A DNA stretch of 64,000 nucleotides from a virus: the IMG/VR virus record IMGVR_UViG_3300030104_006883, positions 1 to 64,000 of that record; one strand, 5' to 3'. Made by a program: the position numbers and the translations under genes. The notes beneath the pieces were generated by a model that saw only the letters and a list, made by a program, of their open reading frames with translations, ran no database searches and was not told the DNA's origin. Positions 1-64,000 of this stretch are shown here, in pieces. Numbering within the stretch: the first letter of the stretch is position 1; the number at the start of each line of letters is the position of its first letter.

Positions 1-1
1 C

Positions 2-76
2 GGTGGCGACCGCAAGAATCCCGGCCCAACACTGGAAAGAAACAGTATGCTGGAGTTTGTCAATGAAAGTCGGTGA
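2..76 (+). CDS. C-terminal end of an SH3/KOW-like small protein (partial)
   Basis: Only the last 24 codons are inside the window. The reading frame ends in LEFVNESR followed by TGA. This is the same C-terminal signature (L-E-x-V/I-S/N-E-S-R) shared by the downstream array members, so I infer it is the preceding paralogue. Its stop lies inside codons 4-5 of the next gene, and its GGAG (in the CTG GAG codons) is the ribosome site of that gene. Confidence 0.6.
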   Translation, partial: GGDRKNPGPTLERNSMLEFVNESR

Positions 77-233
77 TTTGGTAAGGCATACAAGAAACGG
101 AGAGCCATTCGGGGAAATCCTAGTGGTAACGGCACAGAAGCTCAGTGAGACAAAAAATGAGTTTGTCAAGCTTTCTGGCGGGAACCCGTGGCTACCAGCG
201 ATATGCATGACAGTTATCAGTGCAGCAGAATAA
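63..233 (+). CDS. small SH3/KOW-like protein (MKVGDLV family), array member 1
   Basis: 56 residues beginning MKVGDLVRHTRNGEPFG. The start K-V-G-D-L-V followed by short alternating hydrophobic strands is typical of small SH3-like beta-barrels seen in large phages. The function is unknown; nucleic-acid or protein binding is possible. It overlaps the end of the previous paralogue by 14 nt. It ends ISAAE rather than SESR and is the last gene before a new promoter. Confidence 0.7.
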   Translation: MKVGDLVRHTRNGEPFGEILVVTAQKLSETKNEFVKLSGGNPWLPAICMTVISAAE

Positions 234-236
234 ATC

Positions 237-264
237 TTTACTTTTATTCTTTCTTGATTATAAT
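237..264 (+). promoter_or_regulatory. sigma70-like early promoter (TTTACT-16-TATAAT)
   Basis: TTTACT at 237-242 and TATAAT at 259-264 are separated by 16 nt, directly before GAGGG and the start of the next SH3-like gene. It matches the box pattern repeated before most genes up to 9.5 kb. Confidence 0.8.
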
Positions 265-270
265 GAGGGC

Positions 271-450
271 ATGATGAAAGTCGGTGATTTAGTAAAGTTT
301 ACAGTGTCGCAGTATCTAGGTACTATTATCTGTGTCGATGAGGCTCGATGCGGGATTTTCGTGCATGGCGAGGCTCCGTTTAAAAACCCTACCTGGATGA
401 GCATGGATATGCTCAAAAGAAACGCGGAGGCTATCAATGAAAGTCGGTGA
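271..450 (+). CDS. small SH3/KOW-like protein, array member 2
   Basis: 59 residues starting MMKVGDLVKFTVSQYLG. ATG at 271 or 274 follows a GAGGG site and the promoter at 237-264. The C-terminus AEAINESR overlaps the next gene by 14 nt, with TGA inside its codons 4-5. Same family as its neighbours; function unknown. Confidence 0.75.
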   Translation: MMKVGDLVKFTVSQYLGTIICVDEARCGIFVHGEAPFKNPTWMSMDMLKRNAEAINESR

Positions 451-613
451 TTTGGTAAGATATAAAAGTGAGACACTAGGTTCCAACCCGGCTGTTTTGG
501 TGGTCGCTGTTCAACCGGGCATCGAAACCATGGTTGTCACTGTCAATCCTAACAGCGGCTTTCGTGCAGCCCGATTTGCGAATCAACTGGAGATTGTCAG
601 TGAAAGTCGGTGA
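437..613 (+). CDS. small SH3/KOW-like protein, array member 3
   Basis: 58 residues, MKVGDLVRYKSETLG to LEIVSESR. The start ATG lies inside the 3' end of the previous gene and GCGGAGG, 8-14 nt upstream, is its ribosome site. It follows the array pattern exactly: start overlap, beta-rich body and the LEIVSESR end that carries the next ribosome site. Function unknown. Confidence 0.7.
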   Translation: MKVGDLVRYKSETLGSNPAVLVVAVQPGIETMVVTVNPNSGFRAARFANQLEIVSESR

Positions 614-764
614 TTTTGTTACGATAAAGGGCAGAGAGGAATATGGAGCCGGTAAAATTATCAGGTTCTATGCTAATCAAGGTACCATTTTGGTTCAATT
701 TATTAAAAGAGAAGCGGTAGTATACTGCGACTATTCGGTATTGGAGAGTCATGAAAGTCGGTGA
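600..764 (+). CDS. small SH3/KOW-like protein, array member 4 (GTG start)
   Basis: 54 residues, (M)KVGDFVTIKGREEYG to SHESR. GTG at 600 is the start because it lines up with the K-V-G-D-F-V motif of the other members and has GGAG 8 nt upstream, within the previous gene's Leu-Glu codons. Translation is probably coupled to the upstream gene. Function unknown. Confidence 0.7.
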   Translation: MKVGDFVTIKGREEYGAGKIIRFYANQGTILVQFIKREAVVYCDYSVLESHESR

Positions 765-921
765 TTTGGTAAGAGCGTCCCATTGGGATGAAAGTCACAC
801 TGCTGTCGTCATCAGTACAAAGCGCCTGGAGACTGGAATTGTTACAGTCTTGGGCTCTTTTGGCTGGGAACTTGACCAAGTAGCACGCGATTTGGAAATT
901 ATTAATAGCGCAGTGAAATAA
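751..921 (+). CDS. small SH3/KOW-like protein, array member 5
   Basis: 56 residues, MKVGDLVRASHWDESH to LEIINSAVK. ATG at 751 overlaps the preceding gene by 14 nt, with TTGGAGAG upstream. The end has drifted from the SESR signature to NSAVK. This matches the fact that no gene overlaps it: a new promoter follows immediately. Function unknown. Confidence 0.7.
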   Translation: MKVGDLVRASHWDESHTAVVISTKRLETGIVTVLGSFGWELDQVARDLEIINSAVK

Positions 922-924
922 AAC

Positions 925-952
925 TTTACTCTCTCTCTTGTGAGATTATAAT
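925..952 (+). promoter_or_regulatory. sigma70-like early promoter (TTTACT-16-TATAAT)
   Basis: TTTACT 925-930 and TATAAT 947-952, 16-nt spacer, preceded by TGTGAGAT. It is followed by AGGAGG at 961-966 and the ATG at 972. Confidence 0.85.
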
Positions 953-971
953 CTAGCCATAGGAGGCAGCG

Positions 972-1193
972 ATGAAAGTGGGTGACATGGTTAGGCTTCT
1001 GGACGACCCAGAGGTTCGCAGGGATAACGCAGATATCCCCCCTGATGCTCTCGGCATCGTGGTTCAAGAGTCCTTGACTGCTTGTTTCCAGATGGGTGGA
1101 GCACTGCCGTCGATGTGGGTCCAGTGGCCCGGTCGCGACGATACAGACTCAATGTTTGTCGAAGACCTGGAGATTATCAGTGAAAGTCGGTGA
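972..1193 (+). CDS. small SH3/KOW-like protein, array member 6
   Basis: 73 residues, MKVGDMVRLLDDPEVRRD to LEIISESR. It has its own promoter and AGGAGG, so it heads the second transcription unit of the array. It carries a longer loop (residues 10-30) than its neighbours. Its 3' end holds the GGAG and GTG start of the next gene. Function unknown. Confidence 0.75.
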   Translation: MKVGDMVRLLDDPEVRRDNADIPPDALGIVVQESLTACFQMGGALPSMWVQWPGRDDTDSMFVEDLEIISESR

Positions 1194-1350
1194 TTTGGTC
1201 AGATATAATGCAGGCGGCGAAAATTACAAGCTTTTGGCTATTGTAGCCAAACTTAATACGCCTGGAGGCACGGTGAGAGCTATCGATGCCAAAGGTAAGT
1301 TGCACTGGCTCGTCAGTTCTTGCTGCGAGGTCGTCAGTGAAAGTCGGTGA
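1180..1350 (+). CDS. small SH3/KOW-like protein, array member 7 (GTG start)
   Basis: 56 residues, (M)KVGDLVRYNAGGENYK to CCEVVSESR. GTG at 1180 is chosen by alignment with KVGDLV and by CTGGAG 8-13 nt upstream. Same architecture as the other members; two adjacent cysteines near the end are unusual for the family. Function unknown. Confidence 0.7.
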   Translation: MKVGDLVRYNAGGENYKLLAIVAKLNTPGGTVRAIDAKGKLHWLVSSCCEVVSESR

Positions 1351-1504
1351 CTTGGTAAAGTGCGTCTCTGCTAATGGAGTTATCGGGCTGGTAGTAGAAC
1401 TTCGACGCGGCGCAACAACTCCGATGGTTTTCGATGTGCTCATTGGCAACAAATCATATCCCTTTTTGCCTCATCAGGTGGAGCCTATCAGTGAAAGTCG
1501 GTGA
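1337..1504 (+). CDS. small SH3/KOW-like protein, array member 8 (GTG start)
   Basis: 55 residues, (M)KVGDLVKCVSANGVIG to VEPISESR. GTG 1337 follows GCGAGG in the upstream gene. The sequence is strand-rich (GLVVELRR, MVFDVLIG), as expected for a small barrel. Function unknown. Confidence 0.7.
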   Translation: MKVGDLVKCVSANGVIGLVVELRRGATTPMVFDVLIGNKSYPFLPHQVEPISESR

Positions 1505-1721
1505 TTTGGTAAAATATATTGGCTCAGATGCTATGTATCGCGACCGCATTGGCGTTGTCGCAAAGCTCTACGGGGCCATTGACGAGCGAATTGACTCTGC
1601 GCTGGTTCACTTCGCTGAACTCAAAGGCAAGGGCCGCGACGGGTTTCGGTTCGAGGACAACAACAACGGACTGCATCCGATGGCGCTCTTTGAAATTAAA
1701 ACTTTGACTTCTGAATCCTAG
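1491..1721 (+). CDS. small SH3/KOW-like protein, array member 9 (GTG start)
   Basis: 76 residues, (M)KVGDLVKYIGSDAMYRDR to KTLTSES. It is the last array member and longer than the others. GTG 1491 follows GTGGAG in the previous gene. The end stops at SES and carries the -35 box of the next promoter, so the junction has switched from translational coupling to an independent promoter. Confidence 0.7.
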   Translation: MKVGDLVKYIGSDAMYRDRIGVVAKLYGAIDERIDSALVHFAELKGKGRDGFRFEDNNNGLHPMALFEIKTLTSES

Positions 1722-1731
1722 AGATTATAAT
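1704..1731 (+). promoter_or_regulatory. sigma70-like early promoter (TTGACT-16-TATAAT)
   Basis: TTGACT 1704-1709 lies within the last codons of the preceding gene, TATAAT 1726-1731, 16-nt spacer. GGAGG at 1741 and ATG at 1751 follow. Confidence 0.85.
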
Positions 1732-1750
1732 GTGTGTGCAGGAGGCGACG

Positions 1751-2023
1751 ATGAGCCCAAGAGAAAGATGGGAAAAAAACTATAGGCAGGAGTTGTGGCA
1801 CACTTATGGTCCCGATTACAAAATCCCAAAGAAGGGAGACTTGATTGAGTTCAGGACTAACTTTTACACCAGCGACTCTGCTTTCGACCATGCTGTCGTA
1901 ACGGACGTGCACTTACCTACGGTATACTTCATCCTTCCAGACAAGGGGCCGATGTCCACCGGAGTGGCGTCTGTCCGTGTGATTAGTCGGCCTCCTCCGG
2001 GGCCAGAAGTTAACTATCGTTAA
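1751..2023 (+). CDS. unknown 90-residue protein with an SH3-like segment
   Basis: MSPRERWEKNYRQELWHTYG begins with a charged helix. KKGDLIEFRTNFYTS (about residues 27-41) resembles the KVGDLV start of the upstream array, so this may be a paralogue with an N-terminal extension. It has its own promoter and GGAGG. Function unknown. Confidence 0.75.
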   Translation: MSPRERWEKNYRQELWHTYGPDYKIPKKGDLIEFRTNFYTSDSAFDHAVVTDVHLPTVYFILPDKGPMSTGVASVRVISRPPPGPEVNYR

Positions 2024-2031
2024 AAAGTTTC

Positions 2032-2059
2032 TTTACTTTCCCAGAAGTGGGATTACTAT
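2032..2059 (+). promoter_or_regulatory. sigma70-like early promoter (TTTACT-16-TACTAT)
   Basis: TTTACT 2032-2037 and TACTAT 2054-2059 with the usual 16-nt spacer. The leader to the next gene is about 60 nt and contains GGGGacatcgagCCCC, a possible small hairpin. Confidence 0.7.
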
Positions 2060-2120
2060 TTATGTGTAAGCGGGGACATCGAGCCCCATCAGCCATTCAA
2101 TTTCATCAGGAGAATATAAC

Positions 2121-3191
2121 GTGGCTATTGATTTCAAAACTTTTGTAAATGTTGCTCCCCATGTCTGCGCTGTCCGCAAGCCCATTTTGCTTCGCGGTCG
2201 ACACGGTATCGGCAAGTCCGAGATTGTGTATCAGGTTGCGGAGGACATGGATATTCCGGTGGTTGAGCGCCGAGCCTCTCAGATGACTGAGGGTGATTTG
2301 CTCGGACTCCCGTCCACCGATGGTAACATCACTTCTTGGAATCCGCCGGACTGGCTGTCCACTGCATGTCGCGAGCCCGTTGTCCTGTTTCTGGATGAGG
2401 TCGACCGCGCCACCCCAGAGGTGCGACAGGGTATCTTCGAGCTTACTGACTCCCGCAAGATTGCGGGTCAAACGCTTCATGAGGACACTCTTATCTTTGC
2501 TGCTGTCAACGGTGGCGAGCATGGGGCACAGTATCAGGTTGGCGAGATGGACCCGGCAGAACTTGACCGCTACACAGTGTTCGATGTTGAGCCTACTGTC
2601 GAGGACTGGCTCGATTGGGCGAACAACAACGTTTCGACCCCTGTCTGGGACTTTATCAACCAAAATCGGTCGCACTTGGAGCATGTTGGAGAGTACGAGC
2701 CCAACAAGGTATACCCGTCGCGACGCTCGTGGAAACGACTCAACGACTGCCTTGAGCAAGGAGAGTTCTTGACCGATGTCAAGGAGGCTTCTGGCGGTGC
2801 TCTGTTCCATCTTGCTAGTGCTTTCGTAGGCTTCGAGGCTGCGGTTGCTCTCAACGACTTTTGCGCCAAGTATGACGCCCAAGTCACCATCGAGGACGTG
2901 ATTGACAACGGCGAGATTGAGAAGACCGAGAACTTTGGTATCAACGACCACTGTGCCCTCATTGACAAGATTGAGGCAGCAGAGATTCTCTCGGAGCCTC
3001 TCAACGAGAGCCAGATTCAGAACCTCGCAGACTACTTCGTGACTCTGCCGAGCGAGGCTTCCATGAAGCTTTGGACAGTCCTGGGTCGCGGTGACAACGC
3101 CAACGTGATTGCCTTGCACAAGTCAGAGGCCAAGGACGGCACCCGTGTCGCTCAGCGACTCGTCACGATGCTGACTGGTGATAATAGCTAA
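2121..3191 (+). CDS. MoxR-type AAA+ ATPase
   Basis: 356 residues from GTG at 2121, with AGGAG 8-12 nt upstream. Walker A is GRHGIGKS (about residues 30-37), Walker B is VLFLDEVDR (about 88-96), and a sensor-like AAVNGG lies around 130. These are hallmarks of MoxR/RavA-like AAA+ proteins, which act as chaperone ATPases on a VWA-domain partner. A VWA protein is encoded just downstream at 3367, so the two very probably work together. The target in this phage is unknown. A long open frame on the opposite strand is a shadow caused by codon bias. Confidence 0.88.
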   Translation: MAIDFKTFVNVAPHVCAVRKPILLRGRHGIGKSEIVYQVAEDMDIPVVERRASQMTEGDLLGLPSTDGNITSWNPPDWLSTACREPVVLFLDEVDRATPEVRQGIFELTDSRKIAGQTLHEDTLIFAAVNGGEHGAQYQVGEMDPAELDRYTVFDVEPTVEDWLDWANNNVSTPVWDFINQNRSHLEHVGEYEPNKVYPSRRSWKRLNDCLEQGEFLTDVKEASGGALFHLASAFVGFEAAVALNDFCAKYDAQVTIEDVIDNGEIEKTENFGINDHCALIDKIEAAEILSEPLNESQIQNLADYFVTLPSEASMKLWTVLGRGDNANVIALHKSEAKDGTRVAQRLVTMLTGDNS

Positions 3192-3198
3192 ATAAAAC

Positions 3199-3227
3199 TT
3201 GACAGGCTGGGGTACCGTAATTATAAA
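3199..3227 (+). promoter_or_regulatory. sigma70-like promoter for a small RNA (TTGACA-17-TATAAA)
   Basis: TTGACA 3199-3204 and TATAAA 3222-3227, 17-nt spacer. No ribosome site or gene follows for 130 nt. A second promoter (3320) serves the next gene, so this one probably drives a non-coding RNA. Confidence 0.65.
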
Positions 3228-3233
3228 TAACCT

Positions 3234-3320
3234 GTTCAATGCCACTACGAACGGTATCGTTGACGGTGGATAGCAAGGTTGGGCAATGCGAGCAAACCCA
3301 ACCCCCAGCCGCTTTTAATT
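3234..3320 (+). ncRNA. candidate small non-coding RNA between the ATPase and VWA genes
   Basis: About 85 nt lie between promoters at 3199 and 3320. The segment has a 7-bp hairpin GGTTGGG (3277-3283)/CCCAACC (3297-3303) followed by CCCAGCCGCTTTT. GGCTGGGG (3206-3213) is complementary to CCCCAGCC (3303-3310), so read-through from the ATPase gene could form a different, longer stem. A 33-codon open frame exists but lacks a ribosome site. The 3' end is approximate. Confidence 0.4.
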
Positions 3321-3347
3321 TTACTTTCTCGAATCTGTGACTACAAT
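3320..3347 (+). promoter_or_regulatory. sigma70-like early promoter (TTTACT-16-TACAAT)
   Basis: TTTACT 3320-3325 and TACAAT 3342-3347 with 16-nt spacer and CTGTGAC before the -10. AGGAGG at 3357 and the ATG at 3367 follow. Confidence 0.8.
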
Positions 3348-3366
3348 GTAAGCACAGGAGGCAGAT

Positions 3367-4575
3367 ATGTCAGACTTCAACTTGAATGACCATGTTCACA
3401 GGCTGCTGATGCGAGAGACTTTTCTCGCTGCGCTCTCTCGTCGCGTTGACAAGCGGGCGAACAGTTCAGTGCCTACAGCGGGTGTCAGGGTCAATCCAGA
3501 TACCGCGCACTTCGAGCTTGTCTACAATCCGTCCTTCTTCGAGGGGTTGACGGATGAGCAGCGCACGGGTGTCCTCATGCACGAGTTCTATCACCTTGTG
3601 TTCGAGCATGTGACCGGAAGACTTCCAGACGAGATTGCGGGCGTCATGAAGAATCAGAACGCTAGCAAGGAAGAGAAGCAGTTGTTCCGATTGTGGAATG
3701 TCGCGGCAGACCTGTCTATCAATTGTTTGATTGGCAAGGATAGCCTGCCAGATAACTGCTGTATCCCTGGTGGCGAGAAGTTTGAAGATATGCCCGCTAA
3801 CAAGACGGCAGAATGGTACTTCGACAAGCTAAAAGAGAAGCGCGAGCAGCAGAAAGAAAACGGTGAGGGGGACTCTGACCCCTACGAGGGCAGTCAATTC
3901 GACGACCACGGTGGTTGGGGTGAGGTGGATGAGACTACGGCAGAAATGGCTAAGGAGCGCTTGAAGGAGGCCATCAAGGGCGCGGCCAACGAGGCTGCCG
4001 AGGCAAACTCCTGGGGCAGTGTTAGCCAAGAACTGCGCCGTCAAATTCTTGAGCGAATCAGTGCCAAGGTTGACTGGCGCAAGGTTCTGCGCTACTTCGT
4101 TCGCACGTCTCAACGAGCAGACAAACGCTCGACTGTGCGACGAATCAACAAACGATTCCCGTACATCCATCCAGGCAAGAAGGTCCGACGAAACGCCAAT
4201 ATCGCGGTATCGATTGACCAGTCTGGCTCTGTGAGCGACGACATGCTTGCAGCTTTCTTCAATGAATTGAATAAGTTGGCAGACATCGCTACCTTTACTG
4301 TGATTCCATTTGACACCAGGGTCGCGGAAGACAAGGTGTACACATGGAAACGTGGCGAGACTCGCGCATGGGAGCGAGTGCTAACGGGAGGCACAGACTT
4401 CAATCCACCGACAGACTACGTAAACGCGCGTAACTTCGATGGACATATCGTCTTGACCGACATGTGTGCCCCCAAGCCTAAGCCTAGCAAGTGCCAGCGT
4501 ATGTGGATGACTACCAAGAATTACGCGAGTAATCCGTACTTCAGTACGACAGAGCGCGTGATTGCAGTAGATTAA
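3367..4575 (+). CDS. VWA-domain, metallopeptidase-like partner of the MoxR ATPase
   Basis: 402 residues. The N-terminal half carries LMHEFYHLVFEH (about 77-88), an HExxH-type zinc motif as in the DUF2201 peptidase-like family. A low-complexity acidic linker (about 155-185) follows. The C-terminal half is a von Willebrand A domain with the MIDAS motif DQSGS (about 284-288). This two-part layout next to a MoxR ATPase is a known pairing. I infer an ATPase-driven metal-dependent assembly or proteolysis factor made early in infection. The promoter at 3320 and AGGAGG are its own. Confidence 0.85.
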   Translation: MSDFNLNDHVHRLLMRETFLAALSRRVDKRANSSVPTAGVRVNPDTAHFELVYNPSFFEGLTDEQRTGVLMHEFYHLVFEHVTGRLPDEIAGVMKNQNASKEEKQLFRLWNVAADLSINCLIGKDSLPDNCCIPGGEKFEDMPANKTAEWYFDKLKEKREQQKENGEGDSDPYEGSQFDDHGGWGEVDETTAEMAKERLKEAIKGAANEAAEANSWGSVSQELRRQILERISAKVDWRKVLRYFVRTSQRADKRSTVRRINKRFPYIHPGKKVRRNANIAVSIDQSGSVSDDMLAAFFNELNKLADIATFTVIPFDTRVAEDKVYTWKRGETRAWERVLTGGTDFNPPTDYVNARNFDGHIVLTDMCAPKPKPSKCQRMWMTTKNYASNPYFSTTERVIAVD

Positions 4576-4578
4576 AGT

Positions 4579-4606
4579 TTGACCTTTCGCTCAATGTGGT
4601 TATAAT
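4579..4606 (+). promoter_or_regulatory. sigma70-like early promoter (TTGACC-16-TATAAT)
   Basis: TTGACC 4579-4584 and TATAAT 4601-4606, preceded by TGTGGT; ACAGGAGG follows at 4611. Confidence 0.85.
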
Positions 4607-4623
4607 GTTTACAGGAGGAAGCA

Positions 4624-4794
4624 ATGAGCATTGAAGATATCTATCTCGATGAGGGATGTGAGATTGAAGAGATTGACATTGACCCTGATTACTATATGGG
4701 GTACGAGGATTACGATGAGGATGTCGCGACCTTCCAAGACCAGGATATGCATGACTTCTCTTATTATGATTCTCTGAGTGTTTCGGAGTATTAA
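4624..4794 (+). CDS. very acidic small protein without Lys or Arg (DNA-mimic candidate)
   Basis: 56 residues, MSIEDIYLDEGCEIEEID to SVSEY. By my count it has about 20 Asp/Glu, one His and no Lys or Arg, giving a charge near -20. Strong promoter and AGGAGG. Small, highly acidic early phage proteins are often DNA mimics that block restriction, CRISPR or nucleoid proteins (for example Ocr, Arn, Gam types), but no homology is recognised here, so that role is inference. Its stop overlaps the next ATG. Confidence 0.75.
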   Translation: MSIEDIYLDEGCEIEEIDIDPDYYMGYEDYDEDVATFQDQDMHDFSYYDSLSVSEY

Positions 4795-4931
4795 TGAAAA
4801 AGATTATTGTCATAATCGGACTACTCTACGTCGGATATACATACGGCGACCAGATTAGCAGTATCGGGTCTGAGATGGTTGACCACGCGAAACCGGCGTG
4901 GGAGCAGCTTCAAGAGTTTTTGGAAAAATAA
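4794..4931 (+). CDS. 45-residue protein with an N-terminal hydrophobic segment
   Basis: MKKIIVIIGLLYVGYTYGD is a short positively charged, then hydrophobic, N-terminus that looks like a signal anchor. The rest (about 25 residues) is amphipathic. ATG overlaps the stop of the acidic-protein gene (TAATG), so the two are translationally coupled and could act together. Function unknown. Confidence 0.65.
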   Translation: MKKIIVIIGLLYVGYTYGDQISSIGSEMVDHAKPAWEQLQEFLEK

Positions 4932-4932
4932 C

Positions 4933-4960
4933 TTTACTTGTTTAGCTCGGTGGCTATAAC
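4933..4960 (+). promoter_or_regulatory. sigma70-like early promoter (TTTACT-16-TATAAC)
   Basis: TTTACT 4933-4938 and TATAAC 4955-4960, 16-nt spacer; CACAGGAGG follows. The -35 segment lies in a 20-nt sequence (4920-4939) that recurs exactly at 5162-5181. Confidence 0.8.
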
Positions 4961-4979
4961 TTAGTCACAGGAGGCGACA

Positions 4980-5564
4980 TTGAATCACAAGACAATACTA
5001 CAGACGCTAAAGCGAGAGTCTCTCACTGACTGGGAGCGACGGTTTTGTGAGTCATTATCCTCTGCCTTGGACAAGTACGGTAGCCTGACCGAAAAGCAGA
5101 CCGAGACTGTCCAGAAGCTACAAAGTAAGTATTGTCCAGAGGCGAAGATAGCTCGTGAGAATTGGAAAAATAACTTTACTTCTGAAATGCGCGAGACTAT
5201 GATACTCGTGGCGAAGTACTACAGACAGAACCCGCCCTGGTATTCTGACCTTGCTATGAAAGTCGTTTCGGACCCAGAGTTTGTTCCGACTGAAAAGCAG
5301 TATAATGCCATGTGCTTGAACAAGTACGCCCAGAGAGTGCTGGAGAATTGGAGAAGTCAGCACATCTATGAGCCGGGTGTTCTCGTTGTTACACGCAAGG
5401 GTGCTGACCTTCACAATTTGTTTGGTGAGCGCCCATTGGTGGTTCTTAAACAGCTACCCAAGACTCTCACCCCCACCAGAGGTCAGAACAGTTACGAGGT
5501 TCTGCCTGCCGGGAAGGATGAAAAGTTTATTCTCTCTGAGAAAGAAATTAAAAAGCTCAGGTAA
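4980..5564 (+). CDS. unknown protein with two related helical domains and an SH3-like C-terminus (apparent gene fusion)
   Basis: 194 residues from TTG at 4980, with GGAGG 6 nt upstream. Two similar units follow one another: residues 11-62 (LTEKQ near the middle, ending ARENW) and about 73-126 (PTEKQ, ending VLENW). The C-terminal 60 residues (YEPGVLVVTRKG onward) look strand-rich and SH3-like. The linker between the units is encoded by an exact copy of the upstream -35 region. A possible -10 follows, so the gene seems to be a fusion of two tandem paralogues. Function unknown. Confidence 0.75.
   Translation: MNHKTILQTLKRESLTDWERRFCESLSSALDKYGSLTEKQTETVQKLQSKYCPEAKIARENWKNNFTSEMRETMILVAKYYRQNPPWYSDLAMKVVSDPEFVPTEKQYNAMCLNKYAQRVLENWRSQHIYEPGVLVVTRKGADLHNLFGERPLVVLKQLPKTLTPTRGQNSYEVLPAGKDEKFILSEKEIKKLR
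5175..5203 (+). promoter_or_regulatory. relic or internal promoter inside the fused gene (TTTACT-17-TATGAT)
   Basis: TTTACT 5175-5180 and TATGAT 5198-5203 lie within the coding sequence, in a 20-nt exact copy (5162-5181) of the promoter region at 4920-4939. No ribosome site follows, so it may be a relic left by fusion of two genes. Confidence 0.4.
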
Positions 5565-5567
5565 AAC

Positions 5568-5595
5568 TTTACTTGATACAACTCGTGATTATAAT
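5568..5595 (+). promoter_or_regulatory. sigma70-like early promoter (TTTACT-16-TATAAT)
   Basis: TTTACT 5568-5573 and TATAAT 5590-5595 with 16-nt spacer and CGTGAT before the -10; CAGGAGG follows. Confidence 0.85.
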
Positions 5596-5612
5596 GAGTG
5601 CAGGAGGATGAG

Positions 5613-5786
5613 ATGAATAACCTACTTGAAATTGCATACGCACTTAGCGTCGCTACAACGCAGGCAATCACGTCTTTCGCCCAAGTTAGAGCGCAACAGG
5701 ATGCGGTTAAGAATCTGAGCGACACTGAAATTCAAAAGCTTGTTGGCAAATCATCTACGAAGTCACCCATCGGATTTAATTGTTGA
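5613..5786 (+). CDS. unknown 57-residue helical protein
   Basis: MNNLLEIAYALSVATTQAITSFAQVRAQ is Ala-rich and helical, possibly weakly membrane-associated. ATG 5613 is preferred over upstream codons because GGAGG sits 6-10 nt upstream. Its stop overlaps the start of the next gene. Not recognised. Confidence 0.65.
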   Translation: MNNLLEIAYALSVATTQAITSFAQVRAQQDAVKNLSDTEIQKLVGKSSTKSPIGFNC

Positions 5787-5950
5787 AAGTGACCGAGTAT
5801 GTTGTCCAGGTGCGAAGCGAATATAATCAGAACACCGAGTACGTGTTCTATTCGCGAGAGTCGGCTTATCGCAAGATGCGACAGCTTTTGAGTGACGGCC
5901 AATGCGCTTGGATTGAGACACGCTTCGTGACCGATGACATCCCGTTCTAA
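5783..5950 (+). CDS. unknown 55-residue protein (TTG start, coupled)
   Basis: (M)KVTEYVVQVRSEYNQNTEYVFYSRESAYRK to DDIPF. TTG 5783 overlaps the previous stop (TTGTTGA); GTG 5789 is an alternative. No separate promoter is seen, so translation is probably coupled. The strand-turn-strand-helix pattern suggests a small alpha/beta fold. Not recognised. Confidence 0.55.
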   Translation: MKVTEYVVQVRSEYNQNTEYVFYSRESAYRKMRQLLSDGQCAWIETRFVTDDIPF

Positions 5951-5980
5951 AAACGTGTCCGAAAAAATTTTCCCTTTTTC

Positions 5981-6008
5981 TTTACTTTCCAAGGAGTGTG
6001 ACTATAAT
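5981..6008 (+). promoter_or_regulatory. sigma70-like early promoter (TTTACT-16-TATAAT)
   Basis: TTTACT 5981-5986 and TATAAT 6003-6008, preceded by GTGTGAC. The leader to the next start is unusually long (about 95 nt). It holds a 28-codon hydrophobic frame without a ribosome site, which I do not call a gene. Confidence 0.8.
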
Positions 6009-6105
6009 GTTCGTGAGCAGACAAAGACAGTTGCTCGAAGGCATTTGGTTTTCATTTATGATGGTTGGCCTCCTCTTTGGGATGGCCTGTCTTTAGGAGA
6101 CAGTT

Positions 6106-6426
6106 ATGAGTTGGGTGATTGAGTGTCCAGAGGGACTCAGCAAGACGGGACAACGAGCCGCTGTTATCATGAACGACTTCATGAAGAAATATAATCTTCA
6201 GACGGGCGGTTGCCAGACCTTGTATCACCCAGAAGAGTGGAAGGGCCGAGGCGAGAAGTATGGCACCGAATCAGAGCTTGTAATCGTGTACGACGGTGGC
6301 GACCTCTACGATATCATGGATGGCTACCTGTACAACCTTCAGGACGAGCTTATTCAAGCCTTCGATGCTATCGGCGTTTACTTCGAGCCCTGCACCCATT
6401 GGTATTGCGCGGTCTACAAGGGTTAA
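6106..6426 (+). CDS. unknown 106-residue protein
   Basis: MSWVIECPEGLSKTGQRAAVIMNDFMKKYN onward. It contains an acidic segment, LVIVYDGGDLYDIMDGYLYN, and a Cys/Trp-rich end (EPCTHWYCAVYKG). TTAGGAGA lies upstream of ATG 6106. No family recognised. Confidence 0.75.
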   Translation: MSWVIECPEGLSKTGQRAAVIMNDFMKKYNLQTGGCQTLYHPEEWKGRGEKYGTESELVIVYDGGDLYDIMDGYLYNLQDELIQAFDAIGVYFEPCTHWYCAVYKG

Positions 6427-6430
6427 AAGT

Positions 6431-6458
6431 TTGACTATGCGAGGAATGTGGTTATAAC
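6431..6458 (+). promoter_or_regulatory. sigma70-like early promoter (TTGACT-16-TATAAC)
   Basis: TTGACT 6431-6436 and TATAAC 6453-6458, preceded by TGTGGT; CACAGGAGG follows. Confidence 0.85.
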
Positions 6459-6474
6459 TTAATCACAGGAGGCG

Positions 6475-6624
6475 ATGATGCTTGACCACGCATACAAACA
6501 GCTTGACCTTGAAGAGAAGCGCCAGTGGGAAGAGTTCGAGGGCAAGCGCCGCGAACACGAAGAGCGCGAGAATAACAAAAAAAACATTGACAATGATAGT
6601 CATGTGGTTATCATTGAGTTGTAA
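6475..6624 (+). CDS. highly charged 49-residue coiled-coil-like protein
   Basis: MMLDHAYKQLDLEEKRQWEEFEGKRREHEEREN is a continuous charged helix, followed by NDSHVVIIEL. ATG 6475 or 6478, spaced 5-8 nt from GGAGG. The last third of the gene contains the promoter of the next gene (6587-6614), so coding and promoter sequence are overlaid. Function unknown. Confidence 0.65.
   Translation: MMLDHAYKQLDLEEKRQWEEFEGKRREHEERENNKKNIDNDSHVVIIEL
6587..6614 (+). promoter_or_regulatory. sigma70-like early promoter inside a coding region (TTGACA-16-TATCAT)
   Basis: TTGACA 6587-6592 and TATCAT 6609-6614 with TGTGGT before the -10. It lies within codons 38-47 of the preceding gene. AAGGAGG (6623-6629) and ATG 6635 follow. 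Confidence 0.75.
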
Positions 6625-6634
6625 GGAGGTGAGC

Positions 6635-6982
6635 ATGAAACGGGTTTATGCCGTCACATCGCGAAACCAGGATGGTACCGAGCAGAATGAGCTAGGCATC
6701 TATTCAAGTTTCAAGAAGGCACACTCCGTGGCCAGAGCTTGCATGCTCTACGTGAGCGGAACCACCGACTATGCCTATCAGCAGGTCCAGTTCGATGACC
6801 ACCGTGGCGATGCATGTTGGGTTGGAAAGTTTCCAGACGAACCCTACAATTACATCTCCGTTGAGGTTCGCGCGCTCGATGAAGACCCAGACTTCGCCGT
6901 CAGGCACGAAGAGACGGGTGAGACGCTCCTCGTCTACTCCGCTAACCCTTACATCACGAAGGTCTACGACCTCACGCGATAA
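6635..6982 (+). CDS. unknown 115-residue protein
   Basis: MKRVYAVTSRNQDGTEQNELGIYSSFKKAHSVAR has the look of the small 'KVYVVT..G...I.GVFSS..KA' strand-helix proteins common in phages. The start is set by AAGGAGG 6-12 nt upstream. Function unknown. Confidence 0.75.
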   Translation: MKRVYAVTSRNQDGTEQNELGIYSSFKKAHSVARACMLYVSGTTDYAYQQVQFDDHRGDACWVGKFPDEPYNYISVEVRALDEDPDFAVRHEETGETLLVYSANPYITKVYDLTR

Positions 6983-7004
6983 AAACTCATCCGAAAAAAT
7001 TTTC

Positions 7005-7032
7005 TTTACTTCCTAACCAATGTACTTATAAT
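7005..7032 (+). promoter_or_regulatory. sigma70-like early promoter (TTTACT-16-TATAAT)
   Basis: TTTACT 7005-7010 and TATAAT 7027-7032. The upstream TCCGAAAAAATTTT also occurs before the promoter at 5981, so the two share an UP-like A/T tract. Confidence 0.85.
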
Positions 7033-7052
7033 GGGTGCACATGGAGGTTGTT

Positions 7053-7331
7053 ATGCAGAGAGGACAGGGAACAAGAATTGCTTTTGGTGCTTTGAGCGTG
7101 GCTAAAGATAGCGACCCTCGGCTCTTCATGAAGCGCGTTGTGTTCGTCGATAATGTCAACGTTGGACACTACGACATCTACAAGCCCTACATGGAAGGGG
7201 CAGCTTGGGAGGTTTACCTTTGGTCAGACCGTTTCGAGTTTGCGCGATTCCGTACCACCCTGTTTGACGCAGACAATTGTGCGCGGGACAAGTTCACGCG
7301 ATACTTCCTCGGAGATAATTCCGAGAGCTAA
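7053..7331 (+). CDS. unknown 92-residue protein
   Basis: MQRGQGTRIAFGALSVAKDSDPRLFMKRVVFVDNVNVGHYDIY onward. ATG 7053 is chosen because GGAGG ends 5 nt upstream; the earlier in-frame ATGs overlap that ribosome site. Aromatic-rich centre (AAWEVYLWSDRFEFARFR). No family recognised. Confidence 0.75.
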   Translation: MQRGQGTRIAFGALSVAKDSDPRLFMKRVVFVDNVNVGHYDIYKPYMEGAAWEVYLWSDRFEFARFRTTLFDADNCARDKFTRYFLGDNSES

Positions 7332-7341
7332 GAAATAAAAC

Positions 7342-7369
7342 TTTACTCTAAACCTAATGTGACTATAAT
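7342..7369 (+). promoter_or_regulatory. sigma70-like early promoter (TTTACT-16-TATAAT)
   Basis: TTTACT 7342-7347 and TATAAT 7364-7369 with TGTGAC before the -10; TTACATAAGGAGG follows. Confidence 0.88.
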
Positions 7370-7389
7370 GGTTACATAAGGAGGAAGAT

Positions 7390-7578
7390 ATGAAAGGCAG
7401 GCCCAAGAAGGGTGACTTGGTTGAGGCTCACTCAGGAAACTTGACCAAGGTCGGAGTGGTCGTTGACAGTATCTTCTCGTGGGCGACCATGGATGACTCG
7501 TTCATTGTCCAGTTGAATGATGGTGCAAGGCGAATCCATGTGCCACGCGACCAGTTGTCGGTGATAAGCGACAAATAA
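7390..7578 (+). CDS. small SH3/KOW-like protein (KKGDLV family)
   Basis: 62 residues, MKGRPKKGDLVEAHSGNLTKVGVVVDSIF. KKGDLV followed by short strands marks it as a paralogue of the array at 1-1.7 kb, here with its own promoter and AAGGAGG. Function unknown. Confidence 0.75.
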   Translation: MKGRPKKGDLVEAHSGNLTKVGVVVDSIFSWATMDDSFIVQLNDGARRIHVPRDQLSVISDK

Positions 7579-7582
7579 AAAC

Positions 7583-7610
7583 TTTACTCTATTACCAGTG
7601 TGGTTATAAT
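7583..7610 (+). promoter_or_regulatory. sigma70-like early promoter (TTTACT-16-TATAAT)
   Basis: TTTACT 7583-7588 and TATAAT 7605-7610, preceded by GTGTGGT; CTACACAAGGAG follows. Confidence 0.88.
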
Positions 7611-7631
7611 GACTACACAAGGAGACAAGCT

Positions 7632-7817
7632 ATGAAAGAGACTGTCATTATGGAGGCCGCTAAGACGGTGGCTACGATTGAGGACAAGGGCCAGCGATTC
7701 GATGTTGCTATCGCCTTTGTGAAGACGGGTGTCTTGGATGGTCTACCTACCGAGCGAGCACTTCAATGGTGGTGCAGGGCCATGGGTCATACGACGCTCA
7801 AAACGTTGGCGATTTAA
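7632..7817 (+). CDS. unknown 61-residue protein
   Basis: MKETVIMEAAKTVATIEDKGQRFDVAIAFVKTG is mostly helical with a Trp pair (QWWCRAMGHTT). AAGGAG lies 8-13 nt upstream. Not recognised. Confidence 0.7.
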   Translation: MKETVIMEAAKTVATIEDKGQRFDVAIAFVKTGVLDGLPTERALQWWCRAMGHTTLKTLAI

Positions 7818-7827
7818 GAAATAAAAC

Positions 7828-7855
7828 TTTACTCCAACAGTAGTGTGATTATAAT
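7828..7855 (+). promoter_or_regulatory. sigma70-like early promoter (TTTACT-16-TATAAT)
   Basis: TTTACT 7828-7833 and TATAAT 7850-7855 with GTGTGAT before the -10; CACATAAGGGGG follows. Confidence 0.88.
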
Positions 7856-7875
7856 AGTCACATAAGGGGGAAGCT

Positions 7876-8070
7876 ATGAAGATTGGCGACTTGGTTCAGA
7901 CCCGAATGGGTACAAAGGGAATCATTGTTGGCGTGAGGCGAGGTGCTCCCCAGCCAGATGAATGTGACTACGATGAGTTCGAGGTTTACTGGTCTGCTGA
8001 TGGTGTTTCTTTTTGGTACGACCCTGATGACTTTGGCCATCGTGGTGAGCTTGTGGTGACTTCACCTTAG
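7876..8070 (+). CDS. small SH3/KOW-like protein (MKIGDLV family)
   Basis: 64 residues, MKIGDLVQTRMGTKGIIVGVRRGAPQPDEC. Another dispersed paralogue of the array family, rich in acidic and aromatic residues in its second half. It has its own promoter and an AGGGGG ribosome site. Function unknown. Confidence 0.75.
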   Translation: MKIGDLVQTRMGTKGIIVGVRRGAPQPDECDYDEFEVYWSADGVSFWYDPDDFGHRGELVVTSP

Positions 8071-8082
8071 CAAAAAAAAACT

Positions 8083-8110
8083 TTGACATTACATGAGTAG
8101 TGTTTATAAT
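8083..8110 (+). promoter_or_regulatory. sigma70-like early promoter (TTGACA-16-TATAAT)
   Basis: TTGACA 8083-8088 and TATAAT 8105-8110 preceded by GTGTT. No gene start follows within 170 nt, so it appears to drive a non-coding RNA. Confidence 0.85.
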
Positions 8111-8116
8111 GTATGT

Positions 8117-8252
8117 GTAGCCAAGTGGGGAAGCTTGGCAGGAAACATGTTGTTTCTGAGAGAGGCTTAGGGTAGGAAAATAAAAAAGTGGTAAGAAGTG
8201 GGTGAGTACTTGATACCCCCGCTATCTCTTGTCAAGGCTTTTTTTGCTACCC
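8117..8252 (+). ncRNA. candidate structured non-coding RNA with terminator/alternative pairing
   Basis: It begins just after the strong promoter at 8083-8110. GCCAAG tggggaag CTTGGC makes a hairpin at about 8119-8138. CTTGA (8209-8213) can pair with TCAAG (8232-8236), followed by seven T (8239-8245), a weak terminator shape with an 18-nt loop. Alternatively GGGTAG plus the A-run (8170-8188) can pair with CTTTTTTT and CTACCC (8238-8252), hiding the T-run. This could be a switchable leader for the tiny frame at 8288 or a stand-alone RNA. Ends approximate. Confidence 0.45.
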
Positions 8253-8287
8253 AAGTAACCGTAAACCTGCAATATATAGGAGGGTAT

Positions 8288-8350
8288 ATGTTTGCACTAG
8301 GATGTGTTACCATGGTTATGGTGTCGCTCCGTGTTTTGTTCCTTCACTAG
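8288..8350 (+). CDS. possible 20-residue hydrophobic peptide
   Basis: MFALGCVTMVMVSLRVLFLH, preceded by AGGAGGGTAT, a strong ribosome site with good spacing. It may be a leader peptide or a membrane microprotein. There is no other support, so this is tentative. Confidence 0.35.
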   Translation: MFALGCVTMVMVSLRVLFLH

Positions 8351-8382
8351 AGAAAAAAAGGGACAATGACAATAAAAAAAGA

Positions 8383-8411
8383 TTGACTTCTAGACACAGT
8401 GCGCCTATAAT
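8383..8411 (+). promoter_or_regulatory. sigma70-like early promoter (TTGACT-17-TATAAT)
   Basis: TTGACT 8383-8388 and TATAAT 8406-8411 with a 17-nt spacer; AAAGGAGG (8427-8432) follows. Confidence 0.85.
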
Positions 8412-8438
8412 GGGTACATACAATAAAGGAGGTGCTTC

Positions 8439-8618
8439 ATGAAGCGCACTATGTCTTATAAGAACCGTAACTTTGCGGTAACTGCCGAGGTGGACACTAC
8501 AGCCAAGAAGGCTGGTAGCAACACCTTCAAGGTTCGCCAGGGACGTAGCACTCAGGTTTATAACCGCCGCTACGCACGGGTTCTTCGTGACCAGCTTAAT
8601 ACTTTCCTCGGAGAGTAA
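8439..8618 (+). CDS. small basic protein, 59 residues
   Basis: MKRTMSYKNRNFAVTAEVDTTAKKAGSNTFKVRQ, rich in Lys/Arg and strand-like, so nucleic-acid binding is plausible but unproven. Strong promoter and AAAGGAGGTG ribosome site. No family recognised. Confidence 0.75.
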   Translation: MKRTMSYKNRNFAVTAEVDTTAKKAGSNTFKVRQGRSTQVYNRRYARVLRDQLNTFLGE

Positions 8619-8631
8619 AAAGTAAAAAAAC

Positions 8632-8650
8632 CACGCAATTCCGCGTGTTT
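8632..8650 (+). terminator. weak hairpin terminator
   Basis: CACGC aattcc GCGTG followed by TTT. Only a 5-bp stem and three T, so efficiency is doubtful. The 120 nt after it, before the next promoter, hold a D-arm-like GCTC..GAGC hairpin but no complete tRNA. Confidence 0.35.
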
Positions 8651-8772
8651 ATAGCTCCTGGGTAAGAGCAAGGTTATGCTAAACTGCCCAACCTACACAA
8701 ATTAGGCGAAAATAATTGTCTAATGATTTCCACTACTTAATAGAGTTTTCTCTAGGTGGAGATAAAAAAACT

Positions 8773-8800
8773 TTGACTCTCGGCCCATTGTGCTTATAAT
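8773..8800 (+). promoter_or_regulatory. sigma70-like early promoter (TTGACT-16-TATAAT)
   Basis: TTGACT 8773-8778 and TATAAT 8795-8800 with TTGTGCT before the -10; TTACACAAGGAGG follows. Confidence 0.88.
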
Positions 8801-8822
8801 GGTTACACAAGGAGGCAGAGAA

Positions 8823-8918
8823 ATGACGGATGAAGAACTTCGCGAAGCACTCAGGCTTCTTCTAAAGGTCTGGGAGAAGGGAGGCAAAGAAGCCGCCGAG
8901 GCTTTGTTGGCCAAGTAG
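8823..8918 (+). CDS. 31-residue helical microprotein
   Basis: MTDEELREALRLLLKVWEKG onward is one amphipathic helix with a short Gly break and a second Ala/Glu helix. Its strong promoter and AAGGAGG make it a credible gene despite its size. Function unknown. Confidence 0.6.
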   Translation: MTDEELREALRLLLKVWEKGGKEAAEALLAK

Positions 8919-8928
8919 AAAAAAAAGC

Positions 8929-8956
8929 TTGACTCCCGCCTCATAGGCATTATAAT
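8929..8956 (+). promoter_or_regulatory. sigma70-like early promoter (TTGACT-16-TATAAT)
   Basis: TTGACT 8929-8934 and TATAAT 8951-8956. No gene follows for over 500 nt, so the product is non-coding RNA (see 9040-9195 and 9209-9364). Confidence 0.85.
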
Positions 8957-9004
8957 GAGAGGGAGACAGACAGAAACCCTAGCGAGGAGAATAGAAATAA
9001 ATAA

Positions 9005-9033
9005 TTGACAGAGCGTACCCACCATGATAAGAT
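9005..9033 (+). promoter_or_regulatory. second promoter of the non-coding RNA region (TTGACA-17-TAAGAT, extended -10)
   Basis: TTGACA 9005-9010 and TAAGAT 9028-9033 with TGA immediately before the -10. It lies 50 nt downstream of the first promoter and just before the strongest RNA structure. Confidence 0.6.
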
Positions 9034-9039
9034 GGTCGG

Positions 9040-9195
9040 GGCTTGCTCTCTCAGAGACGGGTTATCCAACGTCCGCCAGCTAGGAAACCGTGAGAGAGTA
9101 TTGAAAAGGGAATCGCTCCCCCTTCCGGAGACAGTGTGCGGACAAACTAACCAATCAACACGGGCTGGGCAACCCTGCAAAACTGCCCAGTTTTT
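9040..9195 (+). ncRNA. structured non-coding RNA with pseudoknot and intrinsic terminator
   Basis: About 155 nt with its own promoters (8929, 9005) and terminator. An 8-bp stem pairs CTCTCTCA (9046-9053) with TGAGAGAG (9091-9098). An inner stem uses CGG(G)TT with AACCG. GTCCGC in its loop (9071-9076) is perfectly complementary to GCGGAC (9138-9143), which would make a pseudoknot. GGGA/TCCC (9108-9120) forms a small hairpin. There is no convincing reading frame. I do not recognise any known RNA family (6S, RNase P, tmRNA and group I intron landmarks are absent). Confidence 0.6.
9165..9195 (+). terminator. rho-independent terminator
   Basis: CTGGGCA (9165-9171) and TGCCCAG (9184-9190) form a perfect 7-bp stem followed by TTTTT. 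It ends the structured RNA and stands just before the tRNA-like element. Confidence 0.85.
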
Positions 9196-9208
9196 AAATT
9201 CGTATCTT

Positions 9209-9364
9209 CTACCCTGGGGTGGTGGAACCTTCTGAAGACGTTCAGATGTGGGCTCGCAATTATCACGCGAGCACATATGGAGAGACACGCCTCTGATGAT
9301 AAAGAGGTGCTAGACGGATGCCGATTCCGTCAGCGTGCCAGTTCGAATCTGGCCTCCAGGGTAG
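9209..9364 (+). ncRNA. tRNA-Leu-like RNA with a ~50-nt insertion in the D-loop
   Basis: Acceptor CCTGGGG (9213-9219) pairs with CTCCAGG (9354-9360), extended to 11 bp by CTAC/GTAG. TGGTGGAA and TGGAGAGACACGC match the two halves of a class II (Leu-type) D-arm, but about 50 nt lies between them. The insert carries two hairpins: TGAA-GACG-TTCA and GCTCGC...GCGAGC. A long variable arm (GACGGA/TCCGTC) and a canonical T-arm GCCAG-TTCGAAT-CTGGC follow. The anticodon stem CCTCT/AGAGG has an 8-nt loop without a normal T33, so decoding is doubtful. It is either a derived tRNA with an insert or a tRNA mimic. Confidence 0.5.
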
Positions 9365-9421
9365 AATATATGAATACTTTCAAGCACTTAGAAAAAAAGT
9401 GCAAAAGAAGTAAAAAAATAC

Positions 9422-9449
9422 TTTACTTCGCTGCTCAGGTTGTTACTAT
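9422..9449 (+). promoter_or_regulatory. sigma70-like early promoter (TTTACT-16-TACTAT)
   Basis: TTTACT 9422-9427 and TACTAT 9444-9449. A leader hairpin TGTCGG/CCGACA follows directly, ahead of GGGAGG at 9495. Confidence 0.75.
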
Positions 9450-9506
9450 ACATGTGTCGGCAGGGATGACCGACAAACCTTCAACCCTTATCAAAGGGAG
9501 GCCATC

Positions 9507-9851
9507 ATGGCCCAGTTCGCTTCTTCTTTCGGTTCCAAAGAGCGCAAGGCTAAGGCCAAGGCCCGTGGGGCAAGCTACTCGCACCGTCGTCAGTCCCGTG
9601 CGGGCGTCGTTCAGGTGTTCACCGCTGACCCTGGCTGCGAGGTCAACGTCATCCGTGACGGTGATACCTTCATCGTCGCCACCTTCCGCAACGGTCGTAT
9701 GGCTGGACAGCCCTCCGTCCACAAACATGGGTACCAGGCTGCTCGTGAGAGCGCTCAGACGCTCGCCAAGGTACTGAAGTCCAGTGCCCGCCCTGACCCG
9801 CGCAGCGAGGTCATGCGTATGGCAGACGCCCTGCTCGCGGACCTGTCCTAG
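9507..9851 (+). CDS. unknown 114-residue basic protein
   Basis: MAQFASSFGSKERKAKAKARGASYSHRRQSRAG has a Lys/Arg-rich first 35 residues, then a strand-rich segment and an Ala-rich helix. GGGAGG lies upstream. It directly precedes the sigma factor and shares its richer G+C composition. A nucleic-acid-binding role is possible but not shown. Confidence 0.75.
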   Translation: MAQFASSFGSKERKAKAKARGASYSHRRQSRAGVVQVFTADPGCEVNVIRDGDTFIVATFRNGRMAGQPSVHKHGYQAARESAQTLAKVLKSSARPDPRSEVMRMADALLADLS

Positions 9852-9977
9852 TACTGAACAAATGTCTGAAAAACGACATAACAATAAATAAAAGTATTGC
9901 GTTCTCTCCTCGGCTATGGCATTATATATACATGGTCGAGGGAGAATGAACTCCCCGGCTGACCCGCGAGGGATATG

Positions 9978-10739
9978 ATGAGCGACCTGACTCTTCACGG
10001 TGAGAACGTTGAGGGCCTCTGCATCAAGATGGCCAAGCAGCACGTTCGCAACGGACTTCAGTTCGATGACCTGCTCCAGCAGGCTCGCATGGGTGCTGTC
10101 ATTGCAGCACAGAACTACGACCCCACCAAGGGTGCCAAGTTCTCGACCCATGCTTACATGTCCATTCGCGCCTACTGCCAGCAGGCTGTCCAGGCTAACC
10201 GGGCTGCGTCTGGTTCTTCCCGTCTGGCCAAGGCCCTGTTTCACAAGCTTCCTGCCTGCCAGCGTGAGCTTCAGACCCAGGGGCTTGACGTGAACCCTCA
10301 CAACATCGCAGAGTGGCTGGAGGCCAATAGCAATTGGTCTGTCTCCACCTCCGAGGTCGAGCAGGCTCTTCTGATTGTCAAGGAGCGCACCGTCTCCATG
10401 TCCAAGCCTATGGGCGACAGTGACAAAAATAACTTTGGTGATACCCTGGTGTCCCGTGAGTTGAGCCAGCACGAGAAGCTTGTGCGCACCCGACGAGCCG
10501 AGGCTATCCGTGACGCCATGTCCACCTTCCTGGTGTCCTTCCTTCCCACGAAGCAGCGACGTGCACACAACAAGTACGTGGCAGTCTTCAACGGTCGCCT
10601 GCTTCCCATCCTGAATGGAGAGGATGTGCTGACCTTGGAAGAGGTCGCTGATTCTCTGGGTACTTCAAAGCAGCGTGTTGGCCAGATTGAGAATGACCTG
10701 AAGAACGCTCTGAAGAATCACATGAAGGGGAACCTTTAA
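9978..10739 (+). CDS. RNA polymerase sigma factor, sigma70 family
   Basis: 253 residues (ATG 9978 preferred; ATG 9975 also possible). Region 2 is clear: FDDLLQQARMGAVIAAQNYD and GAKFSTHAYMSIRAYCQQAV (about residues 27-75) match the core-binding and -10 recognition helices. The C-terminal LTLEEVADSLGTSKQRVGQI (about 219-238) is a region 4 helix-turn-helix. It should redirect host RNA polymerase to a phage promoter class, and candidate boxes exist in the A+T-rich half (see 15799, 21722, 32286, 35500, 37116). A GGGAG/CTCCC leader hairpin precedes the gene. Confidence 0.9.
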   Translation: MSDLTLHGENVEGLCIKMAKQHVRNGLQFDDLLQQARMGAVIAAQNYDPTKGAKFSTHAYMSIRAYCQQAVQANRAASGSSRLAKALFHKLPACQRELQTQGLDVNPHNIAEWLEANSNWSVSTSEVEQALLIVKERTVSMSKPMGDSDKNNFGDTLVSRELSQHEKLVRTRRAEAIRDAMSTFLVSFLPTKQRRAHNKYVAVFNGRLLPILNGEDVLTLEEVADSLGTSKQRVGQIENDLKNALKNHMKGNL

Positions 10740-10740
10740 A

Positions 10741-10980
10741 ATGATTAACAAGACCAAGACTTACGGGTTCACCCTAGACTTCTATCTTGACGTGGGTATC
10801 CTCCTCTCAGAAAAGTACAAGGGTCGTGTTGACTATGGCTTCAAGCTTGGGGATGTCCTTGACGCTCGGCAGTATATCGTGAAGGAGTTGTGTCTTCGCG
10901 AGTCATGGAAGGACAGCGAATGTCTGGCGCGTCTGTGTGAATCGTTTCTGCGGCGCTGGGCTTATAAAATGAAAGACTAA
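10741..10980 (+). CDS. unknown 79-residue protein downstream of the sigma factor
   Basis: MINKTKTYGFTLDFYLDVGILLSEKYKGRVDYGF onward, with a helical second half (AYKMKD end). It follows the sigma gene by 1 nt, with AAGGGG near the sigma 3' end as ribosome site, so it is co-expressed with it. An accessory role with the sigma factor is only a guess from position. Confidence 0.7.
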   Translation: MINKTKTYGFTLDFYLDVGILLSEKYKGRVDYGFKLGDVLDARQYIVKELCLRESWKDSECLARLCESFLRRWAYKMKD

Positions 10981-10990
10981 AAAGAAAAGC

Positions 10991-11058
10991 TTGACAACCA
11001 AGAGGGAGGTCCCCCCTCCCCCCTACCTACCCGGAATGTAATCCCTAGTGATTCCGGG
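10991..11058 (+). other. hairpin cluster at the boundary between G+C-rich and A+T-rich regions
   Basis: GGGAGG-tcccc-CCTCCC (11004-11020) is followed by a perfect 8-bp inverted repeat CCCGGAAT/ATTCCGGG (11030-11037 and 11051-11058). Neither has a following T-run. A TTGACA at 10991 has no matching -10. The 160-nt gap separates the early-type region from the A+T-rich region. It could be a transcription barrier, processing site or module junction. Confidence 0.5.
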
Positions 11059-11141
11059 CACTTAGGAGCCGACCTAGACCCTGCGTTATATCGCCAGGAA
11101 ATTTTCCAGATTTTGTAACCCCGTAACCACTAGTTATTATT

Positions 11142-11375
11142 ATGGAAGAAAACACTACGGGGGAGCTACAACAGGAAAATCATTCCGAGATTGTAGACAA
11201 ATTAAAAAAAGAAATTGATAAGCTAAAGGCAAACGTCGATCGACTAGCTAACCGTTTACTTGAAGAGAAAACAGAAAAACAGTTGCTACAGATAATGGCC
11301 GATATAAAGAACGGCAATGATCCGAACGAGAAACCATGGCCTATAGAGCGTCAAAAGCCCAGCAAGGGCGAATAA
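11142..11375 (+). CDS. 77-residue coiled-coil protein
   Basis: MEENTTGELQQENHSEIVDKLKKEIDKLKANVDR has heptads through about residue 60, followed by a Pro-rich tail. No clear ribosome site. It is the first gene of the A+T-rich region. Function unknown. Confidence 0.65.
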   Translation: MEENTTGELQQENHSEIVDKLKKEIDKLKANVDRLANRLLEEKTEKQLLQIMADIKNGNDPNEKPWPIERQKPSKGE

Positions 11376-11442
11376 ACGGCTATTCCTGCCATTTTAAACC
11401 TATGCCTATAATTGGCAACGCCAAAAATACCGGGAAAAAAAT

Positions 11443-11691
11443 TTAGGATTCCGAGACTACGATTAGGTTGTTGACTGGCTGCACTTGATCGGGCTGTCCT
11501 TTGAACTCTTCGAATTTGATCCACTCTATTTCTGCATAATCTTCGTAGTAATGCTTTGCCTTGGCAGTCTTAAGCGTTGCGCTTTGGAATAATTTAGTAA
11601 TAACCCCTAAACAAGGAAGATAATGTATGTTAAAATTTCTTCCTGGGTATTTGCTTTTTATACTTACTAAATCACCAACCTTGATGTCCAT
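11443..11691 (-). CDS. SH3/KOW-like protein (KVGDLV family) on the minus strand
   Basis: 82 residues, MDIKVGDLVSIKSKYPGRNFNIHYLP to VVSES. It shares both the KVGDLV start and the VVSES end with the array at 1-1.7 kb, but is A+T-rich and lies alone on the opposite strand. It converges with the coiled-coil gene across a 67-nt gap containing TTGGC-AAC-GCCAA. Confidence 0.75.
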   Translation of the reverse strand: MDIKVGDLVSIKSKYPGRNFNIHYLPCLGVITKLFQSATLKTAKAKHYYEDYAEIEWIKFEEFKGQPDQVQPVNNLIVVSES

Positions 11692-11723
11692 GTAAGTAAT
11701 TAGAATTTTAGGAACTAATTATT

Positions 11724-11945
11724 ATGAATGAAATGGCTTACGATACAACAAATTTAATTGACTTTACCTTAATAAAGTTAAAGAGGATGCGCGACGAAGC
11801 GCGAAAGATAGCATGGTTCGACATGGTAGCACAATTAGAAATGGCTATAGAATTGTACGAACAAGGAAGAGCGACAATAGATTGGGTGGACGGTGAGCCA
11901 CTACTTACACTAAGGAGTGTACTAGATGATAATCAAGAAAAATAG
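11724..11945 (+). CDS. unknown 73-residue helical protein
   Basis: MNEMAYDTTNLIDFTLIKLKRMRDEARKIAWFDM, mostly helical. It is divergent from the minus-strand gene, 32 nt away. Its end overlaps the start of the next gene by 20 nt. Not recognised. Confidence 0.65.
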   Translation: MNEMAYDTTNLIDFTLIKLKRMRDEARKIAWFDMVAQLEMAIELYEQGRATIDWVDGEPLLTLRSVLDDNQEK

Positions 11946-12240
11946 ATTGGTAGAGATAATCAAAGAAGAGCTAGCTAGGTTTGAAGAGGTTGCAAATATT
12001 GGAGCCGACGTAAACTCTAGCTATAAAGAAGGGTATGACTACGAAGACGACGGATACGCTGATGATGAGATGGAGCATAGGAGAGACGCCTACGAAGAAG
12101 AGCATGGAGAACGCATGCCGAATCCATTGATTAAGCCGTCCGAACGTCTATCCGGACAGGAGCAAGCTGATAACTTTTTTCGTTCGATGTACGAGAAAGG
12201 TTGGAAAGGGCCTGGTACACCTTGGCCTAAGTCTGAGTAA
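11926..12240 (+). CDS. acidic 104-residue protein with a type-2 N-terminal head-targeting-like motif
   Basis: It begins MIIKKNRLVEIIKEELARFEE, matching the 'L..II.EEL' N-terminal motif also seen at 21762 and 28611. A Tyr/Asp/Glu-rich segment (YDYEDDGYADDEMEH) and a Pro/Gly-rich end follow. I infer a small virion-internal protein. Confidence 0.7.
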   Translation: MIIKKNRLVEIIKEELARFEEVANIGADVNSSYKEGYDYEDDGYADDEMEHRRDAYEEEHGERMPNPLIKPSERLSGQEQADNFFRSMYEKGWKGPGTPWPKSE

Positions 12241-12255
12241 CACCGGAGACAAAAC

Positions 12256-15200
12256 GTGAACTTTCAAGATAAGTGGAAAAATTTTTTAGTCGAGGTTTCC
12301 TCGGCAGATGCAATGCAAAATCTAAGGGGCTCGGCTGGGGATAAAATCCTTAACGCCTGGGCCTACGATATGCTTCAAAAAGCCAAAGAACAGATGGCGG
12401 ACTTAGAAAATCCGGACTATTATGCTCCGGGTGACGGTCCCGACCAGGACCAGATAGACTACGCCGAAGAAGTGGCGGCTACATATGCACTGATGATGCC
12501 AGGAAAAAAATTCCGAAATAGGTACGGTCCTGAACTTAAGGGCATGATAGCAGACACTATTGAAGAAACGGTGATACCGCAAGATATAACGGATAATCAA
12601 AAGGGCGCAGCAATACTTTGGTTTGTTCGTATACTTCGAAAAAACGTAAAGGTAAAAACAACCATGGCGCAAGCCGTTTCGTCACTTCGAGACCATATCG
12701 TGTCCACAGAGGCTAGTCATGCACTTGATACAGCACTACTCGACATAGATGCTTCTGATATGACCAACTACCTTTTCTCTGTAAATCGGAGTCTTGAAAT
12801 GTTCTTCCAGTACCCAGATTTTATGGGAACCAAGGACTTAAATAGAATCCAAAGTCCAGACCAGTTACTTGATATTACTGACAAGGCTTGGCCGGACATT
12901 AAAGCGTATCAAGAAAAACAGAAATTTTTAGATGCTACGGAAGGCACTGAAGTGTTCAGGGATGATGATGAGTGGTATATTGCTGCTATACACAACAAAG
13001 GAGCAGCCTGTGAGCTTGGAAAAGGTACCGAGTGGTGTACTGCGGCACCTGGGTTGGATTATTTTGCTCAATACTACAAGCCTGGCGATCCCTTATTCGT
13101 TTTCGTTCCGAAAAATGACCCTAAGAATAAGTTCCAGTTTCATTACGGTACAAAACAATTTATGGACCGAGGAGATCGTGAGATTTCGGACGAAAAGGTC
13201 GGCAAACTTCATCAATTATTGAGTAAAACGAAAGCTAAACAAAAATATAAAATTATCTCAATGTATGATGACACCATACTTTCTAAGGACCCGAACATAT
13301 CAGAAGAAGACGCAGTTAGAATATACAATAGCAGTGCGTCACTTGATATGATGCTTGGATTGCTTGAAAACCCTGGCACTCCTGCTGGTTTGTTAGCTAA
13401 CGCTGAAAAGACAATGGGAGTCACTTCTCCTGAAGATGATCGTCGCAATGATGTGAATATGACTGTTTGGGCAGTTACGAAAGCACTCATAAATAACCCT
13501 TCTACACCTACCGAAACTATCGTAAGAATAATGGATAAATTTGATGTTAAAAAGAATCCAAACGTTAGAAAGCTTACTAGTAATCAGATGTATATACCGA
13601 TTTTAAGTCATCCAAATATGCCGGTCGATATTGTTAAAAAAATTCTTTTAGGTGGGAGTGACTACAATGTAGGCTTCTCTTGGAAAGCACGAGGGGAAAT
13701 ATTTAAACATCCAAAATTGGATGATGCCTTCCTATCAGAGTTTGCTACAGAAGAATTTAAAAACGATTGGACTGATATCCTTGCAAATCCTAACTTAGGA
13801 AATAAAACATTTGAAAAGATGTTGCAGAACGAAGATTTTAGCAGCATCGTTGGGCTAGTTTCTCTTAAGGAGTTTTTACCCGCGTTATTAGAAAATCCAA
13901 AAATAAAGCCAAGTGCCATAATGAAACTCTACAAAATTGAAAAGAAATCGCTAGAGAAAGAGTGGGACAGAATTGGCATGACTGACGGTAACTGGCAGAC
14001 AAAGCACAGCGAAGAGATTCTAAAGCAGATTGAAAATAGTCCTAAGTTTGTAAAAAAAGAAAACTTCCATAAGAAATGGAAAAGCAAACTTAAAGAACAA
14101 ACAACTATCCTTGGTTTATCTAATAAATACAATAACTTAGGGCAAGCAATAAACGACAAAAGAGTTGTTATTATATTTTACGAAGGGGACGATACAATTA
14201 GCAGAGGAGCTAGAGCAATTGAGCCTGTAGTCCTTGGGACACATTTCCAATCCGGAAATCCAGTTGTTCGAGCATGGCAGATTCAAGGAGCTTCCGACTC
14301 GCCGGACAACCTCCCCGGATGGCGCTTGTTTAGAGTGGATCGTATTGGAAGTTTAAGAACTACAGAGGACACGTTCAGCACTCCTCGCCCAAAATATGAT
14401 CCTAACGATGATCATATAACATCCCAAGACGCGACAGCGCAGTTCGGTGCAGCACTACAAGAAACAAAAAATAGTCGTTTAAAATTAGCTGTTTACGAAC
14501 AAAAAGTTGTAAAGAACTTTAAACAACTAAGAAAGTTTGTAAAGGAACAAGAGTCAAGAAAAGAAAAAGATTTGAACACGTATAGTGCTATAAGGCAAGC
14601 AACTAAGGAAAGAGAAGAAGAAGAATACGAGATAGAGAAAGAAAAAGCTTATTCCCAACGAGCACTAGAGAAAGGTAATGAAACCTACGTTCAAAACATC
14701 CGAAAGATTCTAGAGAATGTTACCATGACGCAACTACCGGATTTTTTTGATGTAGATAAAGGAAAATTAAAAGTGGCAAGAGATCCGGATGAGTTTCTGG
14801 ATAAAAACATTTCAGTCTTTTTAGACGTTGCAGACGAGATTCCCTCCGATAACCCATTGAAATCAAACAAGATTACTGGCCTTTTGGGCTCTGGGGCTTA
14901 CGGGGTCGTATTTGAGTTAAACAACGGTCATGCTCTCAAGCTATTTTCCGGAGGTATAAGAGGAGAAGCGGCAGAAGAAGAAATACAATGGTACAAAGAA
15001 ATGAAAAGCGATCAATTTACAGGAGCTTCCCGAAGAGGAGAGCTTGCTGTCTTTGGCTCAGGTAATTTATCGACTAGCAACTTTGATGTTGCTTGGGCAG
15101 AAATTGGAAAAGTAGTACCACTTAAGGCTTGGGCCAAGCAAAAAGGCACGAATCCCATGTTGACTGCGATGCATTTTAATGGCGTGCACAGCCATCTGTC

Positions 15201-15516
15201 TGACTTAGCATTTTCTTATAACCCGCACCAGTTAGATTCAGACATAGAGCCGATTAAAGAGAATCCAAGTAGTAAAGATAAAATTCAATATGTAAAATAT
15301 CTTTTAGGACTTGTTCATAAAAGCCCAGTTGGACTTCCCAAAGAATCGCAGCATGGATATAACACAGTTACTTTAGCTAAAATGCTTAGAGAGGTCTTGG
15401 AGATTGCTGTTAAAAAGGGTGATCGCTTAGTGTTTGATACAGAGACGGCAGATGTCCACGCCGGAAATATAGGATTCCATTTAGCAGATGACCAGCCAGT
15501 AGTATTTGATAGATGA
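12256..15516 (+). CDS. giant multidomain virion-type protein with LRV-like repeats, WYL-like and kinase-like parts
   Basis: 1,086 residues from GTG 12256 with CGGAG upstream. The N-terminus MNFQDKWKNFLVE resembles the W-type head-targeting motif. Residues ~250-275 hold GKGTEWCTAAPGLDYFAQYY. Residues ~370-550 hold short helical 'NPSTP.E.I..I' repeats like variant leucine-rich repeats. A second tag-like motif, FHKKWKSKLKEQ, lies at ~603-614. Residues ~630-712 look like a WYL domain (GARAIEP, FRVDRIG). The last ~215 residues are kinase-like: LLGSGAYGVVFEL, ALKLF, DVHAGNIG and a terminal VVFDR. The internal tag suggests fusion of two packaged proteins. Activity is inferred. Confidence 0.75.
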   Translation: MNFQDKWKNFLVEVSSADAMQNLRGSAGDKILNAWAYDMLQKAKEQMADLENPDYYAPGDGPDQDQIDYAEEVAATYALMMPGKKFRNRYGPELKGMIADTIEETVIPQDITDNQKGAAILWFVRILRKNVKVKTTMAQAVSSLRDHIVSTEASHALDTALLDIDASDMTNYLFSVNRSLEMFFQYPDFMGTKDLNRIQSPDQLLDITDKAWPDIKAYQEKQKFLDATEGTEVFRDDDEWYIAAIHNKGAACELGKGTEWCTAAPGLDYFAQYYKPGDPLFVFVPKNDPKNKFQFHYGTKQFMDRGDREISDEKVGKLHQLLSKTKAKQKYKIISMYDDTILSKDPNISEEDAVRIYNSSASLDMMLGLLENPGTPAGLLANAEKTMGVTSPEDDRRNDVNMTVWAVTKALINNPSTPTETIVRIMDKFDVKKNPNVRKLTSNQMYIPILSHPNMPVDIVKKILLGGSDYNVGFSWKARGEIFKHPKLDDAFLSEFATEEFKNDWTDILANPNLGNKTFEKMLQNEDFSSIVGLVSLKEFLPALLENPKIKPSAIMKLYKIEKKSLEKEWDRIGMTDGNWQTKHSEEILKQIENSPKFVKKENFHKKWKSKLKEQTTILGLSNKYNNLGQAINDKRVVIIFYEGDDTISRGARAIEPVVLGTHFQSGNPVVRAWQIQGASDSPDNLPGWRLFRVDRIGSLRTTEDTFSTPRPKYDPNDDHITSQDATAQFGAALQETKNSRLKLAVYEQKVVKNFKQLRKFVKEQESRKEKDLNTYSAIRQATKEREEEEYEIEKEKAYSQRALEKGNETYVQNIRKILENVTMTQLPDFFDVDKGKLKVARDPDEFLDKNISVFLDVADEIPSDNPLKSNKITGLLGSGAYGVVFELNNGHALKLFSGGIRGEAAEEEIQWYKEMKSDQFTGASRRGELAVFGSGNLSTSNFDVAWAEIGKVVPLKAWAKQKGTNPMLTAMHFNGVHSHLSDLAFSYNPHQLDSDIEPIKENPSSKDKIQYVKYLLGLVHKSPVGLPKESQHGYNTVTLAKMLREVLEIAVKKGDRLVFDTETADVHAGNIGFHLADDQPVVFDR

Positions 15517-15517
15517 T

Positions 15518-15784
15518 ATGACTGAAGAAAAAATAACATTAGAGGGTTTAACACTGGAGGAGTTGATCGATACGCTCCAAAGAGAATTACAACTTTTAGT
15601 TGAAGAGAATACAAGACTCTTAGATAGAAACCTACAAATGCAAGATGAGATTGATAGCCTGTGGGCGATGATGGATGCAATGACAAACGCTGAAAAAGAG
15701 GCGTGGCTAGAAGTTCTAGATGATTTAGATACTGATACCGCTGTAAAGGCGATGATGATCACGAAGAAAAAGGCGGACTGTTAA
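15518..15784 (+). CDS. 88-residue coiled-coil protein
   Basis: MTEEKITLEGLTLEELIDTL and a long Leu/Glu-rich helix to about residue 50, followed by a second helix. It starts next to the stop of the giant gene (ATGATATGA region). Likely a small structural or assembly partner; function unknown. Confidence 0.65.
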   Translation: MTEEKITLEGLTLEELIDTLQRELQLLVEENTRLLDRNLQMQDEIDSLWAMMDAMTNAEKEAWLEVLDDLDTDTAVKAMMITKKKADC

Positions 15785-15798
15785 AAAATACTCAGAAA

Positions 15799-15806
15799 CT
15801 ATTTAC
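15799..15806 (+). promoter_or_regulatory. candidate non-sigma70 promoter element CTATTTAC
   Basis: CTATTTAC sits 25 nt before the next start codon. The same octamer, ending in T or C, precedes starts at 21762, 35524 and 37142. It is a candidate site for the phage sigma factor. The evidence is positional only. Confidence 0.35.
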
Positions 15807-15831
15807 GGATATAAAGATCCCAGGATAGTTA

Positions 15832-16113
15832 ATGAAGTTTAAGATAGGTGATTTAGTCACTCTTAAAGACTCATCTAAAGAAAATCGTAAGCATACGGCT
15901 AGGCAGTGTAGGCTAGGTGTTATACTTGCTTATGAGACGCTTAACGATGTCTTGTTGTACAAAGTACACTGGTGGCCGTTTAATCAACCTTTCTATTTTG
16001 AAGGCCATGACCTAGAGATAGCATCTAGAGTCTTTTTACATGACCCTATACCCATAGGGGGTAGTGGCTCACTTATCATTGATGATGATTTTCCCATAGG
16101 ATCTAACGACTAG
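15832..16113 (+). CDS. SH3/KOW-like protein (KIGDLV family), 93 residues
   Basis: MKFKIGDLVTLKDSSKENRKHTARQCRLGVILAY. Starts like the array family, with strands VILAYE and LLYKVHWW, and a Gly/Asp-rich tail. Another dispersed paralogue. Function unknown. Confidence 0.7.
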   Translation: MKFKIGDLVTLKDSSKENRKHTARQCRLGVILAYETLNDVLLYKVHWWPFNQPFYFEGHDLEIASRVFLHDPIPIGGSGSLIIDDDFPIGSND

Positions 16114-16136
16114 CTTGTCTAGTAAGGAGGATTAGT

Positions 16137-16514
16137 ATGACAGTTGGAGCAGTAGGAGGGGTAGGGCCACAAGCAGCGCCCGTTAGTAATCCACAAGGTC
16201 AAGGGGCACCCAAGGAAGTAGCGCCCGTAGGGCAAGCAGAAAGTGCCCCACAAGGCGTTTCTAACGTAGACTCTAGGGAGGATACTATTTTGGGGCCAAA
16301 CTTTGATCCTATAACGGAAAGAATGAGCACTAAGGACTTCGTATCGTTAAGTCAAGGAATAGCCGGGGCTGAAGATTCCATGAAAACCATTAAGGATATG
16401 ATGAAACTTATTATGGCTCTGCAAATCTTAGAAAAAACCATGGAAGCTACCGCTGATATTATAGAAAACGTTCTAGGGAACGGTGATAACAAGATAAATA
16501 CCGGGGATATGTAA
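16137..16514 (+). CDS. unknown 125-residue protein, Pro/Gly-rich N-terminus and helical C-terminus
   Basis: The first 45 residues are low-complexity (Gly, Ala, Pro, Gln, Val). The remainder is helical (KTIKDMMKLIMALQILEKTM). AAGGAGG gives a strong start. Multi-copy structural proteins can look like this, but no family is recognised. Confidence 0.7.
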   Translation: MTVGAVGGVGPQAAPVSNPQGQGAPKEVAPVGQAESAPQGVSNVDSREDTILGPNFDPITERMSTKDFVSLSQGIAGAEDSMKTIKDMMKLIMALQILEKTMEATADIIENVLGNGDNKINTGDM

Positions 16515-16602
16515 ACAAAAAATTTTGGAGAAGAAAATTTTCGGGTTTAATTTTTGGAGATTTAAATTTTTCGGGAGCGTTCCGCTCCTACTAATTACCC
16601 AT

Positions 16603-16878
16603 ATGAAACAACGATTTGTCGACTCTTGGACTTTTACAATCCTAATAACAATTCTGCTCATCGCCCTCTTTGTGCTAGCAGTGCCTGATAGCAGGGCACG
16701 GAGCCCAAAAGCAAAGTTTTACGACTTCAATGAGCAATTAATTGACGGGGAAATAAAAAAACCAAGCACGCTATATACAGACTCTCATACAATAACAAAA
16801 TTTGATAGACTGTTGCGTTTAAAGAAGAGCTTCTTACCAAAGCTTTTTAAGACATCCAAAGAAAAAGTTTTTAAATAG
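16603..16878 (+). CDS. single-span membrane protein, 91 residues
   Basis: MKQRFVDSWTFTILITILLI then ALFVLAV is an N-terminal membrane anchor, followed by a basic soluble part. ATG 16603 is preferred over an upstream TTG (16525) because it places the anchor at the N-terminus. A GGAGCG-ttc-CGCTCC hairpin lies just upstream. It is adjacent to a two-span protein, so a lysis role is possible. Confidence 0.6.
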   Translation: MKQRFVDSWTFTILITILLIALFVLAVPDSRARSPKAKFYDFNEQLIDGEIKKPSTLYTDSHTITKFDRLLRLKKSFLPKLFKTSKEKVFK

Positions 16879-16887
16879 GAGAAAAAC

Positions 16888-17124
16888 ATGAACCCTGAGC
16901 GCATTGATTCAATCACAACCATCTTAAAGTCGTTAACTCAACTAGGCATTGGAATAATAGCACTTCTTTTTACACTACAAGTATTAATTGGCCCTGATCA
17001 CTTGGTGTTCCCTATAAACACACTAGAGAACATGATACAATTGTCAGGAGATCTTGGACCGCCTGGCTTGTACTTAGTTTTAGCTGTGCTTGCCTTATCT
17101 TGGGCCTTTACACGAAAAAGGTAA
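16888..17124 (+). CDS. two-span membrane protein, holin-like in size
   Basis: 78 residues with hydrophobic segments at about 19-36 (LGIGIIALLFTLQVLIG) and 58-73 (PGLYLVLAVLALSWAF), ending in basic TRKR. Two spans, small size and a charged tail are holin-like features, but there is no recognised family. AGGAG lies upstream. Confidence 0.6.
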   Translation: MNPERIDSITTILKSLTQLGIGIIALLFTLQVLIGPDHLVFPINTLENMIQLSGDLGPPGLYLVLAVLALSWAFTRKR

Positions 17125-17129
17125 GTTCA

Positions 17130-17534
17130 ATGAAAAAGTTTAAAGGTTGGAATAACTTTTTAAATGAACTGGAGGACGACACGAAAATTGTCGCTAAAGC
17201 AGTTATATACGTTGATGAAAAAATTCTTATGTTAAAAAAAGCAAAAAATTCAAAATGGGATCTCCCCGGTGGACACCTTGTCAAAGGAGAAACAGTGTTG
17301 CAAGGACTAAAAAGAGAAATTAAAGAAGAGACCGGTCTTTACATAGATACCAGCGTTGCCGAGTTGGTACAAAAAAGCGCACATAAATTTTATTATAAAC
17401 TCCCGCTACCTGACGGTATAATATCATTAAGTGGCGAACACACAGAGTATCGCTTCATATCAAAATCCGACATTGACAATCATGACATCTCTAGGAATTA
17501 CAAGAATGTCATTAAAAAGTCTTTTATCGGATAA
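17130..17534 (+). CDS. Nudix hydrolase with head-targeting-like N-terminus
   Basis: 134 residues, MKKFKGWNNFLNELEDD onward. The N-terminal W..FLNE matches the tag found on several neighbours. The Nudix box is complete: G-(5)-E-(7)-REIKEETGL at about residues 47-69. Nudix enzymes hydrolyse nucleoside diphosphate derivatives (NTPs, NADH, ADP-ribose, RNA caps). A virion-packaged Nudix enzyme could act immediately after DNA injection; that is inference. ATG 17130 is preferred over an upstream frame that overlaps the previous gene. Confidence 0.85.
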   Translation: MKKFKGWNNFLNELEDDTKIVAKAVIYVDEKILMLKKAKNSKWDLPGGHLVKGETVLQGLKREIKEETGLYIDTSVAELVQKSAHKFYYKLPLPDGIISLSGEHTEYRFISKSDIDNHDISRNYKNVIKKSFIG

Positions 17535-17558
17535 ACACTAATTATTAAAGAGGTTAAG

Positions 17559-17786
17559 ATGAAACAGTTTGTACAAGGCCAGCGCGGCCCGTCACTCGAT
17601 ATAAGCCAAACAACCGAGGTTACTTGTGATGAATGTGGCAACGATAGGTTTACAGTTGTCTTTAAGGTTAGAAAGGTTGCTGCGTTATTGTCTCCAAGCG
17701 GCCAGGAGGGGTTTGTACCATTGCAAACCTTTGAGTGTACATCTTGCGGACATATAAATGAGGGTTTTATGAGTGACTATCGGTAG
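17559..17786 (+). CDS. zinc-ribbon-like protein, 75 residues
   Basis: Two Cys pairs, CDECG and CTSCG, spaced about 40 residues apart, with VVFKVRKV between them, form a likely zinc ribbon. AAGAGG lies upstream. Probably nucleic-acid or protein binding; exact role unknown. Confidence 0.7.
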   Translation: MKQFVQGQRGPSLDISQTTEVTCDECGNDRFTVVFKVRKVAALLSPSGQEGFVPLQTFECTSCGHINEGFMSDYR

Positions 17787-17943
17787 ACGAGCTTTTTTTA
17801 TTTTTCTAGCATTTATATGCGTTATAGAAAAAACTTTATTTATCTTAAGTTTTGGAAATTTAGATTTATCATTAGAAAAAAAAGTGCTTGACAAATATGC
17901 AGAAAAAAGGATCAAAAATTTTCTTGCCGAAGAAAAAGACTAG
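17773..17943 (+). CDS. 56-residue membrane microprotein (GTG start)
   Basis: (M)TIGRRAFFIFLAFICVIEKT has a hydrophobic N-terminal span followed by a charged helix (EKKVLDKYAEKRIKNF). It overlaps both neighbours and has GAGGG upstream. Spanin-like geometry, but too small and divergent to assign. Confidence 0.5.
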   Translation: MTIGRRAFFIFLAFICVIEKTLFILSFGNLDLSLEKKVLDKYAEKRIKNFLAEEKD

Positions 17944-18214
17944 GTGGAAAAGCATCTCCGAAAACGAAGTAGAAATATCTTATGAAGATGATAAAGGAGA
18001 TTTGACTATAATAGGTAAGGTTTTTAGAAAACCGTTTACTCTAAAATGGAACATAGATGTATATTTTTTTCTACCCAATAGTCACACAATAGATTTAGAC
18101 GAAACTTTTGATAGTGAGATAGATGCAGGAAGAAGAGTCGCTAACTTGTGGGAAGTAAACAGAGATTATGAATATTTTAATTTAGAGAGTTTTTATGACG
18201 AAACAATTTATTAG
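17897..18214 (+). CDS. unknown 105-residue protein
   Basis: MQKKGSKIFLPKKKTRWKSISENEVEISYEDD onward: a basic N-terminus, then strands (TIIGKVFRKPFTLKW, DVYFFLP). Overlaps the upstream microprotein by 47 nt and the downstream lipoprotein by 20 nt. No clear ribosome site. Not recognised. Confidence 0.6.
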   Translation: MQKKGSKIFLPKKKTRWKSISENEVEISYEDDKGDLTIIGKVFRKPFTLKWNIDVYFFLPNSHTIDLDETFDSEIDAGRRVANLWEVNRDYEYFNLESFYDETIY

Positions 18215-20093
18215 AGTTCTTACGTTACTATTACTAACAGTAGCGTTGATGACTTGCTCCGAGAGTCAAAACGAGAGAGCAGAACTTACGTTTGATACAA
18301 AATCGCATATCTTTAATAAATCTCTCTCTCCGGAAATGATTCACTATTTTGCAAAAAACAATTATGAAAAAAGATGTTATAAATTTGAATTTTACTTTTG
18401 TCCTCCGCTAGACGAAGTTTGGCAAATGCAGGTTACAACAGATGTCTGCAAAGATCCTCCTGAAATCATTTCTATTAGCGAGTGCTTTGAAATCTTTGAA
18501 TGCGACCCAAGCACACCGGACTTGGGAGATGTTGATTGTACAACTGATGATGGATACCCCGGTACTCAAAAGAAAATTTGTGATAAAGGTAAAATAAAAT
18601 ATACTGATTGCACCTCTTTGTGTTCTGAAGAAATCTGCGACTACGAGGACAATGATTGTGATGGCCATATCGATGAGGGGCAGAGGAACGCTTGCGATGA
18701 ATGTGGCTTCTTGCCGGAAGAAGCTTGTGATAACGTGGATAACGACTGTGATGGTGGTACTGATGAGGACTTGATTCAAGACTGCTATTCTGCTTGTGGG
18801 GGCGGTATTGAGTACTGCGTTGGTGGTATCTGGGTTTCTTGCACAGCGCCCCCTGTCCAGACAGAAATATGTGACGGATTCGACAACGATTGCGATGGAC
18901 AAATCGATGAAGGTATAAATTGTGAGTGTACAATCGCAGACGTTGGAGTTCTTTTCCCTTGTAAAGAAGAACCTTTAATATGCGGGGAAGGATATAAAAC
19001 TTGCGAATGCACAACGCCGGACTGCTCGGAGATTTTGACAACAGACTGTGTATCTCCTTGTGTGTATTTCCCGGTACCGGACGAGGAATGCGATCCTACA
19101 AAAGGTGCTGTTGCTGCTGAAGAATGTAATAATTATGATGATAACTGTAATCAATTAATTGACGAAGACTTGTTTGAAATGTGTTACACTGCTGACCCAG
19201 AGACGCTGTTTGTAGGTATTTGTAAACCTGGTATTCTGACGTGCTACAAAGGGACTTGGGGCAATTACTTTGAGGGTATACCTGACTATTTCGTACCGGG
19301 TCTTTGCAAAGACGAAGTAACACCTCAAGAAGAAATTTGCGATGGTGTAGATAACGATTGTGATGGCGAAACAGACTCAGGGGAAGAATTGGGACCTGTT
19401 GACGTTCTCTTTATCGTTGATTGGTCAGGATCGATGGATACAGAGATATATGCTGTTATGTCTGCTCTTAATAAGTTTGCTGCTAGCTACAGTGACGAAG
19501 AGGTTTTACAATGGGGTACTATTCTAGGACCTATAGACCACGCTTGGAATAATTCAGAATACTTAAATCTTTACCATAATCTTAGTGGATTTAGTGACTT
19601 TCTATCTTCAATGTCACAATTAAATATAAGTTCTTGGGCAATGTCGGGTGCTAGAGAGATGATGATGGACGCGATATATCTCTCGTTGCACAATCTCGTT
19701 GGGTCTGGGTCTTTGCCAGTTGCCATTCCCCCGTTGAAATGGGCCACAGGCACTGGAGTTACTGAATCTCAACCTCCAATAAAAGATTTTATCATTAACT
19801 GGCGAACCGATCCAGAGGTTAAAAGAGTTATCGTGCTGTTTACCGACGAGGGCTCTCAAAGCTATACTATTCCGGATATCACACAAGATATCCTGCTTGA
19901 ACTAATAGGAAAAATTACAAATACTAAAATATACATATTTTCTCAAACAATTCATAAGGACAACTGGATTGCGCTTGAGGGATGGGATCCCCTTTGTGTC
20001 GCTTCTGGCGGCAAATGGTACCAGCTAACTGACGATATGGTGACTATGTATAATAGCCTAATGGAAATTATTGACGAAAACGCCTGTAAGTAA
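18195..20093 (+). CDS. lipoprotein with MopE-type Cys/Asp repeats and a VWA domain
   Basis: 632 residues. The signal segment (RVLTLLLLTVALMTC) ends in a lipobox-like LMTC. Five Ca/metal-binding-type repeats of the form E-x-CDG-x-DNDCDG-x-x-DE occur at about 146, 178, 226, 309 and 380. A VWA domain with MIDAS motif DWSGS starts at about 401. Such repeats are typical of secreted proteins of Myxococcota and related bacteria. In a phage the protein could decorate the host surface (superinfection exclusion, adhesion) or the virion. Its origin by transfer from the host is inference. Confidence 0.75.
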   Translation: MTKQFIRVLTLLLLTVALMTCSESQNERAELTFDTKSHIFNKSLSPEMIHYFAKNNYEKRCYKFEFYFCPPLDEVWQMQVTTDVCKDPPEIISISECFEIFECDPSTPDLGDVDCTTDDGYPGTQKKICDKGKIKYTDCTSLCSEEICDYEDNDCDGHIDEGQRNACDECGFLPEEACDNVDNDCDGGTDEDLIQDCYSACGGGIEYCVGGIWVSCTAPPVQTEICDGFDNDCDGQIDEGINCECTIADVGVLFPCKEEPLICGEGYKTCECTTPDCSEILTTDCVSPCVYFPVPDEECDPTKGAVAAEECNNYDDNCNQLIDEDLFEMCYTADPETLFVGICKPGILTCYKGTWGNYFEGIPDYFVPGLCKDEVTPQEEICDGVDNDCDGETDSGEELGPVDVLFIVDWSGSMDTEIYAVMSALNKFAASYSDEEVLQWGTILGPIDHAWNNSEYLNLYHNLSGFSDFLSSMSQLNISSWAMSGAREMMMDAIYLSLHNLVGSGSLPVAIPPLKWATGTGVTESQPPIKDFIINWRTDPEVKRVIVLFTDEGSQSYTIPDITQDILLELIGKITNTKIYIFSQTIHKDNWIALEGWDPLCVASGGKWYQLTDDMVTMYNSLMEIIDENACK

Positions 20094-20105
20094 ATATTTA
20101 TGATT

Positions 20106-20924
20106 ATGGAAATAAACAAAAAGCTTTGGGAAGAATTCCTACAAGACAATAAAAAAATAGATTTAGATAGTTTTAAGCTTAGAGATGAGCTTAACCGTGA
20201 CGTCTGGGCTAGTGACGACAAGATCAGACCCGAAATAGCTGTCAAACTAGTTGAAATTGCTAAAAATTTCATGTCTAATCTTGGGCTAGGAGATATTGAG
20301 ATAAAAGATATTGTGCTTACAGGCTCTTTGTCAAACTATAATTGGTCCCAGTACTCGGATTTAGATCTCCATGTCATGGTAGACTTTGATGATTTGGATG
20401 AAAATGAGGAGTTAGTAAGAGAATTCTTTCGCGGAAAGAGCGGCAATTGGAATGATCGCCATGATATTAAACTTAGAGGCTTTGAGGTTGAGATCTACGT
20501 TCAAGATATTGACGAGCCACACGTCTCGACCGGCATTTATTCTTTATTAGAAGACGAATGGGTTGTTAAACCAACTAAAGATAAGCCCTCTCTAGACCTT
20601 AAAACAACAAAGATGAAAGCACAAAACCTTATGGACCTTGTAGATGACATCGAGAGACTATACAGAGAGAATAAGTTGAGGGAAGCTTATGTATCTTCTC
20701 AACTTTTAAAGCAGAAAATAAGAAAGTTTAGACAGTGTGGTCTGGAAAGTCCCGCCGGGGCTTACTCACCAGAAAATTTAGCATTTAAAGTGTTAAGAAG
20801 AAACGAATATCTTGCTAAGCTTAGCGACTTAAGAGATAACTCTTATGATAGATTGATGTCAATTGATGAAAATTTAAAACGCGATTGGCAAAATTACCTC
20901 AAAGAGGTTGATGAGGCTCTTTAA
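20106..20924 (+). CDS. nucleotidyltransferase-like protein with head-targeting-like N-terminus
   Basis: About 272 residues (ATG 20106; ATG 20100 also possible). The N-terminus MEINKKLWEEFLQDNKK resembles the W-type tag. LTGSLSNYNWSQYSDLDLHV (about 72-91) is the GS-x(n)-D-x-D catalytic motif of polymerase-beta-type nucleotidyltransferases. Helical C-terminal half. These enzymes transfer NMP to proteins, RNA or small molecules; the target is unknown. Followed immediately by another tagged enzyme. Confidence 0.75.
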   Translation: MEINKKLWEEFLQDNKKIDLDSFKLRDELNRDVWASDDKIRPEIAVKLVEIAKNFMSNLGLGDIEIKDIVLTGSLSNYNWSQYSDLDLHVMVDFDDLDENEELVREFFRGKSGNWNDRHDIKLRGFEVEIYVQDIDEPHVSTGIYSLLEDEWVVKPTKDKPSLDLKTTKMKAQNLMDLVDDIERLYRENKLREAYVSSQLLKQKIRKFRQCGLESPAGAYSPENLAFKVLRRNEYLAKLSDLRDNSYDRLMSIDENLKRDWQNYLKEVDEAL

Positions 20925-20925
20925 T

Positions 20926-21675
20926 GTGCAAAAATTACTAGAAAACTGGCGCAAACTGTTTGAAAACAAAGAAGAAAAGTCAAAAAAACTGTTTGCTTTT
21001 GATTTTGATAATACCTTAGTGCGCACAGACGGCCAAGTGTTGCACAAATCTAGTGATTTGCGGCTTAACCCCGAGCAATGGGAGCGCCTAAAGCTTCTTA
21101 ACCCCGATATATCGGAAGACGACTTCGACTTTAGTGAGTTTAAAACGGTTGTAAACCCAAAGCCAATCAAAAAAACACTAAATTTAATGATAAAGACAAT
21201 AAAAAAGCTCTCCGGCGACGACAAAATTGTAATTTTGACCGCAAGGGAGGTTTGGAGGCCGATTAAATCCTATCTACAAGAAGAATTTGATGTTGATATC
21301 GAAATTGTTGCTGTAAATTCGCCAAAATACTCGCACTTGGACGGTAAGGGACCTGAAAGAAAAGCCTCGTGGGTCAAAAAACAGCTTTCTGAGGGTTTTT
21401 CTAACGTATTCTTTTGGGATGATATGGTTGAGAACCTACATGCCGTTAAATCGTTAGAAATCGAGCACCCTGGAGTGTCTATTAAGGCATTTTTAGTCAA
21501 AAATGGTGCAGAAAGGTGCTTTGATAGGCTAGAAGAGATCGAAAAATTTCAACAAATGGTAAAAAATAAGCATTCTAGGATGAAAAAGAGGCTAATAAAG
21601 CACGGAAATCAACCTAATGTTCCACCATATAGCAAAAAACCTTCTTTTAAAAGGTCCAAATCTGCACCACCATGA
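20926..21675 (+). CDS. HAD-superfamily phosphatase with head-targeting-like N-terminus
   Basis: 249 residues from GTG 20926, which gives (M)QKLLENWRKLFENKEE, the W-type tag; ATG 20911 is an alternative. HAD motif I is FAFDFDNTLVRTDG (about 24-37), motif II VILTAREVW, motif IV FFWDDMVENL. The C-terminus is very basic (KHSRMKKRLIKHG to KSAPP). A packaged phosphatase, possibly acting on nucleic acid or nucleotide ends, is an inference. Confidence 0.75.
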   Translation: MQKLLENWRKLFENKEEKSKKLFAFDFDNTLVRTDGQVLHKSSDLRLNPEQWERLKLLNPDISEDDFDFSEFKTVVNPKPIKKTLNLMIKTIKKLSGDDKIVILTAREVWRPIKSYLQEEFDVDIEIVAVNSPKYSHLDGKGPERKASWVKKQLSEGFSNVFFWDDMVENLHAVKSLEIEHPGVSIKAFLVKNGAERCFDRLEEIEKFQQMVKNKHSRMKKRLIKHGNQPNVPPYSKKPSFKRSKSAPP

Positions 21676-21721
21676 GGTGAATAGTGCTGTTGTTTTTTAT
21701 GGTTTTTTATAACTTTTGTCT

Positions 21722-21729
21722 CTATTTAT
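21722..21729 (+). promoter_or_regulatory. candidate non-sigma70 promoter element CTATTTAT
   Basis: CTATTTAT lies 32 nt before the next ATG, in an 86-nt gap between genes. Same octamer as at 35500. Confidence 0.4.
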
Positions 21730-21761
21730 AGTTACACAGCCATTCAAAGGGGTTAAAAAAC

Positions 21762-22385
21762 ATGAAAATTACAGAGACTGAGTTAAAAGACATCATTTTG
21801 GAGGAATTCAACGCCGTTGTTGAAGAAAATTCTCTCGACGAAGGGTTTTTAGACCGACTAAAGCGTGGATTTGGCGCAGCTAAGGATGCTTACGCTAAAA
21901 CTCCTGAAGAAATGTCATCTGAAGCTGCACAAAACGCAGCCGATGTGGCCCTGGACGCTGTAAAGGATTTTGCAAGCGCTTTCGGGAATGATCGCAAGAA
22001 GATGGTTAGACGATTAGGAAGTTTAGACTTAGACCAGCTAGTTGAATTAAGTCCGGAACTGGCCACTTCAATTAAAAGAGTTTTGTCTTGGTCAAAGGGA
22101 GGAAATACCAGGTTAGCAAACCTAGTTGATGCCCTTGAGCTTATCCAAGATCCTAAGTTAGCTGCTGACATTGCAGCCTCTCAGGATGCTACACCCGGAT
22201 TGGGTGCTGGACGTAGGCCGCGCGGTAGAGGAGTTTCTGGTGGAGACGCCATTAAGAGAGGCGGCACAGCCACCACTAGAGGCCTTGGAGCAATGGCTGA
22301 GAATATAGATAGTGATCTGAAAATTACAAAAGAAGGCCTAATGGCAATGATTAAAGATGAGCTTGAAAATTCAAAACAAAACTAG
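21762..22385 (+). CDS. virion-type protein with type-2 N-terminal motif, 207 residues
   Basis: MKITETELKDIILEEFNAVVEEN is the type-2 tag (compare 11926 and 28611). The rest is Ala-rich helix with a Gly/Arg-rich stretch near 148-160. It ends DLKITKEGLMAMIKDELENS, a second copy of a similar motif at the C-terminus. Likely an internal head or scaffold protein; enzymatic motifs not seen. Confidence 0.7.
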   Translation: MKITETELKDIILEEFNAVVEENSLDEGFLDRLKRGFGAAKDAYAKTPEEMSSEAAQNAADVALDAVKDFASAFGNDRKKMVRRLGSLDLDQLVELSPELATSIKRVLSWSKGGNTRLANLVDALELIQDPKLAADIAASQDATPGLGAGRRPRGRGVSGGDAIKRGGTATTRGLGAMAENIDSDLKITKEGLMAMIKDELENSKQN

Positions 22386-23028
22386 TAAAGATTTATCAGT
22401 ATTAGAAGGATTAGTAAGTAAATTTTACCCCTATGCGCAGAGGACAATGAACTTCTCAGGTCCTCTGCGCTTGTCTTTTGTGTCTGACGAAGAAAACTCT
22501 CAAAACCCGCTTGGCAAAACAGCTTACTATAGTCCTGGTGATAGGGAAGTCGTTATATACACAGATAATAGACATACTAAAGATATTTTACGATCCTTTT
22601 CTCATGAACTTGTACATCATGCACAAAATTGCAGGGGAGAGTTCGACGGAGAAATTGAAACTAATGAAGGCTATGCACAAAATAACAAACATTTAAGAAA
22701 AATGGAAAAAGAAGCCTATTTAATAGGAAACCTATGTTTCCGTGATTGGGAGGATTCAAGCAAAATGGAATCAACACTAGAAAATAAGATTAGAGAAGTC
22801 GTTAGGAGTTTTCTTTTAGAGAAGACAAAGACAGATTCGCCTGACAGAGCGCCTTCTGATACACCCGCCGATAGGCTAAAGCCTCTCGAAGAGGAAGAAG
22901 TAACAGAAGAAGAGACAGTCGAAGAGGCTAACATTGAAGAAGAAGAGACTCTTGAAGAAGAGGCTACATTAAAAGAATGGAAAAATAAAAGCATTAACAA
23001 ACTTCTCATGGAGAAGTGGTGTAAATAA
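22357..23028 (+). CDS. zinc metalloprotease-like virion protein
   Basis: 223 residues, overlapping the previous gene by 29 nt. FSHELVHHAQ (about 81-90) is an HExxH zinc site. A second tag-like segment, ENKIREVVRSFLLEK, occurs near 143-157. The C-terminal third is Glu-rich low complexity, ending KSINKLLMEKWCK. Probably a virion-associated protease or maturation factor; substrate unknown. Confidence 0.7.
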   Translation: MSLKIQNKTSKDLSVLEGLVSKFYPYAQRTMNFSGPLRLSFVSDEENSQNPLGKTAYYSPGDREVVIYTDNRHTKDILRSFSHELVHHAQNCRGEFDGEIETNEGYAQNNKHLRKMEKEAYLIGNLCFRDWEDSSKMESTLENKIREVVRSFLLEKTKTDSPDRAPSDTPADRLKPLEEEEVTEEETVEEANIEEEETLEEEATLKEWKNKSINKLLMEKWCK

Positions 23029-23039
23029 GGAGAAAATTA

Positions 23040-23204
23040 ATGGCTAGTCCAAGAAGAAGAAAATTAAGAAAGCTCGCTAGACTAAATTCAAACACAGAGC
23101 AGGCAGTAGAGGAAGCACCCTCGACTCCGCCGCCGCTGCCGCCAAAAAAGGCTGCTCCGGCTCCGAAGAAAACTAGTGACACTAAGAAAGATAACAAAAA
23201 CTAA
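23040..23204 (+). CDS. 54-residue basic, Pro/Lys-rich protein
   Basis: MASPRRRKLRKLARLNSNTE has a very basic N-terminus, followed by STPPPLPPKKAAPAPKK. AGGAG lies upstream. Low-complexity charged proteins like this are common in phage heads, but the function is unknown. Confidence 0.65.
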   Translation: MASPRRRKLRKLARLNSNTEQAVEEAPSTPPPLPPKKAAPAPKKTSDTKKDNKN

Positions 23205-23214
23205 GGAATAAGGA

Positions 23215-24123
23215 ATGGATCTTTTTTCTATCATCCAAGAGGTTATCTCTGAGAATAACCCTTTAGGTTTTGGCGAAGGAAAGCCTACTAGTGACGAAAT
23301 AAGCAAAAAGCAAACTGTCGCACTAGAAGAAGATTCCGAGGACGCCGAAGAGCTAGACGAAATGTCTAGTATGGCCTCCGGTGCCGTAGAAGGGGGTATA
23401 TCTAGAGAAGAATTTGTTGAAGAACTTAAGCTTAGAGAGTTCATTCAAAGAGCAATTAAGAATATTAAAGAGAAAAAAGTACAACAAATAAGAGAAGAGA
23501 GTAAATTAAGAAAAATAATTCAAAGCCTTGTTAAGGAAGCTTCGACACCAGACGTTGACCCGACGCCAAATAGAGCGACAGGCATTAATGTGTTAGAGGA
23601 GCTTTTGAAAAAAATAATACCGATTCTAGAGACTGATTACAAAACTCTCACTACAAACAAAGAGCAGCGAGACTCGTTTAGAGCACATATTTTAAATGCA
23701 GTAGAAAACACGATTAAACCGGCAATGGTTAACAACGCCGCCGGTCAGGATCCCATCCTAGATGAGCCGGAGCTAACAGAAGAAATAGACATTGATATTG
23801 AAGACGATGGACTCGACCTGGATACTAATGATGATTTTATCCCAATTGAAGATGACAAGCCAGAAGAAACAGATCCTGTAAAAGATTTCGGCCTTGAAGG
23901 ACAAAACGAAACAGGCAGAAATATGGCATACCAAAGCTTTAAGAAATTAGAGGCTAATATATTAGACTCATACGAACTTTTGTCAGATAAAGAAGATCAA
24001 GAGCTTTTTTATGATTATCTTTTAACAAACTTAAAGTTATACTTTGATAAATTTGAAGAAGAGTTGAGCCCATCAGCAGTAGAGCCCACTACGGATGCTT
24101 ATGAACAAGCAGTCACCGCTTAA
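23215..24123 (+). CDS. acidic helical virion or scaffold protein, 302 residues
   Basis: MDLFSIIQEVISENNPLG starts with a short helix plus Glu, in the style of the head-targeted proteins. Coiled basic helix at about 75-105 and a strongly acidic segment (ELTEEIDIDIEDDGLDLDTN) at about 186-205. Scaffold/prohead-core proteins often look like this. No enzymatic motif. Confidence 0.65.
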   Translation: MDLFSIIQEVISENNPLGFGEGKPTSDEISKKQTVALEEDSEDAEELDEMSSMASGAVEGGISREEFVEELKLREFIQRAIKNIKEKKVQQIREESKLRKIIQSLVKEASTPDVDPTPNRATGINVLEELLKKIIPILETDYKTLTTNKEQRDSFRAHILNAVENTIKPAMVNNAAGQDPILDEPELTEEIDIDIEDDGLDLDTNDDFIPIEDDKPEETDPVKDFGLEGQNETGRNMAYQSFKKLEANILDSYELLSDKEDQELFYDYLLTNLKLYFDKFEEELSPSAVEPTTDAYEQAVTA

Positions 24124-24436
24124 AAACTATTCACTATCTAAAGTTTTAAAAGAAGAGGGCAAGTCAAACGATGAATTTGAAATAATGCTTTCTAATTTAA
24201 CTTTAGAAGAATTGATAGGTTTGAAACTAGAGACAGCAGGAAGGGTAGTTAAACATAAGCTATATGGCTTGCGTATTTATGACAGAATTGGTAAAATATG
24301 TAAAAATGCTATTTTTAAATACGCTATCTCTGCGGCTCAAAGTAAAAAAGAAGCCTCCATGTTTCTTGGGATGAGCATCAAACAACTTAACTATTATATA
24401 CGCAGAGAGAAGCTCTTTGAGAGCGAACAAAACTAA
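24101..24436 (+). CDS. helix-turn-helix protein, Fis-like, 111 residues
   Basis: ATG 24101 is preferred to ATG 24095. The C-terminal SKKEASMFLGMSIKQLNYYI (about 84-103) reads as a Fis-type helix-turn-helix. The N-terminal SLSKVLKEE resembles the tag motifs. It overlaps the upstream gene by 23 nt. It could be a DNA-binding head protein or a regulator. Confidence 0.7.
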   Translation: MNKQSPLKNYSLSKVLKEEGKSNDEFEIMLSNLTLEELIGLKLETAGRVVKHKLYGLRIYDRIGKICKNAIFKYAISAAQSKKEASMFLGMSIKQLNYYIRREKLFESEQN

Positions 24437-24459
24437 TTAATAAAGAGGAGGGGAAAATA

Positions 24460-24561
24460 ATGAAATCATTACTTCATAAATTAGCAAATCTGTTTAATAA
24501 CGAACATTGCTGCTGTTGTTGTGACTGCTGCTCGTGCGCAGAGTGCTCCGGCAAGTGCTAA
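24460..24561 (+). CDS. cysteine-rich metallothionein-like peptide
   Basis: 33 residues: MKSLLHKLANLFNNEH followed by a tail with ten Cys in 17 residues (five in a row, then CC, C, C, C). GAGGAGGGG gives a strong ribosome site 8 nt before ATG 24460. The tail should bind soft metals such as zinc or copper, or form disulfides. It lies 5 nt upstream of the tmRNA 5' end, so the two are probably transcribed together. No named family recognised. Confidence 0.65.
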   Translation: MKSLLHKLANLFNNEHCCCCCDCCSCAECSGKC

Positions 24562-24566
24562 AACAC

Positions 24567-24878
24567 GGGGGTGAATTGGTATCGACTGGGTATTGACAAC
24601 CAGACGTGCAAGGCTGTGTGAGTGTGGCACAGTAAAAACACTCAAAACTTTAATTGCTAACGACAACGTTACTTTTGATTACGCCCTAGCGGCATAACCA
24701 CGGGGTGGCAGCAACCTTGTTAACCAAAGCTGCAAATTAAAGGTTTTTTTTACTAGCCTTACTTAATAGTAAACAACTTGAGTTTAGAGCTTGTTGGAGC
24801 CTATAACCAACTAACCTTGTGAACGACGTCTTTTTTGATATATGTAGGACTCGGGTTCGACTCCCGACACCTCCACCA
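24567..24878 (+). ncRNA. ssrA: transfer-messenger RNA (tmRNA)
   Basis: 312 nt. The 5' end GGGGGTG (24567-24573) pairs with CACCTCC (24868-24874), followed by encoded ACCA. T-arm TCGGG-TTCGACT-CCCGA at 24851-24867. The tag frame starts at GCT 24656 and ends at TAA 24695-24697, encoding ANDNVTFDYALAA, with the ALAA end recognised by ClpXP-type proteases. The 5' GGTATCGACTGGG matches the conserved tmRNA 5' domain. It should rescue stalled ribosomes and tag products. Intact and unpermuted. Confidence 0.93.
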
Positions 24879-24917
24879 TTTTACGTCATCTTATTGATTT
24901 ACATACTATTTAATAGT

Positions 24918-26117
24918 ATGAAATTACTACTTGAATCTTGGAAGCGGTTCTTAAAAGAAGAAGACAGGCTCGACGAACCGGATCCACTAGTCTTAAATGT
25001 TGCAGATATTGGTGACAGTGGCTTTTGTGTTTACAATCCCACCATCAACTCTTATGCACAAGAGAGCCCAGAAAATTTAGCAGAAATGTTAATTTTCGTT
25101 ATCGCAACTCAGCAGCAGAGATGGTATGAAGTTGTTCCAAGATTTCCTATCTTGATGAAATACATCAAACAAAATGATGGCCTATTAACCGGAGAAGAAT
25201 TCCAAGACTTCCCGCAGCCCATAAAGATGTTGATACTGGGATTCAGGAAGAGGGCGATCGATTATATTTGGAACAACCGAGGAAAAATGTATTCCTCTAT
25301 AATGTCAGACATAAACAAATATAATAATGCTAAATCCGGAAGCATCGAAAAAGAAGAGGCAATGTTCAATACTTACCTTAAGTTTTTAAGAGTTCCGGGT
25401 CTTGGCTTACCAAAAGCAGCCTTTGCTTCGCAGTTAATAATAGGCAGACTAGGATGCATAGATAGTATCAATCTTAATATTTATAAAGGTCTTGATCCTG
25501 AAGGCAAGCTGATAAAGACAGACAAAGACGGTCGCGTCGGCTTTAAAACTGCCGGAAAAAAGCTAGACACAAGCTCTAATTTGTACCAGCTTACAAAAGG
25601 TGGAGTTAAAATGGCTGAGAAGTATGTCGAGTTCTTAAGGCAAATTGCTGCTATGAATAAAACAACCGAAGCTAACGTATCAAAATCTCTTTGGGACACT
25701 TGGGTTGAAATTGTAGCTAAAAAAATCAACTTACAGGGCGATCTGGAAGTAATAATGCCTGGTGGTAAAAAGTTTAAAATTCCAAACGATTATTCCAAAA
25801 AAGCATCAAAGAACGATGGAGACCTGGCTGGTAAGTTTAGAGACCAATGGATGGGCAAAATTACTGGTAAGGATATCTCGCGTCAACATAATCCCTCTGA
25901 AATGTTTGAGGGTCTTCTAAGAGAATCCAGCACGACTACAGTGAGACAAATTCTAAGAGAGGCTGTAGTAAGAGGCTTATTCGAAGTTATTAGAAAAAAA
26001 GATGGCCAATACTGTTTAGTTGCAAAAACAGGTCGTAATCTCGGCTGCTACGATTCAAAAAAAGGTGCAGAGAAGAGGGAAAAACAGGTTAACTATTTTA
26101 AACATAAAGAGGGTTAA
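24918..26117 (+). CDS. head-targeted protein with helix-hairpin-helix-like segment, 399 residues
   Basis: MKLLLESWKRFLKEEDRLDE is a clear W-type tag. LRVPGLGLPKAAFASQLIIG (about 156-175) reads like a helix-hairpin-helix DNA-binding segment. The C-terminal 50 residues (YCLVAKTGRNLGCYDSKKG) are a small domain also seen on other phage proteins. ATG 24918 excludes the upstream frame lying in the tmRNA. Probable DNA-binding internal protein. Confidence 0.7.
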   Translation: MKLLLESWKRFLKEEDRLDEPDPLVLNVADIGDSGFCVYNPTINSYAQESPENLAEMLIFVIATQQQRWYEVVPRFPILMKYIKQNDGLLTGEEFQDFPQPIKMLILGFRKRAIDYIWNNRGKMYSSIMSDINKYNNAKSGSIEKEEAMFNTYLKFLRVPGLGLPKAAFASQLIIGRLGCIDSINLNIYKGLDPEGKLIKTDKDGRVGFKTAGKKLDTSSNLYQLTKGGVKMAEKYVEFLRQIAAMNKTTEANVSKSLWDTWVEIVAKKINLQGDLEVIMPGGKKFKIPNDYSKKASKNDGDLAGKFRDQWMGKITGKDISRQHNPSEMFEGLLRESSTTTVRQILREAVVRGLFEVIRKKDGQYCLVAKTGRNLGCYDSKKGAEKREKQVNYFKHKEG

Positions 26118-26120
26118 TAA

Positions 26121-26540
26121 TTGAAAAAAATAATTTTAGCAATATTCTCTTTATTTCTAACCTCTTCCTGTATTCCGGAAAGTTCTATACCTCTAAGGCA
26201 GAACGTTATAGTAACAGTTCAAAAGATAAATATCCCAAAAAATACTGTCATACTCTATTCTGCTCCTTGGTGTGGATGGTGTAAAACAGCAAAGAAATTT
26301 TTAATTGATAACGATGTTACTTTTATTGAAAAAAATTTTGAAAATAAGGCTGTTAAAGAACAACTTAAGTTGATCGCAAAACAGATAGGATACGAAGGCA
26401 CATTAAACGCTATTCCACTATTTGTTGTTAACGATAGAATAATAGTTGGATATGATCCAATTGAAGTCTTACACGCACTTGGTAGAAACTCTGGTAAGTC
26501 AACAGAGACTTCTATGGGAATGAGCGTGGTATACGAATGA
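26121..26540 (+). CDS. lipoprotein with glutaredoxin/thioredoxin fold
   Basis: 139 residues from TTG 26121. The signal (MKKIILAIFSLFLTSSC) ends in the lipobox LTSSC. VILYSAPWCGWCKTAKKFL carries the redox site CGWC, and NAIPLFVVNDR contains the expected cis-Pro. It would act in the periplasm as a thiol oxidoreductase. Its stop overlaps the next ATG. Confidence 0.8.
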   Translation: MKKIILAIFSLFLTSSCIPESSIPLRQNVIVTVQKINIPKNTVILYSAPWCGWCKTAKKFLIDNDVTFIEKNFENKAVKEQLKLIAKQIGYEGTLNAIPLFVVNDRIIVGYDPIEVLHALGRNSGKSTETSMGMSVVYE

Positions 26541-27493
26541 AACTCCTACTTGAAAATTGGCGGAAGTTTATTAACGAGAGTCAAGAAGAAGGCCTACAGT
26601 ACCCGATGGCTGATCGCAATGAATGGTATGGAGATGCAGATTATAAAGCTAGAGGTGGTCGTATAGTTATGATGACACCGGATGAATATTTAAAAAGAGT
26701 TAGGCCCTTGGATATTGATGAAGGATCGAGAGACAACATTGATGATTTAAAGAATCACATATTGTCCGGTCGAACCCTGGATCCTCTAGTTATCTACGAA
26801 GATGGAAAAGAGGATGGGAGACATAGAGCACATGCCGCTAGAGAGTTAGGAATTAAGCAGGTCCCAGTAATTCTCTTTGGAGATCAAAATTTAAATGAAA
26901 ACAAATGGGCAGACTACGACGCTCCCAAAGGCCAGTGGCTTGATATACCTATCGAAGATATTGCTTCTGCCGCTAGAGATCGCGGCGGCGAAATAAACCT
27001 AGCCGATGAGTTATACAATCTTATAAATAACGCCTATAAGAAAATTGGTGGACATTCGAATATAAAATCTGCATCGGATTTACCGGGCAAATATGATGAA
27101 TACATTGCAATTGATATAGACTCTGATCCGGAGCCAGACGCTTTGCGCGTGTCTTCTAATAAGCCAGCAGGCAAAAAGATGACTGTTGCGGGCCACGATG
27201 GAAGCAAAGAAGCTATAACTGCTTATATAGATAAGTCAGCGCAACTATTGAATACTCCTGGGTATTTTTCTGAGATGTCAAAAGCAATTGCTCACATTAT
27301 GATAACCAAGTACGGTGTCCCGTTTGTGGATAGCCAAGAAGATGTCGAAAGAGTGTTAGGTAAAGAAATAACATGGCTAGGTGGTCATCCTGAAGGCAAG
27401 TATCCTAATTATAATGGTTGGTATATAAGGGATATTGGTGGCTCTAAAGAAGCGAAGATACTTTTAGGAATACCAAAGGGATTAAATGAATAA
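26537..27493 (+). CDS. head-targeted protein with ParB/sulfiredoxin-like domain
   Basis: 318 residues, MKLLLENWRKFINESQEE tag. DPLVIYEDGKEDGRHRAHAA (about 88-107) then ELGIKQVPVILFG is the ParB/Srx nucleotide-binding motif. The later part (about 170-318) is unassigned. ParB-like domains bind CTP or ATP or act as nucleases. A packaged version acting on host DNA or nucleotides is an inference. Confidence 0.75.
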   Translation: MKLLLENWRKFINESQEEGLQYPMADRNEWYGDADYKARGGRIVMMTPDEYLKRVRPLDIDEGSRDNIDDLKNHILSGRTLDPLVIYEDGKEDGRHRAHAARELGIKQVPVILFGDQNLNENKWADYDAPKGQWLDIPIEDIASAARDRGGEINLADELYNLINNAYKKIGGHSNIKSASDLPGKYDEYIAIDIDSDPEPDALRVSSNKPAGKKMTVAGHDGSKEAITAYIDKSAQLLNTPGYFSEMSKAIAHIMITKYGVPFVDSQEDVERVLGKEITWLGGHPEGKYPNYNGWYIRDIGGSKEAKILLGIPKGLNE

Positions 27494-28488
27494 TGAAAAA
27501 ATTGTTAACAGAGTGGCAAAGATATCTAAAAGAAAGTGTTGATGTTGTTGTTAAAGCAGCAACGGAACTTGTTTGCCCACCGGCAACCCAAGATCTAAAA
27601 TTAAACACAAAGAACCGCGATGCAGCTATCCACGAAGATCATATTCAATATGGTCCTTTAAACGTCGATGAACCGGGGGATTACTGGAAAGACATAGCTG
27701 AGTATTGGAATACCGATGAAAAGGCCGCTAAGGCATCATTATGTGGCAATTGTGTAGCATTTGATATATCACCAAGAATGAAAGACTGTATGCCTGGAGA
27801 AACTTCTGATAAAGACGGCGAACTGGGGTATTGCTGGATGCACCACTTTAAGTGTCATTCTGCTAGGTCATGTAGAACTTGGGCCAAAGGGGGTCCAATT
27901 ACAGAAAACAGTATGTCTGAGGATTGGCAAGAAAAAAATCAAGATTCTCTAGAAGAGAAGAAAGATGATCGCTGTACTCGTATCGCAAAGCGTAAATATG
28001 ATGTGTGGCCATCTGCTTACGCTTCTGGGGCAGTCGTCAAATGTCGTCAAGGTAAGATATGGAAGGGCGTAAAAGAAGATATTAGAAGAATAGTAGAAGA
28101 GGAGATAGAAAACGTATTAAGTGAGTCTTGTTGGGAAGGCTACGAGCAAGTTGGAATGAAAGAGAAGGGCGGTCGGATGGTGCCTAATTGTGTGCCTATC
28201 GAAGAAAATGAATTAGAAGAAAAGAAAAAGAAAACTGATTACTCTAAAGAAAAAGAATCCGGTCTACACGGTTGGTTTTCCCGACAAGGTGGCAAAGGCA
28301 AATCAAAAGGCTGGGTAGACTGTAACACCTGTAGAAAAGACAAAAAGACTGGTAGGAAAACTTGTAAATCGTGCGGAAGAAAAGAGGGTGAAAAAAGAGC
28401 AAAGTATCCACATTGTCGCCCAACACCGTCTGATTGCGGCACCTCAAAAAAATCTGGCAAGAAATCTAAAGCAGGAAAAAAAGGATAA
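27493..28488 (+). CDS. head-targeted, cysteine-rich protein with DUF5872-like C-terminus
   Basis: 331 residues, tag MKKLLTEWQRYLKES. A Cys-rich segment (CGNCVAFDI, CWMHHFKCHSARSC at about 77-130) could bind metal or an iron-sulfur cluster. An internal type-2 motif (EDIRRIVEEEIENVLSE) lies near 195. The C-terminal GLHGWFSRQGGKG with paired CxxC and a Lys-rich tail is like DUF5872. Three virion-type modules appear joined. Confidence 0.7.
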   Translation: MKKLLTEWQRYLKESVDVVVKAATELVCPPATQDLKLNTKNRDAAIHEDHIQYGPLNVDEPGDYWKDIAEYWNTDEKAAKASLCGNCVAFDISPRMKDCMPGETSDKDGELGYCWMHHFKCHSARSCRTWAKGGPITENSMSEDWQEKNQDSLEEKKDDRCTRIAKRKYDVWPSAYASGAVVKCRQGKIWKGVKEDIRRIVEEEIENVLSESCWEGYEQVGMKEKGGRMVPNCVPIEENELEEKKKKTDYSKEKESGLHGWFSRQGGKGKSKGWVDCNTCRKDKKTGRKTCKSCGRKEGEKRAKYPHCRPTPSDCGTSKKSGKKSKAGKKG

Positions 28489-28610
28489 TGAAAGATAATA
28501 AACAAGGTTGGTATGAGCCCCATATATGACCAGATGAACTTGACTGGCCAGGTGGGTCAGAAAATGTCAGAAAAGAAAAAGATAGAAAAAGCGCTAATAG
28601 GAAAAAAACA
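28488..28610 (+). pseudogene. possible small gene interrupted by TGA, continuous with the next frame
   Basis: From ATG 28488 the frame reads MKDNKQGWYEPHI, TGA at 28527, then PDELDWPGGSENVRKEKDRK and onward without a stop into the next gene. The Trp-rich composition suggests the TGA may have replaced TGG. It may be a decayed gene or a leader peptide; evidence is slight. Confidence 0.3.
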
Positions 28611-28955
28611 ATGAAATTTACTAAAGAACAAATAAGCAAAATTGTCACCGAAGAACTAGAAAACGTTTTAGAAGAGCAGTACTATGAGATGCTCGCAGAA
28701 GGCGAGGTTTTAGAAGAAGCAGAATATCAAGGAAGAAAGGTTACTCTTAACAAGCCTATGAGAGGCGATGTTAAAAAGTCCAAGGTATATGTAAAAAACG
28801 CTAAAGGAAACGTTGTAAAAGTAAACTTTGGTGATCCTAATATGAAGATTAAAAAGAACATTCCTGGTCGTCGCAAAAGTTTTAGAGCGCGTCATAATTG
28901 TGACAACCCTGGACCTAAATGGAAAGCAAGATATTGGTCTTGCAAGGCCTGGTAA
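28611..28955 (+). CDS. head-targeted protein of DUF5754-like type
   Basis: 114 residues. MKFTKEQISKIVTEELENVL is the type-2 tag. The C-terminal half (RKVTLNKPMRGD and RKSFRARHNCDNPGPKWKAR) resembles the basic DUF5754 family of phage and viral proteins. Likely DNA-associated virion protein. Confidence 0.75.
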   Translation: MKFTKEQISKIVTEELENVLEEQYYEMLAEGEVLEEAEYQGRKVTLNKPMRGDVKKSKVYVKNAKGNVVKVNFGDPNMKIKKNIPGRRKSFRARHNCDNPGPKWKARYWSCKAW

Positions 28956-28956
28956 A

Positions 28957-29307
28957 ATGAAGATCCTATTTGAAAGTTGGCGGAAGTATATAAATGAGGA
29001 AGAAACACCCCAGGTTTTATACCACGGCACCAGTATCGTCCAATATGAACGAATAAAAGACAATGGATATAATGTAAAAGATTTCTATCTTGCCGATGTC
29101 AGTGATAAATCTGCTGATTATGCTGAAAAACAATCTATTGCCGATGGAAGTGAAGAATCTATAATTCTAACAATAGACACAAATAAGCTTGATGGTGAAA
29201 TAAGAACAGACCCAGGCTCAAATCCAGAAGAATTGGAGTATGACATGGGTCAGTGGGTTTTTATTGGTAATATAGAAGACGCTATTATTGATGTGGAGAG
29301 GTGGTAG
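28957..29307 (+). CDS. head-targeted ADP-ribosyltransferase-like protein (ART-1)
   Basis: 116 residues, tag MKILFESWRKYINEEE, then VLYHGTSIVQYERIKDNGY, the first signature of small ART/RES-like folds. FYLADVSDKSADYAEKQ follows, then an ESIILTID strand. The third catalytic Glu region is not certain. As with T4 Alt, a packaged ART could modify host RNA polymerase or other proteins at once after injection; that is an analogy. Confidence 0.65.
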   Translation: MKILFESWRKYINEEETPQVLYHGTSIVQYERIKDNGYNVKDFYLADVSDKSADYAEKQSIADGSEESIILTIDTNKLDGEIRTDPGSNPEELEYDMGQWVFIGNIEDAIIDVERW

Positions 29308-29910
29308 ATGAAGTTATTGCTTGAAAACTGGCGGGAGTTTTTGAATGAGTCGAAACTCACTCCGCAGTACTTACAGAGGCTAGAGGCCGCTGGCATTGTC
29401 CCTGGTGCCGTGATACGAGACCATGAGTTTTCAGAGGAAAAACCTCTTATTGTTAAAATTGAAAAAGTAGATGAAAATGGCGTCTCGTGGACTGATAGTC
29501 TTGGGAGAGGAGAGATAGATCTCTATTCTGCCTTAGAAGCAGTCAACAGCGGAGATTGGAGAACTACAGGCGAAATGGGCCTTCCCAGTTATTTTAAAGG
29601 CATCGATCCTCCTAAATCTAAACGTCTAGACGGCATAACTGAACTTTTCTATGGCACGTCGACCGCATTAAAAGATTCATTAGTTGAAAATGGAGTTCCT
29701 GCTCCAAGCGAATGGGGAAACTATGAATTAGCCGAAAGTAATGCCGCAGCTAGCGTCGATAGGCACGGCGGCGAGATGATGGTTGTCAGCCTATCGATTG
29801 ATGATTTTGATAAGTCTAAATTTTCATTATACGAGGAAAAAGATCCTAGACTAGTGTATACTGAAGACATAAAGCTACAAATCCAGAAGATGGATAGAGG
29901 AGTAATCTAA
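29308..29910 (+). CDS. head-targeted ADP-ribosyltransferase-like protein (ART-2)
   Basis: 200 residues, tag MKLLLENWREFLNES. A strand-rich middle is followed by ELFYGTSTALKDSLVENGVP (about 111-130) and AESNAAASVDRHGGEMMVVS, a pattern like ART-1 but more divergent. Directly follows ART-1, so the two may be duplicated effectors. Confidence 0.6.
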   Translation: MKLLLENWREFLNESKLTPQYLQRLEAAGIVPGAVIRDHEFSEEKPLIVKIEKVDENGVSWTDSLGRGEIDLYSALEAVNSGDWRTTGEMGLPSYFKGIDPPKSKRLDGITELFYGTSTALKDSLVENGVPAPSEWGNYELAESNAAASVDRHGGEMMVVSLSIDDFDKSKFSLYEEKDPRLVYTEDIKLQIQKMDRGVI

Positions 29911-30317
29911 TGAAAAAATTAATATTAGCTATAATTTTGTGTTTCATATCCGTGAGCGCCTCCGCAAAGGTAACTTACGGTGGGCACCCATTTATGGGAA
30001 TCCATATTGACACACTAAAGGGGCATTTGTATCATGCTGCCCACATTGCCAAAAATAAAAGAATGAAACAAACATTGGCAGACACAGTAGCATGGCTAGA
30101 CATAAAGCACAAGAGTAAAAAAGTTTTTGAGATTGGAGACGATCATTCGGTCGAGTCCCAGATTATCCAGGGAGCAGTTGGATTTTTTAGAGAAATTGAG
30201 AAAGGCCTTGTGCCAGAGTTAGACGCTAGCATGTTGGAGCGTTGGTACTTTCTTGGAATGAGAGTGAGTGCTAAAAAAGTAAATGGTAAATGGGTATTAG
30301 ACCTTAAAGAAAAATAA
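29910..30317 (+). CDS. secreted 135-residue protein
   Basis: MKKLILAIILCFISVSASAK is a classic signal peptide with an A-x-A cleavage site. The mature part is helical with several His (HPFMGIHIDTLKGHLYHAAH), so metal or haem binding is conceivable. Exported to the periplasm; function unknown. Confidence 0.7.
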   Translation: MKKLILAIILCFISVSASAKVTYGGHPFMGIHIDTLKGHLYHAAHIAKNKRMKQTLADTVAWLDIKHKSKKVFEIGDDHSVESQIIQGAVGFFREIEKGLVPELDASMLERWYFLGMRVSAKKVNGKWVLDLKEK

Positions 30318-30410
30318 ATGGAACACCCTTTGTTTACTAAAATAAAATGGCTAGTATATTTAATTTTATTTATTATTGGACTAAAATATCTATTTGATCA
30401 AAAAGAATAA
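30318..30410 (+). CDS. 30-residue single-span membrane microprotein
   Basis: MEHPLFTKIKWLVYLILFII then GLKYLFDQKE. One hydrophobic span and a charged end. Starts right after the previous stop (TAAATG). Plausible but very small. Confidence 0.5.
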   Translation: MEHPLFTKIKWLVYLILFIIGLKYLFDQKE

Positions 30411-30458
30411 TTATTTATATTTATTTAAATAATATATTATATATGTTATTGTATTTAT

Positions 30459-30554
30459 ATGAAAGAGAACTTTCAAAAGTTTCTTATGGTTGCTATAATT
30501 TGCTTTGGAATTGTATCAACCGCTAGTATTTTTGTACATTGCCCCGGATTCTAA
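30459..30554 (+). CDS. 31-residue single-span membrane microprotein
   Basis: MKENFQKFLMVAIICFGIVS then TASIFVHCPGF. Preceded by an A/T-rich, promoter-like stretch (30411-30458). Like its neighbour it has one membrane span. Function unknown. Confidence 0.45.
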   Translation: MKENFQKFLMVAIICFGIVSTASIFVHCPGF

Positions 30555-30566
30555 AGGAGTTAGAAA

Positions 30567-30824
30567 ATGGCAGGAAGAAAGAAGAGTGTAACCGACGAGG
30601 GACTACTAAACCTACAGACAAATGAAGAGCTATCTACAAAGACCATAGCTTTACAAGAGCAGTTACTGGAAACCAACAACAAGCTTGGCGCTATGAGAAG
30701 CAGGATTAGCGATCTTGTTGACGAAGTAGCAATCCTCAAGAGCCAGCTAAGCACTACTCAGAATACATTCTCAGAGCATCTTCGAACTTTGGCAAAGAGA
30801 ATTGAACCAACCCATAAATGGTAA
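30567..30824 (+). CDS. 85-residue coiled-coil protein
   Basis: MAGRKKSVTDEGLLNLQTNE with heptads across TIALQEQLLETNNKLGAMRS and beyond. AAAGGAG ribosome site. Its end overlaps the lipoprotein start. Confidence 0.7.
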   Translation: MAGRKKSVTDEGLLNLQTNEELSTKTIALQEQLLETNNKLGAMRSRISDLVDEVAILKSQLSTTQNTFSEHLRTLAKRIEPTHKW

Positions 30825-31087
30825 AAAGACTACTCTTTAGATCTTTATTGCTTTTTTTTATTTTATTAATATCTTGTTCAACTAACTCACATCTTAATAA
30901 TTTTAATCATGATCTTGGGTATGTTCATGGATTTAATGATGGCAGAGATCAGGCGTTCGTGATGCAGATATATTCTAGATGTTTAAAAATAAGAAGTAAA
31001 AAAGATTGCGCCCTATTAAAGAAAAAAATTGACAACTTTGAAAAAAAGTTCGATGATGCAGAGGCAAGGCTTACGGAGCAGTTCTAG
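30818..31087 (+). CDS. lipoprotein, 89 residues
   Basis: MVKRLLFRSLLLFFILLISC ends in the lipobox LISC. The mature part has HDLGYVHGFNDGRDQ and a charged C-terminal coil. Its size next to several small membrane proteins is compatible with an outer-membrane spanin (o-spanin), but this is not established. Confidence 0.6.
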   Translation: MVKRLLFRSLLLFFILLISCSTNSHLNNFNHDLGYVHGFNDGRDQAFVMQIYSRCLKIRSKKDCALLKKKIDNFEKKFDDAEARLTEQF

Positions 31088-31090
31088 AAA

Positions 31091-31255
31091 ATGGGTAAAG
31101 TAGCTGACGAGATTAAAAAAATTCAAGAGAAAGAGAAGCTTACTCTTCCTGAAGTATTTGAGAAATATCCTCATTTAGCAACTTTACAGCTAGAGGAGGT
31201 TCTGGAAGAGAAAGAAGCATCTGTTAAAGAGAACAAGAAACTTATTTTAGGATGA
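31091..31255 (+). CDS. 54-residue charged helical protein
   Basis: MGKVADEIKKIQEKEKLTLP onward, nearly all helical and Glu/Lys-rich. It follows the lipoprotein by 3 nt. No homologue recognised. Confidence 0.55.
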   Translation: MGKVADEIKKIQEKEKLTLPEVFEKYPHLATLQLEEVLEEKEASVKENKKLILG

Positions 31256-31259
31256 ATTA

Positions 31260-31451
31260 ATGCCATTTAAAGAATTTAAATTTTTATTGCAAAACAAATC
31301 GAATGGAGATATAGAAGAGATGATTGTAGAGGCGCATACTTTCCCCGAAGCGGCCTCTCAAGCTTATGTAGAGTGTAATAACCTACGAAAGGGGTCAGAT
31401 ACGTGGACTATTGTATCTGCTGTTGATCAGCAGTTTGGAAATAAGGAGTAA
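31260..31451 (+). CDS. unknown 63-residue protein
   Basis: MPFKEFKFLLQNKSNGDIEEMIVEAHTFPEAASQ has a strand-strand-helix pattern, as in small dsRBD- or DUF-like phage proteins. Function unknown. Confidence 0.6.
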   Translation: MPFKEFKFLLQNKSNGDIEEMIVEAHTFPEAASQAYVECNNLRKGSDTWTIVSAVDQQFGNKE

Positions 31452-31454
31452 AAA

Positions 31455-31715
31455 ATGGACACAGACGCAACAGAAGAAACAGGCGGAGAGGTGACTTATC
31501 TTGGCAGCATCTCTTTAGAAAAAGAGCAGGTACAAAAGATCGTGGTTAACTATCTTGTAAGTCACAATCCAGACCTACAGGATATTAGTGATGAAAGTAA
31601 CTCTTTAAAATTTAGACCTGTCTGGCTTACAGACGATAGTTTTATGGAAGTTCATTTTACTAGACTAGAAGAGACTGCCGAAGAGTCTATAGATCTTTCT
31701 GGTGAAGCTAGTTAG
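31455..31715 (+). CDS. acidic 86-residue protein
   Basis: MDTDATEETGGEVTYLGSIS onward, rich in Glu/Asp. It ends by overlapping the 3' end of the convergent minus-strand gene by 8 nt. Function unknown. Confidence 0.6.
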   Translation: MDTDATEETGGEVTYLGSISLEKEQVQKIVVNYLVSHNPDLQDISDESNSLKFRPVWLTDDSFMEVHFTRLEETAEESIDLSGEAS

Positions 31716-32283
31716 AGTTTTCTTTTAAAAACTCTTGGAATTTGTCTTCATCTATATCCATATGAAATCTAGCTTGTCGTCTAGACTCTGGGGAATCCTT
31801 AGAAGTGGCCCAAACCCACACTAAGGATTCCTTTTTCTTTTGTAGTATACTCTTTTTTTTCTCTATTTCTTTACTAATTTGCTCATAAGCTTCTTCGTCG
31901 AACAAGGGGAGGTTTATTTTTAAGTCTGCTGCTATCATTAACAATGTGAGCCAATCGTTTTCCTCATATGCTACGGCAGCAGATTTAAATTCTTCTTCAA
32001 ATTCTTCACCACATCTGTCTGGATGAGTTCTCTTTGCTATTCTTCTATAAACTTCTTTAAGAAAAGTGTGGTGCTCTTGGCTCTTTTCTTCCGTACTCTC
32101 GACAGCTTCAGGACTGTCTTCTAACAGACTAGCTTTGTATTGGAGTTCTTTCTGAAAGTCCTCGGTGAATTTCTTACTGAACTCTGTGTCTAACTCTTCG
32201 GATTCTTCCAGTTCGAGGGTCAGCGCAGATATTTCTAAGAGTATTCTCTTTTGGAATCGTTCCTTAAAGTTTTTGTTTGACAT
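31708..32283 (-). CDS. J-domain-like protein (HPD motif)
   Basis: 191 residues on the minus strand. Helical N-terminal segment, then FLKEVYRRIAKRTHPDRCGE (about 95-114), which contains the HPD tripeptide of DnaJ-type J-domains, and a long charged C-terminal helix. It may recruit host DnaK for assembly. It lies divergently from ClpP. Confidence 0.7.
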   Translation of the reverse strand: MSNKNFKERFQKRILLEISALTLELEESEELDTEFSKKFTEDFQKELQYKASLLEDSPEAVESTEEKSQEHHTFLKEVYRRIAKRTHPDRCGEEFEEEFKSAAVAYEENDWLTLLMIAADLKINLPLFDEEAYEQISKEIEKKKSILQKKKESLVWVWATSKDSPESRRQARFHMDIDEDKFQEFLKENSN

Positions 32284-32285
32284 AT

Positions 32286-32293
32286 TATAAATA
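32286..32293 (+). promoter_or_regulatory. T4-late-like promoter element TATAAATA
   Basis: TATAAATA is identical to the T4 late -10 consensus and lies 30 nt upstream of the ClpP start, between divergent genes. Recognition by the phage sigma factor is inference. Confidence 0.4.
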
Positions 32294-32323
32294 AATCTGT
32301 AAATTTAAAAGTCATGATAAAAT

Positions 32324-32974
32324 ATGATAAAATCCGGGTCGGACAAGGAGTCTGTTTTGAGTGAAGATTTTTGGTTTTCTAAGGCAAACAAGCCTCAAAC
32401 TGGAGCCACTGCAAACAAAGGAGCAGGGTTTGGCCCAAACAATAAAATTGAATGGGAAAATAATAATATATATTTTTACTCAGAAGTTACGCGACCTAAC
32501 AACCTATACTTGAATAAGTTTATAGTGACGTTATCTAACAGGTATAGCAATAGTTCTAATATCCTTGAAGTTCCTGATATACATATAAACCTCCACATTA
32601 ACTCATATGGAGGCAGTGTCTTTGCAGGGTTCTCTAGTGTCGATTATATCAAGAACTGTAAGGTTCCGGTGAATACTATAATCGATGGCTGTGCCGCATC
32701 AGCGGCTACTTTAATGAGCGTTGTCGGTGACAAGAGATATATGCATGAACATTCTTTTATGTTGATCCATCAGTTATCTTCAGGAATGTGGGGCAAATAT
32801 GAAGATATGAAAGATGACTTACAAAATTGTGATCTTCTAATGAAAACAATTAAAAAAATCTATGAAGAAAATACTAAAATACCTAAAAAGCAGCTTGGTG
32901 AAATATTAAAGCACGACCTTTGGTGGGACGCCAAGACATGTCTTAAGTATGGCCTTATAGACGAGATTATATAA
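32324..32974 (+). CDS. clpP: ClpP-like serine protease
   Basis: 216 residues. LHINSYGGSVFAGFSSVDYI, then DGCAASAATLM with the catalytic Ser (about 125), LIHQ with the catalytic His (about 148), and a C-terminal Asp region (HDLWWDAKTC). It fits ClpP/SppA-type proteases used by phages in capsid maturation or protein turnover. Notably this genome also supplies a tmRNA whose tag directs products to Clp proteases. The N-terminal ~40 residues are extra relative to classical ClpP. Confidence 0.85.
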   Translation: MIKSGSDKESVLSEDFWFSKANKPQTGATANKGAGFGPNNKIEWENNNIYFYSEVTRPNNLYLNKFIVTLSNRYSNSSNILEVPDIHINLHINSYGGSVFAGFSSVDYIKNCKVPVNTIIDGCAASAATLMSVVGDKRYMHEHSFMLIHQLSSGMWGKYEDMKDDLQNCDLLMKTIKKIYEENTKIPKKQLGEILKHDLWWDAKTCLKYGLIDEII

Positions 32975-32984
32975 CCTTACTTGT

Positions 32985-33058
32985 GCCTCCTTAGCTCAGT
33001 TGGCCAGAGCAGTTGATTTGTAATCAACAGGTCGTCCGTTCGAATCGGACAGGGGGCT
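32985..33058 (+). tRNA. tRNA-Thr (anticodon UGU)
   Basis: Acceptor GCCTCCT (32985-32991) pairs with AGGGGGC (33051-33057, one G-T). D-arm GCTC..GAGC, anticodon stem GTTGA/TCAAC with loop TTTGTAA (anticodon TGT at 33019-33021), T-arm GTCCG-TTCGAAT-CGGAC. CCA is not encoded. It reads ACA and probably ACG, useful in an A+T-rich genome. Confidence 0.93.
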
Positions 33059-33085
33059 TGACTTATCTTCATTTTTGTGTATAAT
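33058..33085 (+). promoter_or_regulatory. early-type sigma70 promoter overlapping the tRNA 3' end (TTGACT-16-TATAAT)
   Basis: TTGACT 33058-33063 starts at the tRNA discriminator base. TATAAT 33080-33085 is preceded by TTGTG, with the same 16-nt spacer as the promoters at 0.2-9.5 kb. It heads the gene group 33093 onward. Confidence 0.75.
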
Positions 33086-33092
33086 AGCTATC

Positions 33093-33296
33093 ATGAAAGA
33101 AACACTTGAAGAATTTAGAGAAAGGGTGTTGTCCTCTAATGAAATCACTGATGGGGATCTTATAAAGTGGTACTGGGAGATGTCTCAGCAGTTTGTTTTA
33201 CTGCAATCTGAAAGAGACACTTTACTGCGAAAAATAACAGTTCTGGAGAGGGGGTGCGCCTGTTATCGACAAAGCCAATTGGAGAAAGAAAATTGA
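33093..33296 (+). CDS. unknown 67-residue protein
   Basis: MKETLEEFRERVLSSNEITDGDLIKWYWEMSQQF then a coil and a CAC pair near the end. ATG 33093 lies just after the promoter with little leader. Its stop overlaps the next start (TTGA). Confidence 0.6.
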   Translation: MKETLEEFRERVLSSNEITDGDLIKWYWEMSQQFVLLQSERDTLLRKITVLERGCACYRQSQLEKEN

Positions 33297-33748
33297 AGAT
33301 ACTTTTTTTGCACGGCTTGGAGTCAAAGCCTGGGGGCAGCAAGGTAAGGCACCTTGAAAGTCTAGGACACGAGGTTTTAAATCCATCCTTGCCGAAGGAT
33401 AGCTGGTCTGATAGCGTTAAGATCGCATCGGAGATGATGTTAAGTGAGCCTGACGTGGTGATAGGATCATCGAGAGGTGGAGCATTGGCGATGCAGGTAG
33501 CTCATTTTACTACTAATCTTATTTTGATAGCTCCTGCTTGGGAGAAATATGGAGTTCACCCAACCGTCCCTTATGGTACAAAAGTCTTACATTCTTTTAA
33601 AGATGATGTTGTGCCATACCTTGATAGCTCTAAAATCATGATAAACAATGACGGAGTTAAATTAATAGAAATCGGTGACGATCATAGAATGAGCGACATA
33701 TCGGCCTTATCGGCTTTGTCGGATTGCCTTAAAGAGTTTATAAATTGA
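33293..33748 (+). CDS. small alpha/beta hydrolase (YqiA/esterase-like)
   Basis: 151 residues from TTG 33293. LFLHGLESKPGG at the start, nucleophile elbow IGSSRGGALA (about 60-69), Asp in HSFKDDVVPY and His in GDDHRMSD complete a catalytic triad. Such short hydrolases cleave esters or thioesters; the substrate is unknown. Confidence 0.75.
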   Translation: MKILFLHGLESKPGGSKVRHLESLGHEVLNPSLPKDSWSDSVKIASEMMLSEPDVVIGSSRGGALAMQVAHFTTNLILIAPAWEKYGVHPTVPYGTKVLHSFKDDVVPYLDSSKIMINNDGVKLIEIGDDHRMSDISALSALSDCLKEFIN

Positions 33749-34032
33749 TAGAAGATATAAAAAAAGGCGATATGGCTATAATAGAGAATCCTAAAAGAAT
33801 TTGGCCTATTATTTCTTTTAACGGCGAGATCAATAAAGTTGTTTGGGGAAACATATCCGAGAGCCAGAAGAAGCAAACCCCGAACTATTTATTTAAGCCC
33901 ATGGTTTATATTGGAACCGAAAAAGTTTTTGATAACTGGATGAAAATTACATTGCATAAGTTCTTTTCTTCTAATGGGGAATACTTATACTTCCAAACTG
34001 ATGATTTTAAACATCTGGAGAAAATAGAATGA
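33745..34032 (+). CDS. unknown 95-residue protein
   Basis: (M)IEDIKKGDMAIIENPKRIWP from TTG 33745. KKGDMAII recalls the KVGDLV start of the SH3-like family, with strands following. Overlaps both neighbours by 4 nt, so it is translationally coupled. Confidence 0.6.
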   Translation: MIEDIKKGDMAIIENPKRIWPIISFNGEINKVVWGNISESQKKQTPNYLFKPMVYIGTEKVFDNWMKITLHKFFSSNGEYLYFQTDDFKHLEKIE

Positions 34033-34229
34033 AGAATTTATTGCTTATTATATTACTATCTTATGTGCTTCTTGGATGTGAAGAAGTTGAACTTGATAAA
34101 GATACTAATCCTGAGAGACTTGTACCTGTTTGTTGCTTTGACGCTGACTCTGTTTGGCGTATTGGAGACGCATGGCCCGCAACAACGAGCATGGACTATA
34201 TGATAAGAGAGATCGGCCCCGAGGAGTAA
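34029..34229 (+). CDS. small lipoprotein, 66 residues
   Basis: MKNLLLIILLSYVLLGCEEV carries the lipobox LLGC. The mature 50 residues include a CC pair. Coupled to the upstream gene by a 4-nt overlap. Surface-exclusion or cell-envelope role possible but unproven. Confidence 0.65.
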   Translation: MKNLLLIILLSYVLLGCEEVELDKDTNPERLVPVCCFDADSVWRIGDAWPATTSMDYMIREIGPEE

Positions 34230-34230
34230 T

Positions 34231-34527
34231 ATGTCTGACTTTATTTTTACAAAAAAGCCTCATACCACAATGGTAGACGTTTGGTATCAATCAATACTGA
34301 TTGGGGAGCTAGGTTGTAAAATTGAAGATAGACATACTTGCACGTACACGGCATACTGCAATGAAAGACTCTCTTGTATAGGATCATTTGATAGCCTCGA
34401 AGAGGCTGCTCAAGCTATTCTAGATGAGCACAGAAAACTATTCAACCAGAGATTCACAGTGGAGGATCCGTGTCAGGAAAAGCTGAAAACCATGACAAGA
34501 AATGGAACAGTTGGAGATACAACGTAA
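34231..34527 (+). CDS. unknown 98-residue protein
   Basis: MSDFIFTKKPHTTMVDVWYQSILIGELGCKIEDR: strand-rich start followed by an EEAAQAILDEH helix. Its 3' end overlaps the methyltransferase start by 58 nt. Function unknown. Confidence 0.6.
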   Translation: MSDFIFTKKPHTTMVDVWYQSILIGELGCKIEDRHTCTYTAYCNERLSCIGSFDSLEEAAQAILDEHRKLFNQRFTVEDPCQEKLKTMTRNGTVGDTT

Positions 34528-35030
34528 TTGATGAATTTAAAGGCAAAACTAAGGAAGAGATAAAACAATCCTTAGAGACCACTAAGCATCCTTTCGCTGT
34601 ATTAATGGAGCACTGGAAAGGTGACTTTAATATTGGTACGCTGATTAGAAATTCTAATGCTTTTAATGCAAACGAAGTTTTTTACGTTGGTCAAAAAAAA
34701 TATGACAGGCGAGGGACTGTTGGAACTCATCATTATATTAACTTAAGGCATATTAATAACTTCGATGATTTGTGGAAGTTAAAAGAAAAGTATACCTTTG
34801 TATGTCTTGATAATAATATAAGCGGTGTTGTGTCTATGGAAGAGTTTGACTGGCCTGAAAATGCGTTGATGATTTTTGGCGAGGAGGGCGAGGGAGTTAC
34901 TCCCGAGATGCTAGAGCTTGCGGATCACGTTGTATCCATAAAGCAATACGGGTCCGTTAGAAGTATGAATGTAGGAACGACTTCTGGGATTGCTATGTAT
35001 GACTATATTAGGAAGTACAATGAACGTTGA
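34470..35030 (+). CDS. SpoU/TrmH-family RNA 2'-O-methyltransferase
   Basis: 186 residues from GTG 34470. Motif 1 NIGTLIRNSNAFNANEVFYV (about 50-69), motif 2 FGEEGEGVTPEMLELADHVV and motif 3 IKQYGSVRSMNVGTTSGIAM are all present and define the knotted SpoU fold. It would methylate a tRNA or rRNA ribose. The phage brings a tRNA and tmRNA, so a translation-tuning role fits. Confidence 0.88.
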   Translation: MSGKAENHDKKWNSWRYNVIDEFKGKTKEEIKQSLETTKHPFAVLMEHWKGDFNIGTLIRNSNAFNANEVFYVGQKKYDRRGTVGTHHYINLRHINNFDDLWKLKEKYTFVCLDNNISGVVSMEEFDWPENALMIFGEEGEGVTPEMLELADHVVSIKQYGSVRSMNVGTTSGIAMYDYIRKYNER

Positions 35031-35499
35031 CCAGCAGTGGCGAACAGGATCGGGCGATATAGTAAGCTTTGATGACATTCTTGATATAATAAAGCTTCAT
35101 TCTGATGAAAACGGAATGGTATCTGTTGGTAGCGATAGTTTTATAAGAAAACAAGAGTGCATTTTTTCAACAGCTATATGTCTTTATGGTGCTGACGATC
35201 AGGCTGGTGGGAGATATTTTATAAGAAGAATCACTTTTAAAAAGAAAAGGTTTTCCACTCTCTTACAGAGAATAATGAAAGAGGTCCAAGACTCTGTTGA
35301 AATAGGGATGGCACTTCTTGAACATAATCCAATCATTGATATTGATATACATTTAGATGTTTCGGCATCAGACAGACAACAAGCTACAAGCAGGTTTTCT
35401 GATATGCTAGTTGGGTATGCCAAAGGGGCAGGTTTTGATTGTAAAATAAAGCCCCATGCATTTGCGGCTGCTTCAATTGCGGATAAACATTCTAAATGA
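35020..35499 (+). CDS. RNase H-like protein of DUF458 type
   Basis: 159 residues from ATG 35020. VSVGSDSFIRKQECIFSTAI begins a first-strand Asp motif, and IDIDIHLDVSASDRQQATSR carries further acidic residues. This fits the DUF458 RNase H-like family. Coupled to the methyltransferase by 11-nt overlap. Confidence 0.65.
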   Translation: MNVDQQWRTGSGDIVSFDDILDIIKLHSDENGMVSVGSDSFIRKQECIFSTAICLYGADDQAGGRYFIRRITFKKKRFSTLLQRIMKEVQDSVEIGMALLEHNPIIDIDIHLDVSASDRQQATSRFSDMLVGYAKGAGFDCKIKPHAFAAASIADKHSK

Positions 35500-35507
35500 C
35501 TATTTAT
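35500..35507 (+). promoter_or_regulatory. candidate non-sigma70 promoter element CTATTTAT
   Basis: CTATTTAT lies 16 nt before the lectin-like gene's ATG. Same octamer as at 21722. Confidence 0.4.
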
Positions 35508-35523
35508 TGCAGAGGCTAATAAA

Positions 35524-36312
35524 ATGTCTAGAGTAAATTTCACTTCTTCTACTAAGAAGATGCAATTAACGTCAGGTAGAACTGCTAATTTAACGTTGCC
35601 ACCAGGCGACAGGTGTTATAATTTTGGTGGCACAGACGAGTATGTAAGAGCAGACGGCGCGGTTAAACCAATCTCTTTTAATGATAAGCCACATAGCATA
35701 TCCGTTTGGTTTAAAACCCCTGCTTTCACAACACCTGCATATCATGCTTTATGGTCGTTTACTAATACTTCTGATAACAACGTTAGATATTGGTGCTCTC
35801 TGCAAGCAAATGGCCAAATAATGATATTTGGCTGGAAAGCAAGCTCTGGTAGACTGTGGGGAAGTGGTTCTGGACTTGCTTTGTCTAGTGCTAATCAAGA
35901 TGACAATGAGTGGCACCATCTACTCGTTACATATAATGGTTCTGATACCCTAAAAGGATATTTTGATGGCGGAGATCCAACGAGTATTAGTGTTGGCGCT
36001 GGTGTTCTTATCCCTGATGTATTTACAATAGGTGCTCGACTTGTTGGCGGATCATCGCTTCAATTCCCTGTGACTGGAAAAATAGCCCAATTGGCGATAT
36101 ATGACTACGAACTTAGTTCTACGAAAGCAGGTATAGTTTACAATAATGGCAAGTGCTTTAATGAGAGAGAATTGTTTCCTGAACACTACTACATTTTTGG
36201 GAATGGACCTGATTTTAAAAACTTTCCGGAACTAACTGATCTTGGTCGCGGATTTGCTGACGGAACAGCTACCAATATGGAAGCAGCCGATATTGTGGCA
36301 GATCATCCGTAA
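35524..36312 (+). CDS. LamG/concanavalin-like lectin-domain protein
   Basis: 262 residues. HSISVWFKTPAF, DNEWHHLLVTYNGSDTLKGY and a FTIGARLVGG strand form the concanavalin/LamG-3 signature (about 55-205), followed by a short C-terminal part. Such domains bind glycans. Likely an adhesin, tail-fibre part or head decoration that recognises surface sugars. Confidence 0.75.
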   Translation: MSRVNFTSSTKKMQLTSGRTANLTLPPGDRCYNFGGTDEYVRADGAVKPISFNDKPHSISVWFKTPAFTTPAYHALWSFTNTSDNNVRYWCSLQANGQIMIFGWKASSGRLWGSGSGLALSSANQDDNEWHHLLVTYNGSDTLKGYFDGGDPTSISVGAGVLIPDVFTIGARLVGGSSLQFPVTGKIAQLAIYDYELSSTKAGIVYNNGKCFNERELFPEHYYIFGNGPDFKNFPELTDLGRGFADGTATNMEAADIVADHP

Positions 36313-36316
36313 CATC

Positions 36317-37057
36317 TTATTTTGTATTGCTTTTTATAAAGTCTATAAGTTCTTTATGTTTTGGTGCAAAAGACAAGTGGTGAAACCTTCTGTGGACGGA
36401 GTGTATCATTCCTACTAATTTGCCGGAGCTATCAAATAGCGGAGATCCAGAGGAACCTCCGATTGCAGGAACTGTATACATGGCATAGCCCCAAAAATGA
36501 CCTGTGTACCTACCTTCTAGTATTACAACAGTATCTTTTTGAAAAACTCCCTGCGGTGCAGAGAGGTTATATATTTTATCACCTTTTTTAGGAGCCACAT
36601 AACTCATTTTTACTGGAGTCCATACTAAGCTTGGAACTTGTAACATGCACATATCTTTTTCTTCGTCTATTGCTATTATTTTAGCTATGTGCTTGCCTCC
36701 TCTTATGTCGAATACATAAAGTTCAACATCTATTGTTGCTTTCGGATTTGGAGAATATTGTATATTTTTGCTAGAGCAGGAATGTCCTGTTGTTAAAATA
36801 AAAGATCCATTTTTATGAGATCTGACAACTGAGCCGGATGAGGTTGTATTTAAAAAGTGATACTCGCACTGATTACCCGCATCTTTTTCACTCTTGGGTT
36901 CTACACAGGAAGTGGCCCTATAGGTCGTTATAACTTTTACGAAAGATTTTCTTGGCAACACCTTCCCCACACTTATATCCGACATAACATCCGGCCTGAC
37001 ACATGAGGATGTCAAAGCGATTATAAACAAGCAAGAAAGTAGTTTTTTAAGTGTCAT
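36317..37057 (-). CDS. trypsin-like serine protease lipoprotein
   Basis: 246 residues on the minus strand. MTLKKLLSCLFIIALTSSCV ends in a lipobox. Catalytic His is in TTGHSC, Asp in EEKDMCMLQV, Ser in GGSSGSPLF. Start 37057 is chosen because it gives a normal lipoprotein signal. It would be anchored in the host envelope. It is the only minus-strand gene in this stretch, convergent with the lectin-like gene. Confidence 0.8.
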   Translation of the reverse strand: MTLKKLLSCLFIIALTSSCVRPDVMSDISVGKVLPRKSFVKVITTYRATSCVEPKSEKDAGNQCEYHFLNTTSSGSVVRSHKNGSFILTTGHSCSSKNIQYSPNPKATIDVELYVFDIRGGKHIAKIIAIDEEKDMCMLQVPSLVWTPVKMSYVAPKKGDKIYNLSAPQGVFQKDTVVILEGRYTGHFWGYAMYTVPAIGGSSGSPLFDSSGKLVGMIHSVHRRFHHLSFAPKHKELIDFIKSNTK

Positions 37058-37115
37058 AAGGGTTTTTTTTACTGTCCGCTCCTGTATAATAACTAGTGTA
37101 AACATTCAATTACCA

Positions 37116-37123
37116 CTATTTAC
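37116..37123 (+). promoter_or_regulatory. candidate promoter region of PhoH (CTATTTAC; TATAAT upstream)
   Basis: CTATTTAC at 37116 lies 18 nt before the PhoH ATG. TATAAT at 37085-37090 is also present but has no good -35 at 16-17 nt. Two promoter classes may meet here. Confidence 0.35.
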
Positions 37124-37141
37124 TTATACGCAGGAAGTGAC

Positions 37142-38455
37142 ATGAAAAGAACTTATATTCTTGATACTAATGTTTTTTTAACTAACGCAAATTCTATTTT
37201 TCTCTATAAAAACAATGATATAGTGGTTCCTTTAAAAGTATTAGATGAGATAGATAAGCATAAAAAAAGACAAGACGGTGTTGGAGTTAACGCTAGAAAC
37301 ACCATTAGAATTCTAGACTCTTTAAGGGCTAAAGGCAATTTGCACAAAGGAGTTAGACTAGGAACTGGACTGGGGAAGCTTTTTGTTAAAGATTACGCTT
37401 TACAAGATGTTCCATCTGGTTTTGATATGGCCAGTGCAGATAACCAGATAATATGTACTGCGCTTACAGAAATACATAACTCTTCTAGAAGAAAAGTTAT
37501 TGTCATTTCAAGAGATATAAATATGAGAGTCAAATGCGACTCGCTTGAAATAAAGTCAGAGGACTTTATTACAGAAGACATAATTGAAAACACAGATGAA
37601 TTATATACTGGTGTATTATCTCATCTTGTAGACGACCAGCTTATTGATCGTCTATATGAAGGAGAGGAGATCTTTTTTGATAAAGAAGATGTTATCATAC
37701 AACCAAATCAGTATGTGATGCTTGTTTCAAATGCAAATGAAAAAAAGACATGTCTTGCAAAATTTAAAGATTACAATGATCCAATAAAAAAAGTTCATGG
37801 ATATTCTGACGGTGTTTGGAATGTAAGTCCTAGAAATAAAGAACAAATGTTTGCTCTTGATCTACTCATGGACCCAAATATACCAATTGTGACTATAATA
37901 GGCAGGGCTGGGTCTGGAAAGACGCTTCTTGCGTTAGCAGCGGGCCTGGAACAAGTTTTGGAAGAAAGAAATAAAAACTATAAGAAGTTGGTAGTTTCTA
38001 GGCCTGTACAGCCGGTGGGCAAAGATATTGGATTTTTACCTGGAACGCTGGAGGAAAAGATGAGTCCATGGTTGATGCCGGTCCAAGACAATTTAGAATA
38101 CCTAATGTCAGGCAACAGATCTACTATGGAGTTGATGTTTGAAAACGGTACAATAGAAATCGAGGCTCTTTCGTACATCAGGGGGCGTTCTATTTCTAAT
38201 GCCTATATAATTATAGATGAGGCTCAGAACCTTTCTGTTCATGAGCTTAAGACAATAATTACTCGTGTAGGCGAGAATACAAAGATAATTCTAACTGGGG
38301 ACATCGAACAAATTGATAACGTTTATCTGGACGCCACTTCCAACGGCCTATCGCATGCGATTGAAAAGTTTAAATCACAACCACTTGCTGGACACATCAC
38401 TCTCCAAAAAGGTGAAAGATCCAAGACAGCAACGCTGGCGGCAAAGATTCTTTAA
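37142..38455 (+). CDS. phoH: PIN-PhoH fusion ATPase
   Basis: 437 residues. N-terminal PIN ribonuclease domain (YILDTNVFL, then LKVLDEIDKHK; about 1-150) and C-terminal PhoH ATPase with Walker A GRAGSGKT (about 255-262) and Walker B IIIDEAQ. Of PhoH2 type, thought to act as RNA helicase/nuclease. Common in large marine phages. GGAA ribosome site and candidate promoter upstream. Confidence 0.9.
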   Translation: MKRTYILDTNVFLTNANSIFLYKNNDIVVPLKVLDEIDKHKKRQDGVGVNARNTIRILDSLRAKGNLHKGVRLGTGLGKLFVKDYALQDVPSGFDMASADNQIICTALTEIHNSSRRKVIVISRDINMRVKCDSLEIKSEDFITEDIIENTDELYTGVLSHLVDDQLIDRLYEGEEIFFDKEDVIIQPNQYVMLVSNANEKKTCLAKFKDYNDPIKKVHGYSDGVWNVSPRNKEQMFALDLLMDPNIPIVTIIGRAGSGKTLLALAAGLEQVLEERNKNYKKLVVSRPVQPVGKDIGFLPGTLEEKMSPWLMPVQDNLEYLMSGNRSTMELMFENGTIEIEALSYIRGRSISNAYIIIDEAQNLSVHELKTIITRVGENTKIILTGDIEQIDNVYLDATSNGLSHAIEKFKSQPLAGHITLQKGERSKTATLAAKIL

Positions 38456-38509
38456 ATTTTTTAATTTATAAAAAACATGTGGTATTTTAAAAAGAACTAG
38501 GAGCGAAAA

Positions 38510-38788
38510 ATGGTACTGGAAAACACTTCTTTGACCGAAACTGTAGAATCTGAGAATGAATTAAAATCATGGCTTGTTAACTATGTTGGGAACAAGACTG
38601 ATCCAACTGATGAAAATGTTACTGTTGAAAATATTATTGATGTTTTGGCAAAAGAGTTTCCTGAGTTCTTGATGGCAGTCGCTGAAGAAAACTGGGTAAG
38701 AGGATACCAACAAGCATTAGATGATGTGGAAGAGGGACAAAGATTAGCCCAGGAAGAGCAAGATGAAACAATACATTCTGGAGAGTAG
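38510..38788 (+). CDS. acidic 92-residue helical protein
   Basis: MVLENTSLTETVESENELKS onward, with a long helix (FLMAVAEENWVRGYQQALDD) and acidic C-terminus. AGGAG upstream. Overlaps the next gene by 26 nt. Function unknown. Confidence 0.65.
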   Translation: MVLENTSLTETVESENELKSWLVNYVGNKTDPTDENVTVENIIDVLAKEFPEFLMAVAEENWVRGYQQALDDVEEGQRLAQEEQDETIHSGE

Positions 38789-39461
38789 TAAAAAGTCCAA
38801 GAGGAGACAGCAGCATTTTGTAATTTTTGGCGATGTTGATGTTTTTGTAAAAGATCCTCTTCCGGAAGATGTTGAGTTAGATCAAGTTCTGCGAGATCTA
38901 GAAAGGATTATCCCTAAAAATTTTACTAGGAATCTAGACATTATATACGTTGGAGACTTTGATCATCTTAGAGATAGAGATGTGAACGCCATGTACGACT
39001 CTGGGGCGATATATATAACCAATGAACAAGATGATAACGTAGACATTTTAGATGATCTTATCCACGAAATAGCTCATGCTGTAGAGGAAAATTATAACCA
39101 AGAGATATATGGAGATGATAAAATTCGGGGAGAATTTTTAGCAAAAAGAAATACTTTGCGTCGAATATTAGGTGCTCATGGTTATGATGTGCGATCACAT
39201 AATCTCTTAGATGTAGAATACTCAAGAGATTTAGATGAATTTTTTTATGAAGATGTGGGTTATGCTAAATTAAGTAATTTTGTTCTAGGTCTTTTTATAT
39301 CACCATATCCCGTCACCTCTCTAAGAGAATATTTCGCTAGTGGCTTTGAAGAGTACTATTTAGGTGATAGAAGGGCATTGGCTGAAATAAGTCCCAAATT
39401 ATATAATAAATTAAACGAGTTAAACAAAACGGAGGAAGAAAATGAAGCAAGAAAGTTCTAA
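38763..39461 (+). CDS. zinc metallopeptidase-like protein, 232 residues
   Basis: LDDLIHEIAHAVEENYNQE (about 96-114) carries the HEIAH zinc-binding motif. A downstream SGFEEYYLGD provides a possible third ligand. MKQYILESSKKSKRR at the start resembles a short packaging-tag peptide. Substrate unknown. Confidence 0.75.
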   Translation: MKQYILESSKKSKRRQQHFVIFGDVDVFVKDPLPEDVELDQVLRDLERIIPKNFTRNLDIIYVGDFDHLRDRDVNAMYDSGAIYITNEQDDNVDILDDLIHEIAHAVEENYNQEIYGDDKIRGEFLAKRNTLRRILGAHGYDVRSHNLLDVEYSRDLDEFFYEDVGYAKLSNFVLGLFISPYPVTSLREYFASGFEEYYLGDRRALAEISPKLYNKLNELNKTEEENEARKF

Positions 39462-39759
39462 GTATTTAGATGATAATGCTAAAGTAAAAAAAGCTGGGGG
39501 GACAATTAAGGTTAGAGTGACCGCCCCTTTATATAAAAACAAACACACCGATCAGTTAGTTTGGATCTCAACAGAGGATGTTGTTAGCTGGCTTGCTACG
39601 AATGGACATAAGATCAAGACAGTTGAAGAGAGCGGACACGTTAGGAACAGATACTCTGATCAAGATGTGACCTGGGTGTTTTCTGTTAAAAATAAAACCT
39701 TGAAAAAGAACTCTAGTAGTGTTAAAGTTAAGCCTTTGAGCGATACTAAAGATTCTTAA
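39442..39759 (+). CDS. unknown 105-residue protein
   Basis: MKQESSKYLDDNAKVKKAGG onward; basic, with strands (IKVRVTAPLYK, VTWVFSVKN). Overlaps the peptidase by 20 nt. No family recognised. Confidence 0.6.
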   Translation: MKQESSKYLDDNAKVKKAGGTIKVRVTAPLYKNKHTDQLVWISTEDVVSWLATNGHKIKTVEESGHVRNRYSDQDVTWVFSVKNKTLKKNSSSVKVKPLSDTKDS

Positions 39760-39769
39760 AAGAGGTTGC

Positions 39770-40549
39770 ATGTCTCATATATCTTATTCTGAATTTCGTA
39801 TTTGGAACGAGTGCCCCTACAAACATAAATTAAAATATGTAGACAAGGTACACGATTTTCAAGGTAGTGAATATACTGCTTTTGGCACTGCTATCCATTC
39901 TGTTTGTGAAAACTCTGTTGTGTCTAATTCTTTTGATAAAACGGAACATTTTCGTGAAGCTTTTACAAGCGAGTTGGCCAAGCTGCCTGAAACTGTAAAA
40001 AAGAACTTGAATAAAGAGTTGGTTGATAACATGTATAAGGATGGTCCCGAACTAGCTGAAAGAGCGGTCCCCGCTTTAGAAAGTTATTTTGGCTCGTTTG
40101 AGGTAGTCTCTACCGAAGAGGGTCTCTATGAAAATATGGAAAGTTTCGATGATCAGATATTTAAAGGATATATTGATTTAGTTATAAAAACTGAAGATGG
40201 CAAACATCATATCTTAGATTGGAAAACATGTAGTTGGGGCTGGGACGCTAGAAAGAAGTCGGATAAAATGACAACGTACCAGCTAACACTGTACAAGAAA
40301 TATTATGCCCAAAAGCACAACATAGACTTGTCTGATATTGAAACTTACTTTGGTCTTTTAAAAAGAACAGCAAAAGATAATAAAGTTGAGATCTTTCGTG
40401 TGACGAGTGGAAATAAAAAAACAGAAAACGCCCTTAAAATGTTGAATAATACAGTGCATAATATACTTAGAGAAAATCATGTCAAAAATAAACTTGCCTG
40501 TACAAAGGGATTTGTATGCGAGTTTTATAAGACAGAACACTGTAATTAA
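39770..40549 (+). CDS. PD-(D/E)XK nuclease, RecB/Cas4-like
   Basis: 259 residues. MSHISYSEFRIWNECPYKHK and AFGTAIHSVCE match the start of the PDDEXK_1 family. The active site is formed by GYIDLVI and HILDWKT. A C-terminal CTKGFVCEFYKTEHC pattern recalls the Fe-S-cluster Cys of Cas4/AddB-type nucleases, but only a few Cys are present. Likely a DNA exonuclease for replication, recombination or host DNA degradation. Confidence 0.8.
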   Translation: MSHISYSEFRIWNECPYKHKLKYVDKVHDFQGSEYTAFGTAIHSVCENSVVSNSFDKTEHFREAFTSELAKLPETVKKNLNKELVDNMYKDGPELAERAVPALESYFGSFEVVSTEEGLYENMESFDDQIFKGYIDLVIKTEDGKHHILDWKTCSWGWDARKKSDKMTTYQLTLYKKYYAQKHNIDLSDIETYFGLLKRTAKDNKVEIFRVTSGNKKTENALKMLNNTVHNILRENHVKNKLACTKGFVCEFYKTEHCN

Positions 40550-40558
40550 GAGGCAAGT

Positions 40559-41806
40559 GTGGATAAAAAAATTAAGGTCTTCGTAATCAGCGACATGATC
40601 CTGTCGCCTTCTGGAGTAGGCACCCAGACGAAGTATATGGTTGATGCCTTGGTAAAGACGGGAAGATATGAATTTATATGTCTTGGTGGAGCAGTAAAAC
40701 ACCATAGTTATGAACCGATCAAGTACGGCGACGATGTAGTAATTTTCCCTGTTGATGGGTATGGCAATCATGATATGATCAGGTCGCTGATAAGAACCCA
40801 TAAGCCAGACATGTTGTGGTTCATGACTGATCCAAGGTTCTATGAGTGGCTTTGGGAAATAGAAAATGAGATACGTCCATTGATTCCAATGGTTTATTAT
40901 CATGTTTGGGATAATTATCCTTATCCAAAATTTAATAAGCCTCATTACGAATCTTGCGATGTTATAGTTAATATTTCTAAAGTAACTGATGATATTGTTA
41001 AAACGGTAGCGCCGAACGTAGAGAGCTATTATATGCCTCATGCGGTGGACAATAATATTTTTTCTAAAGTAGATGACCAAGCTCTTGCTACTTTTAGGAA
41101 GGAGCATTCTTTGGATGATGGTAAATTCACGGTGTTCTGGAATAATAGAAATGCGAGAAGAAAACAGAGTGGCACTGTTATATGGTGGTTTAACGAATTC
41201 TTGAAGATAGTTGGGAAAGATAAGGCAAGGTTGGTCATGCACACCGATATTAGAGACCCTCATGGCCAAGACCTGGGAGCTATTATCCAAGAATTAGGAC
41301 TTGGGAATCGCGAAGTGGTTTTTTCGACTCAAAAGCATCCACCGGAGGTACTTGCTTTGTTATATAATAATGCTGACTGCACCATAAATATAGCTGACGC
41401 TGAAGGTTTTGGTCTCGGCACTATGGAATCTTTATCATGTGAAACACCAATTATTGTGACAATGACAGGTGGTTTACAGGAGCAGGTCACAGATGGAGAA
41501 AACTGGTTTGGAATTGGTCTGAAGCCCGCTTCTTCTGCTATTATCGGCTCATTGCAGGTTCCGTACATACGGGAGGATAGAGTTTCTGAAGAAGATGTTG
41601 TACAAGCGCTATTAGACATGTATAACAAGACCGATGAAGAAAGAAGCGCAATAGGCAAAGCTGGCCGTGAGCACATTTTAAGAAATTACAACTTTGATGA
41701 TTACGGCAATAAGTGGGTAGAACTCATGGACAAAATTCACGAGGAACACGGATCTTGGGACAATAGAAAGAAACACAATCGTTGGGTTTTAAAGGAAATA
41801 AGATAA
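40559..41806 (+). CDS. GT4-type glycosyltransferase
   Basis: 415 residues from GTG 40559. GVGTQTKYMVDAL at the start and the C-terminal donor-binding segment DAEGFGLGTMESLSCETPII (about 279-298) are hallmarks of GT-B family 4 enzymes. First gene of the sugar operon. Its stop overlaps the next ATG, so the two transferases are coupled. Confidence 0.85.
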   Translation: MDKKIKVFVISDMILSPSGVGTQTKYMVDALVKTGRYEFICLGGAVKHHSYEPIKYGDDVVIFPVDGYGNHDMIRSLIRTHKPDMLWFMTDPRFYEWLWEIENEIRPLIPMVYYHVWDNYPYPKFNKPHYESCDVIVNISKVTDDIVKTVAPNVESYYMPHAVDNNIFSKVDDQALATFRKEHSLDDGKFTVFWNNRNARRKQSGTVIWWFNEFLKIVGKDKARLVMHTDIRDPHGQDLGAIIQELGLGNREVVFSTQKHPPEVLALLYNNADCTINIADAEGFGLGTMESLSCETPIIVTMTGGLQEQVTDGENWFGIGLKPASSAIIGSLQVPYIREDRVSEEDVVQALLDMYNKTDEERSAIGKAGREHILRNYNFDDYGNKWVELMDKIHEEHGSWDNRKKHNRWVLKEIR

Positions 41807-43059
41807 TGTATAAAGTTATATTGAAAGCACCCGTACTTTCTAGATCTGGCTATGGGGAACACTCTAGGTTCGTCCTAAGATCTTTAATGAGGCGAGAAGA
41901 CATTTTTGACATTTATGTAATGAACATAAACTGGGGAGCAACAGGAATAGTTCCTGAAGATACTGAAGAGAGGCGGTGGATAGACTTTTTAATTCACAAG
42001 ACTATTCACGCTGTGCAACAGAATAACACTCAATTTGATATATCTTTACAAGTAACCATACCGAACGAATGGGAGCGAATAGCAAAAACAAATATTGGAA
42101 TAACCGCCGGTATAGAAACAAATATGGTCTCGCCTGTTTGGATCCAAAAGACGGAAGAAACCGTTGATAAGATTATTGTAACGTCGGAACACGCAAAAGC
42201 AGGGTTCCTTGAAACAGTGTGCACCGTCCAGGGGCCTAATGGTGAGGTGATTCGTAATGATTTTAAATGTACTAAACCGATAGAGGTGGTCAATTATCCT
42301 GCTAAGAATCTAGAGCCGATAGATATTGGGCTTGAATTACCTAATGACTTTAATTTTCTGTGCGTAGCACAATGGTCCCCAAGAAAAAATCTAGATAATA
42401 CCATTAGATGGTTTGTGGAAGAATTTATTAATGATGAGGTTGGCCTTGTTGTAAAGGCGAACTTTTCAAAAAACTGTGTATACGATAGGTATAAGTGCGA
42501 GCAAAGGCTACATTCAATACTACAAGCTTATCCTGATAGAAAGTGTAGTGTCTATTTGTTGCATGGTGGATTACGCGATGAAGAGGTGCATGGGCTCTAT
42601 AGGCATGATAAGATCAAGGCTATAATCAATCTCGCACACGGAGAAGGGTTTGGACTACCATTATTTGAAGCAGCCCAAGCGGGACTACCAGTCATAGCCC
42701 CAGATTGGAGTGGCCATTTAGATTTCTTATATATGCCCGTTGAAAACAAGAAGGGTAAAACCAAGAGTAAGGCTATGTTTGCTAAAGTTAACTACGATAT
42801 TGGCCAGGTCCAGCCGGAAGCTAGATGGGAGGGGGTTATAGAAGAACAAAGCTCTTGGTGCTATCCAGATCCTAAATCTTACAAAAACAAGCTAAGAGAA
42901 ATTTTTAAAGATCAGCCTAGATTTAAAAAGCATGCAAAGGACTTGCAAGAGTGGATCTCTGAAGAGTTTGAGCAAGAGAAGATGTACAAGAAGATGTCTG
43001 ACGCTATTCTTAGTGCGCTGCCGCAAGAAAAGGATGAAAATATACAGGTATTCGGATGA
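41806..43059 (+). CDS. GT4-like glycosyltransferase
   Basis: 417 residues from ATG 41806. SRSGYGEHSRFVLRSL, FLCVAQWSPRKNLDNTIRWF and HGEGFGLPLFEAAQAGLPVI identify the GT-B donor site. Paralogue-like to the preceding gene but only distantly. Overlaps neighbours by 1 and 4 nt. Confidence 0.8.
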   Translation: MYKVILKAPVLSRSGYGEHSRFVLRSLMRREDIFDIYVMNINWGATGIVPEDTEERRWIDFLIHKTIHAVQQNNTQFDISLQVTIPNEWERIAKTNIGITAGIETNMVSPVWIQKTEETVDKIIVTSEHAKAGFLETVCTVQGPNGEVIRNDFKCTKPIEVVNYPAKNLEPIDIGLELPNDFNFLCVAQWSPRKNLDNTIRWFVEEFINDEVGLVVKANFSKNCVYDRYKCEQRLHSILQAYPDRKCSVYLLHGGLRDEEVHGLYRHDKIKAIINLAHGEGFGLPLFEAAQAGLPVIAPDWSGHLDFLYMPVENKKGKTKSKAMFAKVNYDIGQVQPEARWEGVIEEQSSWCYPDPKSYKNKLREIFKDQPRFKKHAKDLQEWISEEFEQEKMYKKMSDAILSALPQEKDENIQVFG

Positions 43060-44681
43060 GGACCGTAGTTTTTATAGCAGATTTTTATGCTAACGAGATT
43101 GCAGGCGGAGGGGAGCTTGTTAACGAGGTTTTAATTAATGGTCTTAAAGATAGGGGGTTTAAGGTACGTAGCTTGAAGAGCCAAGAGGTTACGGAAGACT
43201 ATATTAAACAAAGTGATGATTTTTTTATTATTGCTAATTTTATAGGCTTAAATGCTGCTTGCTTGTCCGCTCTTTACGAAAAAGATTATGTGATATTTGA
43301 GCATGATCACAAATATCTAAAGACTAGAGACCCTTCGCCATTTCCTAATTATCTGGCCACTGAAGACCAAATTATAAACAAGGAGTTTTATAAAAGAGCA
43401 AAGGCTGTTTTTTGTCAATCTAAGATACATTCCGAAGTTGTTAATAAAAACTTACTTATAAATAATGTTGTTAATTTGGGCTGTAGCATGTGGTCTGACA
43501 ACCATGTCCGTGTACTTAGAGAAAACTTAAACAAAGATAAGAAAAGAGACAAAGCAATCATTGCTTCTACAAATGCTGTTAAGGGAACCCGACAGGCAGA
43601 GGCTTTCTGTAAAAAATTAAACAACCCCTATGAGTTAATCCAGCCGTGTTCTTTTGAAGACTTGATTCCACAACTGGCTGAATTTAAAAGCCTAGTCTTT
43701 TTTTCGCAGGTTCTGGAAACCTTCTGTAGGTTAGCTGTAGAGGCCAGGATTCTTGGATGTAAGCTTGTAACAAACGGGAATAACGGATGTACTTCGGAGG
43801 AGTGGTTTGGGAAGCTAGAAGGAGAGGAACTTCTAAATTTTGTTGAGTCCAAAAGAGACGAAATTGTTGATACCGTAGCATCTGCTGTAACAGGCGCAGA
43901 TGGGATTAATTTTTTCAAAAAAGAAAGGTCTTCGGATACTGCGGACATAACAGTTATATTGAATTCATATAGAAGACCATATAATTTAAAGAGACAAGTA
44001 GAGGCCATAAGAAGTCAAGTCATAGGATGTAAAGAAATATGGCTTTGGGTAAATGATCATGAAGATAATCATGATTTTGATTATTCTGAGCTTGGGCTAG
44101 ACAAAATATTTCACAATAACCATAATTGGAAGTTTTATGGACGTTTTGCTGGAGCCTTGTTAGCTGATACGGAATATATTGCAATTTTTGATGACGACAC
44201 CGTACCAGGAAGACTGTGGTTTAAAAATTGCTTAGATACCATGGAAACACATGAGGGTATTCTAGGTAGCGCTGGTATAATCTTGAATGATTATCATTAC
44301 GTCAAACATGATCGATGTGGTTGGCCGACGCAAAACCCAGAGACGGAAGAGGTTGACTTGGTAGGGCATGCTTGGTTTTTCAAAAGAGAGTGGCTCCAAT
44401 ATCTTTGGAAAGAAAAACCTCCGACCTGGGACAACGGAGAAGACATACAGTTTGCCTACTCTGCTAAAACATATGGAGGTATAAAAACTTTCTGTCCTCC
44501 ACACCCCCCTAACAATAAAGAAATGCATGGGTCTACGCTTGGTAACGAGCTAGGCATTGACTCTAAGGCAACATCAAATAACAATGAGACAACTCACCAA
44601 CAATTCTTTAGTGAAAGAGATATGTGTGTTATACATGGTATAAAGAATGGTTGGGAAACAGTTCGAGGAGTAAAAATATGA
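43056..44681 (+). CDS. two-domain glycosyltransferase (GT-B plus GT-A/GT2-like)
   Basis: 541 residues. The N-terminal ~300 residues are GT-B-like (GGGELVNEVLI, FCRLAVEARILGCK). The C-terminal part starts with ADITVILNSYRRPYNLKRQV and has the metal-binding FDDDTVPG (about 378-385) of GT-A enzymes, then WDNGEDIQFAY. Such fusions add two successive sugars. Confidence 0.8.
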   Translation: MRTVVFIADFYANEIAGGGELVNEVLINGLKDRGFKVRSLKSQEVTEDYIKQSDDFFIIANFIGLNAACLSALYEKDYVIFEHDHKYLKTRDPSPFPNYLATEDQIINKEFYKRAKAVFCQSKIHSEVVNKNLLINNVVNLGCSMWSDNHVRVLRENLNKDKKRDKAIIASTNAVKGTRQAEAFCKKLNNPYELIQPCSFEDLIPQLAEFKSLVFFSQVLETFCRLAVEARILGCKLVTNGNNGCTSEEWFGKLEGEELLNFVESKRDEIVDTVASAVTGADGINFFKKERSSDTADITVILNSYRRPYNLKRQVEAIRSQVIGCKEIWLWVNDHEDNHDFDYSELGLDKIFHNNHNWKFYGRFAGALLADTEYIAIFDDDTVPGRLWFKNCLDTMETHEGILGSAGIILNDYHYVKHDRCGWPTQNPETEEVDLVGHAWFFKREWLQYLWKEKPPTWDNGEDIQFAYSAKTYGGIKTFCPPHPPNNKEMHGSTLGNELGIDSKATSNNNETTHQQFFSERDMCVIHGIKNGWETVRGVKI

Positions 44682-45682
44682 TACTTATAAGCTTTGGTAC
44701 AAGACCTGAATATATAAAAATAAAGCCTCTTCTAAAAGAATTTTCTAAACAAAAAGTTGATTATAAGCTGCTTTTAACGGGACAACACACGGACCTGCTG
44801 TCTTCTATTGAAGAAGATGTCGATAGACTAGAGATAATAGATGGTGATAGCAGGCTAGACTCGATCGTGTCCTCTGTAATGAATAATAATCACATTTTTG
44901 ATGGAGTAGACGCAGTACTTGTCCAAGGAGACACAACTTCTGCTTTCTCGATCGCTTTAGCGGCTTTTCATAGAAAAATAAAGATAATACATTTGGAGGC
45001 GGGCCTTAGAACTTACGATATGCTCAACCCTTACCCGGAAGAGTTTAATAGACAAGTTATATCTAGAATGTCTGACATAAACTTATGTCCGACTGAAGAG
45101 TCAAGTATCAATTTAAAACATGAGCGCGTAGGTGGCAAGACTTATGTTGTTGGGAATACTGTTTTAGATAACATTGTAGATATTGAGACGGAGTACACTA
45201 ACAAAGTTGTAATTACGATGCATCGGCGTGAAAACCATGAGCTAATCCCCGAATGGTTTCGCAAACTTGATGAGATAGCAAAAAACAACAAGCACTTGGA
45301 ATTTATATTACCAATCCATCCGAACCCTAATGTATATAAACATAAGGATTTACTACATCATGTAAAAGTGGTAAAACCAATGGAGTATAGTGAATTTATT
45401 AAACTTTTAGCATCTTGCAAGTTTGTAATTACTGACAGCGGTGGATTGCAAGAAGAATCCTCATTCTTTAGAAAGAAGTGTATTGTTTGTCGAAAAACAA
45501 CAGAGAGAATTGAAGGCATGGGTGTTTTTGCATTTTTGTGCATGGGAGTAGAGGACTTGCGTGGCCTTGTGCAGTGGGTAGACGAAGATCATATTCCGGA
45601 TGAAAAAGAAGTTTGTCCGTATGGAGATGGCAAGTCCGCTGAAAAAATATGTAAAATTTTAAGGCAAAACCATGGACTTTAA
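44678..45682 (+). CDS. UDP-GlcNAc 2-epimerase-like enzyme
   Basis: 334 residues, start 44678 after GAGGAG. FGTRPEYIKIKPL, HLEAGLRTYD, MHRRENHE and ITDSGGLQEESS match the WecB/NeuC family, which makes UDP-ManNAc or ManNAc. Product unknown here. Slightly shorter than WecB. Confidence 0.88.
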   Translation: MILISFGTRPEYIKIKPLLKEFSKQKVDYKLLLTGQHTDLLSSIEEDVDRLEIIDGDSRLDSIVSSVMNNNHIFDGVDAVLVQGDTTSAFSIALAAFHRKIKIIHLEAGLRTYDMLNPYPEEFNRQVISRMSDINLCPTEESSINLKHERVGGKTYVVGNTVLDNIVDIETEYTNKVVITMHRRENHELIPEWFRKLDEIAKNNKHLEFILPIHPNPNVYKHKDLLHHVKVVKPMEYSEFIKLLASCKFVITDSGGLQEESSFFRKKCIVCRKTTERIEGMGVFAFLCMGVEDLRGLVQWVDEDHIPDEKEVCPYGDGKSAEKICKILRQNHGL

Positions 45683-46448
45683 GACAGATTTCCATAGGCT
45701 GCTCGACAAGCTACAGAATGGTGAGAATTTTGCTTTTAGCAGGTTCTCAGACGGGGAAATTGCTATAATGCAGGGAAAGTTATTAGTTCTTGCTAGCGAT
45801 CGAGTTATTTTAGGAGAAACAGTATATAATTTTGGATATTCGGAGAATGACCACAAAGAGTTCGATCCAAAAAGAGACAAGTTTTTGACTGATAAATTAA
45901 TAGAGGCTTACAAGCATAAACAAGATAACTATTTTGTTGGGGGCATTTGTAGAAATTGCACTTGTGCTTCAAGTGAGTTTAAACCTTGGATGCGCGAGCT
46001 TTATGGACCTGACGACGAGCATGCGATGTCTGCAAATTTACTCGTTAATTCAAACTATCCGATGTTTATAAACCACTTCATACCACAACTAAAAAAACAT
46101 AACGTGATAATGATATGTAATGAAAACGCTAATTTAGAAAAACTACCTTTTGAAGTTGTGAAAGATTTTAGAGTTGGAAAAAACTGTATTGTAAATGATC
46201 ATCACTTGATTGATGATATAAAAAAATATATAAACGATAACGAGATAAAAGATCATGTTTTTTTGTTTTCTGCGAGCAGTTTGAGCGAGGTTTTAATTTA
46301 CGAACTTTTTAAACAGAATAGTGAAAATACCTATATTGATATTGGAACCACTTTGCATCCGTATATGGGCATGGAACTAGCTAGAGACTACTTGAGAGCA
46401 TATCATGGTGGTGGTTTCCATCCGGACTTGGTTAAAAGCTGTTCTTAG
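45672..46448 (+). CDS. GT-D-type (DUF1792-like) glycosyltransferase
   Basis: 258 residues. FSRFSDGEIAIMQGK (about 22-36) is the signature of the DUF1792/GT-D fold, with a further acidic region (YIDIGTTLHPYMG) near the end. GT-D enzymes add hexoses to O-glycans. Coupled by an 11-nt overlap to the epimerase. Confidence 0.7.
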   Translation: MDFKTDFHRLLDKLQNGENFAFSRFSDGEIAIMQGKLLVLASDRVILGETVYNFGYSENDHKEFDPKRDKFLTDKLIEAYKHKQDNYFVGGICRNCTCASSEFKPWMRELYGPDDEHAMSANLLVNSNYPMFINHFIPQLKKHNVIMICNENANLEKLPFEVVKDFRVGKNCIVNDHHLIDDIKKYINDNEIKDHVFLFSASSLSEVLIYELFKQNSENTYIDIGTTLHPYMGMELARDYLRAYHGGGFHPDLVKSCS

Positions 46449-46456
46449 GTAGTTTT

Positions 46457-46843
46457 ATGAAAGAATTTGTTTTAAATAATAGAAGATTTTGGGAGTTTAT
46501 TCGCCAGCTTAGAAATGACGAAAGAGTTAAGCATGGGTTTATAGAACAAGTGGAAATAACCAAAGAACAGCATGAAAAATACATGAATTTACATGGGGAT
46601 AAGTTTTATATTTGCCTAGTAGGACAGAAAGCGGCAGGGTATGTCGGAGTGATAGACAATGATATAAGAGTGGCAACGCATCCGGACTATCAAAAAAAAG
46701 GAGTTGCTCTTTACATGATAAACGAATTAATGAAGCTTCACCCCGAGGCCTTTGCGAAGGTTAAGGTGGGGAATGAAGCAAGCGTAGCCTTATTTGAAAA
46801 GGCTGGATTTAAGAAGAAATATTATATTTTGGAGAAACAATAA
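46457..46843 (+). CDS. GNAT-family acetyltransferase
   Basis: 128 residues. VAGYVGVIDNDIRVATHPDY-type segment (QKAAGYVGVIDNDIRVATHP) and YQKKGVALYMINELM form the acetyl-CoA-binding motif of GNAT enzymes; NEASVALFEKAGF is motif B. Would N-acetylate an amino sugar, in keeping with the two DegT genes. Overlaps the next ATG. Confidence 0.8.
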   Translation: MKEFVLNNRRFWEFIRQLRNDERVKHGFIEQVEITKEQHEKYMNLHGDKFYICLVGQKAAGYVGVIDNDIRVATHPDYQKKGVALYMINELMKLHPEAFAKVKVGNEASVALFEKAGFKKKYYILEKQ

Positions 46844-47718
46844 TGTATAGCTTAGTATTTGATATAGGGCACAACAAGTTTAGGTTTACGGAAAAATGCC
46901 TGGAGGCTAACCCTAGTTGCAATATAGTTGCAGTTGACGCAATAGATTTTAGTAAATGGGCTAAAGTTGACGACGAGAGCAGAAGGGATTTCAACGAAGC
47001 GATCGCTACATTATCACGTCTAAAATCTAAGTATGGAGACAGGATCCAAGTTTACAACAATATAGTAACCGATGAAGAGGGTTGCGAAGAGACCATTAAT
47101 ATACACACGGTTGCAACAGGAAAGTCGACAGCTATGGATATGGACGAACACATGGACCAGTCTCGGTTTTTCAACGGCAATAAATATATACTCGAAGAGT
47201 ATAATAACGTGATGACGACACATACTGGAATCAAGACGCCTCTTGAAGAATACATAATGGGGCTAAAACACAACTATGGTTCTGTAAAAAATGCGATTTC
47301 CACAGCCGCTTTGCCTTACTACCAAGAAGAAACGGTTTTAACCACAACACTAGATTCTCTAATCTCAAAAGAGGGAGTGCCTGATTTAATAAAAATAGAT
47401 GTGGAGGGCTACGAACACAAAGTAATCAAAGGCTTGACAGAGAAAGCGAACAAAATTTGTTTTGAATTTACTGAAGAGATGGACTATTGTTTGTATGAAT
47501 CTTTTCTTCACTTACAATCTTTGGGATATGAAAGCTTTGGAATTTGTGGATTTTTTGAAGAAGGGGACGGACATCGATATTTAACGTATGATTCTAATGG
47601 TGATACTCCTTTTAGAGAGCCTGAAGAATATTTTTCTATGGAATACGTTATGTTAGATTTGAGAAAAATATTGCACCCCAAAAGAAGAGTAAACTGGGGA
47701 ATGGCTTGGGTTAAATAA
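46843..47718 (+). CDS. FkbM-family methyltransferase
   Basis: 291 residues. DIGHNKFRFTEKCLEANP binds SAM, and LIKIDVEGYEHKVIKGL (about 183-199) is the FkbM signature. O-methylates sugars in capsule and O-antigen pathways. Coupled at both ends. Confidence 0.85.
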   Translation: MYSLVFDIGHNKFRFTEKCLEANPSCNIVAVDAIDFSKWAKVDDESRRDFNEAIATLSRLKSKYGDRIQVYNNIVTDEEGCEETINIHTVATGKSTAMDMDEHMDQSRFFNGNKYILEEYNNVMTTHTGIKTPLEEYIMGLKHNYGSVKNAISTAALPYYQEETVLTTTLDSLISKEGVPDLIKIDVEGYEHKVIKGLTEKANKICFEFTEEMDYCLYESFLHLQSLGYESFGICGFFEEGDGHRYLTYDSNGDTPFREPEEYFSMEYVMLDLRKILHPKRRVNWGMAWVK

Positions 47719-48338
47719 TGCTTCACAACCCATACAAAGTAGTACAAATGTTCGAAGAAGAGATCGCTCACTATACGGGAGCCCCCTATGCTGTCTCTGT
47801 CAATAGCTGCACTAATGCTTTATTTTTGGCTTGTAAATGGGCAGGGGTGGAAGGAGAGGAGGTTGTACTTCCAAAGAGAACCTATCTATCCCCGCCGCAA
47901 TCAGTTATGCAAGCGGGCGGCAAGTTAATATTTGAAGATCTAGATTGGCAAGGAATCTACCAACTTAAGCCGTTCCCAATCTACGATGCTGCGAAGAGGC
48001 TAACATCAAATATGTATATTCCCGGCACTCTTATGTGCTTATCTTTCCATATTAAGAAACATTTAAAAATAGGCAAAGGAGGCATGATTCTTTGCGATGA
48101 TATTGATGCTGTTAAGTGGCTAAAAGCTAGAAGATATGAAGGAAGGACAGATGGGATGAAATACCACGAAGACATGATTGATGAAGAGGGGTGGAATATG
48201 TATATGACACCTGAGCAAGCGGCAAGAGGATTAACTTTAATGCAAAATTATCCGGAGCACATGCCGGATATACCGGAAGATCCTCCGTATAGAGATCTGA
48301 CAGAATTTGAATTATTTAAAGATATAGAGGTAAGATAA
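47718..48338 (+). CDS. short DegT/DnrJ-like aminotransferase (missing C-terminal domain)
   Basis: 206 residues against about 370 for the family. VSVNSCTNALFLACKWAG, DAAKRL and SFHIKKHLKIGKGGMI (about 111-126), the last with the PLP Lys in place, are present. The C-terminal domain is nearly absent. Either a minimal aminotransferase or a half enzyme needing a partner. No frameshift is visible; the next gene starts at its stop. Confidence 0.7.
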   Translation: MLHNPYKVVQMFEEEIAHYTGAPYAVSVNSCTNALFLACKWAGVEGEEVVLPKRTYLSPPQSVMQAGGKLIFEDLDWQGIYQLKPFPIYDAAKRLTSNMYIPGTLMCLSFHIKKHLKIGKGGMILCDDIDAVKWLKARRYEGRTDGMKYHEDMIDEEGWNMYMTPEQAARGLTLMQNYPEHMPDIPEDPPYRDLTEFELFKDIEVR

Positions 48339-49066
48339 TGAAAGCGCCTGAAACTATACCATTTATGATGTTTGATAAATACTGCATGAGCGGCGATGCA
48401 AAAATAGAGTACGCCTACAGGAATGACTGTGGAGATGAAACTCAGTCGCTTATTAACAACAATTTCACAAAAGAAGTGTTTGAAAAATCAATAGAAAGAA
48501 TTAAAAACAAAGAGCAAAACTATTACGGACCAACTGATACTTGGATGTATGAAGCACTAGAAAAGTATCCTATAAAAGATAAGCATGTAGTCATATTTGG
48601 ATCAACACACCCTTGGTATGAAGCAATGGCGATATCTTATGGCGCTTCTAAGTGTACTGTAATAGAATACTCTAAAAGAGAAAGTTTTCATGACAGTATA
48701 GAGTATATCCAACCACACGAGGTAGGAGACAACAAATATGACGTTTGCTTCTCTATATCTTCATTTGAACACGATGGGCTTGGTAGGTATGGAGATCCTT
48801 TAGATCCGGAAGGAGATCTTAAGGCAATGATCGCTGCCAAAGATAGAATACACAAAGATGGAATAATGTTTCTTTCTGTCCCAACTGGGTATGATAAGGT
48901 AGTTTTTAATCTTCATAGAGTTTATGGCCAAAAGAGGTTGCCAATGCTTTTGGAAAAGTGGGAAAAGATAGATGCTTTTGGAGAGGATCCAAACATGTTA
49001 ACCAATGATTTTAACGGGGTGAACGGATCCCCTTACCAGCCCATATTGGTGGTTAAAAATACATAA
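48338..49066 (+). CDS. DUF268-like, methyltransferase-fold protein
   Basis: 242 residues. VVIFGSTHPWYEAMAISYGA is SAM-site-like, and SISSFEHDGLGRYGDPLDPE is the DUF268 signature. Function unknown, but such genes recur in surface-sugar clusters. Coupled to both neighbours. Confidence 0.7.
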   Translation: MKAPETIPFMMFDKYCMSGDAKIEYAYRNDCGDETQSLINNNFTKEVFEKSIERIKNKEQNYYGPTDTWMYEALEKYPIKDKHVVIFGSTHPWYEAMAISYGASKCTVIEYSKRESFHDSIEYIQPHEVGDNKYDVCFSISSFEHDGLGRYGDPLDPEGDLKAMIAAKDRIHKDGIMFLSVPTGYDKVVFNLHRVYGQKRLPMLLEKWEKIDAFGEDPNMLTNDFNGVNGSPYQPILVVKNT

Positions 49067-49938
49067 TGATTACTTTTAGTCAATTAGGTATGCTAGGAAG
49101 GCTTGGCAACCAATTATATCAATATGCAACAGCAAAGTCCGTAGCGATTAAAACTGGCAACGTTTTAAAAATTCCCAATCCAGAACATATGTCTTGGCAC
49201 GGTCAAAAATGTTTGCTCAAAAATTTTAAAATTGAGTGTGAGTACCTGGAACTAAGCGAATACAACAATATACAAGCAAGATTTGTAGAGCCTGATCACA
49301 TGAAGTGGTACCCTGAAATTTTTAATGTACCTTCCAACACTGACCTATATGGATTCTTTCAAAGTGTTTATTATTTCCAAGATATCGAAGATCAGGTAAA
49401 AAAAGAATTTATGCTCTTAGATCATTTAGAGAGAGAGGCCGAGGAATACATTAGCTCTTTAAAGGAAGATGGTAGTGAAATTGTTAGTCTTCATGCACGT
49501 CGAGGAGACAACACGGACGGAACAAATCCTGAACTAGGACACTACTATGGCGAAAATGACATTTTTACCTGGGACAGTATATTCGGCAGATATTTTAAAG
49601 AGGCAAAGACTAAATTCAAAGATAAAAAGGTAAAGTACCTTGTCTTTACCGGCGGCAGCAGAGGACAGCTTGGAAACGAAAAGGATGTAGAGTGGTGTAA
49701 AAATAATATAAATGGTGAAAATATTTTATATTGTGAAGGTAAAGATGATATAATGGACTTTGCGATTATGAAGGCTTGTGACCATAATATTACTTGCCAC
49801 AATACATCGTTTGGATGGTGGGCTGCTTACTTAAATAATAACAAAGAAAAGATAGTCGTAGCGCCTAAAAATTATTTTGTTGATGACCCTAGCGCACACA
49901 GGGAAGGGCAAACACCGGAAGACTGGCATCTTGTATAG
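49066..49938 (+). CDS. GT11-like alpha-1,2-fucosyltransferase
   Basis: 290 residues. GRLGNQLYQYATAKSVA at the start and VSLHARRGDN (about 141-150) are GT11 motifs; FGWWAAYL near the end is also typical. Would transfer fucose or a related 6-deoxysugar from GDP. Fits the GDP-sugar genes downstream. Confidence 0.85.
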   Translation: MITFSQLGMLGRLGNQLYQYATAKSVAIKTGNVLKIPNPEHMSWHGQKCLLKNFKIECEYLELSEYNNIQARFVEPDHMKWYPEIFNVPSNTDLYGFFQSVYYFQDIEDQVKKEFMLLDHLEREAEEYISSLKEDGSEIVSLHARRGDNTDGTNPELGHYYGENDIFTWDSIFGRYFKEAKTKFKDKKVKYLVFTGGSRGQLGNEKDVEWCKNNINGENILYCEGKDDIMDFAIMKACDHNITCHNTSFGWWAAYLNNNKEKIVVAPKNYFVDDPSAHREGQTPEDWHLV

Positions 49939-49947
49939 GAGCTAACA

Positions 49948-51063
49948 ATGAACAAGGCATCGGTAATAGGGATCGGAAGATTAGGTCTCTGTTTTTCTTT
50001 AACACTTGAGAGAGCATCATACGATGTGGTTGGGGTGGACGTAAACCAGGACTACGTTGATCTAGTCAATTCTAAACGATTGTCTAGTGTTGAGCCAAAC
50101 GTGGAAGAGTATCTTCAAGAGTCCAAGAATTTTAAAGCTACCACAGATCTTGAGGAGGCGGTAGACTTTTCAAACCTTCTGTTTGTTGTTGTGGCAACCC
50201 CGTCTCTAGACAATGGTAGATATGACCATTCTCAAGTAGATGCACTAGCGGAAGCACTAGTTGAGCTTGGACCAAGGGAAGAAATAAAGCACTTGGTTAT
50301 TTGCTGCACAACTATGCCTGGATATTGCGATACGGTGCAGGAGAAGCTTAAAGGTCTTAACTATGTTGTTAGCTACAATCCGGAGTTTATCGCACAGGGA
50401 AGTATTTTAAGAGACCAATTACAGCCGGATATGGTGCTGATAGGTGAGGGAAACAAAGACGCCGGTATGCTTATAGAGAAAGCATACCGAGACATGACAA
50501 CCAATGCTCCCTTTATACATAAAATGAGCAGAACCGAAGCTGAGTTAACTAAGATATCTTTGAATTGCTTTCTAACAACCAAAATTGCTTTTGCGAACAT
50601 GGTAGGAGATATTGCTATAGCTTCCGGGTGCAACCCACAAAAAATTCTAAACGCCATAGGGGCAGACTCTAGAATTGGTCTAAAATATCTTGGGTACGGT
50701 TTTGGCTACGGAGGCCCTTGTTTCCCGAGAGACAACAGAGCTTTGGCTATCTATGCAAGTGATAAAAATATTAAAGCCCTTATTAGCCTCGCTTCAGATG
50801 AAAGCAACCGGGAGCACCTCAAATTTCAAGTCGAAGATTTTTGTAAAAAAGCAAGAACTGACGTAGTATCCTTCGATTCAGTGACGTATAAGCCGAATAC
50901 TACGATTATCGAAGAGTCGCAGCAGCTAGAATATGCGGCACAAATAGCAAAAAAAGGGTTTACTGTTGTAATTAAAGAATCTAAAGAAGTTGTTAACAAG
51001 CTTAAAGAAAAGTTTGGCAATCTTTTTGTCTATCAAGAGAGAGGCTTTAATAACGATGAATAA
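49948..51063 (+). CDS. UDP-glucose/GDP-mannose 6-dehydrogenase
   Basis: 371 residues. VIGIGRLGLCFSLTLERASY is the NAD site; GGPCFPRDNRAL (about 254-265) has the catalytic Cys. Oxidises a nucleotide-sugar to its uronic acid using two NAD. C-terminal domain somewhat short. Overlaps nadE by 8 nt; the pairing with an NAD-making gene is noteworthy. Confidence 0.85.
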   Translation: MNKASVIGIGRLGLCFSLTLERASYDVVGVDVNQDYVDLVNSKRLSSVEPNVEEYLQESKNFKATTDLEEAVDFSNLLFVVVATPSLDNGRYDHSQVDALAEALVELGPREEIKHLVICCTTMPGYCDTVQEKLKGLNYVVSYNPEFIAQGSILRDQLQPDMVLIGEGNKDAGMLIEKAYRDMTTNAPFIHKMSRTEAELTKISLNCFLTTKIAFANMVGDIAIASGCNPQKILNAIGADSRIGLKYLGYGFGYGGPCFPRDNRALAIYASDKNIKALISLASDESNREHLKFQVEDFCKKARTDVVSFDSVTYKPNTTIIEESQQLEYAAQIAKKGFTVVIKESKEVVNKLKEKFGNLFVYQERGFNNDE

Positions 51064-51835
51064 TAAACAGATAGTAGATTTTATAACAACATGGCTTGAT
51101 AGTGTTGTTGAAAGTGCCTCTTGTGATGGCTTTATTGTTGGCGTATCTGGAGGTATTGATTCTGCACTAACCTCTACCTTGGCGGCAAATACAGGTAGAA
51201 ATGTTTTGCTTCTAAATATGCCTATTTCTCAAGAAAAGGGACAATATGGCAGATCTAACGAGCAGATTGAGTGGCTAAAGCAAAAATATGAAAACGTAAG
51301 CTCTTATGAAATAGATCTAACTGACTCATTTAATATCTTCGTAGATACTATGTCGGCAACAAACCCAACAAAGCTTGCAATTGCGAACTCTGCCTCTAGG
51401 CTAAGAATGATGACTCTCTATGCTTGTGCAAACTCAAAAAATTATATGGTTGTCGGCACTGGAAACAAAGTGGAGGATTATGGTATAGGATTTTTTACTA
51501 AGTACGGCGACGGAGGAGTGGATGTAAGTCCTATAGCGGACTTGTTAAAATCGCAAGTTTATGAACTAGCGTCTTACATGGGAGTTCCGAAATCTATACA
51601 AAACGCTACACCAACTGATGGCCTTTGGGAAGATAATAGATCGGATGAGGACCAGATAGGCGCATCTTATGATGAGTTAGAGTGGGCTCTTGAATACAAC
51701 GATTCTGGTGCCGAAGAGCAGCTTTCTGAAAGACAAAAAAGAGTTCTTGAAGTATATAAACAAAGGCATTATAGTACTAAGCACAAGCTTCAAATGCCGC
51801 CTGTTTGTGAAATACCTAAACATTTAAAAGGATAA
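51056..51835 (+). CDS. nadE: NAD synthase (ammonia-type, NadE)
   Basis: 259 residues from ATG 51056. PP-loop VGVSGGIDSALTSTLAAN (about 26-43), IANSASRLRMMTLYA, VVGTGNKVEDYGIGFFTKYG and DGLWEDNRSDEDQIG are the NadE motifs. It adenylates and amidates nicotinate adenine dinucleotide. No glutaminase domain. Could raise NAD for the dehydrogenases and epimerases around it or counter NAD-depleting defence; both are inferences. Confidence 0.9.
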   Translation: MNNKQIVDFITTWLDSVVESASCDGFIVGVSGGIDSALTSTLAANTGRNVLLLNMPISQEKGQYGRSNEQIEWLKQKYENVSSYEIDLTDSFNIFVDTMSATNPTKLAIANSASRLRMMTLYACANSKNYMVVGTGNKVEDYGIGFFTKYGDGGVDVSPIADLLKSQVYELASYMGVPKSIQNATPTDGLWEDNRSDEDQIGASYDELEWALEYNDSGAEEQLSERQKRVLEVYKQRHYSTKHKLQMPPVCEIPKHLKG

Positions 51836-51839
51836 CGTG

Positions 51840-52853
51840 ATGAAAAGAGCCTTAGTTTGTGGAGCCGGTGGGTTTATCGGTGGCCATCTTGTAAAATACC
51901 TTAAAGACAAGGGATATTGGGTGAGAGGGGTAGACTTAAAGTTTAATGAGTATCACCCGGTACATGAATATGCGGACGACTTTGTTATTGGAGACTTGAG
52001 AGATCCTCACGTTGTTGCTAGTGTAGTTGATGAAGACATGGATGAAGTTTATCAACTTGCGGCAGATATGGGCGGCGCTGGATTTGTTTTTACTGGCGAG
52101 AACGATGCCGATATTATGCACAATTCTGCTTTAATCAATTTGAACATGGTTCATGAAGCGACTAGCAAGCGCGTGAAGAAGATCTTTTATTCGTCTTCCG
52201 CCTGTATGTATCCGGAGCACAATCAATTAGACCCAGATAATCCAAATTGTGTTGAAGACTCTGCGTATCCGGCAAACCCGGACTCTGAGTATGGTTGGGA
52301 AAAGCTTTTTTCTGAGCGACTTTACTTGGCTTTTATGAAGAATAAAGGTATAGAAGTCAGAGTAGCTAGATATCATAATATTTTTGGCCCATGCGGCACT
52401 TGGGATGGCGGGAGAGAGAAGGCTCCCGCAGCGATGTGTAGGAAGGCAGCTAAGGCGAAAGATAGAGGTTTAATCGAAGTGTGGGGGCCTGGGAATCAAA
52501 CAAGGTCCTTTCTTTATGTTGATGAGTGTGTAGAGGCTACATATCGGCTTATGCAATCGGATTTCACCGGCCCGGTAAACATTGGCTCGGAAGAAATGAT
52601 CTCTATTAATGATTTTGCCCAAATGGCTATTGATATATCTGGTAAGAACCTGACAATTTACAACATTGACGGACAAGAATTTGAAAATAAATATGGTCAC
52701 AAGTGCCCCATTGGAGTAAACGGAAGAAATTCTGACAATAAGCTATACGCGGAAAAGATTGGCTGGCAAGTCTCTCAACCACTTTTAGATGGAATGAAAG
52801 AAACTTATAGTTGGGTACAAGAACAGGTGGAGAGTGTAGATGAAGATCGTTGA
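51840..52853 (+). CDS. GDP-mannose 3,5-epimerase-like enzyme
   Basis: 337 residues from ATG 51840. GAGGFIGGHL NAD site, LAADMGGAGF, SSSACMYPE, YGWEKL (catalytic Tyr/Lys), IFGPCGTWDGGREKAPAAM and NGRNSDN closely follow plant-type GDP-mannose 3,5-epimerases. Would give GDP-L-galactose or GDP-L-gulose. Catalytic residues conserved. Confidence 0.82.
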   Translation: MKRALVCGAGGFIGGHLVKYLKDKGYWVRGVDLKFNEYHPVHEYADDFVIGDLRDPHVVASVVDEDMDEVYQLAADMGGAGFVFTGENDADIMHNSALINLNMVHEATSKRVKKIFYSSSACMYPEHNQLDPDNPNCVEDSAYPANPDSEYGWEKLFSERLYLAFMKNKGIEVRVARYHNIFGPCGTWDGGREKAPAAMCRKAAKAKDRGLIEVWGPGNQTRSFLYVDECVEATYRLMQSDFTGPVNIGSEEMISINDFAQMAIDISGKNLTIYNIDGQEFENKYGHKCPIGVNGRNSDNKLYAEKIGWQVSQPLLDGMKETYSWVQEQVESVDEDR

Positions 52854-53799
52854 GGATTGGGGTAGTACTTATGGAGATGCGATTAACCACTATTGGCGTT
52901 TTGAAGATTTTTCAGAAGATGATGGTAAAAATATATTTTTTTTAGGACTTTCCACATCTACTTCTGAATTCAAAGAAAAATATAAAAATTATGAAAACAA
53001 AATGTTTTTTAACACCGAGCACCCCTGCGCCTTTTATGATACAGACCGTAAGATTATAGCTCGAAGCGCTAATTTAGATGGATATTACTCAAAAATTTTC
53101 ACACAAGACCCATACTCTGCCGCATGGTTAAACGAACTACAAGGTAGGGATACTTTTACTTTGCTATACCCAACACCAATTAATAAAAAATATATTGTAG
53201 AAAAGAAACAACAAAAGGAGTATGATGTTTTATATTGGGGAGGGATACACAGCCAAGTACATGTAGACATACTAGATGCAATGAAAGATTTTAAGTATAA
53301 CTTCCTATCTTTAGGACCCGCTCATTGGGGAATTCAGCATATGCCGACGGCTAATTTAATGACGCATCAAAACGCACCAAGAGAAGAAATGTGGCACTTG
53401 ATAAGAAAAACGAAAATAAATGTTATGGCGAACTTGCTTTTTTTAAACCCTGCACATGTGAGTAGAATTAAAAAAATAAAGGGATGGGAGAAAAATGAAG
53501 CTTTTTCACATCTTGATTTGGGTATCCTCCCACAAATAAAATCAAGACCATTCGAATCGGCGGTTAATAGATGCTTAATGCTTGTTAAAAGAAATCCTTG
53601 GAATATAATCGAATATTGGTTTGAGCCTGATAAGGAGTTTGTCTACTATGACAACGAAGAGGACCTGCCTGAAATTATAAACGGAATATTGTCGAATTGG
53701 GAGCATTATGAGAATATAATTGATAATGCTTTTGAAAAAGCAATAAATAACTATACAATTGACCACTTTATGGAAATAGTGAAGGGAGAGTGCATATGA
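52840..53799 (+). CDS. CgeB-like glycosyltransferase, tentative
   Basis: 319 residues. VLYWGGIHSQVHVDILDAMK and the C-terminal RPFESAVNRCLMLVKRNPWN with YYDNEEDLPEIINGI resemble the GT-B donor half of CgeB-type transferases. N-terminal half unassigned. Overlaps both neighbours. Confidence 0.6.
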   Translation: MKIVEDWGSTYGDAINHYWRFEDFSEDDGKNIFFLGLSTSTSEFKEKYKNYENKMFFNTEHPCAFYDTDRKIIARSANLDGYYSKIFTQDPYSAAWLNELQGRDTFTLLYPTPINKKYIVEKKQQKEYDVLYWGGIHSQVHVDILDAMKDFKYNFLSLGPAHWGIQHMPTANLMTHQNAPREEMWHLIRKTKINVMANLLFLNPAHVSRIKKIKGWEKNEAFSHLDLGILPQIKSRPFESAVNRCLMLVKRNPWNIIEYWFEPDKEFVYYDNEEDLPEIINGILSNWEHYENIIDNAFEKAINNYTIDHFMEIVKGECI

Positions 53800-54206
53800 G
53801 TGATAGAAAATATCTACCGACTTTATCGGAGCTAGTTGATCGGCTTTCAATAGTGCAGCTTAAAGAAGTCTTCATAACAGAACATAAGGAAGAGTATGCC
53901 AAAGAGATAGAGGCAATAGTTCACGATATACAACTAATCTTAGACGAGTGTGAGCAGATAGATGCAGAGACGATTCGTGCAATTGTTGTGTTATCACAAA
54001 TGAACTTGCATATTTGGCATAATGAATCAAACTATCGAAAAGGAATTAAAGATGGTAACAACCTTGAATTGACCCATGGATTGAACGGTATCAGAAATGT
54101 AGCGAAGAACAAAATCCAAGAATTGAACGGGGGCAGGAAGGACTACAAGATAGACTGCTTGGCGGCAGAGTTCGAAGATTGGGAGATCTCTTGGAAAAAG
54201 GAATAA
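53796..54206 (+). CDS. unknown 136-residue helical protein of sugar clusters
   Basis: MSDRKYLPTLSELVDRLSIV onward; fully helical, with DRLSIVQLKEVFI near the N-terminus. Overlaps the RmlC-like gene by 28 nt. Proteins of this type occur in glycan loci, but the function is unknown. Confidence 0.6.
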   Translation: MSDRKYLPTLSELVDRLSIVQLKEVFITEHKEEYAKEIEAIVHDIQLILDECEQIDAETIRAIVVLSQMNLHIWHNESNYRKGIKDGNNLELTHGLNGIRNVAKNKIQELNGGRKDYKIDCLAAEFEDWEISWKKE

Positions 54207-54682
54207 TATACGATGTGCTTGAGCACTCCCCGGACGCGTATACAGACTATAGAGGCGACCTGTGGACTCTCTGGCAGGCTGGAGTTAGCGAGCTTGATTT
54301 ACCCTACAATCATGACAAAGTGTCTACTTCTAGAAAGAATGTTCTCCGTGGAATACATGGAGATTTTAAGTCTCATAAACTTATTACATGCTTGTACGGA
54401 GAGATATATTTTGTTATAGTTGATAATAGGAAAGAGTCGCCGACATATAGACAGTGGGACTCTACTATATTGAGTGATAAAAATAGAAAACAAATTTTGC
54501 TGCCCCCTGGAGTAGGCAATGGTTTTTTGGTTCTGAGCGATAACTCTGTATTTCATTACAAATGGTATTATTATGGAGATTATCCTGATGTAGGGGACCA
54601 GTTTAGTATAAAATGGAACGACAGCGAGTTGGGCATTAACTGGCCTATCGGCAATCCGATTCTTTCCCCAAGAGACGCATAA
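54179..54682 (+). CDS. rmlC: RmlC-like cupin (dTDP-4-dehydrorhamnose 3,5-epimerase family)
   Basis: 167 residues; start uncertain (TTG 54179 or GTG 54215). SRKNVLRGIHGDFKSHKLIT and LLPPGVGNGFLVLSDNS are RmlC motifs with the catalytic His in RGIHGD. C-terminal IKWNDSELGINWP matches too. Epimerises a 4-keto sugar nucleotide; the substrate here may be a GDP- rather than dTDP-sugar. Confidence 0.85.
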   Translation: MGDLLEKGIIYDVLEHSPDAYTDYRGDLWTLWQAGVSELDLPYNHDKVSTSRKNVLRGIHGDFKSHKLITCLYGEIYFVIVDNRKESPTYRQWDSTILSDKNRKQILLPPGVGNGFLVLSDNSVFHYKWYYYGDYPDVGDQFSIKWNDSELGINWPIGNPILSPRDA

Positions 54683-54702
54683 AATTTTAAAAGGAAAATA
54701 AA

Positions 54703-55242
54703 ATGAAAAAAGCACTTATTCTTACACACGCTGGGTTTCAAGACCACGAAGTAATTTATCCATATCATAGTCTAAAAGAGAACAACTTTGAAGTTACTGT
54801 TGTAGCTAACCAGCTAGGAAGGTTTTACGGTATTCTAGGTTGTCATATGGTTTGTGATGTCTTAACAACAGACTTCAACGACTCTAAAGAAAGAGCAAAA
54901 TATTTAGAGTATGATTTATTAGTTGTTCCAGGGGGTGTGAAGGCACTAGAAAAGCTAAGGCTAGAAGAGGGAATAGTTGAATTTGTTCGTGAATGGAATG
55001 AACTAGATAAGACTATCTTCTCCCTATGTAACGGCGCTCAACTGCTCATTACGGCAGATGTTGTCAGGGGCAAGACCGTATCAGGGTATTATGCTATTGA
55101 AGCGGACATTAATAATGCGGGAGCGACTTATCATAGAGGCCCTGTTGTTGTTGATAGTAATATAGTCTCTTCCCCACATTATGATTTTATGGGAGAGTGG
55201 ATGAGAACTGGATATCAAACACTTGAGGAAAGAGGCAAGTAG
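54703..55242 (+). CDS. DJ-1/PfpI-family protein
   Basis: 179 residues. LLVVPGGVKALEKLR and TIFSLCNGAQLLITADVVRG (nucleophile Cys about residue 108) are DJ-1/PfpI marks. Family members are chaperones, deglycases or aldehyde-detoxifying enzymes. AAGGA upstream. Role in this operon unknown. Confidence 0.8.
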   Translation: MKKALILTHAGFQDHEVIYPYHSLKENNFEVTVVANQLGRFYGILGCHMVCDVLTTDFNDSKERAKYLEYDLLVVPGGVKALEKLRLEEGIVEFVREWNELDKTIFSLCNGAQLLITADVVRGKTVSGYYAIEADINNAGATYHRGPVVVDSNIVSSPHYDFMGEWMRTGYQTLEERGK

Positions 55243-55245
55243 CTT

Positions 55246-55908
55246 GTGAGAAAATTTGATAACATTGTTAAAAAACCATGGGGATACGAGTACGTAGCAT
55301 ACGAAAACGAACATTGTGCCTTGTGGTTTTTGCACATAAAGCACCAACACAGTACGTCGATGCATTGTCACCCAAATAAAACAACTGGTTTGATTTTATT
55401 AGATGGGCTCGCTGAAGTTTCTTTTATAGGTGATACGTTTCTTCTTAAACCTAATCACAAAATTATGATAAGAAAGGGCCTATTCCACTCTACAAAAGCA
55501 ACAAGCAAGAGTGGGATTAGCTTATTTGAAATAGAGACTCCGGTTGACAAGTTCGATCTCGTTAGGCTGCGAGATAGTTACGGTCGAGAAGGTAAGCCCT
55601 ATGAAGATGTCAGTCATGAGTACCCAAAGCTAGAAGAGTGCTTGAGAATTGAGGAGCCTCCAAGAGGCGCAGAAAATGTATACAGGACTGGTTCGACAAC
55701 CCTTAGAGTATGCAACATAAAAGACACGTCATTTTTTGACGATATAGAAGATGATAAAAATGTAATGTTTTTAAGAGGTGGCATTGTAACTGAGTACGGA
55801 ATTAATGTCGCTGGTCCTGGTGATATTGTATTAAGTAAAGTTATAAAAGAGTTGACAAGTGTTTTTAATAAAATTAAAATGGAAACGATTATAATGGTGT
55901 TTGAATAA
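55246..55908 (+). CDS. cupin, mannose-6-phosphate-isomerase-like
   Basis: 220 residues from GTG 55246. VKKPWGYEYVAYEN and SMHCHPNKTTGLILLDGLAE carry the cupin metal ligands. Short version of the sugar-isomerase cupin. Could isomerise a sugar phosphate or epimerise a keto sugar. Confidence 0.7.
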   Translation: MRKFDNIVKKPWGYEYVAYENEHCALWFLHIKHQHSTSMHCHPNKTTGLILLDGLAEVSFIGDTFLLKPNHKIMIRKGLFHSTKATSKSGISLFEIETPVDKFDLVRLRDSYGREGKPYEDVSHEYPKLEECLRIEEPPRGAENVYRTGSTTLRVCNIKDTSFFDDIEDDKNVMFLRGGIVTEYGINVAGPGDIVLSKVIKELTSVFNKIKMETIIMVFE

Positions 55909-56306
55909 TGAGTGCAAAAGACTATCCACCCGGATTTGAAAAAGATACAAACAATCTTGCTATTGACTTTGATGGCGTGATTCACAACTATGATAAAGGC
56001 TATCACGACGGCACCTGCTATGGTGATCCAATTGAAGGCTCCCTTGAGGCTATAAGAAGCCTGTCAAAAGACTATAATATAGTTATTTTTACGGCCAAGG
56101 CTAAACCATCTAGGCCACTAGTAAACGGAAAGACTGGAGTCGAACTAGTTCAAGAGTGGCTTGAAAAGCATGATGTGATGCAATATGTGGCCGAGATCAC
56201 CGCTGAAAAGCCCCGATCGCAGATCTACATAGATGATAAAGGATACCACTTCCAGAACTGGGAAGACACTCTGAAATACCTGGAAGAGAAAGATGGAAGA
56301 ATTTAG
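55908..56306 (+). CDS. HAD-type phosphatase, 132 residues
   Basis: NLAIDFDGVIHNYDKGYHDG (motif I DFDGV), IVIFTAK (motif II), QIYIDDKGYHF (motif IV). Small HAD like those that dephosphorylate sugar phosphates such as heptose bisphosphates. With the heptose-kinase-like gene at 63456 it may serve heptose synthesis. Overlaps the E1-alpha gene. Confidence 0.75.
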   Translation: MSAKDYPPGFEKDTNNLAIDFDGVIHNYDKGYHDGTCYGDPIEGSLEAIRSLSKDYNIVIFTAKAKPSRPLVNGKTGVELVQEWLEKHDVMQYVAEITAEKPRSQIYIDDKGYHFQNWEDTLKYLEEKDGRI

Positions 56307-57126
56307 ATTAAAGGTCTTTGAAAGGGCCGCTCTTTGTAGAAACTTCGAACAGTACGTTTTCGATGGCATACGAAACAAAATGTTCAATTTTCCAATTTAT
56401 CTTTCGGCAGGACAGGAGTATATATCAGCGTCTATAGCCGAAGTCATGAGTGAAAAGGGCATTACCCCGAACATTTTCATTCAGCATAGAGGGCATTCAA
56501 CTTACTTGTCATATGATGCGCCTATAGAAAAACTAATAGACGAGTTACTCGGAAGAGAAACTGGATGTGCCTATGGTATGGGCGGCTCGGCCTCTATACA
56601 TTCGAAAGAAAAGAATATCTTTGGGCACGATGGGCTTATGGGATCACAAGCTCCTATCGCTGTTGGACACTGCTATTCTACGCAGCATCCCACTATAGTG
56701 CATCTTGGAGACGCATCTGCGGAAGAGGACTATGTTCTCGGCGCTCTTGGATGGGCCTCTACTAAGAACCTTCCCATACTTTTTGTGGTAGAGGATAATA
56801 ATTTGTCTATTTTGACGGAGAAGAAGGTGCGTAGAAATTGGGAAATGCACGACGTAGCGCAGGCATTCCGCATGAAGGGAAAAGATATCTCTGATGATCC
56901 CATTGAAATAAAGGAAGCACTGGATGATGTTTTTAATGGCCCCATGTTATTAAATATTAATACCCATAGGAAGTTTTGGCACTCCGGCGCGGGCATTGAC
57001 GACGAAGATACGTTTGATAGATATGAAACAGAGATGGAACTGTTGGGGGACAGAGCCAAAGAAATAGATAAGCAATATAAACAAAAGATAAATGAACTAT
57101 GGAAAAAACAGTTAGAGACACAATAA
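56293..57126 (+). CDS. thiamine-diphosphate dehydrogenase-type E1 alpha subunit
   Basis: 277 residues. GHSTYLSYDAPIEKLIDELL, MGGSASIHS and GDASAEEDYVLGALGWAST (ThDP Mg site GDA...N, about 138-156) then FVVEDNNLSI. Like 2-oxoacid dehydrogenase E1-alpha but short. Pairs with the beta subunit gene that overlaps it by 28 nt. No E2/E3 genes lie here, so a carboligase-type use is likely. Confidence 0.82.
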   Translation: MEEFRLKVFERAALCRNFEQYVFDGIRNKMFNFPIYLSAGQEYISASIAEVMSEKGITPNIFIQHRGHSTYLSYDAPIEKLIDELLGRETGCAYGMGGSASIHSKEKNIFGHDGLMGSQAPIAVGHCYSTQHPTIVHLGDASAEEDYVLGALGWASTKNLPILFVVEDNNLSILTEKKVRRNWEMHDVAQAFRMKGKDISDDPIEIKEALDDVFNGPMLLNINTHRKFWHSGAGIDDEDTFDRYETEMELLGDRAKEIDKQYKQKINELWKKQLETQ

Positions 57127-58004
57127 AAGAGCTAACCAGGGGACACCTAGAATCGGGTAGTAGATGTTTCGGACAATGCTTGACTGCTGTCGGGTGGGTA
57201 GGGGGAACCCTTCCTGAAATGTATGAAGAAGACGGCATGGTAGAACTTTCGATGGCTGATGTTGCTGCGAGCGGCTTCTTAACTGGCTTGGCTTTAGCTG
57301 GAGAGAGGCCAATTTATGTGGTAAGATATCAAGGATTTCAATGGTTTAATGCATCTATTATAACAAATTATGCAATGAAGTCTAAAGAGATATGGAAGCG
57401 CCCATGCCCCATGCTGATAAGAAGCATAGCAATGGAAGGAGGCATAGGCCCAGTAGCAGGTTCATCGCACCATTCGATATACCAAAGGATGCCTGGAGTT
57501 AAGGTAGCTTCTCCGATGACGCCTGGTGAGTATCGAGAGGTGTATGAGAGGTTTATGGAAGAGGATGAAGTTTATTATGTGTCCGAGCACAGGAAGAGTT
57601 ACGATAATACTCAAGAACTTGCTGATACCATACACGAAGAGGCTGATATAACCTTATTCCCTATCTCCATAACAAGGTTTGCGGCAGAAGAAGCTAGACA
57701 AAAACTAGAGGAGCAGGGCCTGAAAGTTAACGTAATTCATCAAGTTTGGATAAAGCCGTTTATTTTTCACCCTGAGTGGGCGACAGCGTTAAACAATTCT
57801 CGATTTGGTGGTATAGTATTAGACGATGATTATGAGGAAGGCGTTGCTAGTAGCATTGCCCATAGAATGATAATGGGCTCTACCTCAAAAGTTGCAACAA
57901 TGGGCTTACCGCATAGGACTGCCGGGTTCCACCCAAGGGTGGACAACTTGCCACCAAACGCAGACCAAATTATTGATAGAGTTAAGGAAATTTGTAATGT
58001 ATGA
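57099..58004 (+). CDS. thiamine-diphosphate dehydrogenase-type E1 beta subunit
   Basis: 301 residues. Transketolase-like pyrimidine domain (MVELSMADVAASGFLTGLAL, IYVVRYQGFQWFNASII) and C-terminal domain (VNVIHQVWIKPF). Together with the alpha gene this would make one ThDP enzyme that transfers a two-carbon unit. Placement before a ColD-like dehydratase suggests C-branched sugar formation; inference. Confidence 0.8.
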   Translation: MEKTVRDTIKELTRGHLESGSRCFGQCLTAVGWVGGTLPEMYEEDGMVELSMADVAASGFLTGLALAGERPIYVVRYQGFQWFNASIITNYAMKSKEIWKRPCPMLIRSIAMEGGIGPVAGSSHHSIYQRMPGVKVASPMTPGEYREVYERFMEEDEVYYVSEHRKSYDNTQELADTIHEEADITLFPISITRFAAEEARQKLEEQGLKVNVIHQVWIKPFIFHPEWATALNNSRFGGIVLDDDYEEGVASSIAHRMIMGSTSKVATMGLPHRTAGFHPRVDNLPPNADQIIDRVKEICNV

Positions 58005-59151
58005 TTGGCCGCTAATAAATGATAATATTTCGCAAAGAGATAAAGAGATACTTTCTCATTTTATTCTAAAAAGCAATAGGTTTACTAATGGGCCTAAAGT
58101 AGCTGAATTCGAGGAAGAGTGGTCTAAGTGGCTCGGAGTAAAGTACAGCGTGATGGTCGGGTCTGGAGCCGCTGCTAACTATATAACAACTTCCATAACG
58201 AGAGAGTTAAAAGGATCAGGCGGAGAAATTATTGTTCCACCTATTGGATGGGTATCTGATATATCATCCGTAATCAACACCGGATTCACGCCTGTGTTTG
58301 TAGATGTCAATCTGGCAACCATGGCTATTGCCTATGAAAACATTAAAGCAGCCATAAATGAAAATACGAAAGCGATTGTTCTTGTTCATGCGCTTGGTTT
58401 TAATGGAATTAATGATAAAATTATTTCTTTGGCGAAGGAGCATGATCTGCTGTTATTAGAGGACTGCTGTGAAGCTCATGGTGCGACTTATAATGGCAAG
58501 AGGGTTGGTTCTCTTGGTGATATGTCTTGTTTTTCTTTTTATTTTGGCCATCATATAACAACTATTGAAGGCGGGATGGTTTGTACAAATGATGAAGAAA
58601 CGTACCAACTTGCGAGAATGCTTAGATCTCATGGCATGACACGCGAAGCCTCTAAAGAAACACAGGAGAAATACGCCAGTCCGGACCTTAACCCTTTGTT
58701 TACTTTTGCTGTGCCTGGATACAACATGAGGAGCACTGAAATAAATGCTGTTTTAGGTCTAGAGCAAATTCGAAGGTTAGATTACAATGTACACACACGA
58801 CAACAAAATTTTGATACCTGGATAAACAACTTAGATAGTGAGAAGTATTATACTAAGTTTGCAGATGCCGGTAACAGCAATTTTGCTCTTCCTTTAATCT
58901 TAGCTGAAGGGAGCACAAAAAAAGATGTTGTATGCGCAATTCTTGAAGAAGAAAAAGTAGAGTATAGACTTGGCACAGCAGGCGGCGGCAATCAGGCCAG
59001 ACAGCCTTATTTAAAAAACTATGAGCATAAGATAGTTGAAGAGTTGAAGAATTCCAACTATATCCATGATTATGGGTTGTACATTGGCAATCATACTGAT
59101 TTATCGGAACAGCAGATTAAAAATCTATGTGCAAGGTTAAATGATGTTTAA
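57997..59151 (+). CDS. ColD/RfbH-like PLP-dependent 3-dehydratase
   Basis: 384 residues from ATG 57997. DegT fold: MVGSGAAANYITTSI, LLEDCCEAHGATY and FSFYFGHHITTIEGGMV (about 180-196). At the site where aminotransferases have the PLP Lys this protein has His (GHH), the hallmark of 3-dehydratases such as GDP-4-keto-6-deoxymannose 3-dehydratase. Hence a deoxygenase, not an aminotransferase. Would remove the C3 hydroxyl of a 4-keto sugar. Confidence 0.85.
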   Translation: MYDWPLINDNISQRDKEILSHFILKSNRFTNGPKVAEFEEEWSKWLGVKYSVMVGSGAAANYITTSITRELKGSGGEIIVPPIGWVSDISSVINTGFTPVFVDVNLATMAIAYENIKAAINENTKAIVLVHALGFNGINDKIISLAKEHDLLLLEDCCEAHGATYNGKRVGSLGDMSCFSFYFGHHITTIEGGMVCTNDEETYQLARMLRSHGMTREASKETQEKYASPDLNPLFTFAVPGYNMRSTEINAVLGLEQIRRLDYNVHTRQQNFDTWINNLDSEKYYTKFADAGNSNFALPLILAEGSTKKDVVCAILEEEKVEYRLGTAGGGNQARQPYLKNYEHKIVEELKNSNYIHDYGLYIGNHTDLSEQQIKNLCARLNDV

Positions 59152-60115
59152 AAACCAAAAGGTCTTAGTTACTGGTGGCTCTGGCATGATTGGCAGAGAA
59201 CTAGTATCATTATTACTAGAAAAGGGTGCTAGCGTCTATATCGCGGACCTCAAGCAACCAGAGGAACTAAAAGATAAAGTTACATTTGTTAAGGTAGACT
59301 TGCGAGAGTACTCCTCTTGTTTACAGATCTGTGAAGGTATGGACTATGTGTTTAATTTGGTGGGAATTAAGTGCTCGCCAAGAGTCTGCATTGAGGAGCC
59401 AGCGAAGATAATGGGTCCTATGATGCAATTTAACACGAACATGCTTGAGGCAGCAATGCACCACAATGTAAAATGGTACCTATATACAAGCACAGTGGGT
59501 GTTTACCAACCGGCAGAAGTCCTAAGAGAGGACGATGTTTGGTCAACACAACCCTCAAAGAACGATTGGTTCGGAGGCTGGGCAAAGCGAATGGGAGAAC
59601 TTCAATGCCAAGCGTACCAGAAGCAGTACGGAGAGGGGAAATGCAGTATCGTAAGACCTGCAAATGTTTATGGTCCCCACGACAACTTTGACCTAGATAG
59701 TGCAATGGTAATACCTTCTCTTATTAGGAAAGCATTTAGTAACGATGTTTTACAAGTATGGGGCGATGGCTCATCTATTAGAGACTTTATTCACGCGAGA
59801 GATGTTGCCAGGGGTATGATTTTTGCGGTAGAAAATAAAATAACAGAACCACTTAATCTTGGCTCCGGAGATGAAATTAGCATCAAAAGAATAGCAGAGG
59901 CTGTAGCTAAAGAGGCAGATGTAAAAATAGAATGGGACACTTCCAAGCCAACAGGAGACCACAGAAGAGTTTTTGACATGGAAAGAGCAAAGTCTCATGG
60001 TTTCCAGCCCCAGATCTCAATCGAAGAGGGCGTCAAAGAAACAATTGACTGGTACTTGAAAAATAAATCAATGGCTGATTCTGGCAAAGACGTGTTTAAA
60101 TTGTTGGAGAAGTAA
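59141..60115 (+). CDS. NAD-dependent epimerase/reductase (GDP-fucose synthase-like)
   Basis: 324 residues (ATG 59141 or 59144). VTGGSGMIGRELVSLLLEKG binds NAD(P). YTSTVGVYQP and WFGGWAKRMGEL hold the Thr/Ser and Lys, but the Tyr expected four residues before Lys is Gly. ANVYGPHDNFDLDSAMVIPS is typical. Probably reduces or epimerises a 4-keto sugar nucleotide; altered catalysis possible. Confidence 0.8.
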   Translation: MMFKNQKVLVTGGSGMIGRELVSLLLEKGASVYIADLKQPEELKDKVTFVKVDLREYSSCLQICEGMDYVFNLVGIKCSPRVCIEEPAKIMGPMMQFNTNMLEAAMHHNVKWYLYTSTVGVYQPAEVLREDDVWSTQPSKNDWFGGWAKRMGELQCQAYQKQYGEGKCSIVRPANVYGPHDNFDLDSAMVIPSLIRKAFSNDVLQVWGDGSSIRDFIHARDVARGMIFAVENKITEPLNLGSGDEISIKRIAEAVAKEADVKIEWDTSKPTGDHRRVFDMERAKSHGFQPQISIEEGVKETIDWYLKNKSMADSGKDVFKLLEK

Positions 60116-60697
60116 TTGAAAAAGTTTAAAGTTTTAATAACTGGCTGCTCTTCTGGGCTAGGGCTCCATTTGGCCAATAAATTTGAAAAGGAAGGTCATT
60201 TTGTTTTTAGACATGAAGGCAAAAAGCACTTTGATTTGTCAAAAATAGAAGAAGTTAAACACTTATCAGAAGAAGCAAAAAAGCTCGAAATAGATGTCTT
60301 AGTTAATAATGCAGCGATGGTATGTCCAAGCATTGTTTTAGAGGAATATGAAGATGACTTAATTGATTCAATGATAGAGGTAAACTTGAAAGCTCCAATT
60401 GTATTAACTAAAAAATTACTTCCGACTTTAAAGAATCTTATAAATATTAATTCCATGGTTGGGCTGGAAATAAAGGCACCTAGAACACTCTACTCTGCCA
60501 CTAAGTGGGGACTGAGAGGCTTTTCAAATAGTCTAAAGAAGGAAAGCAATCTGTCGGTTTTAGACGTATACCCCACGAATATAAAAACAACCCCGGATAG
60601 GGTAAATGCAATGGATATCGATATGGTTGTTGATGAGATCTACAGCGCGTTTGTTGAAGAAAAAGAAGAACTAATATTGGACGGAAGAAAAAGATGA
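60116..60697 (+). CDS. classical short-chain dehydrogenase
   Basis: 193 residues from TTG 60116. LITGCSSGLGLHLANKF (NAD(P) loop), LVNNAAM, and YSATK (about 126-130) catalytic motif. Complete. Would reduce a keto group, likely on a sugar intermediate. One nt after the previous gene. Confidence 0.85.
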   Translation: MKKFKVLITGCSSGLGLHLANKFEKEGHFVFRHEGKKHFDLSKIEEVKHLSEEAKKLEIDVLVNNAAMVCPSIVLEEYEDDLIDSMIEVNLKAPIVLTKKLLPTLKNLININSMVGLEIKAPRTLYSATKWGLRGFSNSLKKESNLSVLDVYPTNIKTTPDRVNAMDIDMVVDEIYSAFVEEKEELILDGRKR

Positions 60698-61647
60698 AAA
60701 GAATTTTAATTTGCGGAGCAACAGGGTTCATAGGTAGAAACCTCTTAGATTTCTACTCTAAAGATAAGAAATATAAAATTAGGGCTACCCACTTTAAGAG
60801 ACCGGCTTTATCTGGTTATGAAGACGTTGAGTGGGTACAGTGTGATCTTCGCGATCCAAAGCAGGTGTCAGATGTCCTGCAAGACGTAGATATAATTATG
60901 CAGTTTGCTGCCACCACAACTGGAGCAAAGGATATTGTCTCTAAACCGTATATCCATGTCACGGACAATGTTATTATGAATTCTTATCTCTTACGAGAGG
61001 CTTTTGAGCAAGGAGTGGAGCATTTTATTTTTCCAAGCTGCACAATAATGTACCAAAAATCAGAAAAAGCCTTAAAAGAAGACGACTACAACCCTTCGGA
61101 TGATATTTTGCCTTTTTATTATGGAGCGGGGCACACAAAGGTGTACTTAGAAAACATGTGTAAGTTTTATGCTGGTTTTGGAAAAACCAAGCACACGGTT
61201 ATTAGGCACTCTAATTTATACGGACCTCATGATAAATATGATTTAGAAAAGTCTCATGTAACAGGAGCGACAATTACTAAAGTCATGACTTCTAGAAATG
61301 ATGTTGTTAGCGTATGGGGAACCGGGGAGGAGGCGAGAGACCTACTGTATATAGAAGATTTTATTTCCTTTATAGAGGCAGCGATAAACAATCAAGAAAG
61401 CGACTATGAGCTTTATAACGTTGGCTTAGGTAAGGGTATAAAAATTAAAGATTTAGTTAAAAAAGTGATACAATGTTCTGGTAAAAATTTAAAAATTGAA
61501 CATGACTTAACGAAACCAACGGTGCCTACTTCTTTATTTTTAGACTGTACAAAGGCAAAAAAAGAGCTTAATTGGGAGCCAAACTATACTTTAGAAGGTG
61601 GTTTAAAAGAAACAATCAAATGGTATAAGGAAAATTATAATGGGTAA
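60694..61647 (+). CDS. NAD-dependent epimerase/reductase, paralogue of 59141
   Basis: 317 residues. ICGATGFIGRNLLDFYSKDK, FPSCTIMYQ, YYGAGHTKVYLEN and HSNLYGPHDKYDLEKSHV. Related to the gene at 59141. Again the Lys (TK) has no Tyr four residues before it; Tyr lies at -6/-7. Could be a GDP-fucose-synthase-like reductase. Confidence 0.78.
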   Translation: MKRILICGATGFIGRNLLDFYSKDKKYKIRATHFKRPALSGYEDVEWVQCDLRDPKQVSDVLQDVDIIMQFAATTTGAKDIVSKPYIHVTDNVIMNSYLLREAFEQGVEHFIFPSCTIMYQKSEKALKEDDYNPSDDILPFYYGAGHTKVYLENMCKFYAGFGKTKHTVIRHSNLYGPHDKYDLEKSHVTGATITKVMTSRNDVVSVWGTGEEARDLLYIEDFISFIEAAINNQESDYELYNVGLGKGIKIKDLVKKVIQCSGKNLKIEHDLTKPTVPTSLFLDCTKAKKELNWEPNYTLEGGLKETIKWYKENYNG

Positions 61648-62434
61648 TCTAAAAACAGACATGGACTCGTTTGAATTAAGTGAGAAGCAACTTGAATTTT
61701 ATTACGAAAATGGGTATTTATTAATCCCTCAAGTATGGGGGAGAGAGGAAATCGACATTATTAGAAAAGACCTAGATGAGGCCGCAGAGGGCCATTTTAC
61801 GGTTAGGCTAGATATGCATTTTCATAAAAGTATAAAACAGGCACATAGAGGAAAAAAGATGTGCGACATTGGGGATGCTATATGTAATGGACGAGCAGTG
61901 CCAATAGCTGCAACTACATTTTTTTGCAAGCCAAATAATCCACTAGAATATGGATCAATATGGCATCAAGACAATTTTGCCCCTATGGCTCCTAACGGAA
62001 ACAATTATATAAATTTAGCTATAGCTGTTGATGACGCCGACGAAACAAACGGATCTTTGATCGTGATCCCTGGAAGCCATAAATTTGGTATGCTGTCTTT
62101 TGACCCTAGCCCAAATTTCTCACGAGATGAGAAGGGTCGTATAGTACAGGTTGCACCGATTGGAGATGCCAAAAAGCTGAGTGATTACACAAACGCTGAT
62201 GGAATCGTACTTTCCGACGACCTTCCGACAGTGCAGTTAAAGTATAATGCAGGAGATGTTCTGGTAGTAAATGGATTGTTGCTACACAAGGCTGATAAAA
62301 ATATGCATCCAACTCGATGGAGGCGTACAATATACGCGGTTTATATCAAGGAGAAGGAGCCTTTTTGGCCAGGATGGACCGCGCAAAGAAAACTTCTAGA
62401 AAGATATGATTCTCCGAATTATAACAAAGGATAA
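61640..62434 (+). CDS. phytanoyl-CoA-dioxygenase-like Fe(II)/2-oxoglutarate enzyme
   Basis: 264 residues. IWHQDNFAPM (H-x-D, about 108-117), VVNGLLLHKADKNMHPTRWR with the distal His and the 2-oxoglutarate Arg. PhyH-type hydroxylase; could hydroxylate a sugar or lipid. Overlaps the previous gene by 8 nt. Confidence 0.82.
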   Translation: MGNLKTDMDSFELSEKQLEFYYENGYLLIPQVWGREEIDIIRKDLDEAAEGHFTVRLDMHFHKSIKQAHRGKKMCDIGDAICNGRAVPIAATTFFCKPNNPLEYGSIWHQDNFAPMAPNGNNYINLAIAVDDADETNGSLIVIPGSHKFGMLSFDPSPNFSRDEKGRIVQVAPIGDAKKLSDYTNADGIVLSDDLPTVQLKYNAGDVLVVNGLLLHKADKNMHPTRWRRTIYAVYIKEKEPFWPGWTAQRKLLERYDSPNYNKG

Positions 62435-62437
62435 AAA

Positions 62438-63445
62438 TTGAAGAGAGCAGTTATTACAGGAATCACAGGTATGGTTGGTTCTCATCTGGCAGATTATCTG
62501 CTTGAGAACACAGATTGGGAAGTGTATGGACTGGTTCGATGGAATGACAAGATGGATAACATTGAACACCTCATGCCACTAATCAATAACAAAGAAAGAA
62601 TTCATCTTTTAAATGCGGATATTAATGATCTGGCTTCGCTATTAACTTGCTTTAAGGAGTCAAATCCGGACTATGTTTTTCATTTAGCTGCACAAAGCTA
62701 CCCAAAAACAAGCTTTACCGCACCTCTTGAGACATTAGAAACAAATATCCTTGGTACGGCGAAAGTCCTCGAAGCAATAAGAGTATTAAAGCAAGATCCG
62801 GTGGTACACGTATGTGCGTCTTCGGAAGTTTTCGGTCGAGTGCCAAAAGAATTTTTACCAATTCACGAGGATATAACTTTTCATCCTGCCTCTCCCTATG
62901 CGATTTCAAAAGTAGGAACAGATCTTGTTGGTAGATTTTATGGAGAGGCTTATGGCATGACTGTGATAACGACTCGAATGTTTACCCATACGGGTCCACG
63001 AAGAGGGGATGTGTTTGCTGAATCAACGTTTGCAAAGCAAATTGCCATGATTGAAAAGGGCCTCCAAGAACCAGTTGTTAAAGTAGGAAATTTGGAATCT
63101 CTTAGAACTTGGTCCGATGTTAGAGATGCTGTTAGGGCTTATTACCTGCTGGTCACGCAGGATCCGAAAGCCGGAGAGTATTACAATATTGGTGGATCGT
63201 TTACTTGCACTATCAGGGAGATGTTGGATCATTTAATATCTCTATCAACAGTTAAGGATATTAAAGTTGAGACCGATCCTGAAAGACTACGGCCAATCGA
63301 TGCAGATTTGCAAGTGCCCGATACGACGAAATTCAAGTCGCACACTGGATGGGAACCAGAAATATCTTTTGAAAGAACTATGTTGGATCTGTTAAACTAT
63401 TGGAGAGAGCAAGTTAATTCTGGCCAAAGGTTTTTGTCTAGATAA
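62438..63445 (+). CDS. gmd: GDP-mannose 4,6-dehydratase
   Basis: 335 residues from TTG 62438. ITGITGMVGSHLADYLLE (NAD(P) site), LAAQSYPKTSF, SSEVFG, SPYAISKVGTDL (catalytic Tyr/Lys, about 153-164), TRMFTHTGPRRG. Matches GMD well. Makes GDP-4-keto-6-deoxymannose, the likely precursor for the ColD-like and reductase enzymes in this operon. Confidence 0.88.
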   Translation: MKRAVITGITGMVGSHLADYLLENTDWEVYGLVRWNDKMDNIEHLMPLINNKERIHLLNADINDLASLLTCFKESNPDYVFHLAAQSYPKTSFTAPLETLETNILGTAKVLEAIRVLKQDPVVHVCASSEVFGRVPKEFLPIHEDITFHPASPYAISKVGTDLVGRFYGEAYGMTVITTRMFTHTGPRRGDVFAESTFAKQIAMIEKGLQEPVVKVGNLESLRTWSDVRDAVRAYYLLVTQDPKAGEYYNIGGSFTCTIREMLDHLISLSTVKDIKVETDPERLRPIDADLQVPDTTKFKSHTGWEPEISFERTMLDLLNYWREQVNSGQRFLSR

Positions 63446-63455
63446 GGACGGACAG

Positions 63456-64000
63456 ATGTCTATTTTAGTTATTGGAGAAAGTTGTCTCGATGTGTTTAGG
63501 TATGGTGAGTGTAACCGGATGTGCCCGGAAGCTCCTGTGCCAGTGTTTAACCCTATAGAAACCACAGAAAACGGGGGGATGGCAACTAATGTCTATACAA
63601 ATCTTATTAGTATGAAATCGGAAGCAGATATTCTTACTAATGAAAATTATAATTCTATTAAGAAAATAAGATTTATAGATCATAGGACCAATCATATGTT
63701 TATGCGCCTCGATGAAAGGGATGGGGATTATGGTACGTGTCCGGTTGAGGACATAGACTTCGATAAATATCAAGCTATAATAGTATCTGATTACAACAAA
63801 GGATACCTTTCGGAAGAGCATATAAATTATATTGGTAGATCCCACGATAGTGTCTTTTTAGACACGAAAAAAATACTGGGGGATTGGTGTGAGAGTGTAA
63901 AATTTATTAAATTTAACAGCGCAGAATACGAAAGGTCTAAACCATATATAAACAGGACTATTGAAGAGAAGCTTATTGTAACTCTTGGCCCCCAGGGCGC
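63456..64000 (+). CDS. heptose-7-phosphate kinase-like (HldA/RfaE N-domain), partial
   Basis: 181 residues before the window end. VIGESCLDVFRYGECNRMCP followed by EAPVPVF mirrors the G-D-x-x-L-D-x-x-x-x-G-x-x-x-R-x-x-P-E-A-P-V-P of HldA/RfaE, with a GGMATNV segment and YNKGYLS. A ribokinase-fold kinase for heptose or a related sugar. The catalytic C-terminal GAGD loop lies outside the window. Confidence 0.75.
   Translation, partial: MSILVIGESCLDVFRYGECNRMCPEAPVPVFNPIETTENGGMATNVYTNLISMKSEADILTNENYNSIKKIRFIDHRTNHMFMRLDERDGDYGTCPVEDIDFDKYQAIIVSDYNKGYLSEEHINYIGRSHDSVFLDTKKILGDWCESVKFIKFNSAEYERSKPYINRTIEEKLIVTLGPQG

Follow-up and report, generated by a model that had tools for sequence, protein, structure and literature searches.

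A double-coding junction in arrays of small SH3/KOW-like phage genes carries translation signals and appears to act as a crossover site

Results

An array of small overlapping genes in a T4-like phage

The stretch analysed here (the window) comprises the first 64 kb (64,000 nucleotides) of an IMG/VR record of an uncultured virus, 185,927 bases in length. From its sequence, we take the source to be an uncultured T4-like phage of ~186 kb; a gp23-type major capsid protein gene lies at 121.7 kb (PF07068, E = 5e-61), and the isolate relatives all show <60% identity. At 63-1721, nine complete paralogues of 54-76 codons each follow one another, preceded by the tail of a tenth gene at 3-76 (Table 1), which confirms the nine paralogous genes with a shared junction described in an earlier note made from the sequence alone. 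The array extends upstream over the contig ends, to 185163-185927, and single paralogues are also found at 7-16 kb and 174-184 kb, the record containing 24 matches to the family profile in total. The four dispersed copies that the note had placed in the window were all recovered by this profile. For seven of the nine genes (starts 63, 437, 600, 751, 1180, 1337 and 1491), the overlap with the gene before measures exactly 14 nt. The other two, at 274 and 972, do not overlap and are separated from the preceding genes by a TTTACT-N16-TATAAT promoter; the proteins upstream of these internal promoters end with ISAAE (stop 233) and INSAVK (stop 921), and the loss of the SESR end where a promoter replaces the overlap was thus correctly noted.

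Table 1 Features of the array and its paralogues in the window.
Feature	Position	Strand	Description
Tenth array gene, 3' end	3..76	+	Ends LEFVNESR; 5' part at contig 185326-185514
Junction CTGGAG-TTTGTCA-ATGAAAGTCGGTGATTTGGT	50..82	+	Ribosome site, upstream C-terminus/stop, downstream start and crossover homology; putative function, by comparison
Array gene 1	63..233	+	56 aa, MKVGDLVRH...VISAAE; promoter next; no ESR end
Sigma70-like promoter TTTACT-N16-TATAAT, genes 1/2	237..264	+
Array gene 2	274..450	+	58 aa, ends AEAINESR
Array gene 3	437..613	+	58 aa, ends LEIVSESR; protein used for AlphaFold model
Array gene 4	600..764	+	54 aa, GTG start, ends VLESHESR
Array gene 5	751..921	+	56 aa, ends LEIINSAVK; promoter next
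Sigma70-like promoter TTTACT-N16-TATAAT, genes 5/6	925..952	+
Array gene 6	972..1193	+	73 aa, ends LEIISESR
Array gene 7	1180..1350	+	56 aa, GTG start, ends CEVVSESR
Array gene 8	1337..1504	+	55 aa, GTG start, ends VEPISESR
Array gene 9, last	1491..1721	+	76 aa, GTG start, ends TLTSES (TCT GAA TCC TAG); no overlapping gene
Equivalent junctions	424-456, 587-619, 741-770, 1167-1199, 1325-1356, 1480-1510	+
Promoter-like TTTGAC-N17-TATAAT	1703..1731	+	Overlaps 3' end of array gene 9; read from sequence
Dispersed paralogue	7390..7578	+	Family HMM E = 2.6e-5; no overlap; ends LSVISDK
Dispersed paralogue	7876..8070	+	Family HMM E = 1.1e-9; no overlap; ends LVVTSP
Dispersed paralogue	11443..11691	-	Family HMM E = 4e-5; no overlap; ends LIVVSES (TCG GAA TCC TAA)
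Dispersed divergent paralogue	15832..16113	+	Family HMM E = 1.7e-6

The contig ends (window 1-486 and contig 185440-185927) are near-duplicates of ~93% identity with exact arms of ~77 nt, and they diverge over array genes 1-2 together with the intervening promoter. The pattern resembles a bubble formed in assembly between two variants of a circularly permuted genome; a tandem duplication left unresolved would be the alternative. In addition, array gene 1 has a GTG at its -14 position whose frame continues through the promoter into gene 2 (220-273, 18 codons), as though 54 bp carrying the promoter had been placed inside what was once an overlap junction.

The AlphaFold model of the gene 3 protein (pLDDT 92) is a five-stranded SH3-like barrel with strands at residues 6-9, 20-26, 32-36, 43-47 and 51-55. 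The last strand corresponds to L51-S55 (L-E-I-V-S), and E-S-R lies beyond it. The best fold matches among solved structures include the R67 DHFR, Tudor and Spt5 folds, Foldseek matches (E > 0.001) being spread over many different SH3-like folds, and profile matches to KOW are weak (Spt5, E = 0.0025; NusG, E = 0.09). Searches of Pfam and PHROGs returned no family below E = 0.01, tblastn of two members against isolate phages returned no match, and no function was obtained from these searches or from Foldseek; a variable accessory or host-takeover role would be a guess.

The 14-nt overlap is found in hundreds of phage loci

The family profile search retrieved 2,426 distinct members from 393 phage loci. 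The overlap between adjacent family genes is exactly -14 in 972 of 1,289 cases, the next class being -4 (n = 166); after clustering at 50% identity, the first set of loci gave 259 (-14) vs 62 (-4). As usual prokaryotic gene overlaps are mostly -4 and -1 (reviews PMC12548453, PMC3887535), the -14 excess is far above chance when the expectation is taken from these reviews. Among 22 large records, copy number is mostly 11-31, with three copies in one record and none in three. No description of such an array was found in the literature searched, which included few papers from subscription journals. Four loci (L052, L100, L112 and L155) have -1 junctions, in which a CGGAGG ribosome site lies within Ser-Glu-Ala codons (TCG GAG GCA TAATG), a second way to hide a ribosome site in a C-terminus.

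The E-S-R tail is the next gene's start read out of frame

An overlapped junction is read twice, for example as ..ATC AGT GAA AGT CGG TGA by the upstream gene and as GTG AAA GTC GGT GAT by the downstream gene. The terminal (S/N)-E-S-R is the M-K-V-G-D start of the next gene read out of frame, and the upstream tail tracks the downstream codons: M-Q-V yields ASR, M-K-I yields ENR, a Lys AAG codon yields EGR and a Val GTG codon yields ESG, while Gly4 = GGC removes the upstream stop so that the tail continues (e.g., NESRRSC at -23). This tracking bears out the proposal that a single sequence encodes, in two frames, both ESR-stop and the KVG start.

ESR ends were detected in 607/1186 members with a -14 start vs 9/1240 without, and all nine exceptions still lie on a KVG start. 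In eight of these, the -14 position retains an ATG or GTG, with a downstream frame that is short, interrupted or unscored; the ninth has its KVG start at -20. SESR ends lacking an overlapping KVG start were looked for among the 2,426 members and not found, in agreement with the earlier expectation that SESR occurs only where there is a downstream overlap. When a non-family gene precedes a -14 family start, it acquires the same tail in 52/58 cases, vs 2/130 for homologues of these genes located elsewhere without such a start. Of these two, one proved on inspection to lie before a family-like MKVGD start. Where the overlap is -4, the upstream protein often ends at LEVI or soon after, with no ESR. 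Taken together, these comparisons indicate that E-S-R is not maintained by protein function, and that its immediate cause is the N-terminus of the next protein. The idea that translation signals, rather than protein function, keep the C-terminal peptide therefore stands in its negative half only, since it is the following N-terminus that determines the tail.

Because most loci were retrieved by the start motif, which biases the counts of K2, V3 and G4 codons, Gly4 was assessed on the loci not fetched by motif, in which the codon is GGT at 51/51 overlapped vs 38/63 non-overlapped starts. The bias of the Val3 codon toward codons giving Arg is weak (p = 0.005), and no conclusion rests on it.

The remaining part of the tail has a mixed origin. 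(S/N)E(S/A) ends occur in 50/1240 members without a -14 start, mostly in other codons such as TCG GAA TCC, and, in the first set of loci, 18 of 22 Ser tails without a -14 start used TCN or AGC serine codons. GTG, which gives the upstream Ser, is favoured at family-family junctions (562 GTG : 409 ATG), whereas ATG is used after non-family upstream genes (55 ATG : 9 GTG). Since the same ends are found in other codons without the -14 overlap, and GTG is favoured between family genes, the terminal Ser and Glu are partly native to the family proteins.

A Leu-Glu in the predicted last strand is written with the probable next ribosome site

Upstream of the tail, Leu-Glu-hydrophobic is also present in members without any overlap and is therefore a protein-level feature, predicted by the model to be part of the last beta strand. 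The earlier note had given L-E-(I/F)-(I/V) as the common end; it is literal at three of the seven window junctions (63, 600 and 1180), the others having AEAI, VLES, CEVV and VEPI, where the ribosome sites are CGGAGG, TTGGAG, GCGAGG and GGTGGAG. GAG is fixed in the Leu-Glu codons only where a start follows. The GAG:GAA ratio of the Glu codon is 891:32 at -14 and 76:10 at -4, against 56:68 in genes that lack a nearby start; on 50% clusters, it is 244:9 (-14) vs 18:23 (no start nearby; p = 3e-16). This codon shows one synonymous change among 128 pairs of close relatives, and the spacer between the ribosome site and the start is 6-7 nt in 323/391 overlapped starts. As read from these codons, only the GAG and the start codon would be translation signals, the tail being set by M-K-V-G-D with Gly = GGT.

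The gene bodies have a dN/dS of ~0.20; the proteins are therefore maintained. The dN/dS of the last four codons is raised, in non-overlapped members too (0.46 vs 0.51), and relaxed tails are therefore not unique to overlaps.

Gene gain and loss borders fall at the junction

Loci L054 and L057 are 99.5% identical and differ by one array gene of 176 bp, bordered by the 20-nt repeat ATGAAAGTCGGTGATTTGGT, with the flanking genes intact in both versions. Similarly, a single gene of 175 bp, with a junction repeat of 40 nt, sets L298 apart from L300 (99.2-99.3% identity). Overall, 29 pairwise comparisons yielded 21 distinct inserts of one to ~ten genes each, bordered by direct repeats of 15-51 nt. 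A family start is present at one border in all 21 and at both borders in most, vs 33% and 8% for random placement, in a sample enriched for junctions by the repeat required at indel borders. Of 89 homology breakpoints, 70 lie no more than 30 nt from a start, vs 25% expected, a count inflated by alignments that run on through similar junctions before ending. Five further array indels show no junction repeat, and the case for junction recombination is therefore strong but not exclusive: it is not the sole route by which array genes are gained or lost. From these alignments, the junction appears to bound gene gain and loss between close relatives, and so would also act as a crossover site. This role is new, the earlier note having proposed none.

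In a concerted-evolution test, codon identity within vs between genomes was 0.64 vs 0.50 for codon 3 and 0.40 vs 0.30 for codon 6, with 0.28 vs 0.27 for the control Gly. These differences are only modest, and gene conversion is not claimed.

Discussion

The reading that we favour, with a probability of about 0.8, is that a junction with four jobs, shared by diverse SH3/KOW-like array genes and subject to recombination, explains the array as a whole. The array would consist of diverse single-domain SH3/KOW-like phage proteins encoded by translationally linked early genes, adjacent genes sharing a junction of ~35 nt, GGAG-N6/7-RTGAAAGTCGGTGAYTTGGT. The Leu-Glu of the last upstream strand, written with GAG, would provide the next ribosome site, the codon choice being visible in the counts and initiation at that site presumed. 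The upstream protein enters the next gene by 14 nt and stops at the TGA within GGT-GA, as read at the overlapped junctions, and RTG would begin the next protein, whose predicted first strand M-K-V-G-D-L-V is conserved at the protein level. Finally, homologous recombination at the junction would add or remove whole genes with their neighbours left intact; the borders are observed and the enzymology is presumed. Neighbouring genes resemble each other nowhere else, which would place recombination there. Translational coupling and homologous recombination are the processes suggested by the sequence comparison. The frame was probably favoured by native C-termini that are often V-I-S-E-S/A: Ser-Glu-Ser encoded as AGTGAAAGT contains GTGAAAGT, a Met-Lys-Val start that would already be present within it.

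We lean, with less assurance, toward the further view that the junction is a cassette boundary that is coding throughout and preserves itself. Recombination between any two junctions would leave a gene whose C-terminus, ribosome site, stop and start are all intact. Arrays could then be reshuffled without a recombinase or a non-coding site, and the cassette could settle behind genes of other kinds too, at the cost of an E-S-R tail on them.

Three other explanations were weighed. Ordinary translational coupling, in which selection for the ribosome site and start spacing keeps the junction and recombination has no role, would account for the 6-7 nt spacer and for the strong GAG fixation at -14 and also at -4, but leaves unexplained the borders of gene gain and loss inside the junction of near-identical phages; we consider it unlikely as a full account. 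It is less probable still that L-E-V-I-S-E-S-R is a functional C-terminal motif, for binding or degradation, with the overlap as a by-product. L-E-V-I and SES/SEA ends in non-overlapped members, mostly in other codons, and the preference for GTG, hence Ser, between family genes would fit such a motif. Yet ESR appears on unrelated upstream proteins only where a family start is present, proteins at -4 junctions often stop at LEVI or shortly beyond, the tail lengthens when the Gly4 codon changes, and the dN/dS of the last four codons is raised. As a family motif or degradation tag, ESR itself is ruled out by the tail on non-family genes.

A recent tandem duplication, with too little time for the junctions to diverge, is suggested by the head-to-tail paralogues and the near nucleotide-identical junctions of the window. 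We regard it as highly improbable, as the bodies have diverged strongly (mean column identity 15%) while the junction codons are fixed, the same junction turns up in hundreds of phage loci, also next to unrelated genes, and homogenisation within over between genomes is only modest. The 15% identity of the bodies and the recurrence of one junction across ~390 loci also led us to reject chance as the source of the junction. The four-job junction remains the preferred reading.

We rate the array as a variant combining two kinds of systems already known, coupled overlapping genes and boundary-sequence recombination. As in translationally coupled overlaps (NTGA -4, TAATG -1; PMC12548453), the start lies inside the upstream gene (at 7 window junctions and 972 family-wide) and the ribosome site in upstream codons, here under selection as GAG, and by analogy the short spacing is expected to give coupling. 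The array differs by a 14-nt overlap in the other phase, repeated along an array of paralogues, and by a tail peptide dictated by the conserved N-terminus of the next gene. Boundary sequences of phages are short conserved sequences at gene ends, at which homologous recombination swaps whole genes (discussed in PMC3029335); the array shares this property, but has the same boundary at every paralogue and beside unrelated genes, and this boundary is itself double-coding. PeSL, the mobile promoter/stem-loop cassettes of T4-type phages (Arbiol 2010, Comeau 2014, as cited in PMC4503421), are, as far as that citing account describes them, short repeats that lie between the small early genes of T4-like phages and are believed to bring about modular shuffling. 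As for PeSL and boundary sequences, the repeated border sequence coincides with gene gain and loss borders, in the 21 distinct inserts. Unlike PeSL, as summarized there, the array junctions are wholly protein-coding in two frames and carry a ribosome site but no promoter, promoters being found inside the array only at 237 and 925. Integron gene-cassette arrays likewise hold small head-to-tail genes gained and lost as units; here, the crossover site is coding and recombination is apparently homologous. The predicted small five-stranded barrel and the K-x-G-D-x-V start recall the KOW/SH3-like domains of NusG/Spt5, uL24 and eS4, although the family proteins are single domains of 54-95 aa.

The array offers natural controls that separate terminal residues due to a protein's own function from those due to the start of the next gene, as unrelated proteins get the E-S-R tail only when a family gene comes next. 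Before a conserved C-terminal peptide in overlapping genes is taken for a functional motif, a control in which the upstream gene is unrelated is therefore needed. The array also suggests a simple route by which phages could build a fast-changing bank of small accessory genes, the boundary being at once a translation signal and a crossover site.

Other features of the window

The phage genome includes a tmRNA gene at 24567-24878, with the tag ANDNVTFDYALAA. A 632-aa protein encoded at 18195-20093 has repeated CDNVDNDCDG motifs and an apparent von Willebrand A domain, which is unusual for a phage. Judged from sequence only, a long island at 40500-63500 contains glycosyltransferase, epimerase, aminotransferase and keto-acid dehydrogenase-like genes, which would suit surface sugar synthesis. 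Seven otherwise different proteins (at 17130, 20911, 24918, 26537, 27493, 28957 and 29308) share an N-terminal leader like MKLLLENWRKFLNE, which we take to resemble the capsid-targeting leaders of T4 internal proteins; by analogy, these seven proteins may be packaged and injected.
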